Below, piece after piece: positions 1 to 22,536 of a DNA stretch of 22,536 bases. The notes under the pieces are model-generated. The model made no database searches and was not told the DNA's origin. It worked only from the letters and a program-made list of their open reading frames with translations. The stretch's first letter is position 1. The number at the start of each line of letters is the position of its first letter. Source of the DNA: a virus; IMG/VR virus record IMGVR_UViG_3300032208_000071, positions 1 through 22,536 of that record; one strand, given 5' to 3'. A program made the translations under genes and the position numbers.

Positions 1-7
1 ACGTGTA

Positions 8-70
8 CTACTTTTTGTAGCCTTTGCCACCTTTCTTGCCTCCGCAAGATCCTTTACCTTTGTGTGCCAT
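8..70 (-). CDS. Tiny Lys/Gly-rich peptide (20 aa)
   Basis: Twenty-codon frame starting with ATG at 70 and ending with TAG at 8. Its start overlaps the TGA of the preceding gene (TGATG), the coupling used across this operon. The product is almost entirely Gly and Lys with one Cys (begins MAHKGKGSCGG, ends GKGYKK), so it is strongly basic and probably disordered. I cannot assign a function. The tight coupling and the absence of another frame here argue that it is translated. Its place between scaffold/hli and the expected capsid gene suggests co-expression with virion genes. A chance frame is possible at this length. Confidence 0.5.
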   Translation of the reverse strand: MAHKGKGSCGGKKGGKGYKK

Positions 71-222
71 CACTTCATCTTGCGAAGTTTGGTGAAGTCA
101 GCCTTCTCAATCTTGTTAGGATTGCCGGCTTTGCTAGCGATCTTCTTTTGTCCGGGTGAAAGTTTTTTTGCTTTTTTAGGGCGACCTACTTTAGAACCGT
201 AGGTGCCAGGACCATAAGGCAT
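70..222 (-). CDS. Small basic protein between hli and capsid region (50 aa)
   Basis: Fifty-residue frame beginning MPYGPGTYGSK and ending in a Lys-rich tail. The ATG overlaps the TAA of the hli gene (TAATG). It is rich in Lys, Gly and Pro, with GRPKKAKK near residue 13 and AGNPNKIEKADF near residue 32. I recall similar short proteins with a PYGxGTYGSK start in marine cyanophages, but no function is established to my knowledge. The basic charge could suit nucleic acid binding or packing inside the head; that is inference. It sits in the late operon after portal and scaffold, so it is probably expressed with virion proteins. Confidence 0.75.
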   Translation of the reverse strand: MPYGPGTYGSKVGRPKKAKKLSPGQKKIASKAGNPNKIEKADFTKLRKMK

Positions 223-392
223 TACCAGATACCAGGGATAATTTGACCAGTGAAAGCATACGCTCCAAGCGCAGCCATCACACCGAGCATGGCAAGCCTG
301 CCATTAAGACGCTCGGCGCGTTCGTTATGAGGGATGGAGTTTTCGTCGATGTACATACGTGGTTCAGTGGGCCAGATTTGGGTGTCGTTCAT
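222..392 (-). CDS. hli: High-light-inducible protein (Hli)
   Basis: A 56-residue protein with the Hli signature: residues 23-36 read NERAERLNGRLAML and the C-terminus reads YAFTGQIIPGIW, with one hydrophobic helix between. The ExxNGRxAM pattern is the chlorophyll-binding helix motif of the CAB/ELIP/HLIP superfamily. In cyanobacteria, Hli proteins sit in the thylakoid membrane and protect photosystems under excess light. Phage copies are thought to keep photosynthesis running during infection. The ATG overlaps the scaffold TAA (TAATG), and the gene lies between scaffold and the expected capsid gene, so it should be expressed late with virion genes. This is the strongest evidence that the host is a cyanobacterium. 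Confidence 0.93.
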   Translation of the reverse strand: MNDTQIWPTEPRMYIDENSIPHNERAERLNGRLAMLGVMAALGAYAFTGQIIPGIW

Positions 393-1129
393 TAGAAAGA
401 GAGATCAGAGCGATCCAATTTGGTCAATACATCCTGCCGGTACGCTGGATCATTGTCGTACCGGGGATCGTTCATTGCTTGAATAAGTTCTTGTTGACTG
501 CGGAATGCAGATTGTGCAGCCGCAGGTTTTCCTTGTAGAAGTTCTCCGTCCTGTCCCATAGCGTCTGTGTACCGATAATAAAGTGCTTGAAGTGCGAGGT
601 TAATTTGAGACATGTTGCCGCTTTCGATTACAGCATCGTAGGCATCAATTTCTGCTTCAGAAAAGTTTTCTCCTGCCCACTCAATCAAAGCACTGTACTG
701 ATCTTGACCACCAACGGCTTCATATACAGCACCGATTTCTCCATCAGATAAATCTTGACCAGCAGGAGATCGGTCAGCCATCAATGCAAATACATCACTA
801 GCTGACATTTGATCGATAGCTTCTAGAGCTTCATCAGTGATTTCACCAGTCTCATAGTATGCATCTAGGATATCATACAAACCGCCATCGTCAAACTCTT
901 CTTGCTCTTCTTGCTCTTCATACTCTTCTTCTTCTTGGCCTCCAAGTTTCTTTTGAAGTTCAAGGTAAGCAGCTTCTAGTTCTTCTGTACTGTTGTACTT
1001 ACCAGCCAAACGTTGTTCGTGAGCTGCTTCTAATTCTTCTCCGACACGTAGAGAATCTGCAATGTCTGCCTCTTGGCTTTCCATTACCTCTGCAGGCACG
1101 CTGTTGTCGGATGTAAATACTTCTGCCAT
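392..1129 (-). CDS. Capsid assembly scaffolding protein (T7 gp9-like)
   Basis: A 245-residue, very acidic protein with a Glu-rich stretch around residues 66-78 (EEEEYEEQEEQEEF). The C-terminal segment (about 210-245) carries SAFRSQQELIQAMNDPRYD followed by a short helix, the form of the capsid-binding end of podovirus scaffolds. Such proteins direct assembly of the procapsid shell and leave before DNA packaging. It directly follows the portal gene, as gene 9 follows gene 8 in T7, and its ATG abuts the portal stop. T7 gp9 is about 307 residues, so this is shorter but within the range of cyanophage relatives. The call rests on position, acidity and C-terminal pattern. Confidence 0.88.
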   Translation of the reverse strand: MAEVFTSDNSVPAEVMESQEADIADSLRVGEELEAAHEQRLAGKYNSTEELEAAYLELQKKLGGQEEEEYEEQEEQEEFDDGGLYDILDAYYETGEITDEALEAIDQMSASDVFALMADRSPAGQDLSDGEIGAVYEAVGGQDQYSALIEWAGENFSEAEIDAYDAVIESGNMSQINLALQALYYRYTDAMGQDGELLQGKPAAAQSAFRSQQELIQAMNDPRYDNDPAYRQDVLTKLDRSDLSF

Positions 1130-2694
1130 TATTCAATAGGTGGTTGTTGTTGTTGCTCTAGCTCAGCAGCTAGGGCAGGGTTTTTAGATGGATCATTCAT
1201 TGGAGTAGACTCCAACGCAGCAGCTTGCTTAGTAAGCTCCATCTGTTCTTGCATCTGCATGTTCTGCTGCATTTCTTCCTGTTGCTGATCCATAGACTTA
1301 ACTAGGTTCAGAACATCAATACCTTGTGCAGCAGCCAAACGCTTGATAGCTTCATCAGCATTGAGATGTTTCATCAATGCTTCAGGTCCAAGGGTTTGTG
1401 CAATGGTTGTGATAAATGCAGTCAAAGATTCACGATCTTGACCACGACCCAGTGCGTTGATACCAGCAACAATGGTGGGCTTGACTAGATCTTTAGGATA
1501 TCGAGGCAACTCACCACTGCGTTGCATTACCATCAACTTACGATTGAGGTACGGTACAAGGAACTCTACTGTCAGCAGACTAAACAATCCACCAAGTTGT
1601 TGCTCAAGTTCTAGTTGTGTGAGGCGTACCTCTTCAGCTGTGGTACGTTCTGATTGTCGTACGGTCAGTACAAGGAATGCTTCAGAGATGCGCCGCTCAA
1701 GGGTCTGCATTTGTTGTAGTGCTGTAGCAAAATCAGCGGTCTTGCCAACTTGTACAACACCTATATCATCAGGTCTACCTTGAATGATTGCTCCGTTACC
1801 AGCCTTGCTCAGAGTCTGAGGTTTGGTGGTAGAGGAGGGTGACACTAGAAAGATCACTTTTGCAGCTGCTGCAGAGCCTTCTGTGATGGCCTGAGAGAGT
1901 GCATTGAGTGACTTAAGATCACCAATAAACTCTTCGACTCGGCCGCGACCATAGTTCTCACCATCAACAGAATTGAATCGTAGCACAAGCCAAGGCGATG
2001 CCTCTTTAGGAGCTTTACCTTGAGTGTTAGGAATCACTTTGTCATACACCTCTTGGTGCCAGACCCAGCGATTGTTTTGTAGTTTACAGTGTGTATAAAC
2101 TTCTACGTCACCGCTTTGGTTAGTTGATATATCATTGACCTGCAATGGATCTTTGACAATATCAACAGGCAAAAGTTTTTTGTTAATGTTTTCTTTGGTT
2201 ACGATCTCAATTACGTTGCCGTTACCATCTCGTTCTACAACATAGCGGTTCAATGGGTAATGCTTAATCCCATCCTTACCCATAAACAACAGAGCATTGC
2301 CACCAACAACAAGATGTTTGATGGCTTGGTGTACAGTGACACGATCGCTAGAAGCAGCGATAGAGTCCATCACCATACGCTCAAGTTTAGCAAAACTCAA
2401 GTCAAGTTCAGATCGAATCTCAGCAGGCAACTCAGTGCCAAGCTTGTCGTCTTTAATCTGCAACTTGAAGAACGTAGTTTGAGGCGGCAGCAGAGCCAGC
2501 ATCAACTTAGATGCAAGGGTTACTACTGCCTTAGCACCTACGCTTTGCCAAGGTTGTGTAAGGGTTTTATGGGAACTCCGCATCTCATCACGTTGGATGA
2601 GATAAGGAAGAGTAAGTTCAGAGCATTGAACAGCAATGTCAAGAAACGATGTACGGCCACTGCTTAGTGCATCGTATCTAGATTTAGCTGTCAT
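1129..2694 (-). CDS. Portal (head-to-tail connector) protein, T7 gp8-like
   Basis: A 521-residue protein close to the 536 of T7 gp8. The N-terminus (MTAKSRYDALSSGRTSFLD), a middle segment VLRFNSVDGENYGRGRVEEF near residues 238-257, and the LERRISEAFLVLTVRQSERTTAEE region near 333-356 match the podovirus portal pattern. The protein forms a dodecameric ring at one capsid vertex through which terminase pumps DNA and to which the tail attaches. The C-terminal 60 residues are Gln- and Met-rich and probably disordered. It precedes the scaffold gene, as in T7. Confidence 0.93.
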   Translation of the reverse strand: MTAKSRYDALSSGRTSFLDIAVQCSELTLPYLIQRDEMRSSHKTLTQPWQSVGAKAVVTLASKLMLALLPPQTTFFKLQIKDDKLGTELPAEIRSELDLSFAKLERMVMDSIAASSDRVTVHQAIKHLVVGGNALLFMGKDGIKHYPLNRYVVERDGNGNVIEIVTKENINKKLLPVDIVKDPLQVNDISTNQSGDVEVYTHCKLQNNRWVWHQEVYDKVIPNTQGKAPKEASPWLVLRFNSVDGENYGRGRVEEFIGDLKSLNALSQAITEGSAAAAKVIFLVSPSSTTKPQTLSKAGNGAIIQGRPDDIGVVQVGKTADFATALQQMQTLERRISEAFLVLTVRQSERTTAEEVRLTQLELEQQLGGLFSLLTVEFLVPYLNRKLMVMQRSGELPRYPKDLVKPTIVAGINALGRGQDRESLTAFITTIAQTLGPEALMKHLNADEAIKRLAAAQGIDVLNLVKSMDQQQEEMQQNMQMQEQMELTKQAAALESTPMNDPSKNPALAAELEQQQQPPIE

Positions 2695-2697
2695 TTT

Positions 2698-3057
2698 TTA
2701 AACGTAATTTGTGTTCAATCCAGTGCCAGTTCGTGATCCACGTCCCATGCTTCCACGGTTACGTGCAATCCTCAGTTGATCAGTACGACGTGCTTTCTTT
2801 TTACGACTTGCTCTACCTACACCTGCACCAGCCTGTGCAAGAGTTGCATTCTCTTGGGTTGGTTTTTTAATACGTACAGGTGCAGTTGGAGTTGGTATTG
2901 AAGCCTGTTGTACAGGTGTCTCCCTGATACCCATACTGTCTGCAGCAGCACCCGTAGCTGCGTGTACACTCATACCTGTCGCTTGCGCTGCACGAGTTCT
3001 CTTTGCAAGCTTTTTCTTTTGTTTAGTCGAGAGTGCGTGCCAATTAAAGCCAGCCAT
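2698..3057 (-). CDS. Basic virion-associated protein, T7 gp7.3-like
   Basis: A 119-residue, highly basic, Ala/Thr-rich protein directly upstream of portal. Its C-terminal third contains RKKKARRTDQLRIARNRG followed by a Gly/Arg/Ser tail ending GTGLNTNYV. T7 gp7.3, encoded just before gene 8, has a comparable basic, Gly-rich end (KKARAGGKKSLSVARSSGGGINI by memory, shortened here), so position and tail agree. T7 gp7.3 is a minor virion protein needed for tail assembly and adsorption. The N-terminal half looks low-complexity. Function is inferred from synteny and weak sequence resemblance. Confidence 0.6.
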   Translation of the reverse strand: MAGFNWHALSTKQKKKLAKRTRAAQATGMSVHAATGAAADSMGIRETPVQQASIPTPTAPVRIKKPTQENATLAQAGAGVGRASRKKKARRTDQLRIARNRGSMGRGSRTGTGLNTNYV

Positions 3058-3059
3058 AA

Positions 3060-3218
3060 TTAATCCTCAGTTATGCGTTGTTTAATCCAATGGATAATGT
3101 CTTGTTGACCAGCGTTAAACATGATGTGTTGGATCTTGTCTTCTGGTCCGGTGAAGGGTGGAGGAAATTTTTCTTCTAGCTCTGCTAACAGTTTCTCGGG
3201 TGTAAGAAAGTTAAGCAT
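3060..3218 (-). CDS. Conserved-looking small protein after nrdB (52 aa)
   Basis: Starts at the ATG at 3218, which overlaps the last codons of the small reductase subunit gene; a longer frame reading back to 3305 would overlap that gene much more. The protein begins MLNFLTPEKLLAELEEKF and ends GQQDIIHWIKQRITED. It looks like two amphipathic helices joined by a Pro-rich linker (FPPPFTGPEDK). I do not recognise a catalytic motif. Short proteins with a C-terminal GQQxxIxWI pattern seem to occur in related cyanophages, but I know of no function. Confidence 0.72.
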   Translation of the reverse strand: MLNFLTPEKLLAELEEKFPPPFTGPEDKIQHIMFNAGQQDIIHWIKQRITED

Positions 3219-3930
3219 ATTGTGGGAGGTTTTGATTTGCATGTTCAAAGAAGGCAGGCATACGTGCTCGCTGTGTGTCAGCAAGTTGTGGTGCTTTGCC
3301 CTCATACATCAGCCGGTCGCTAGAATCCAGCCAAAATTTTTTGTCCAAATATTTATCGTCACTTTTGCCTAATGGTTGCATGACCCAGGCAATAGTCGCC
3401 TTACGGAGTTTGTCCAAAGACGGCGAAGCTTCCAGCCCAAGCTCTCTACAAACCAAACTATTTGTTGCGACGTGAACTTGTTCGTCTCTACTGATGTCAG
3501 CGCTGACAGTTCGCATTCCCGCGTCACCAGCAAACCGCATGAAGGGTAGTAGGACGAAAAAAATTGCACGTTCAGCAACCATGGCTTTGAGGAGAGTGTG
3601 ATCAGGATGTTCTGTCCACGCATCACGGAGTGCGAGGGCTTCCCGTTCAGCTTTCGGATCAGCACCCCAAGCATCGGCGACATAACCCAGAGCCCTGTCG
3701 TGCTTAATCTCGTCTTGGACATTGCTCTCCAGTATCTCACGTGCGAGAAGTGGAACTTCAGAGGCGAGCGCATCACGAATAAAATCTCCCACAGGTAGTT
3801 CCATATGTCGCAAGGCAAGTGCACGGCGCAGAGTCTCTTCCGCTCCATCCTTGCACTTCCCTTTGGTAGTAGCCACAGGGGTCCATGTCCGTTTGCGTTC
3901 TAGTAGTTGTTGATAAGGATGTTTCTTCAT
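3211..3930 (-). CDS. nrdB: Class I ribonucleotide reductase small subunit (beta), short form
   Basis: A 239-residue ferritin-like protein, shorter than the usual 320-375. The metal-binding pattern is visible: Glu44, then Glu74-xx-His77 (DEIKH), Glu120, and Glu150-xx-His153 (DEQVH). The beta subunit normally assembles a dimetal or radical cofactor that starts radical transfer to the large subunit, which makes dNDPs from NDPs. The radical tyrosine of E. coli NrdB (Tyr122) lies four residues after the first histidine; here that residue is Leu81, so a classical Fe2-tyrosyl cofactor is unlikely. The ATG overlaps the large-subunit stop (ATGA). Cyanophage reductases of this type were, as I recall, first called class II and later reassigned to class I because of this neighbour. 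Confidence 0.85.
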   Translation of the reverse strand: MKKHPYQQLLERKRTWTPVATTKGKCKDGAEETLRRALALRHMELPVGDFIRDALASEVPLLAREILESNVQDEIKHDRALGYVADAWGADPKAEREALALRDAWTEHPDHTLLKAMVAERAIFFVLLPFMRFAGDAGMRTVSADISRDEQVHVATNSLVCRELGLEASPSLDKLRKATIAWVMQPLGKSDDKYLDKKFWLDSSDRLMYEGKAPQLADTQRARMPAFFEHANQNLPQYA

Positions 3931-5297
3931 TCTTGGCAGTCACAGGTAGGTTCTTTTTCATTAAGTAAATCTGCAAGGTAGTCGTCTACATCCTGTTGAT
4001 CAAGAGCGGCATACGCATCAGATTTATCTTGTGTATCACTCATAACTTGGAGCGAATAATACAAGGAAGTCTGGGGACTCTTTAGCCACTCTTCGATAAA
4101 GGCGTTGTCATAGGTGACAACATCACTCCAGCTATTGAAGCTATACCCGTGAAGAAGCCCAGTGCGATCGAGCATCGTCATCATACCATCAGCCACACGC
4201 TTGTAAGCGTCCCAGCCGACCTCTGATGCGATCTCTACATCGCCATAGAAATATGATTGGACACCAAAGGTGCCACTGTCCCGGTCAACGACACGGGAGA
4301 TAGGTGGTGCAATCTCAGGAGTGCAGGTGAAACCATCTACATCCTTACTGCGGTAGCTACAGCTTGCAGTAGGAGCGATTGCGAAAGCTCGGTCCATCGT
4401 GTAACTGCGTGCGATGCTTGCAGCAGAGTCGATGCCGGAAGCGAATTGAGAGACCAGCTCGAATGCAGGTGTCTGGACAATCTCGCCATCGTTGTATTGT
4501 TCAAGTGCACGTCCAAATTGTTCATAACTAACACCTACACGTCGAAAGAGATTTGCAAGTCCGAGCATTCCAAGGCCGACTTGCCGGTCTGTTTCGGGTG
4601 AGAGGTATTCACCACTCGCACCAACTCCAGTGGTTGCATGCAGTGCACACAGTTCAGACATACCTTCGACGAAAGCTCTTGGAATGTCATCGAACTCACA
4701 GGCTCCAAGATTAACATGCTGTAGGAGACAGGTTCCTCTGCTAGGCAGGTACACTTCGAGACAAACGTTGCCTCGAATACGGTTGCCTTTTTTGTCATAC
4801 TTTACTTTGTTGAGCCAAATGTCACCGGACTTAATGCCATTGAGTAGTTCCTCCTTAAAAGAACACGCCTCCCACCATTCATCTGTAATGTTGATGCATC
4901 GTTTAGCCCAAGGTAGCTCATGACGTGGAGCTTGTATAAACTCAAGAGCATCAGCGTGGCACAGGTCCAAGTGCAGGACCACAGCACCATTTTTATAGAC
5001 TCCACCACGTCGGAGTACAGAGTTAAGGGTCGAATAGATTTGGCCAAATGAAACCGGGCCGCTAGCGACAAGTCCCTTTCCATTTTCAGTTCCTTTCGGG
5101 CGAAGTTCGGACAGGTGGATAGCAACTCCCGCTCCATTCCTCAGAGCATGTGACGCAAAGCGCCAGCTAGCTTCAATACCTTCTGGACCCTCACAAGAGT
5201 CATCAACTTTAAAGATTGTGCAGCTGACAGGCAGGCGGGAAGTTGGGTCATCGATCCAGTTTTGGACGCGACCAGTACGGGAGATGAGATCAGACAT
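3927..5297 (-). CDS. nrdA: Class I ribonucleotide reductase large subunit (alpha), minimal form
   Basis: A 456-residue catalytic subunit, much shorter than E. coli NrdA (761) because the ATP-cone and other N-terminal regions are absent. Active-site residues are visible: Cys26 (LPVSCTIF) and Cys190 (GTCLLQ) as the probable redox pair, and Asn177-x-Cys179-x-Glu181 (GNVCLE) for substrate activation. Tyr413-Tyr414 (SLYYSLQ) matches the radical-transfer pair that marks class I enzymes, and the tail ends in a CxC (Cys452, Cys454) for re-reduction. Without an ATP-cone, overall activity may escape dATP inhibition, which would suit a phage making DNA. It is coupled to the beta gene and supplies deoxynucleotides for replication. 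Confidence 0.92.
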   Translation of the reverse strand: MSDLISRTGRVQNWIDDPTSRLPVSCTIFKVDDSCEGPEGIEASWRFASHALRNGAGVAIHLSELRPKGTENGKGLVASGPVSFGQIYSTLNSVLRRGGVYKNGAVVLHLDLCHADALEFIQAPRHELPWAKRCINITDEWWEACSFKEELLNGIKSGDIWLNKVKYDKKGNRIRGNVCLEVYLPSRGTCLLQHVNLGACEFDDIPRAFVEGMSELCALHATTGVGASGEYLSPETDRQVGLGMLGLANLFRRVGVSYEQFGRALEQYNDGEIVQTPAFELVSQFASGIDSAASIARSYTMDRAFAIAPTASCSYRSKDVDGFTCTPEIAPPISRVVDRDSGTFGVQSYFYGDVEIASEVGWDAYKRVADGMMTMLDRTGLLHGYSFNSWSDVVTYDNAFIEEWLKSPQTSLYYSLQVMSDTQDKSDAYAALDQQDVDDYLADLLNEKEPTCDCQE

Positions 5298-5467
5298 TAT
5301 TCGTTGGTAGTGGTTTCTTCGGTGGTTTCTGCTTCTACAACAGGAGCATCACGCTCTTCAATTGCTAGCTGCATAGCTTCAACAGCACCTTGCAGTGCAA
5401 GCAGTTGTTGCTGGCACTTGTTATATTTTTCAATCAGTTCGTCGCGAAGTTGTTCCAGGGTTTTCAT
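5297..5467 (-). CDS. Small acidic coiled-coil protein (56 aa)
   Basis: The frame starts with ATG at 5467, overlapping the TGA of the MazG-like gene (ATGA), and ends with TAA at 5297, abutting the reductase alpha start. The protein begins MKTLEQLRDELIEKYNKCQQ and has a regular heptad-like pattern over residues 1-38, followed by an acidic Thr/Glu tail ending ETTTNE. It is probably a helical dimer or oligomer. I recognise no family. Tight coupling on both sides in a nucleotide-metabolism operon supports expression; an accessory role to reductase or MazG-like protein is only a guess. Confidence 0.7.
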   Translation of the reverse strand: MKTLEQLRDELIEKYNKCQQQLLALQGAVEAMQLAIEERDAPVVEAETTEETTTNE

Positions 5468-5832
5468 ACTAAATCAGATAAATCAGGTGGTTGATAGTTT
5501 GGTCCTTTGAGGACTTTTCCGTCCTCGCGGTAGATCGGTTTGCCGTCTTCTCCTAGCTTGGACATATTCGATTTATGGACACGGCGGAGAGCTTGCTCTA
5601 GATCCCAGTCCATGTTCTCAGCGTACTGAGCACACACATATACTAGGTCAGCAAGCTCTTTTAGGCAAGCCTCCCGGTCCTGAGGATGGATCAGCTGCAT
5701 TTGCTGATGAGATTCGAGAAACTCTTTGAACTCCTCAACGATCAAAGACTTCTGTAGGTTCCGCTTCTGTAAATCGTTCCGTATATTGAACGCTTGGCGG
5801 AACTCGATGGCTTGGTTCGATAGGAGCGACAT
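5464..5832 (-). CDS. MazG-like nucleotide pyrophosphohydrolase
   Basis: A 122-residue all-alpha protein of the MazG/HisE/dUTPase-like superfamily. The metal-binding pattern ExxEF..E appears as EEFKEFLE near residues 33-40 and is completed by KELADLVYV near 68-76 (ExxD). The C-terminus reads KLGEDGKPIYREDGKVLKGPNYQPPDL, a tail I associate with cyanophage members. The family cleaves NTPs or dNTPs to NMP and pyrophosphate; cyanophage MazG has been discussed as altering host stringent response or recycling nucleotides. It lies between DUF3310 and reductase genes and overlaps both neighbours. Substrate cannot be read from sequence. Confidence 0.82.
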   Translation of the reverse strand: MSLLSNQAIEFRQAFNIRNDLQKRNLQKSLIVEEFKEFLESHQQMQLIHPQDREACLKELADLVYVCAQYAENMDWDLEQALRRVHKSNMSKLGEDGKPIYREDGKVLKGPNYQPPDLSDLV

Positions 5833-6010
5833 TTTCTAGTTCTTTCTCAAGGTAGGTGATAGCTTTTTGCAGGTCTTCAATCCTGCAGTCTTTGTAGCCT
5901 GCACGGCAGATGTATTTAATTGCGTTCCCGAGAAAGTAGTTAAGCTGTTGATCACGAATGAAGTCCCAGACTTCTATTGTGCCTCGGGTGTAGTAGGATG
6001 GGCGGGCCAA
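5735..6010 (-). CDS. DUF3310-family phage protein (TTG start)
   Basis: A 91-residue protein with the DUF3310 core near its N-terminus: YYTRG..IEVWDFI at 6-18 and LNYFLGNAIKYICRAG near 23-38, then DLQKAITYLEKEL. This family occurs widely in phages next to nucleotide metabolism genes and has been annotated as a nucleotide kinase-like or SaV-like protein; its biochemical role is unclear to me. The only plausible start is TTG at 6010, because a stop lies just upstream in frame and no ATG precedes the conserved core. No clear Shine-Dalgarno is present, so expression may depend on coupling to the overlapping upstream gene. It overlaps the MazG-like gene by 98 bp. Confidence 0.83.
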   Translation of the reverse strand: MARPSYYTRGTIEVWDFIRDQQLNYFLGNAIKYICRAGYKDCRIEDLQKAITYLEKELENVAPIEPSHRVPPSVQYTERFTEAEPTEVFDR

Positions 6011-6147
6011 TTTTTTACTAAGTTACTTACAGTGTTACATAAACAGAAGTTCTGATGTTGCAAGGCGTCAAGCAATGTGATGAGATCTTCCTTATCTGCG
6101 TTAGGCAGCAGGTCTCTCATCCTTCTCATCTTGAAGCTTTGCTCCAT
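5974..6147 (-). CDS. Small conserved-looking helical protein (57 aa)
   Basis: From ATG at 6147 the protein reads MEQSFKMRRMRDLLPNADK, then DLITLLDALQHQNFCLCN and TVSNLVKNWPAH. It forms a predicted helical pair with a TPEAQ end. Earlier in-frame ATGs at 6207 and 6213 would add about 20 residues and overlap the exonuclease gene further. I chose 6147 because it gives a start resembling short cyanophage proteins with an LxALQxQNFxLxN helix. Those are recalled, not searched. The frame fills the only gap between the exonuclease and DUF3310 genes. Function is unknown. Confidence 0.62.
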   Translation of the reverse strand: MEQSFKMRRMRDLLPNADKEDLITLLDALQHQNFCLCNTVSNLVKNWPAHPTTPEAQ

Positions 6148-6880
6148 CGTCAACTCTGTAACCGGGGGCGGGGGTCCAAGGAATCGGACATCGTTGTTTG
6201 AAGTCATAGTCATCAACGGTAAGGATCTTAGCGAGTCGTGCATTTTGTAGAGCAATCTCTTCACCGAGATCCTTTTCCTTGAATGCATTGACTACGGTTT
6301 CCCAGCTGTAGCCGTGTTTGTCAAACAGGATTTCTGCTCGCTTCACACCTACCCCAGGTGCACCAGAGTAACCATCAGTCTGGTCACCAGCTAGTGTTTG
6401 AATGAGGTGCCATTTAGCGCCCTCTGTAGGCGTGACTGTGACCCGTTCGTCAAGGTTGTACAAAGATCCGGGGATCTGTCGCATATCCTTGTCTGGCGAG
6501 ACGATGACATTGCCTGAAAATTTTGTGGCATAAATCCCCATGGCATCATCTGCCTCAAGAGTATCCATGATCACAACCTTGTACTCAGTCTTGAGTTGGT
6601 TGATCACACGTTTGTAGCCACACGGTTTCTTTCGGTTGCGATGTCCTTTGTAAGATGGGAGGATCGATTTCCGAAAGTTAACCGAGTCAGAAAAGAATAG
6701 CACAGGTTCTGCGAAACTGCCAAACTCTCCAACGATTTTATCGATGTCTTTAAGAATGTTTTTATATGCGTCAGAAAACTTAGAGGTGACCATGATCACG
6801 TCGGATCCCCAGTCAATCTCTGTCTCTGCTGCAGCACAACCCTTATAGACAATATAGTCAGCGTCGATGTACAGTTTCAT
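6101..6880 (-). CDS. 5'-3' exonuclease, T7 gp6-like
   Basis: A 259-residue FEN-family nuclease. Acidic metal-binding residues appear in order: YIDADYIVY (Asp6, Asp8), DTLEADDAMG (Glu109, Asp111, Asp112), VSPDKDMRQ (Asp130, Asp132) and GDQTDGYSG (Asp166, Asp169). The helix-hairpin-helix-like stretch GAPGVGVKRAEILF follows at 173-186. T7 gp6 is about 300 residues, removes RNA primers and degrades host DNA from 5' ends to feed phage synthesis. The ATG overlaps the polymerase stop (TGATG). Position after DNA polymerase matches T7 order. Confidence 0.9.
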   Translation of the reverse strand: MKLYIDADYIVYKGCAAAETEIDWGSDVIMVTSKFSDAYKNILKDIDKIVGEFGSFAEPVLFFSDSVNFRKSILPSYKGHRNRKKPCGYKRVINQLKTEYKVVIMDTLEADDAMGIYATKFSGNVIVSPDKDMRQIPGSLYNLDERVTVTPTEGAKWHLIQTLAGDQTDGYSGAPGVGVKRAEILFDKHGYSWETVVNAFKEKDLGEEIALQNARLAKILTVDDYDFKQRCPIPWTPAPGYRVDDGAKLQDEKDERPAA

Positions 6881-8160
6881 CAGTGCACCTCTGCCCAGTT
6901 GTTCCCGATTTTGGCTTCTGCTGCGATTGGGATTCTAAGTTTGTAGAACTCGCCAGCCGCTGCAGCGCTGTATACCAGGGATGTTGATAAATCTTCTGCA
7001 TGTTGTGGATCGCACTCAAACTGTAGTTCGTCATGAACGAACGCTAGCTGAGAGCAGCATAGTTGTGTGTTGTCAATTGTTTCTTGGTTTATAACTAGCC
7101 ATCTTTTCGCAAGCGCAGCAGCTGACCCTTGGAGTAAGAAGTTAAGGGCTTTGTGAGATGAGTCGAGCGGTACTCGGCGACCGTCAATTGCCTTAACAAA
7201 GCCTCGATCACCCGCAGCTTTAACAGCAGCAAGGAGCGAATCAAGACCAGGAATCGCCTCAACATACGCATCGCGAATCTCTTTACCTTTGGATTTAGCT
7301 CTAGATGTGCTGAGAGATGAGTCATAACTGAGTCCAATCTTTTCGTTGCCTGCCCCATACAGGAAGGCATAGGTTACGGTCTTTACAAGTTTCCTTGAGA
7401 TACCGATCTTGTCAGCGTTTACTTGGTGGATGTCTCCGTTGAGAAGGATGTCGGCGTATCTACCACCGTCGTAACGGGCGAGATAGTGTGCCAACATGCG
7501 AAGCTCAATGCCAGCAAGATCAGCACCGACCATAACTTGACCCGGAGTTGGTACAAATAGTTGTCTAAATCTTGAGTCACTCGGTACCTGGGCTAGGTTG
7601 GGATTCTTGTGCGACATACGGAACGTAGCACACCCAACAGAACAATGGTGGTGGACTCGGCTAGCAGTCGTACACAGCTTCAGCCATGCGTTCGTGCCTT
7701 CCGAGATCATCCCCAACTTCTTCGTAATATCGAGACACTTCGCGAAGTCCCCTGCAATCGTAATCCCACCGGAGGCAATCTCCATCAATATGGTCTCGTC
7801 GATAACAGGTTTCCCAGTAGTTGTCAACTGGGTCGGCTTCCAGCCATAGAATGTGGAAAGGATCCATGCAATATGATCTCGCGATGTGGGATTCAGCTCT
7901 TTAAGCCGGGTTGACGGGCAGCCTTGAAAGTATCCTTGTACTTTGTTATTTCTTTTAGGATTGAACGTCGAGCCTTCGACGAAAGGATGCCTGTCTCGTA
8001 ATACTTTCTTAGTTTCTTCCAGCTCTTTTTGGAGAGCCGATGCAAGCTGCCATGCAGCGCGTTCATTAAAATACCATCCATGTAGCTCCTGCTTAGTCAT
8101 AAGGTGTGCGACTCGGTGCTCTAACGCAACCCAGTCAGGTAAGGGCGGAAGTGTTGGCAT
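6880..8160 (-). CDS. DNA polymerase, polymerase domain (PolA/T7 gp5-like), separate chain
   Basis: A 426-residue polymerase half. Motif A is GADLAGIELRMLAHY near residues 212-226 (Asp214 catalytic). Motif B/O-helix is RKLVKTVTYAFLYGAG near 256-271, with Tyr264 at the position of T7 Tyr526 and E. coli Phe762. Motif C is FVHDELQFE near 374-382 (Asp377). T7 gp5 is one chain of 704 residues; here exonuclease and polymerase lie in two frames overlapping by 40 bp. The polymerase ATG at 8160 lies inside the exonuclease gene. In this frame a stop codon sits at 8166-8164, so any fusion by frameshift must occur downstream of it. Translational reinitiation is the simplest reading. Confidence 0.92.
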   Translation of the reverse strand: MPTLPPLPDWVALEHRVAHLMTKQELHGWYFNERAAWQLASALQKELEETKKVLRDRHPFVEGSTFNPKRNNKVQGYFQGCPSTRLKELNPTSRDHIAWILSTFYGWKPTQLTTTGKPVIDETILMEIASGGITIAGDFAKCLDITKKLGMISEGTNAWLKLCTTASRVHHHCSVGCATFRMSHKNPNLAQVPSDSRFRQLFVPTPGQVMVGADLAGIELRMLAHYLARYDGGRYADILLNGDIHQVNADKIGISRKLVKTVTYAFLYGAGNEKIGLSYDSSLSTSRAKSKGKEIRDAYVEAIPGLDSLLAAVKAAGDRGFVKAIDGRRVPLDSSHKALNFLLQGSAAALAKRWLVINQETIDNTQLCCSQLAFVHDELQFECDPQHAEDLSTSLVYSAAAAGEFYKLRIPIAAEAKIGNNWAEVH

Positions 8161-8636
8161 AATTTAACAGTGACGTTTACATCCTGTACACAATAGTCTT
8201 CCATCTCTTGGCTCCACTCCTTCCAGTCAGTATCCTTAGCAAAGCCACCTTTGTACTCACCCAGCCTGTAGCCATAGGACTCCAACGAGTGGCGACCATA
8301 CAGCTGCAATGGCATGTGTTTCCATTGGTGCTTCTTGTCTAAGCCTAGCATGTCAGGATGGTATAGCCTGCTCAGCAAAAGGGTGTCAATCACCTCACCT
8401 TGCGGATCAAAGAAACCAAAGATCTTTTTGATACAGGGTATATCGAAAGATATGATATTGTGTCCGGCTATTCGATCTGCTTCTTCCAGCCTTGTAACAC
8501 CTGCAGAGATGGGCGGCTGAGTGCCGCTGTCATTGTATGCAAGCGTCTCATCTGTCTCAGTATCGTGGATTGCAAGGCAATGTATGTGGGTAAAATCATT
8601 TAGAAGGCCGTCGGTCTCCAGGTCGAATACCAGCAT
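8121..8636 (-). CDS. DNA polymerase 3'-5' proofreading exonuclease domain, separate chain
   Basis: A 171-residue DnaQ-like exonuclease matching the N-terminal domain of T7 gp5. Exo I is FDLETDGLL (Asp5, Glu7), Exo II is GHNIISFDIP (Asp85 region) and Exo III is MEDYCVQDVNVT near 146-157. Between them, DTLLLSRLYHPD and RHSLESYGYRLGEYKGG align with T7 gp5 segments. It removes misincorporated nucleotides from the 3' end. The frame ends LTGLR-stop while the polymerase chain begins in the next frame 40 bp earlier. Either the two chains associate, or a single-base change or error broke one gene. Confidence 0.88.
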   Translation of the reverse strand: MLVFDLETDGLLNDFTHIHCLAIHDTETDETLAYNDSGTQPPISAGVTRLEEADRIAGHNIISFDIPCIKKIFGFFDPQGEVIDTLLLSRLYHPDMLGLDKKHQWKHMPLQLYGRHSLESYGYRLGEYKGGFAKDTDWKEWSQEMEDYCVQDVNVTVKLCQHFRPYLTGLR

Positions 8637-8766
8637 TTTTCCAGTGGTAGGTTTTATCTACGAACTGTGCTTTTTTAACTGCTTCAGCCGTAGGTGGATT
8701 AGGTTTGCGAAGGTCAAGCACCGTGCTAGAAATCGGTAGACGGGTTGAAATCGGGTTCAGCTTCAT
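8596..8766 (-). CDS. Small basic protein between helicase and DNA polymerase (56 aa)
   Basis: The frame starts at ATG 8766 inside the end of the primase-helicase gene and ends at 8596 inside the start of the exonuclease gene, filling an otherwise empty gap of about 90 bp. It begins MKLNPISTRLPISSTVLD, has a Pro-rich middle (RKPNPPTAEA) and ends with a basic segment YHWKNAGIRPGDRRPSK. No known motif is visible. A gene here makes sense of the spacing, and short proteins between helicase and polymerase are usual in T7-like phages. Function is unknown. Confidence 0.55.
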   Translation of the reverse strand: MKLNPISTRLPISSTVLDLRKPNPPTAEAVKKAQFVDKTYHWKNAGIRPGDRRPSK

Positions 8767-10336
8767 GTTCAGTAAATTTACAGGTGTCAAGGTCATAAGT
8801 CAACTGTCCAGCCACGCCTGTTTCGCCAGAGTATCTATTCTTGAGGACTCTAATAGTTGTAGCAGCGTGTTCAGGTCCACTTTGTTGATCCCTTTCGAGT
8901 GCGATAACTCCGTCAGAAAGTTGAGCAATGCTCGCACTTCCTCTAAGTTGTCCAATCGTAACTCTTGCGCCTTCTTCATGGTTATGATCTGATTGTGTGC
9001 GGCGTAAGTGTGAGACAAGGAACAAGGCAATGCCTGTCCGTTCGACCAGTGACCGTAGCTTGGTCATGGTCTGGTCAATCATCCGCCGCTCTTCACCTTC
9101 AAGACCGCTAAGAAGGATAGACAAATGATCCAGAAAAACAATACGGCAATCGAGTCCGCTTGCCAAATACTCAATGCGATTATAGATAACATCAGGATCA
9201 TAGCTACCAAAACCATCATACAAATAGAGATTCCAAGTAGCCATTGTCCTGCCATATGCATCTTGTAGCGACGCCTTCTCGTGCTCTCCGATATGGAATG
9301 GTTTGCCACAAGCAACGCTCATCAAGCCCAGAGCTGTTCGTCTGTTGCTTTCTTCAAGCGCCAGGTAACCAACCCGTTCGCCCCTTTGTAGGAAGTGAGT
9401 GCAAAGTTCTCGACAGAAGCTGGACTTGCCTGCGCCAGTCGCTGCAGTAATAGTGACAAGCTCACCGTATCTAACACCGTGAGTGATTCGTTGGAGTCCC
9501 GCAAATGGGTATTCATGGTCGCAAGGTTTGGAAGGTTTGGTAACTAAGTCTAGCAGAGTTTTGCCATCGACAATGCCGTCTGGTCGGTACAACACATGGT
9601 CATAGTTACAGACGGCTCGCACTGCCTCCGAATCACCCGCTTGTAGTGCCTCTGAGGCATCCTTGTAGTCCTCTAGAGCGCCGATGAAAACCTTGCCAGG
9701 GGGTAAGACCCCAGCGCAGTCAGTCGCGGCCTTCTGGCCGGGCTCATCGTTGTCAAAGAATAGGACAATCTTGTCGTAATGGTTTATCCATTCATAATGA
9801 TTTTGGATTGCTTTCTTTGCTGCCGGTGCTCCGTTAGGAATCGAGACAACATCCCAGTTGGGTTGTGCCTCCCATACAGACAGGCAATCCATCTCGCCTT
9901 CAGTGATGACGAGCTTCTTTGTTTTGTTGGTTGTCTTGTGCCTGAACAGCTGCATGCCGAACAGGGTGTTGACCTTACCCTCGCACGTAAACGTCTTGTC
10001 TTTGCCTTTTACCTTGGCTCCAAGAAGTGTACCAGAGCTGTCATAATAATAGAAGCGTAGTAGTTCTCCGTCTCGGTAGACCTTGAACTTCTCGCATGTT
10101 TGCTCAGAGATTCCTCGCTTCTGCAGCCGTCCGGCTGATCCTCGTAGCTGAACATTGGTGGTCATTGTGTGGTGGTGGTTAGTAGTGCCGTCACCATGAA
10201 CATAGTGGTGACAGACAAAACAAAAAGTGTGGCCGTCAGAGTACAGAGAATTGCCATCTGACGAGCCACAGTTTGGGCAAGGTTCATGCCTTACAAACTC
10301 ACTTTCAAGTGAGCCATTCGATAGGGATGGTAGCAT
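8726..10336 (-). CDS. Primase-helicase, T7 gp4-like
   Basis: A 536-residue bifunctional replication protein (T7 gp4 is 566). The N-terminal zinc site is CPNC at 20-23 and CFVC at 39-42, reading primase signals. The TOPRIM primase core follows with ITEGEMDCLS near 144-153 and LFFDNDEPGQ near 192-201. The hexameric helicase domain has Walker A TAATGAGKSS at 297-306, GYLALEES near 323-330, Walker B CRIVFLDHLS near 397-406 and HLRRTQ near 443-448 (motif H3). It unwinds DNA and makes primers at the fork. Start: ATG at 10336, with GGAG about 6 bases upstream. Confidence 0.95.
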   Translation of the reverse strand: MLPSLSNGSLESEFVRHEPCPNCGSSDGNSLYSDGHTFCFVCHHYVHGDGTTNHHHTMTTNVQLRGSAGRLQKRGISEQTCEKFKVYRDGELLRFYYYDSSGTLLGAKVKGKDKTFTCEGKVNTLFGMQLFRHKTTNKTKKLVITEGEMDCLSVWEAQPNWDVVSIPNGAPAAKKAIQNHYEWINHYDKIVLFFDNDEPGQKAATDCAGVLPPGKVFIGALEDYKDASEALQAGDSEAVRAVCNYDHVLYRPDGIVDGKTLLDLVTKPSKPCDHEYPFAGLQRITHGVRYGELVTITAATGAGKSSFCRELCTHFLQRGERVGYLALEESNRRTALGLMSVACGKPFHIGEHEKASLQDAYGRTMATWNLYLYDGFGSYDPDVIYNRIEYLASGLDCRIVFLDHLSILLSGLEGEERRMIDQTMTKLRSLVERTGIALFLVSHLRRTQSDHNHEEGARVTIGQLRGSASIAQLSDGVIALERDQQSGPEHAATTIRVLKNRYSGETGVAGQLTYDLDTCKFTEHEAEPDFNPSTDF

Positions 10337-10658
10337 AGGAGCTCCATTTTATGCCGTGGCGCTCGCACCATTGGGCATAGGTGGTTTTAGATTTCTTAGA
10401 TATTGTATTGTAAGGGGCTTGAAAGACCATACGGAGGTCAACCAGAGGGTTTTGTTTGATCACCTCCAATACCTTCTTACGGTCTTTCGCGTCCCAATAA
10501 CCCTTAGTTTCTAACCAGATACCATTAGGCAGGCAGAAGTCAGGGGTGTACGTGTGCTGAATGACATAAGGAATCTTAGTGCTTTCGTACTCGTACGTTA
10601 CACCAAGATTGGTGAGCAGGTCAGCAACCCGTTCCTCCAACTTTGATCTGAATGCCAT
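10305..10658 (-). CDS. Endonuclease I (Holliday junction resolvase), T7 gp3-like
   Basis: A 117-residue nuclease from ATG at 10658 (MAFRSKLEERVADLL). The T7 gp3 pattern is clear: Glu in SKLEERV, YTPDFCLPNG (Asp equivalent to T7 Asp55) and LETKGYWDAKDRKK (Glu and Lys equivalent to T7 Glu65 and Lys67). The C-terminus reads WCERHGIKWSSYATIPIEWL, also like T7. The enzyme dimerises, resolves branched DNA and helps break down host DNA. The ATG overlaps the preceding TGA (TGATG); an in-frame GTG two codons earlier is less likely. It overlaps the primase-helicase start by 32 bp. Confidence 0.95.
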   Translation of the reverse strand: MAFRSKLEERVADLLTNLGVTYEYESTKIPYVIQHTYTPDFCLPNGIWLETKGYWDAKDRKKVLEVIKQNPLVDLRMVFQAPYNTISKKSKTTYAQWCERHGIKWSSYATIPIEWLT

Positions 10659-10849
10659 CAGCACTCATCTTCAATAAGCCCCTCAACGATCTGCTCTACC
10701 ACGTCAGTAACAGCGCGGCTCATCTCGTAACGGAAATCCGACTTATCTTTCTTGTGTCGGGTGACAGTAATGGTAGGCAGCTCAATGGTGAGCCGGCACT
10801 CCCAGAGACCAAGCTCTGAGTCTTTAGTGATTACAACATCAGAAGTCAT
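10658..10849 (-). CDS. Small conserved-looking protein between ssb and endonuclease I (63 aa)
   Basis: Starts at ATG 10849 with a good Shine-Dalgarno (GAAGGAG) about six bases upstream, formed within the last codons of the single-strand binding protein gene. The protein begins MTSDVVITKDSELGLWECR, has a beta-rich segment LTIELPTITVTRHKK and a helical acidic end VEQIVEGLIEDEC. A longer in-frame start at 10936 would lie deep inside the previous gene. I recognise no domain. Position suggests a replication or DNA metabolism accessory role, which is inference. Confidence 0.75.
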   Translation of the reverse strand: MTSDVVITKDSELGLWECRLTIELPTITVTRHKKDKSDFRYEMSRAVTDVVEQIVEGLIEDEC

Positions 10850-11411
10850 CGTCTGCTCCTTCGGTGGTGGTGGTTGGGGTGATGTTTGGGTCTCCTGCTT
10901 TGAAACCCTGTGTTTTGCCAAAAAGTTCTGCAACATCGCTATCGCTCAGGTCGCCAGTGTCAACACCAGCAGCACTACTCAGAGCAACAATCTGAATGCC
11001 TACGCATTTCAGTGAGGTGCCATAGGTGACATTATCTTTGAGAATGTACGGCTTTTGGTAAAAAGCAATCTTGACTTTAGATCCACTGTAGAGAGGCGTA
11101 TCTATATCTGTAACAGGTGAACCTTCAGTATCTACAACAGGTGGTTTAGTCTCTTCATTCCAAGAGAGTTTTGTTTTGTATTTACCCTCAGACACTTCTT
11201 CCCAAGGTGCAAGCTTAAGAACGGATCGCTTTGGGTTCTTTAGTTTTGATTCAGCCCATTTAAGGGTTTCAACTCGATCATCTTCAAGTTGTTCTACTAA
11301 CTCTGTATCTAGAATAACAGAAATTGAATAGCCAAACTTGGAAGGCTTCAGCACAGCCTGATAACCCTCCAGGACTACAGGCTCTTTAGTGACGAAGGTG
11401 GTTCGTGCCAT
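10839..11411 (-). CDS. Single-stranded DNA-binding protein, T7 gp2.5-like
   Basis: A 190-residue protein from ATG 11411. It has a beta-rich OB-fold-like body (for example GYSISVILDTELVEQL and KVKIAFYQKPYILKDN) and a flexible acidic tail ending GADDDF; an acidic C-terminus ending in an aromatic residue is the hallmark of T7 gp2.5, which uses it to contact DNA polymerase and helicase. It coats exposed single strands and promotes annealing. The ATG overlaps the RNA polymerase TAA (TAATG) and has no Shine-Dalgarno, the bases just upstream being a run of eight T, so coupling to the polymerase gene seems likely. Confidence 0.85.
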   Translation of the reverse strand: MARTTFVTKEPVVLEGYQAVLKPSKFGYSISVILDTELVEQLEDDRVETLKWAESKLKNPKRSVLKLAPWEEVSEGKYKTKLSWNEETKPPVVDTEGSPVTDIDTPLYSGSKVKIAFYQKPYILKDNVTYGTSLKCVGIQIVALSSAAGVDTGDLSDSDVAELFGKTQGFKAGDPNITPTTTTEGADDDF

Positions 11412-13753
11412 TAACAAAAAAAATAGGTTGATTCAATCACCGATGACGGTTCAAGGTCACCGATGATCGGTGGTTTGGTTGTTGCGCCGACTTGCTCGGC
11501 CCATTCATTCAGATAGTCATGCTCCGCAAAAAGGTGCATGTAAGTTTCTCGTACGATTGCTGACAAAATAGACATATCACTACTGCGGCATAGAACCGAG
11601 TCGTGTATGAGGGCCAGCGGAGCGTCAAAGCGGAGCGCAGATATGTGGAGTAGACTAGCATCAAGTGAGTGGATAAGGTTGGGTGCGGTTGCGTTCTTGT
11701 GATGTAATAGATCTACTTCTTCTGACGCGCCAACTGCAACTGATACTTTTTTAACACGACCCAGAAGTTTAAGTTGTACTTCTTCTACCGTTGGTTTCAT
11801 CAGCCGTTGGGTGACTGTGAAGCCTGATGGTGTAGTCCATGTAAGTTCAGTTGCACCTGCTTTGATCAGCTCAGCAACAGTGGACTCAATCCACTTCATG
11901 ACAGCCATAGGACCAGGAACGACCTCATCCATAGCCTGACGCACAGCAGAGACAACCTGGGTTAGTACCTCATTGTGTACCTCCACGTTCTTCTCTGCCA
12001 GTGCATCCCTAATATAGCCACGATTGCTGAAGGGCTTCGCATTGTAAGGAACTGTCATAACTGTACGTTTCGTACATTTTCTGTCCCAGACATCATGAAG
12101 ACACTCAGGTATGTTTGGCTTACTAGCGTCTGCAATCACCTTGTAGGCGTCTTGTGGTTTGTCACTAGGGATGACATTAACAAGCTTAGCCGTTGATGCA
12201 TCTCGTGCAAGCCCAGCCAGGATTTGCAGACCAGAGCAGGTCGCATCCACAGCAATAGGCAGACCAGTGTAATGACGATTACAAGAAATGACACAAGCAT
12301 AGTACTCCTCACATGCAGCTAGGAACTGAAACGGTTCGTCCGCTACTTCCCATTCATGTAAGTTACCAATGGGATCTGTAGCTATCTTTTCTATCAGTGT
12401 GTGATTGTTCTCTACCCACGAGATACGTTCTTTGATGGGTGACTTGTCGAGTCCGTATTGTGTAGCGACATGGAACTTAAGCCAGTCAACTGCTACTTCA
12501 TCGACAAAACTCTCAACATAGAATCTCAATAGTGACTTACCGAAGTCAGTATCTTGTGGTGTGAGAAATGCAGACACAGGGTATGTCCTCCCACGATAGT
12601 CATAAGACCATGGTAGATAGAACTTATCATAGACCTCAAACCTACGCACACATTCCATTGTCATGCGTGTCCTTACACACTTTTGTGTCTGGATACGGTT
12701 GTGGTTCTCTACATCCCTGCGTCTACGTTTATACTCACGTTTAGCTTCTTCATTTGTGTCAATGTCAAGTGGTTTGTTTGGTAGTTCTTGGATGTCTGTT
12801 TCTGGTATGAATTTACCAACAGTACGTCCCTTCTTTTCCAGTTGTTTTGCGACATCAACAACAAATCTATTCAGGGTGAAAGCCGTTTGCTGAATCTTGT
12901 TCAGGAACCGGTAGGTGGTTTCCCCCTGTATAAGTGGGGACCCTCGCCGAACCATGTCATGTTCACGCATAACCTCGTTGGAAAGGTAGCCACCAGCTGT
13001 GTCTTCTGTCCAGTCATTTGGTGGAATCAACATAGGCCACGTCAAGAATGCGTGGTCTTGTAACTCCTTAAACAACTGCTGCTTTGCGTCTGCAAAATAT
13101 GCGGTCGGTATCAGATAAGTAGTGGTTTTCTTATTGGTACGCATGATAACCGTTTCAAATAGGTTAGGCTCTTGCCTCAGGATGCAGTCAAGCAACCAGT
13201 TGCCAAGCCTAACACGGATGATCGGTCCCCATTTCTTCCAATGGTATCCATTCCGCTCAAGCATGATGCGTGCATCCTTGTAGCGCTGCTGTGTGCCCGC
13301 TGCAGAGTGCCAGTACTTTTTGACCACGTAGTTCATCAAGCCAGGTGCAACACGCTCATAGTACCTGATCTGACACTCCTGTTCGATAGCAGTGCCGATT
13401 GATTTCTGAATGCTTACAAGTTTGTTAGCATCCTCAACAAGGCTGAACACTTTGTCAAACGTAACTTTGAGTGCAATACCCGCACAGGCAAGGTCTTCCA
13501 AGTCATTGAGATAGTTAATAATCTCAATAAAGTATTGACCGTTGCCACGTCCTAGCTTGTACTCACGCTCACGCTTGATCGTGTCACACACAGCTGGCAG
13601 GTAAGTGTTCATGAATGACTGAGAAGTCACAAGAGATGAAGCATACTCACGTGCCAATGCTTTGTCTTCTTGTTTACGAATCTTAGTGGCTCCTTGTGCT
13701 AGTGCATCACGCTCCAGCTGCCACTGCTTCTCGATCTCAGTCTCAGGAATCAT
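11411..13753 (-). CDS. Single-subunit DNA-directed RNA polymerase, T7 gp1-like
   Basis: A 780-residue T7-family RNA polymerase (T7 gp1 is 883). Catalytic Asp503 lies in AVDATCSGLQ (T7 Asp537); Lys562 and Tyr570 in CTKRTVMTVPYNAK (T7 Lys631, Tyr639); Asp718 in LALIHDSVLC (T7 Asp812). DYRGRTYPVSAFL at 385-397 is another family landmark. It transcribes middle and late phage genes from its own promoters. The C-terminus is YFFC rather than the T7 FAFA. Codons 270-277 contain a 24-bp element also found after the terminase gene, a candidate promoter. The ATG overlaps the TGA of a 39-codon gene upstream (ATGA). Confidence 0.96.
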   Translation of the reverse strand: MIPETEIEKQWQLERDALAQGATKIRKQEDKALAREYASSLVTSQSFMNTYLPAVCDTIKREREYKLGRGNGQYFIEIINYLNDLEDLACAGIALKVTFDKVFSLVEDANKLVSIQKSIGTAIEQECQIRYYERVAPGLMNYVVKKYWHSAAGTQQRYKDARIMLERNGYHWKKWGPIIRVRLGNWLLDCILRQEPNLFETVIMRTNKKTTTYLIPTAYFADAKQQLFKELQDHAFLTWPMLIPPNDWTEDTAGGYLSNEVMREHDMVRRGSPLIQGETTYRFLNKIQQTAFTLNRFVVDVAKQLEKKGRTVGKFIPETDIQELPNKPLDIDTNEEAKREYKRRRRDVENHNRIQTQKCVRTRMTMECVRRFEVYDKFYLPWSYDYRGRTYPVSAFLTPQDTDFGKSLLRFYVESFVDEVAVDWLKFHVATQYGLDKSPIKERISWVENNHTLIEKIATDPIGNLHEWEVADEPFQFLAACEEYYACVISCNRHYTGLPIAVDATCSGLQILAGLARDASTAKLVNVIPSDKPQDAYKVIADASKPNIPECLHDVWDRKCTKRTVMTVPYNAKPFSNRGYIRDALAEKNVEVHNEVLTQVVSAVRQAMDEVVPGPMAVMKWIESTVAELIKAGATELTWTTPSGFTVTQRLMKPTVEEVQLKLLGRVKKVSVAVGASEEVDLLHHKNATAPNLIHSLDASLLHISALRFDAPLALIHDSVLCRSSDMSILSAIVRETYMHLFAEHDYLNEWAEQVGATTKPPIIGDLEPSSVIESTYFFC
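11416..11445 (-). terminator. Weak terminator-like hairpin at the end of the RNA polymerase gene
   Basis: On the minus strand the last RNA polymerase codons read GGTGAT-TGA-ATCAACC, a six-pair stem with one bulged A, followed by TATTTTTTTT. A short stem plus a run of eight T looks like an intrinsic terminator, but the stem is weak and the T run is also needed to encode Tyr-Phe-Phe. It may attenuate transcription between RNA polymerase and ssb, or be chance. Confidence 0.25.
12921..12944 (-). promoter_or_regulatory. Candidate phage RNA polymerase promoter inside the polymerase gene
   Basis: On the minus strand this reads AGGGTCCCCACTTATACA, then G, then GGGGA. It matches 17737-17760 at 23 of 24 positions, 18 of them contiguous. 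The shape (ACTTATACA followed by a run of G and A) recalls T7-class promoters, where CACTATA precedes GGGAGA. It points towards ssb, endonuclease I and the replication genes. It lies inside codons for RGSPLIQGE of the polymerase, so it would start a transcript lacking a full polymerase gene. The repeat is seen; promoter function is inferred. Confidence 0.6.
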
Positions 13754-13869
13754 ACTTGATAGTCGTCGTCAAGGATTTGTTCAAACATGATATTGATCAG
13801 CTCATCCCTGTGTGGGTGTGCTTCAACATCTGCAATCAATTTACTAACAACAGGATGATCAGTCGTCAT
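13750..13869 (-). CDS. 39-residue protein directly upstream of RNA polymerase
   Basis: Starts at ATG 13869 (an adjacent in-frame ATG lies at 13872) inside the end of the preceding gene, and its TGA overlaps the polymerase ATG. It begins MTTDHPVVSKLIADVEAHP and ends with an acidic helix FEQILDDDYQV. No domain recognised. The double coupling suggests it serves at least to carry ribosomes into the polymerase gene. A longer reading from 13932 would lie wholly within the upstream gene and is less likely. Confidence 0.6.
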   Translation of the reverse strand: MTTDHPVVSKLIADVEAHPHRDELINIMFEQILDDDYQV

Positions 13870-14176
13870 CATCGTCAGCAAAGTCGTGGGGGACGAAGTG
13901 TACTGTGTCATGGGTGCAAATAGTAATATCATGGCCGCCTTTGTTAATTAACTCTGCGACCTTTCGTTGTGCGTAGTGTGTGCTTTTGTAGGTGAACTCT
14001 TTCACCTTACCTGTTTTTACCTCATCAGTGCGTATTACGCAACTAATTTGCTCAGGTAATTCCCAACCTCCCACCTTCCATTCCATGAAGTGATCAAACT
14101 CAATGCTGGGAAAGGCTATGGCTGGGCAGCTCTTAATCAGTTCCCATTTGTGTGGGAAGTATCTTTTGTTTGACAT
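13859..14176 (-). CDS. Early hypothetical protein with acidic tail (105 aa)
   Basis: From ATG 14176 the protein begins MSNKRYFPHKWELIKSC, continues with EFDHFMEWKVGGWELPEQI and a beta-rich part ISCVIRTDEVKTGKVKEFTYKS, and ends in five Asp. The phrase MEWKVGGWELP followed by CVIR and a late CTHD segment is something I associate with small cyanophage proteins near RNA polymerase, of unknown function. An in-frame ATG at 14227 would overlap the 59-codon gene more; no clear Shine-Dalgarno favours either. The acidic tail might mimic DNA or bind a host protein, which is speculation. Confidence 0.72.
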   Translation of the reverse strand: MSNKRYFPHKWELIKSCPAIAFPSIEFDHFMEWKVGGWELPEQISCVIRTDEVKTGKVKEFTYKSTHYAQRKVAELINKGGHDITICTHDTVHFVPHDFADDDDD

Positions 14177-14312
14177 AAGTTGGGATGATGTTCTTAAGGT
14201 TTTTGTCGAGGTTGAATGCGAGGTCAATCGCAGCCCAGGCTGCTTCCTCTAAGTCCTTAGCTAGAATGTAGCGTACATCACCATCAGTAAACTCCAGTTC
14301 GTATTCTGTCAT
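14133..14312 (-). CDS. Small early protein (59 aa)
   Basis: ATG 14312 overlaps the TGA of the previous gene (ATGA) and is preceded by AAGGACGCACC, a good Shine-Dalgarno. The protein begins MTEYELEFTDGDVRYILAKD, has a helical middle LEEAAWAAIDLAFNLDKNLK and ends PTQMGTD. It overlaps the following gene by 44 bp. I recognise no domain; the strand-then-helix layout suggests a compact fold. Short early genes like this in T7-like phages often inhibit or redirect host functions. Confidence 0.7.
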   Translation of the reverse strand: MTEYELEFTDGDVRYILAKDLEEAAWAAIDLAFNLDKNLKNIIPTYVKQKILPTQMGTD

Positions 14313-14449
14313 GGTGCGTCCTTGCGACTGTGAAAAGACCTACGATCGAGCAAAAAGACTAGGGAACAAAGCTGCTCCCTAGTCAATAACCCTCTCTCGT
14401 AGTCTTGTGTGAGTTGTTCAATCCTCCTTGTGATTGCGTCCGTGTCCAT
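14309..14449 (-). CDS. Small early protein overlapping a hairpin (46 aa)
   Basis: ATG 14449 to TGA 14309, overlapping the next ATG. The product begins MDTDAITRRIEQLTQDYERG and looks like two short helices followed by a basic end RRSFHSRKDAP. An AGGAGG motif lies inside the gene (codons 8-9), not before the start. The sequence for residues 21-33 also forms a perfect 9-bp hairpin followed by TTTTT. Amphipathic helix pattern and ATGA coupling support translation, but the hairpin may be the selected element instead. Function unknown. Confidence 0.55.
   Translation of the reverse strand: MDTDAITRRIEQLTQDYERGLLTREQLCSLVFLLDRRSFHSRKDAP
14352..14384 (-). terminator. Rho-independent terminator before the RNA polymerase genes
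   Basis: On the minus strand a perfect nine-pair stem, GACTAGGGA and TCCCTAGTC with a ten-base loop, is followed at once by TTTTT. This is the standard form of an intrinsic terminator for host RNA polymerase. It would reduce read-through from the early genes into the RNA polymerase region. It overlaps a 46-codon frame, so both roles may compete. Confidence 0.6.
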
Positions 14450-14555
14450 AGTATCGTGAAGTGATGCGGTTGGCCCGCTGCCAGATTATAGCAGTTGAAA
14501 ACAACCCTATCATCCCCACAATAGCAAAGATAATGTTAACTTCTGACCAGATCAC
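14418..14555 (-). CDS. Small single-span membrane protein (45 aa, GTG start)
   Basis: Starts at GTG 14555, overlapping the previous TGA, with a near-perfect AAGGAGG Shine-Dalgarno about four bases upstream; the next in-frame ATG would remove half the membrane span. Residues 8-25 (IIFAIVGMIGLFSTAIIW) form one transmembrane helix, followed by a basic cytoplasm-type tail RANRITSRYYGHGRNHKED. The positive-inside rule puts the tail in the cytoplasm. Early phage membrane peptides may block superinfection or alter host membranes; which applies here cannot be seen. Confidence 0.75.
   Translation of the reverse strand: MIWSEVNIIFAIVGMIGLFSTAIIWQRANRITSRYYGHGRNHKED
14485..14493 (-). promoter_or_regulatory. 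Extended -10 host-type promoter candidate
   Basis: The minus strand carries TGCTATAAT, a perfect sigma70 TATAAT box with the TGn extension. No good -35 lies at 16-18 bases (about ATGATA at 17), but extended -10 promoters do not need one. Transcription would start near 14478, run about 130 bases to the terminator at 14384-14352, or read on into RNA polymerase. It sits inside a coding frame, so chance is possible. Confidence 0.35.
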
Positions 14556-14719
14556 TCTGCCTCCTTGCAGAGTTGTTTAATCTCAGCCAGATCATCTCTC
14601 ATCTTGTTAAGACGATCGATACGTAGAAGTCTTTCCATCAACTCAATTTCGATGTAGTCCAGTGTCTCAGAATGAGCCTGGTTGATGAAGTCTGCAATGC
14701 CTGGGATGTTTGGGGTCAT
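14552..14719 (-). CDS. Small acidic helical early protein (55 aa)
   Basis: ATG 14719 lies two bases after the previous stop; TGA 14552 overlaps the next GTG. The product begins MTPNIPGIADFINQAHSETL and continues as one long charged helix (YIEIELMERLLRIDRLNK, then RDDLAEIKQLCKEAE) with a coiled-coil character. The 3' end supplies the AAGGAGG ribosome site of the next gene. No family recognised. Close packing and coupling support it as a real gene. Confidence 0.7.
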   Translation of the reverse strand: MTPNIPGIADFINQAHSETLDYIEIELMERLLRIDRLNKMRDDLAEIKQLCKEAE

Positions 14720-14721
14720 GA

Positions 14722-14871
14722 TTAGGAAACAGGGGTGATTTGTTCGATGGTGTGTGAAGGAAACTCAGCATGGATATGCTCAATTAACTCATCCATGTCC
14801 TTGCAGTCTTCAACTGTTGCAAACGTAAGTTTGTTTGTCCAGTTGTCCTCAAGAATAACTTTGAAAGTCAT
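14722..14871 (-). CDS. Small early protein (49 aa)
   Basis: ATG 14871 overlaps the TGA of the preceding gene (ATGA). The protein begins MTFKVILEDNWTNKLTFATV, followed by an acidic helix EDCKDMDELIEHIHAEF and a short strand HTIEQITPVS. This gives a strand-strand-helix-strand layout typical of very small alpha/beta proteins. I recognise no family. It is acidic, in contrast to the basic 72-residue protein encoded just before it. Confidence 0.7.
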   Translation of the reverse strand: MTFKVILEDNWTNKLTFATVEDCKDMDELIEHIHAEFPSHTIEQITPVS

Positions 14872-15086
14872 AATGCAATCAAGCGATTGGGGAAGTAAGC
14901 CAGCTGTGGTTGCTGTGTCCGTTCCTCACGGCGGAGATGTACATAGGCAGCTGACTGACAGCAGCCTAGCTTCATCTGCAGCTCGTTGAGGCGTGTGATA
15001 CGTGGTGCGGTCAAGATATACCGGCGCACCTTGAAGACCTTGTTGGGCTCCTTGGTGGGCAGGTGGAACGTGTAGACTTTACGCAT
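14868..15086 (-). CDS. Small basic early protein (72 aa)
   Basis: ATG 15086 overlaps the end of the preceding gene by eight bases. The protein begins MRKVYTFHLPTKEPNKVFK and includes RRYILTAPRITRLNELQMK, then CCQSAAYVHLRREERTQQ. It is basic, with a beta-hairpin-like N-terminus and a helix that could be a DNA- or RNA-binding element; no recognised motif. Higher GC here than in the block at 17005-17640. Function unknown. Confidence 0.68.
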   Translation of the reverse strand: MRKVYTFHLPTKEPNKVFKVRRYILTAPRITRLNELQMKLGCCQSAAYVHLRREERTQQPQLAYFPNRLIAL

Positions 15087-15255
15087 GATCGTAAGTGCCA
15101 GGGAAGAAAGTTGGGTAGTGTGCTGGGTTGTCCATGATGCGGTGCGCCATGTCCTCGATTTCCTCGGGATCCTCCTCCAAGCCTTGCATGGCGAGGATCA
15201 AGCAGACCTCTTGGAACTTGGCTGCCTCCTGCTCTCGTGATTCGTAGTGGATCAT
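15079..15255 (-). CDS. Small acidic early protein (58 aa)
   Basis: ATG 15255 overlaps the preceding TGA (ATGA); TAA 15079. The product begins MIHYESREQEAAKFQEVCLI, is helical through EDPEEIEDMAHRIMDN and ends PAHYPTFFPGTYDHA. It is acidic with an aromatic, Pro-rich tail. No domain recognised. Translational coupling on both ends and clean use of the reading frame support it. Confidence 0.7.
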   Translation of the reverse strand: MIHYESREQEAAKFQEVCLILAMQGLEEDPEEIEDMAHRIMDNPAHYPTFFPGTYDHA

Positions 15256-15425
15256 ACGTCTTGTGGGTAGAGTTGCTGGATGACCTCCTGATATTCAAAC
15301 GGGCTGTCGTGTTGCAGGTCCGTGTAAATCTCAGTGAGATCCTCTAGCACATATTCGCGCAGGTCATCCTCCTTGAGGCGGTCAACCATAGCCTGTGCTA
15401 GCTTCTCGGGTTCAATGTCAAGCAT
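15252..15425 (-). CDS. Small acidic early protein (57 aa)
   Basis: I place the start at ATG 15425, preceded by AAGGACGCACC, the same ribosome-site sequence found before the gene at 14312. A frame reading back to 15485 lacks a comparable site. The product begins MLDIEPEKLAQAMVDRLKED and continues DLREYVLEDLTEIYTDLQ and FEYQEVIQQLYPQDV: three acidic amphipathic helices. Function unknown. It could be a host-protein inhibitor of the kind early T7-like genes encode, but nothing shows this. Confidence 0.72.
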   Translation of the reverse strand: MLDIEPEKLAQAMVDRLKEDDLREYVLEDLTEIYTDLQHDSPFEYQEVIQQLYPQDV

Positions 15426-15513
15426 GGGTGCGTCCTTGCCTTGTGACTGTGGAAAAAGGGCGTTTTGAGTGCCCCAGAGGCCCAATCCTTGCGGAAATGG
15501 GCCAGTGGGACCG
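15426..15513 (-). other. Short gene-free leader with a repeated ribosome-site block
   Basis: This 88-bp gap after the 207-residue gene has no convincing frame. It ends in a block (minus strand CTTTTTCCACAGTCACAAGG, then CAAGGACGCACCC, then ATG) that closely matches the bases before the gene at 14312 (CTTTTCACAGTCGCAAGGACGCACC, here split: CTTTTCACAGTCG and CAAGGACGCACC). The shared block holds the ribosome site and may regulate translation of both genes. Confidence 0.45.
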
Positions 15514-16137
15514 TCAAGCTGCCTCCTGGATGAGCCTGCGGTAGGTAACCCACGTTACAGCTTGCACCTGAGCAGGTGTCAGCACGTGTCCGCACAAATC
15601 ATAGCTAGACTGGGCGGCTAGCACGTAGCTGCGCTCAATGGCAGCGTATAGCGCTTTACCTATGCTCGGTGTTTGCGTTGTTGGCACCCTCTCGCCTATG
15701 AAAATGGCGTAAGCGTGTCCATCAATACAAACACTGTCATTGTATCCACTGATACAACGGTAGAAGGCTCTGACCTTGCGACCACTGAGCACGTCTAGCG
15801 GGTCCGTCTCCTGTTCGCATAAGATCCGCCAAGCCTTGGCCTTGTTGGTGTTGAATGTGCACACCTTAACGGCGTCCATATCAGCACCGCAGTGCCATGC
15901 CTTGATCAGCTGTTCTGCGTCCTGGCAGTTACGTTCCCACTTGTTGTTGGGGCTTAGTGCGGCGATGACGCCGATGGCCTGGCCTAGGTTGATGGGCTCG
16001 TAAGCATGGACCAACCTAAGAGCGAGGTCGTAGGCTCTCTGGTACCACTGCTGACCCTCGAACAGGTCCGCAGTGTTGGCAAGCATCAGCATGCCCTTGA
16101 TGTGGCGGGCGTTAGCCCTTGGCTTGGTGCGTGTCAT
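15514..16137 (-). CDS. Early phage protein, possibly HhH-GPD glycosylase-like (207 aa)
   Basis: The largest early gene. Residues 53-70 read QAIGVIAALSPNNKWERN, then a helical stretch, GRKVRAFYRCISG near 119-131, CIDGHAYAIF near 137-146, and a C-terminal LTPAQVQAVTWVTYRRL. This order (xxALSPxxxWExN, then GxKVxxFY, then a D-x-H motif) resembles phage proteins I associate with the helix-hairpin-helix/GPD fold of DNA glycosylases, where an Asp in a D-x-H motif is catalytic. Here that would be Asp139-Gly-His141. Base excision or base-modification-related activity is therefore possible. The call is from pattern memory and is tentative; reality of the gene is near certain. Confidence 0.8.
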   Translation of the reverse strand: MTRTKPRANARHIKGMLMLANTADLFEGQQWYQRAYDLALRLVHAYEPINLGQAIGVIAALSPNNKWERNCQDAEQLIKAWHCGADMDAVKVCTFNTNKAKAWRILCEQETDPLDVLSGRKVRAFYRCISGYNDSVCIDGHAYAIFIGERVPTTQTPSIGKALYAAIERSYVLAAQSSYDLCGHVLTPAQVQAVTWVTYRRLIQEAA

Positions 16138-16143
16138 GGTGAA

Positions 16144-16323
16144 TCAGTAGCGGTTTGCCTTTACGGGGCTGCTCCAATTGTCGCGCTGCTTTTGTGTGAT
16201 ACGTCCTTCCTCGTTGAGAAGGTCACAAAAGTTAAGCCAGCTCTCGTGCTGAGCGATGCGGTCGCCTCGATACATCTGGCCGATGCATTCGCGCCACTCG
16301 CTGATTGCCTGTGCTCTTGTCAT
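16144..16323 (-). CDS. Small early protein (59 aa)
   Basis: ATG 16323 overlaps the preceding TGA (ATGA); TGA at 16144. The product begins MTRAQAISEWRECIGQMYRG and ends with LLNEEGRITQKQRDNWSSPVK. The C-terminal pattern (short helix, LxxEGxITxxQxxNWxxP) is common in small early proteins of tailed phages of many hosts, mostly without known function. It fills the gap between the two neighbouring genes exactly. Confidence 0.72.
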   Translation of the reverse strand: MTRAQAISEWRECIGQMYRGDRIAQHESWLNFCDLLNEEGRITQKQRDNWSSPVKANRY

Positions 16324-16499
16324 GACTCAATCCCTACGGTCCAGCCCATGCGGTCCAGGACAATGGTTCGAGCCACGCCGTTAGCGTTGCACAGGTCAGA
16401 GGCTAACTGTAGTGCCTCCATCAGGTCGCTGGTTGCGGCCTTGTGTTCCCATACGTCACGGGTTGTGCGTTGGATCACGGTATAGGTCTGATCTTCCAT
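16320..16499 (-). CDS. Small early protein (59 aa)
   Basis: From ATG 16499 the protein begins MEDQTYTVIQRTTRDVWEHK and has an alpha/beta layout ending GVARTIVLDRMGWTVGIES. An in-frame ATG at 16517 would add six residues and overlap the previous gene; neither has a clear Shine-Dalgarno. The stop overlaps the next ATG. Two strands with a central helix (SDLMEALQLASDLCN) suggest a compact fold. No family recognised. Confidence 0.68.
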   Translation of the reverse strand: MEDQTYTVIQRTTRDVWEHKAATSDLMEALQLASDLCNANGVARTIVLDRMGWTVGIES

Positions 16500-16501
16500 G
16501 A

Positions 16502-16660
16502 TCAATAGCCAATCCATTCGCAGAGGGTGACGGCATCAAATGCCATATCACCTAGCTCCTTGAGTGCGTCCTTGAAGTCTAGGTCGTGTTGCTTGCAGAA
16601 TGCTGTGGCTTCTTTGGTGTCAAAGATGCCGAACTCTGCGGCTGCTTCTAGTGTTGTCAT
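16502..16660 (-). CDS. First small gene of the early operon (52 aa)
   Basis: From ATG 16660, the product begins MTTLEAAAEFGIFDTKEATA and ends with an acidic helix ELGDMAFDAVTLCEWIGY. It lies about 26 bases downstream of the probable start site of the promoter at 16720-16693, so it is the first gene read. The frame stays open to 16720, but the extra residues would cover the promoter. There is no clear Shine-Dalgarno before the ATG. Function unknown. Confidence 0.66.
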   Translation of the reverse strand: MTTLEAAAEFGIFDTKEATAFCKQHDLDFKDALKELGDMAFDAVTLCEWIGY

Positions 16661-16690
16661 GGTGAGCGGTCGGTGGTGGTTTGCTCGTGT

Positions 16691-16707
16691 CCAGCCTAGC
16701 GGGCTGG
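16691..16707. repeat. Inverted repeat over the early promoter
   Basis: CCAGCC, five-base spacer TAGCG, GGCTGG: a perfect six-pair inverted repeat that covers the -10 box and part of the spacer of the early promoter. It could be an operator for a repressor or a hairpin at the start of the transcript. No T run follows on either strand, so it is not a simple terminator. Confidence 0.4.
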
Positions 16708-16720
16708 GCTTAGGTGTCAA
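16693..16720 (-). promoter_or_regulatory. Host-type early promoter
   Basis: On the minus strand a perfect -35 TTGACA (16720-16715) is followed after 16 bases by TAGGCT (16698-16693), which keeps the first two and last bases of TATAAT. The predicted start near 16686 gives a leader of about 26 bases to the first early gene. Host RNA polymerase would use it just after DNA entry. The -10 is weak, so an activator is possible. Confidence 0.5.
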
Positions 16721-17004
16721 GCGGTGGCTGTGAAAGCCGCTGCTCTATCGATCGTGGGTTGGCCTGACTTCGCGTCGGCTCCTCTCGATCGGTGACCCTA
16801 TGATTGCAAAAATTCAGCCGATAACCACGAAAGGTGGACAGTTGGCCAACCGGCCGACAGATCACATCAAACAGACCCCCAGCACCCCCTATAATCAATG
16901 AGAACCGCGAAACAATAGAAGGCATGGGGTAGTACAGTTGTTCCTGTGCCAATCGAAGGGGTGGCATGGGGGTACTGCGGCCGTGCTATCACGTATACTA
17001 GACC

Positions 17005-17151
17005 TCAGAAATTTTTGTTAATTTTTTGCCGGCTTGTAACGTAACAACCTTGACAAGTTACCTCACGAATAGGGTATGATGCATTTACTTTGACATCTTT
17101 ACCACACACAAGACACGAAAGTATCTTGACATCAGGCATAGGAAAGTCCAT
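17005..17151 (-). CDS. Zinc-ribbon protein (48 aa)
   Basis: ATG 17151 overlaps the TAA of the previous gene (TAATG); TGA at 17005. The product begins MDFPMPDVKILSCLVCGKDV and has Cys13-xx-Cys16 and Cys33-xx-Cys36 (SCLVCG and VTCQGCY), spaced like a rubredoxin-type zinc ribbon, then a basic tail SRQKINKNF. Such tiny ribbons bind nucleic acid or proteins such as RNA polymerase. Its place near the genome junction suggests it is made very early or sits at the right end as a late accessory gene. Zinc binding is inferred from the four Cys. Confidence 0.75.
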   Translation of the reverse strand: MDFPMPDVKILSCLVCGKDVKVNASYPIREVTCQGCYVTSRQKINKNF

Positions 17152-17375
17152 TAGATTACCATTTTAGTGTTGTCGTTAGGTTCTTCATGTACTTCAGGAC
17201 CAAAACCATGCTTAGCTATGTATTTACGGTATTCATCATTATCTTTATCAGTATCTGTACCGTACTTTTCAATCATTTGATAACACCAGTCACGAATAGC
17301 ACTGACACCAGGGGTAAACTTAGCTGTACCAAACACACGACCTACATCTTTAGGAGTTAGACGTATACATGCCAT
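17151..17375 (-). CDS. AT-rich hypothetical protein at the genome junction (74 aa)
   Basis: From ATG 17375 the protein begins MACIRLTPKDVGRVFGTAKF and continues TPGVSAIRDWCYQMIEKYG, ending with an acidic stretch and EEPNDNTKMVI. A GTG at 17471 would lengthen it by 32 residues and overlap the upstream gene by 65 bp; no ribosome site supports either. No family recognised. Its AT-rich codons differ from the GC-richer early genes at 14.8-16.7 kb, fitting a separately acquired block. Confidence 0.65.
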   Translation of the reverse strand: MACIRLTPKDVGRVFGTAKFTPGVSAIRDWCYQMIEKYGTDTDKDNDEYRKYIAKHGFGPEVHEEPNDNTKMVI

Positions 17376-17406
17376 GTTTTTGTAATACACAACAAAGTAA
17401 TTAGGT

Positions 17407-17640
17407 TCAATACGGTTTCGATGGTAACTGACGCTGCAATCTGTCGTATTCTTGTCGTAATTGTACTGCACTCTTTTCTTGACTATATGGTGGGTTAGTT
17501 TGGAAGTCTTTCAGGTCTTGTATGTAGGGCGGAAACCATTGGTTTACCCGTACGCATTGATTCCAATTGACGGGATTTAATATACATGATATCACTATTA
17601 TCTCAATAAACTTAGATACGTGATACAGGCTAGTTAACAT
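17407..17640 (-). CDS. Small membrane-anchored hypothetical protein (77 aa)
   Basis: ATG 17640; no Shine-Dalgarno visible. Residues 11-26 (KFIEIIVISCILNPVN) form a short hydrophobic segment that could be a signal anchor. The rest is soluble, with a Pro-rich part (WFPPYIQDLKDFQTNPP) and a charged helix AVQLRQEYDRLQRQLPSK. Membrane anchor plus helix recalls inner-membrane spanins (Rz type), but T7 Rz lies before large terminase, not after it, so this is weak. It is the first gene after the candidate phage promoter at 17760-17737. Confidence 0.55.
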   Translation of the reverse strand: MLTSLYHVSKFIEIIVISCILNPVNWNQCVRVNQWFPPYIQDLKDFQTNPPYSQEKSAVQLRQEYDRLQRQLPSKPY

Positions 17641-17664
17641 ACAAATAAATACATGTTTTTTTAG

Positions 17665-17683
17665 ATGTCCATTCAGCGGACAT
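17665..17683. repeat. Perfect hairpin ATGTCC/GGACAT
   Basis: A six-pair inverted repeat with a seven-base loop (ATGTCC, ATTCAGC, GGACAT). No T run follows on the minus strand, where an A-rich stretch comes next. It is the second of two hairpins between the candidate promoter and the next gene, and may be a leader structure or replication-related element. Confidence 0.45.
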
Positions 17684-17686
17684 AAG

Positions 17687-17712
17687 TAAAGGGGAGAGTT
17701 TTATGTCTCCCC
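17687..17712 (-). terminator. Hairpin GGGGAGA/TCTCCCC, possible phage-type terminator
   Basis: On the minus strand a perfect seven-pair GC-rich stem (GGGGAGA, eight-base loop, TCTCCCC) is followed by TTTACTT. The T tail is short and interrupted, weaker than a textbook intrinsic terminator, yet T7-type terminators also have such form. It lies about 25 bases after the candidate promoter. It may end terminase transcripts or protect a 5' end. Confidence 0.45.
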
Positions 17713-17736
17713 AAACACAAGAGGAGTCCACCCTTC

Positions 17737-17760
17737 TCCCCTTGTATAAGTGGGGACCCT
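17737..17760 (-). promoter_or_regulatory. Candidate phage RNA polymerase promoter / right-end origin (phiOR position)
   Basis: On the minus strand this reads AGGGTCCCCACTTATACA, then A, then GGGGA, running on as GAAGGG. It is the second copy of the element at 12921-12944 (23 of 24 identical). T7 has promoter phiOR just after gene 19, next to the right end, where it serves transcription and replication. This copy begins two bases after the large-terminase stop, the same place. The purine-rich GGGGAGAAGG downstream resembles the start of T7 transcripts. The sequence identity is certain; function is inferred. Confidence 0.62.
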
Positions 17761-17762
17761 GG

Positions 17763-19517
17763 TTAAACCCAGTTAGCAACTGATGTCTTACCTCTTGCTT
17801 GTCTTTGTTGTTCTGCGGTCATACCAAACACGAGGTGGTTGGCTGATTGTTGCGGGTCTTCTATAAATGCTTCTAGCATTTGGTTCCACTCTTCACGTTT
17901 ACGTGCTTTGATTTCTTCCATTGCGGAAATACCAAAAGCATCTGTAAAGTATTTAACACCTTGTGCTAGACAGTCTATTCTATCGTCGTGTCTTACTGCG
18001 CCTTTTTCACGGCACATGCGGCTCATTTGGTAGAATAACATGTAGAGAAGACGCCGTTCAGGTGCCTCATCGGGGTTAGATTTGTAATCCCAGTCAATGA
18101 CGCTACGATCAACAACCAACCGATGTTGGTTAAGAATAGGCTCCAAAGCATCGATGATACGATCTTCTTTTCGTACGTTTGCACGTGTTTCCTCAATACC
18201 AATGTTCATTGAAAGGTTTTGGATGTGTTTTTTAAACAGTTCTCCAACAATGCCATCACCAAAGTTACTTTCAATAAGGAGTGTAGAAGCTTTGTACTTT
18301 TTACAACCTTTTAGAATGTCCAGTAACGTGTTGTCTGAGTATCCATCCTTGTAAGCTCGCATTTCATGCAAGTACAAAAAACCATTTCGCTGGGAGATAT
18401 AAGCTGCTGTCGTCTCATCCGAGCCTCTACCCGATGGATCAACTGAGCAGATTGTTTCGGCGTAAGGTAACCATTCGCCTTGGAGCTGCATTGGACTGTA
18501 GAAATAATCTCCAGGTAGTCCGACAGTTGGCGCATCTTTGATGACGTTTTGGGGGTCTGAGCACCAGATGATTGACTCAGGACACTTATCAGGGTTAACG
18601 GAAGTAACGATAAGGTCAGCCATTTTAAGCGGGAATTTTTCTGCATCACTTAAACTTGTGTCTAACATGAACTGGAGCAGGAAGTTAGACCTACCCATGG
18701 CCGCTTCACGCTCAATTAGGTCTTCGTGGTCAAATCTATCGTCAGTTACGTCCCAGGGTTCCACTCCTCCGTCAATGTCTTCTTGGAGTTGTGGGGCAAG
18801 TAATCCTTCATAATTACTGGTTTTACGGGGATAACGTGCTGGCCACACGAAAGGGCGATAATTCCGTTCTGCCAATTTGCGATAGACCGTAAAAACCGTT
18901 TGGGGAGTTCCTAGGAACATGATCCGGCTATCATCTTTAGGCGTAAGAATAGATTCGGCTTCTGTACAAAGTTGCAGGAGTTTTTCCCGCATAAGTTCTG
19001 TCATCGAGTTACCAGGAACTTCGATGTCATCGAGAATCATAAGGTCTGCGCGGCTGCCAGTCAATTGGCCAGTAATCCCTACGGATTTGACGGATGGGGC
19101 TTGGTGGGGAGAGCAGTTTACGTCGAAAGAGATCCGACTCCATCTGGCGTCGTCGCTCTTCGGCCTCAAATGAGTCAACCATGGAGTTTCAATAATCAGC
19201 TTTTGTAGGAAGATTGACATATTATCTGCACGCTCTTTTGATGCGGAGATAATCATTATTTTCTTTTCTGGATTATTAAACAAAGTCCAAAGCACGAAAG
19301 CGCCAGTAATCCAAGACTTACCGACGCCTCGAAAAGCTTGTATTTGTAGACGCTTAGGTCCATTTTGTAGATAGTCTGCAATTGCGTATTGTGCGCGTGT
19401 GGGTGAAGGAAGGTCAAGCTGCCCCCACAAAGCCTGTAGGAACAGCTTAAAGTCGGCTTGCATAGCATCGACTACCGAGACCTCTTTCACCGCGCTAGAG
19501 CGGCGTTTACGGGGCAT
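17763..19517 (-). CDS. terL: Terminase large subunit (DNA packaging motor), T7 gp19-like
   Basis: A 584-residue protein, nearly the length of T7 gp19 (586). The ATPase domain has Walker A FRGVGKSW at 62-69, Walker B LMILDD at 159-164 and the coupling motif FLGTPQT near 201-207. The nuclease domain has Asp360 (CSVDPSGRGSDETT), Glu416 (LLIESNFGDG) and Asp511/Asp512 (VRHDDRIDC). It cuts concatemers and pumps DNA through the portal using ATP. It follows small terminase by several genes, an arrangement looser than in T7. A candidate phage promoter begins right after its stop. Confidence 0.96.
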   Translation of the reverse strand: MPRKRRSSAVKEVSVVDAMQADFKLFLQALWGQLDLPSPTRAQYAIADYLQNGPKRLQIQAFRGVGKSWITGAFVLWTLFNNPEKKIMIISASKERADNMSIFLQKLIIETPWLTHLRPKSDDARWSRISFDVNCSPHQAPSVKSVGITGQLTGSRADLMILDDIEVPGNSMTELMREKLLQLCTEAESILTPKDDSRIMFLGTPQTVFTVYRKLAERNYRPFVWPARYPRKTSNYEGLLAPQLQEDIDGGVEPWDVTDDRFDHEDLIEREAAMGRSNFLLQFMLDTSLSDAEKFPLKMADLIVTSVNPDKCPESIIWCSDPQNVIKDAPTVGLPGDYFYSPMQLQGEWLPYAETICSVDPSGRGSDETTAAYISQRNGFLYLHEMRAYKDGYSDNTLLDILKGCKKYKASTLLIESNFGDGIVGELFKKHIQNLSMNIGIEETRANVRKEDRIIDALEPILNQHRLVVDRSVIDWDYKSNPDEAPERRLLYMLFYQMSRMCREKGAVRHDDRIDCLAQGVKYFTDAFGISAMEEIKARKREEWNQMLEAFIEDPQQSANHLVFGMTAEQQRQARGKTSVANWV

Positions 19518-19528
19518 ATAGAGGGGTT

Positions 19529-20170
19529 TTATTTACGGCGTGTGTTGTAGCGTTTACCACGCCAAGTGAACTCTTTTTTACCGGCTTTACGTGCAGCAGC
19601 AAATGCTTTATCGAATGACTGAGCACGTGTCATACCTTTTTCAGGATTAGCCGGACCTTGTTTTGGTTTGTAGTCACCACGTTTGCGGGCTGCATCTAGC
19701 GTACCGTCTGCAGCTTTTTGAGGCGCAAGTCCTTCAGTAATACCTAAAAGTGCCAAAGCTTTACCAACAGTAGCAGCACCAGCACCAATGCCTAGTTTTC
19801 TAACAGCAGCACTAGCTGCTTTAGGACGTGGTTTTGGTGTACGGTTAGGTTTAGGTGGTGTGTTGTTTTTTACTTTTGGACGCTCTCCAATAACACCTGA
19901 CACACGCCTCATGGGGCCTTGTGCGGGAGCAGAACGTGGACCCGCTGCACCACGAGGGGTGCTGCTACCTTGACGGGTTGTAAGACCGCGGCCACGGGTA
20001 ACGCGTGCAGTTCCAGTGCCACTGCCTTGACCACCACGGGTCATTTTGTCAGGAGATCCAGTGCGACGTGCAGTTTCTGCACCTTTGACGCGAGTAGGGC
20101 GACGTGCACTGCTAGTAACAGGTGTTTTTGCTTTTACACGACCGCGGCGGTTGTAAGTACGCTTCGCCAT
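19529..20170 (-). CDS. Very basic disordered protein with conserved C-terminal motif (213 aa)
   Basis: Begins MAKRTYNRRGRVKAKTP; residues 1-120 are Arg/Thr/Gly/Pro-rich and probably disordered. A short hydrophobic part (KLGIGAGAATVGKALALLGI) near 125-144 is followed by a compact ending GMTRAQSFDKAFAAARKAGK then EFTWRGKRYNTRRK. That ending (SFxKAFxxARKxGKxxFxWxGKxY) recurs in many marine cyanophage proteins as I recall, including virion-associated ones, with no known function. It may bind DNA in the head or during packaging. Position next to terminase fits a late, structural or packaging role. Confidence 0.75.
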   Translation of the reverse strand: MAKRTYNRRGRVKAKTPVTSSARRPTRVKGAETARRTGSPDKMTRGGQGSGTGTARVTRGRGLTTRQGSSTPRGAAGPRSAPAQGPMRRVSGVIGERPKVKNNTPPKPNRTPKPRPKAASAAVRKLGIGAGAATVGKALALLGITEGLAPQKAADGTLDAARKRGDYKPKQGPANPEKGMTRAQSFDKAFAAARKAGKKEFTWRGKRYNTRRK

Positions 20171-20707
20171 TTAGCGACCCCTACGAGCGCGGAGACGCAT
20201 TGCACGGCGTTGTGCAGGAGTTTTAGGCTTGGGTCGTGTAGACTTAGGACGGTTAGCTGCAATTTCAGCGGCTCGGCCGGTACGACCAGTGCCAGGACGG
20301 CGCCTGCGTGGTGCCATGGTAACGTTTTTGTACTTAGGATTGGAAGGCATGTTTTGTCCATAAGTACCAGTTTTACTGCCTTGAGTAGAAGCAGCAGGTT
20401 TAGTTGCAGGTTTAGCTGCAGGCTTAGGTGCAGATGTAGATGCTGCGGGTTTTGAAGCAGGCTTACTGGTTTTTGGGGGTTTAGGTGCTACAGGAAAGGT
20501 CCTTGGAGTTTCCATCAAGCTCTTACCGCTAAAAGCAGTTTTGGTAGCATTCATTGGACGAACTTTAGGAACGTTCATCAAGCTTTTACCACTAAAAGCA
20601 GTTTTAGTTGTAGATTGTTTTGCTGCAGGCTTTGCTGCTGCAGCTTTCCTTTTACGTTGCTGATTACGCTTCAGCATCTCATCTCGGCCAGTTGCGCGAC
20701 GTTTCAT
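20171..20707 (-). CDS. Lys/Arg/Ala/Pro-rich histone-like protein with internal repeat (178 aa)
   Basis: Begins MKRRATGRDEMLKRNQQRKR. Two copies of TKTAFSGKSLM, at about 34-44 and 56-66, are followed by a Lys/Pro/Ala/Ser tract (80-115) like histone H1 tails, then an Arg-rich end. It is strongly basic and predicted disordered; DNA binding is likely from charge but unproven. The repeated unit could be a short linear binding motif or the product of a duplication. It abuts the next gene by one base and lies between HNH and terminase genes. Confidence 0.72.
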   Translation of the reverse strand: MKRRATGRDEMLKRNQQRKRKAAAAKPAAKQSTTKTAFSGKSLMNVPKVRPMNATKTAFSGKSLMETPRTFPVAPKPPKTSKPASKPAASTSAPKPAAKPATKPAASTQGSKTGTYGQNMPSNPKYKNVTMAPRRRRPGTGRTGRAAEIAANRPKSTRPKPKTPAQRRAMRLRARRGR

Positions 20708-20709
20708 AA

Positions 20710-20988
20710 TTAGTTAATATGGGATTGAATGATGTGTTCGCGAAGTCTATTGACTCCAAATTCTGTTCTCATCCAGCCCTGCCACTCTTCACTACCTTTT
20801 CTCTGGTTACAACAGGTACAAGCTGGTACGATGTTGCTTGTAATCGTTTCCCCGCCAAGACTGCGAGGACGAACGTGATCAAGAGTAAGTTCATGTAATT
20901 CATAAGATTTTCCACAATAAACGCATGTGCAGTCGAAGGTTTCCTTAATGGCTTTACGCCAAAGACGGGTTGCTTCCGAACTTGTCAT
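20710..20988 (-). CDS. HNH endonuclease near terminase (92 aa)
   Basis: From ATG 20988, the protein begins MTSSEATRLWRKAIKETFDC. It has the zinc Cys pairs Cys22-xx-Cys25 (CVYC) and Cys57-xx-Cys60 (CTCC), the HNH core LTLDHVRPRSLGGE (Asp37-His38) with Asn52 and a final Asn61-Gln-Arg-Lys-Gly. HNH proteins near terminase help cut DNA during packaging in several phages; others are free-standing homing nucleases. An in-frame ATG at 21039, overlapping the upstream stop, would add 17 residues lacking the usual pattern, so I prefer 20988, though coupling at 21039 is a fair alternative. Confidence 0.85.
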   Translation of the reverse strand: MTSSEATRLWRKAIKETFDCTCVYCGKSYELHELTLDHVRPRSLGGETITSNIVPACTCCNQRKGSEEWQGWMRTEFGVNRLREHIIQSHIN

Positions 20989-21035
20989 GGTAATTAAATT
21001 ATGAAGGTAGTGATTTGGAGTAGGCAGGAGAGGAG

Positions 21036-21281
21036 TCATGCGCGGTCGCGTCCCCCGCGTGCGCGATTGATTTTAAGGCTTTCTTTAACAAATTTGCCAT
21101 TCTTTTTGCTCATGTCAGGACCACCTTTGCCCATGATACCGGCTGCGCGGCGGGCTCTAGAGTGTTCACGTTTGTATGCATTAGAATGTGCATATTTACC
21201 GCCAGGAGAGTTATCACGAATGTGCTTAGCACGTGACTTCGCGTTACTGGCATAGTGTTGTGCAGTCTTACCTTTTGCCAT
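21036..21281 (-). CDS. Basic conserved-looking protein next to HNH gene (81 aa)
   Basis: Begins MAKGKTAQHYASNAKSRAKH, is Arg/Lys/Ala-rich, and ends with RAAGIMGKGGPDMSKKNGKF then ESLKINRARGGRDRA. The pattern RRAxGIMGKGGxDxSHxxNG..xxxxxNRARGG occurs in many marine phages next to structural or packaging genes and HNH proteins, to my memory; I know of no proven function. The charge suggests nucleic-acid binding. Its start overlaps the small terminase gene by 14 bp. Confidence 0.78.
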   Translation of the reverse strand: MAKGKTAQHYASNAKSRAKHIRDNSPGGKYAHSNAYKREHSRARRAAGIMGKGGPDMSKKNGKFVKESLKINRARGGRDRA

Positions 21282-21513
21282 AGAGTCTACTTTTTACGAG
21301 TTCAGGATCAACTTGTGGCATGACACTAGCAAGCTTGTCTAGTGGATTACCCTCGTAGGCAATACCACTGATGTCGTTTGCTTTGAGCCAGTCACACGCT
21401 GCTTTTAGGTCTTGTGTAGACGCTTCACCCGTTTTAATACGAGCGAGAAACTCTTTGGTTACAAGATTGTGCAGTTCGTTAAATTGATCTTCTGTTGCTT
21501 TTTTATGCGCCAT
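21268..21513 (-). CDS. terS: Terminase small subunit, T7 gp18-like
   Basis: An 81-residue protein (T7 gp18 is 89) beginning MAHKKATEDQFNELHNLVTK. The central segment EFLARIKTGEASTQDLKAACDWLKANDI matches the helical pattern of podovirus small terminases (helix, xxGEASxxDLxxAxxxLKxNxI). It binds phage DNA ends and regulates the large subunit. It lies between the holin-position gene and the HNH gene, as gene 18 follows 17.5 in T7. Confidence 0.85.
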   Translation of the reverse strand: MAHKKATEDQFNELHNLVTKEFLARIKTGEASTQDLKAACDWLKANDISGIAYEGNPLDKLASVMPQVDPELVKSRLYGKR

Positions 21514-21760
21514 GTCGTAGTACGATTTGATCTAGTTTATTTTCGATGCGTACCATATGATCTTCCATACGTTTCGTCATAACAGACAAATCGGCTTTAG
21601 ACACATAATCTTGGGCAACGCCAAGTTCGATTGCATCTATACGCCGGTCGAGACCACTAATACGATCGTGTACATTGTTGACTCGTTGATGGAGTCTATT
21701 GTTTAGAGCTGCTCCGCCGGCTATCCCGGCTATCGCTACGCTCACTAGTGCTTCCAGCAT
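21503..21760 (-). CDS. Membrane-anchored coiled-coil protein in the holin position (85 aa)
   Basis: Begins MLEALVSVAIAGIAGGAALN, a small-residue hydrophobic helix, then a long amphipathic coiled coil (RVNNVHDRISGLDRRIDAIE, then SKADLSVMTKRMEDHMVRIENKLDQIV). The position just before small terminase is that of the T7 holin gene 17.5. Both holins and spanins have one membrane helix plus coil, but the helix here is short and glycine-rich. A lysis role is inferred from place. It is common in cyanophages as I recall, usually unannotated. The gene overlaps the preceding one by 65 bp. Confidence 0.72.
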   Translation of the reverse strand: MLEALVSVAIAGIAGGAALNNRLHQRVNNVHDRISGLDRRIDAIELGVAQDYVSKADLSVMTKRMEDHMVRIENKLDQIVLRHGA

Positions 21761-22241
21761 TATTTATAGATACAATTGGAACTATGTCATTACACAAGTG
21801 TTCGACACGCGAGCCAGGTCTAAATGTAAAGCCTTTTCGTTGTAGGTCTGCACATTTTTCTGCTCTAATCAGCTCGTAGTTAAGCCGCATCTTTTGCTCG
21901 TGTCGTTTTGCTATTGCCTTGCACTGCTCGATCATCCCACTATCAAGCGGAATCATAAAATTAACCTGTGCACCCCAGTTGGCATTTTTTACATAGCCAT
22001 CAGGGTCTACAGGTCGTGTTTCGTTGCCCATCATAAATGGGCTAAACGTCATTGTCGGACCGTTACAGGAATTGCTCCCTGCGAAGTATTGACGAGACGG
22101 TGCTCCATTGTTCTGGAATTGCACCGCTTGATTTGTGACGTTACCAGTAGCAGCGGCAACAGGATTAGAGGTATTCTGTACGCGAGGCTCTTCAGCATAA
22201 GCCGGTCCTACTGCGAGAAGATAGACAAGGACGTGGTAGTA
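21696..22241 (-). CDS. Secreted hypothetical protein lacking a canonical start codon
   Basis: The readable part begins with a signal-peptide-like segment VLVYLLAVGPAYA, cut after AYA, then EEPRVQNTSNPVAAATGN and conserved-looking blocks FSPFMMGN, NWGAQVNFMIPLD and CADLQRKGFTFRPGSRVEHLC, and a Ser/Arg-rich end. Two pairs of Cys may form disulfides. There is no ATG, GTG or TTG just before the signal sequence in this frame; the only upstream ATG is at 22388, deep inside the previous gene, and adds an Arg/His-rich unlikely N-terminus. The start given is the approximate point where the previous frame could hand over. The start is unresolved; function unknown. Confidence 0.6.
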   Translation of the reverse strand, partial: YYHVLVYLLAVGPAYAEEPRVQNTSNPVAAATGNVTNQAVQFQNNGAPSRQYFAGSNSCNGPTMTFSPFMMGNETRPVDPDGYVKNANWGAQVNFMIPLDSGMIEQCKAIAKRHEQKMRLNYELIRAEKCADLQRKGFTFRPGSRVEHLCNDIVPIVSINNAGSTSERSDSRDSRRSSSKQ

Positions 22242-22536
22242 GAAGTGATGTCGATGTCTTCGGTAATTGTGATGTCTTCGATTACCCCTGCCGCACGAGT
22301 CGTTACCTCGTACTGAAACGGATCGCCTGCAGTATCGACTGTAAAGGTTGATAAATCGGCTGAGGGGGTTACATTTGTGCCAGACCATGATGAATAAGAT
22401 CCACCATACACATCGGTATCAATAGTCCGAGTGATATTGGTAGTAGTAGTTGTAGTGGCCTGCATACTGCCTTGAGTAAAATTAGGCGTAACAGTCTGAC
22501 CAAAAGCTACTGCTGGCGTGAAAACTAGTAGTGCTA
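22208..22536 (-). CDS. Secreted hypothetical protein, 5' end outside window
   Basis: The frame enters from beyond 22536 and ends with TAG at 22208. The visible part starts ALLVFTPAVAFGQ, which looks like the end of a signal peptide with cleavage after AFG, then TVTPNFTQGSMQATTTTTTN and IDTDVYGGSYSSWSGTNVTP, ending TSTTTSLSIFSQ. The Thr/Ser-rich, beta-prone composition suits an exported or surface protein. I recall similar exported proteins in other marine cyanophages, with no known role. Only a few residues appear to be missing. Confidence 0.75.
   Translation of the reverse strand, partial: ALLVFTPAVAFGQTVTPNFTQGSMQATTTTTTNITRTIDTDVYGGSYSSWSGTNVTPSADLSTFTVDTAGDPFQYEVTTRAAGVIEDITITEDIDITSTTTSLSIFSQ

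Follow-up and report, generated by a model that had tools for sequence, protein, structure and literature searches.

A predicted phage RNA polymerase promoter with a conserved +1 hairpin follows the terminase gene in T7-like cyanophages

The short element that begins two bases past the stop of the large terminase gene (terL) in a T7-like cyanophage fragment is very probably a promoter for the phage's own RNA polymerase (RNAP) with a selected hairpin at +1, an estimate drawn from sequence that does not extend to the element's role. We are highly confident that the predicted promoter is of the known kind, that of phage Syn5, with a sequence of its own. The conserved +1 hairpin with its terminator looks new and seemingly undescribed, and it would give a short structured RNA whose function we infer below. 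The window, the whole 22,536-nt stretch analyzed here, is a 22.5-kb virus record whose genes lie on the minus strand; its terL is 73.9 to 85.3% identical to cyanophage records among the matches listed. Its relevant features are as follows.

17763 to 19517, minus strand: large terminase gene terL (584 aa; Pfam and PHROG terminase matches)
11411 to 13753, minus strand: phage single-subunit RNAP gene (780 aa)
17746 to 17760, minus strand: predicted phage RNAP promoter, −15 to −1 by analogy with Syn5, AGGGTCCCCACTTAT (from the RNAP-gene copy, place, and covariation)
12930 to 12944, minus strand: predicted partner promoter within the RNAP gene, in the codons just before Ile275 (putative +1 at 12929)
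17717 to 17745, minus strand: 5′-terminal hairpin of the predicted transcript, 10-bp stem and 9-nt loop (from the fold; arms covary across relatives)
17727 to 17734, minus strand: nearly invariant 8-nt loop AGGGTGGA (237 of 243 elements)
17688 to 17712, minus strand: terminator-like hairpin with a short run of T, where a short RNA is predicted to end (from the fold and relatives)
17665 to 17683, minus strand: third small hairpin, ATGTCC...GGACAT (in many, not all, relatives)

Paired sites in the RNAP gene and after terL

The element occupies positions 17737 to 17760, where the first-pass annotation had placed it, and reads AGGGTCCCCACTTATACAAGGGGA on the minus strand. A second copy inside the RNAP gene (12919 to 12942) is equal at 22 of 24 positions, a match seen in 0 of 100 dinucleotide shuffles. 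For Syn5 RNAP, a 15-bp promoter has been proven, and the accessible part of PMC3950665 states that the Syn5 genome has only two promoters, including one inside the RNAP gene. The Syn5 record contains exactly two copies of this 15-mer; the copy at 4929 falls within the RNAP gene, and that at 44797 comes 6 nt past the terL stop. The window pair stands in the same two places, with near-identical sites in the RNAP gene and after terL, and the predicted 15-bp site likewise lies immediately before +1. The window block (AGGGTCCCCACTTAT) differs from the Syn5 15-mer (ATTGGGCACCCGTAA); therefore, we class it as a variant of the Syn5 kind and not as the same site. Identity to the Syn5 15-mer appears to be unneeded for a Syn5-type promoter, each RNAP seemingly having its own block. 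A sigma-70 scan of the element area returned 2 sites (3.3 expected).

The pair was present in 22/22 isolates examined, although weakly in S-SRP01, and in 38/39 metagenomic contigs carrying both genes, so that the earlier expectation of a conserved element after terL in related phages held. A whole-genome scan recovered the pair in 17/17 isolates; the S-SRP01 pair was the weakest (18/24) and equaled its own best shuffle, yet it lay at the right codon. Within the Syn5 group, S-CBP42, SS120-1, and P60 have the pair at 20/20 positions and S-CBP2 at 19/20. We looked for the pair in an outgroup, Mesorhizobium phage Lo5R7ANS, and found none. S-B28 and 7B11-B have a third promoter-like copy (42334 and 41290, respectively; minus strand), some 1.3 kb beyond the one at terL, and S-CBP2 has one at 16393, inside the class II ribonucleotide reductase gene. 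Some public records have broken or split frames, possibly from sequencing errors: that of terL near 26689 in S-CBP42 (locus L410) and those of the RNAP gene in P-SSP3, S-CBP3, P-SSP6, NATL1A-7, and S-TIP37.

Matched turnover and covariation with the RNAP

The recognition block is highly variable between phages, and the two copies within one genome match. The comparison of block copies covered 58 genomes or contigs: the window, Syn5, 17 isolates, and 39 contigs from IMG/VR. In each, the RNAP-gene site was located by protein alignment and not by resemblance. The 39 contigs were those with both genes present, 13 from 38/80 terL loci and 26 from 42/80 RNAP loci. On average, the 12-nt block matched its own partner at 10.97/12 positions versus 7.76/12 for the partners of other genomes, and 0 of 20,000 block-partner permutations reached the observed mean (45 distinct blocks). 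For 42 of these 45 blocks, the genome's own terL region was the best match or tied for best. The sole pair with unlike blocks (7/12) was found in G032, taken to be a recombinant or chimeric contig, which carries loci L157 and L186 and whose RNAP gene is cut by the contig end.

The RNAP-gene copy of the block also covaries with the polymerase. We computed corrected mutual information between RNAP columns and block positions across 90 distinct RNAPs, excluding residues 266 to 280, which the block itself encodes. Among the top 20 columns, 13 fell within residues 64 to 70, 205 to 212, and 658 to 669 (1.64 expected), with relatedness reduced but not removed and with region borders fixed in window numbering after a first look at the covariation. 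When the set was thinned to 39 nonredundant RNAPs (under 85% identity), the three regions still accounted for 11 of the top 20 columns; columns 177 and 117 rank high outside them. Mapped by alignment to T7, these regions correspond to the AT-rich recognition loop, intercalating hairpin, and specificity loop of T7 RNAP. Their respective block partners (Syn5 numbering) were at about −14/−15, −5 to −7, and −7 to −10, the order of the T7 contacts. Covariation with promoter-reading residues and the identical place of the proven Syn5 promoter strongly support the earlier reading of this site as a phage RNAP promoter. As a separate matter, we dropped the idea that the RNAP-gene copy encodes the intercalating hairpin, because it aligns with T7 residues around 300.

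The +1 hairpin and the predicted short RNA

Of the two copies, the terL copy alone runs on, from the putative Syn5-type +1, into a hairpin with a conserved loop. We place this +1 at 17745 by analogy with Syn5, and it could be off by a few bases. The GGGGAG of the element pairs with CTCCTC to form the hairpin from 17745 to 17717 around the loop AGGGTGGA. The first-pass annotation had missed this hairpin, and its account held neither the conservation of the structure nor the matched turnover with the RNAP-gene copy. It had pointed to a GC hairpin within 25 bases and to its repeat of GGGGAGA. This GC hairpin (GGGGAGA...TCTCCCC, 17712 to 17691) lies 25 bases past the element and is followed by TTT; the repeat is there as described, but it is less telling than the GGGGAG/CTCCTC hairpin.

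Both the loop sequence and the pairing of the stem are conserved. Among the 243 elements, AGGGTGGA forms the loop in 237, TGGGTGGA in 3, and AGTGGTGC in 2, and 1 element has no such loop; all five Syn5-group phages have AGTGGTGC, and S-SRP01 is without the loop motif. As RNA, the loop would read AGGGUGGA, or AGUGGUGC in the Syn5 group. Across 188 distinct arm pairs, left after one loopless element and one that was too short were dropped, hairpin arms paired with their own partners gave −16.42 kcal/mol versus −11.82 kcal/mol for swapped arms (0 of 5,000 permutations). Among 8 forms that align without gaps, 98.4% of cells are paired (slid controls, 30 to 69%) and 3 of 8 pairs change on both sides, although in this small set 2 of 5 measures were no better than shuffles. 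RNAalifold, run on a plain MAFFT alignment, did not recover the 5′ hairpin; the pairing it returned instead showed no covariation. Model R1 was used only as a sequence profile, because it carries the wrong RNAalifold structure; it had one match each in 15/21 genomes (the set being the window, 15/17 isolates, and the five Syn5-group phages) and none in P-SSP6 or the five Syn5-group phages. The RNAalifold pairing had raised the possibility of a pseudoknot or antiterminator between the loop and the terminator arm, which we dropped because the Syn5-group loop does not fit it.

In the viral contigs read, wherever the upstream gene could be told, the hairpin came directly after terL. Scanning for the pattern gave at least 120 matches, and 118 of the 119 loci read have terL directly upstream (2 to 103 nt); the contig of the remaining locus is too short to tell the upstream gene. 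Rfam 15 covariance models gave no match to the window up to an E value of 1. No report of the hairpin or of a small RNA after terL was found in the accessible literature searched, and neither the +1 hairpin nor its loop is mentioned in the accessible part of PMC3950665.

Downstream of the hairpin, a second one with a T-rich tail was found in 176 of 206 distinct elements, leaving 30 with no recognized terminator, versus 11 of 241 with mononucleotide-shuffled downstream sequence. In the window, its stem spans 17712 to 17691. With a GC hairpin followed by T, it resembles T7-type intrinsic terminators; however, Syn5 RNAP read through the T7 terminator tested (accessible part of PMC3950665), and the terminator-like hairpin may therefore fail to halt the RNAP of the window phage. 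The hairpin and terminator after the terL copy predict an RNA of about 55 to 70 nt. The third small hairpin of the window (17683 to 17665) recurs in several relatives with an altered stem. A GTGGATTGCGGTGA-like sequence lies between the terL hairpin and the terminator in four Syn5-group phages (L173, L410, L411, and L412) and was not found in the non-Syn5 group.

We also considered pairing of the loop with another phage RNA. On both strands, the loop 8-mer occurs once in 17/22 genomes, the single occurrence in S-SRP01 not being at the element; counts are 4 in S-TIP37, 2 in SS120-1, 3 in P60, 6 in S-CBP2, and 0 in S-RIP2, whose own loop is TGGGTGGA. A perfect 8-nt complement is absent elsewhere in most genomes, making a phage mRNA target by perfect pairing unlikely, and we rejected an antisense role of this type.

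Possible roles at the right end of the genome

In our proposal, the single-subunit RNAP encoded by the phage reads a pair of promoters, and the element is the right-end one of the two. The promoter in the RNAP gene would transcribe the middle and late genes, and the right-end promoter would fire just past terL, at about 17745. At its 5′ end the transcript would form a blunt hairpin, in which selection appears to act on both the stem pairing and the loop sequence, and it would reach the terminator-like hairpin about 55 nt on, with some read-through toward the genome end. Given these two hairpins, the most likely product is a short structured RNA with some read-through. It had been suggested that the element drives the two genes at the end of the genome; because the terminator-like hairpin stands between, it could do so only via read-through.

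The place of the element also agrees with that of T7 phiOR, as the first-pass annotation had held: the T7 record has phiOR at 39229, 99 nt after gene 19. Like phiOR, the window element is, by place and pairing, a predicted phage RNAP promoter just past the large terminase gene. The two differ in sequence, and the T7 phiOR transcript is without a similar +1 hairpin. T7 promoters are also many (15, according to the accessible part of PMC3950665). Our leading proposal for the role, which fits the position, is phiOR-like right-end transcription aiding replication or concatemer processing, and we hold it tentatively, at somewhat under even chances. Rather less firmly, we suggest that the terL copy may encode small RNAs of about 55 to 70 nt that form a family not yet described. 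The phage RNAP would make them in most such cyanophages, and their 5′ hairpin would display AGGGUGGA or AGUGGUGC to a host RNA or a protein. Such a trans-acting RNA may serve, for example, in packaging, in RNAP control, or against host RNA decay. The two proposals are compatible, and both can hold.

A stricter phiOR reading, the one put forward in the first-pass annotation, shares the promoter with our own and treats the RNA only as a primer or R-loop, with transcription starting DNA replication or marking concatemer cutting. It is possible, if doubtful: the element has the place of T7 phiOR and, in Syn5 and P-SSP7, is found after terL and ahead of the right terminal repeat, but the distance to that repeat exceeds 1 kb (1,181 nt for Syn5; 1,151 nt for P-SSP7, whose 206-bp terminal repeat is experimental according to the accessible part of PMC3350473). 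A terminator-like hairpin within about 55 nt also argues against this reading, as does the lack of a similar +1 hairpin in the T7 phiOR transcript, and the conserved loop is left unexplained.

We consider it unlikely that the element is a regulatory leader, in which the promoter would serve the gene after terL and the hairpin and terminator would set read-through. The order of promoter, structure, terminator, and gene is a common leader layout, and by record annotation the gene soon after the element is thyX in 12 of the 22 isolates and talC in 5. However, 5 isolates have neither, and the next gene in the window (17640 to 17407) encodes a 77-aa phrog_703 protein of unknown function, with relatives in 16 viral contigs. 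The element tracks terL and not the downstream gene, and no conserved alternative structure was found. That terL is constant in front while the gene behind varies favors a right-end function over the serving of one gene.

Two readings without promoter function fare far worse. It is very improbable that the element is only the 3′ end of a late operon, such as a double terminator or an RNA-processing signal: two hairpins and a T run do follow terL, but the RNAP-gene copy, the matched block turnover, and the covariation with RNAP contact residues would be unexplained, and the Syn5 copy is a working promoter sequence (accessible part of PMC3950665). That recombination keeps the near-identical copies within a genome alike, or that they are left over from a mobile repeat, is the least credible, as the shared stretch is only about 20 nt, always lies at the same codon and on the same side of terL, and changes along with the RNAP.

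A promoter with a selected +1 hairpin, read by the phage's own RNAP, would mean that a promoter for the polymerase can be predicted in every sequenced cyanophage of this type. A 2024 screen lists, for the P-SSP7 and S-CBP42 enzymes, predicted promoters quite unlike these, and 8 of 26 pairs were active overall (accessible part of PMC11475235); the strings it gives for these two enzymes have no exact occurrence in the P-SSP7 and S-CBP42 genomes. The covariation offers a readable link between RNAP residues and promoter bases, and a promoter inside the RNAP gene, which must change along with the enzyme encoded there, is a neat case of constrained coevolution. If the +1 hairpin is made as a short RNA during infection, it would be a new phage RNA in abundant ocean viruses.
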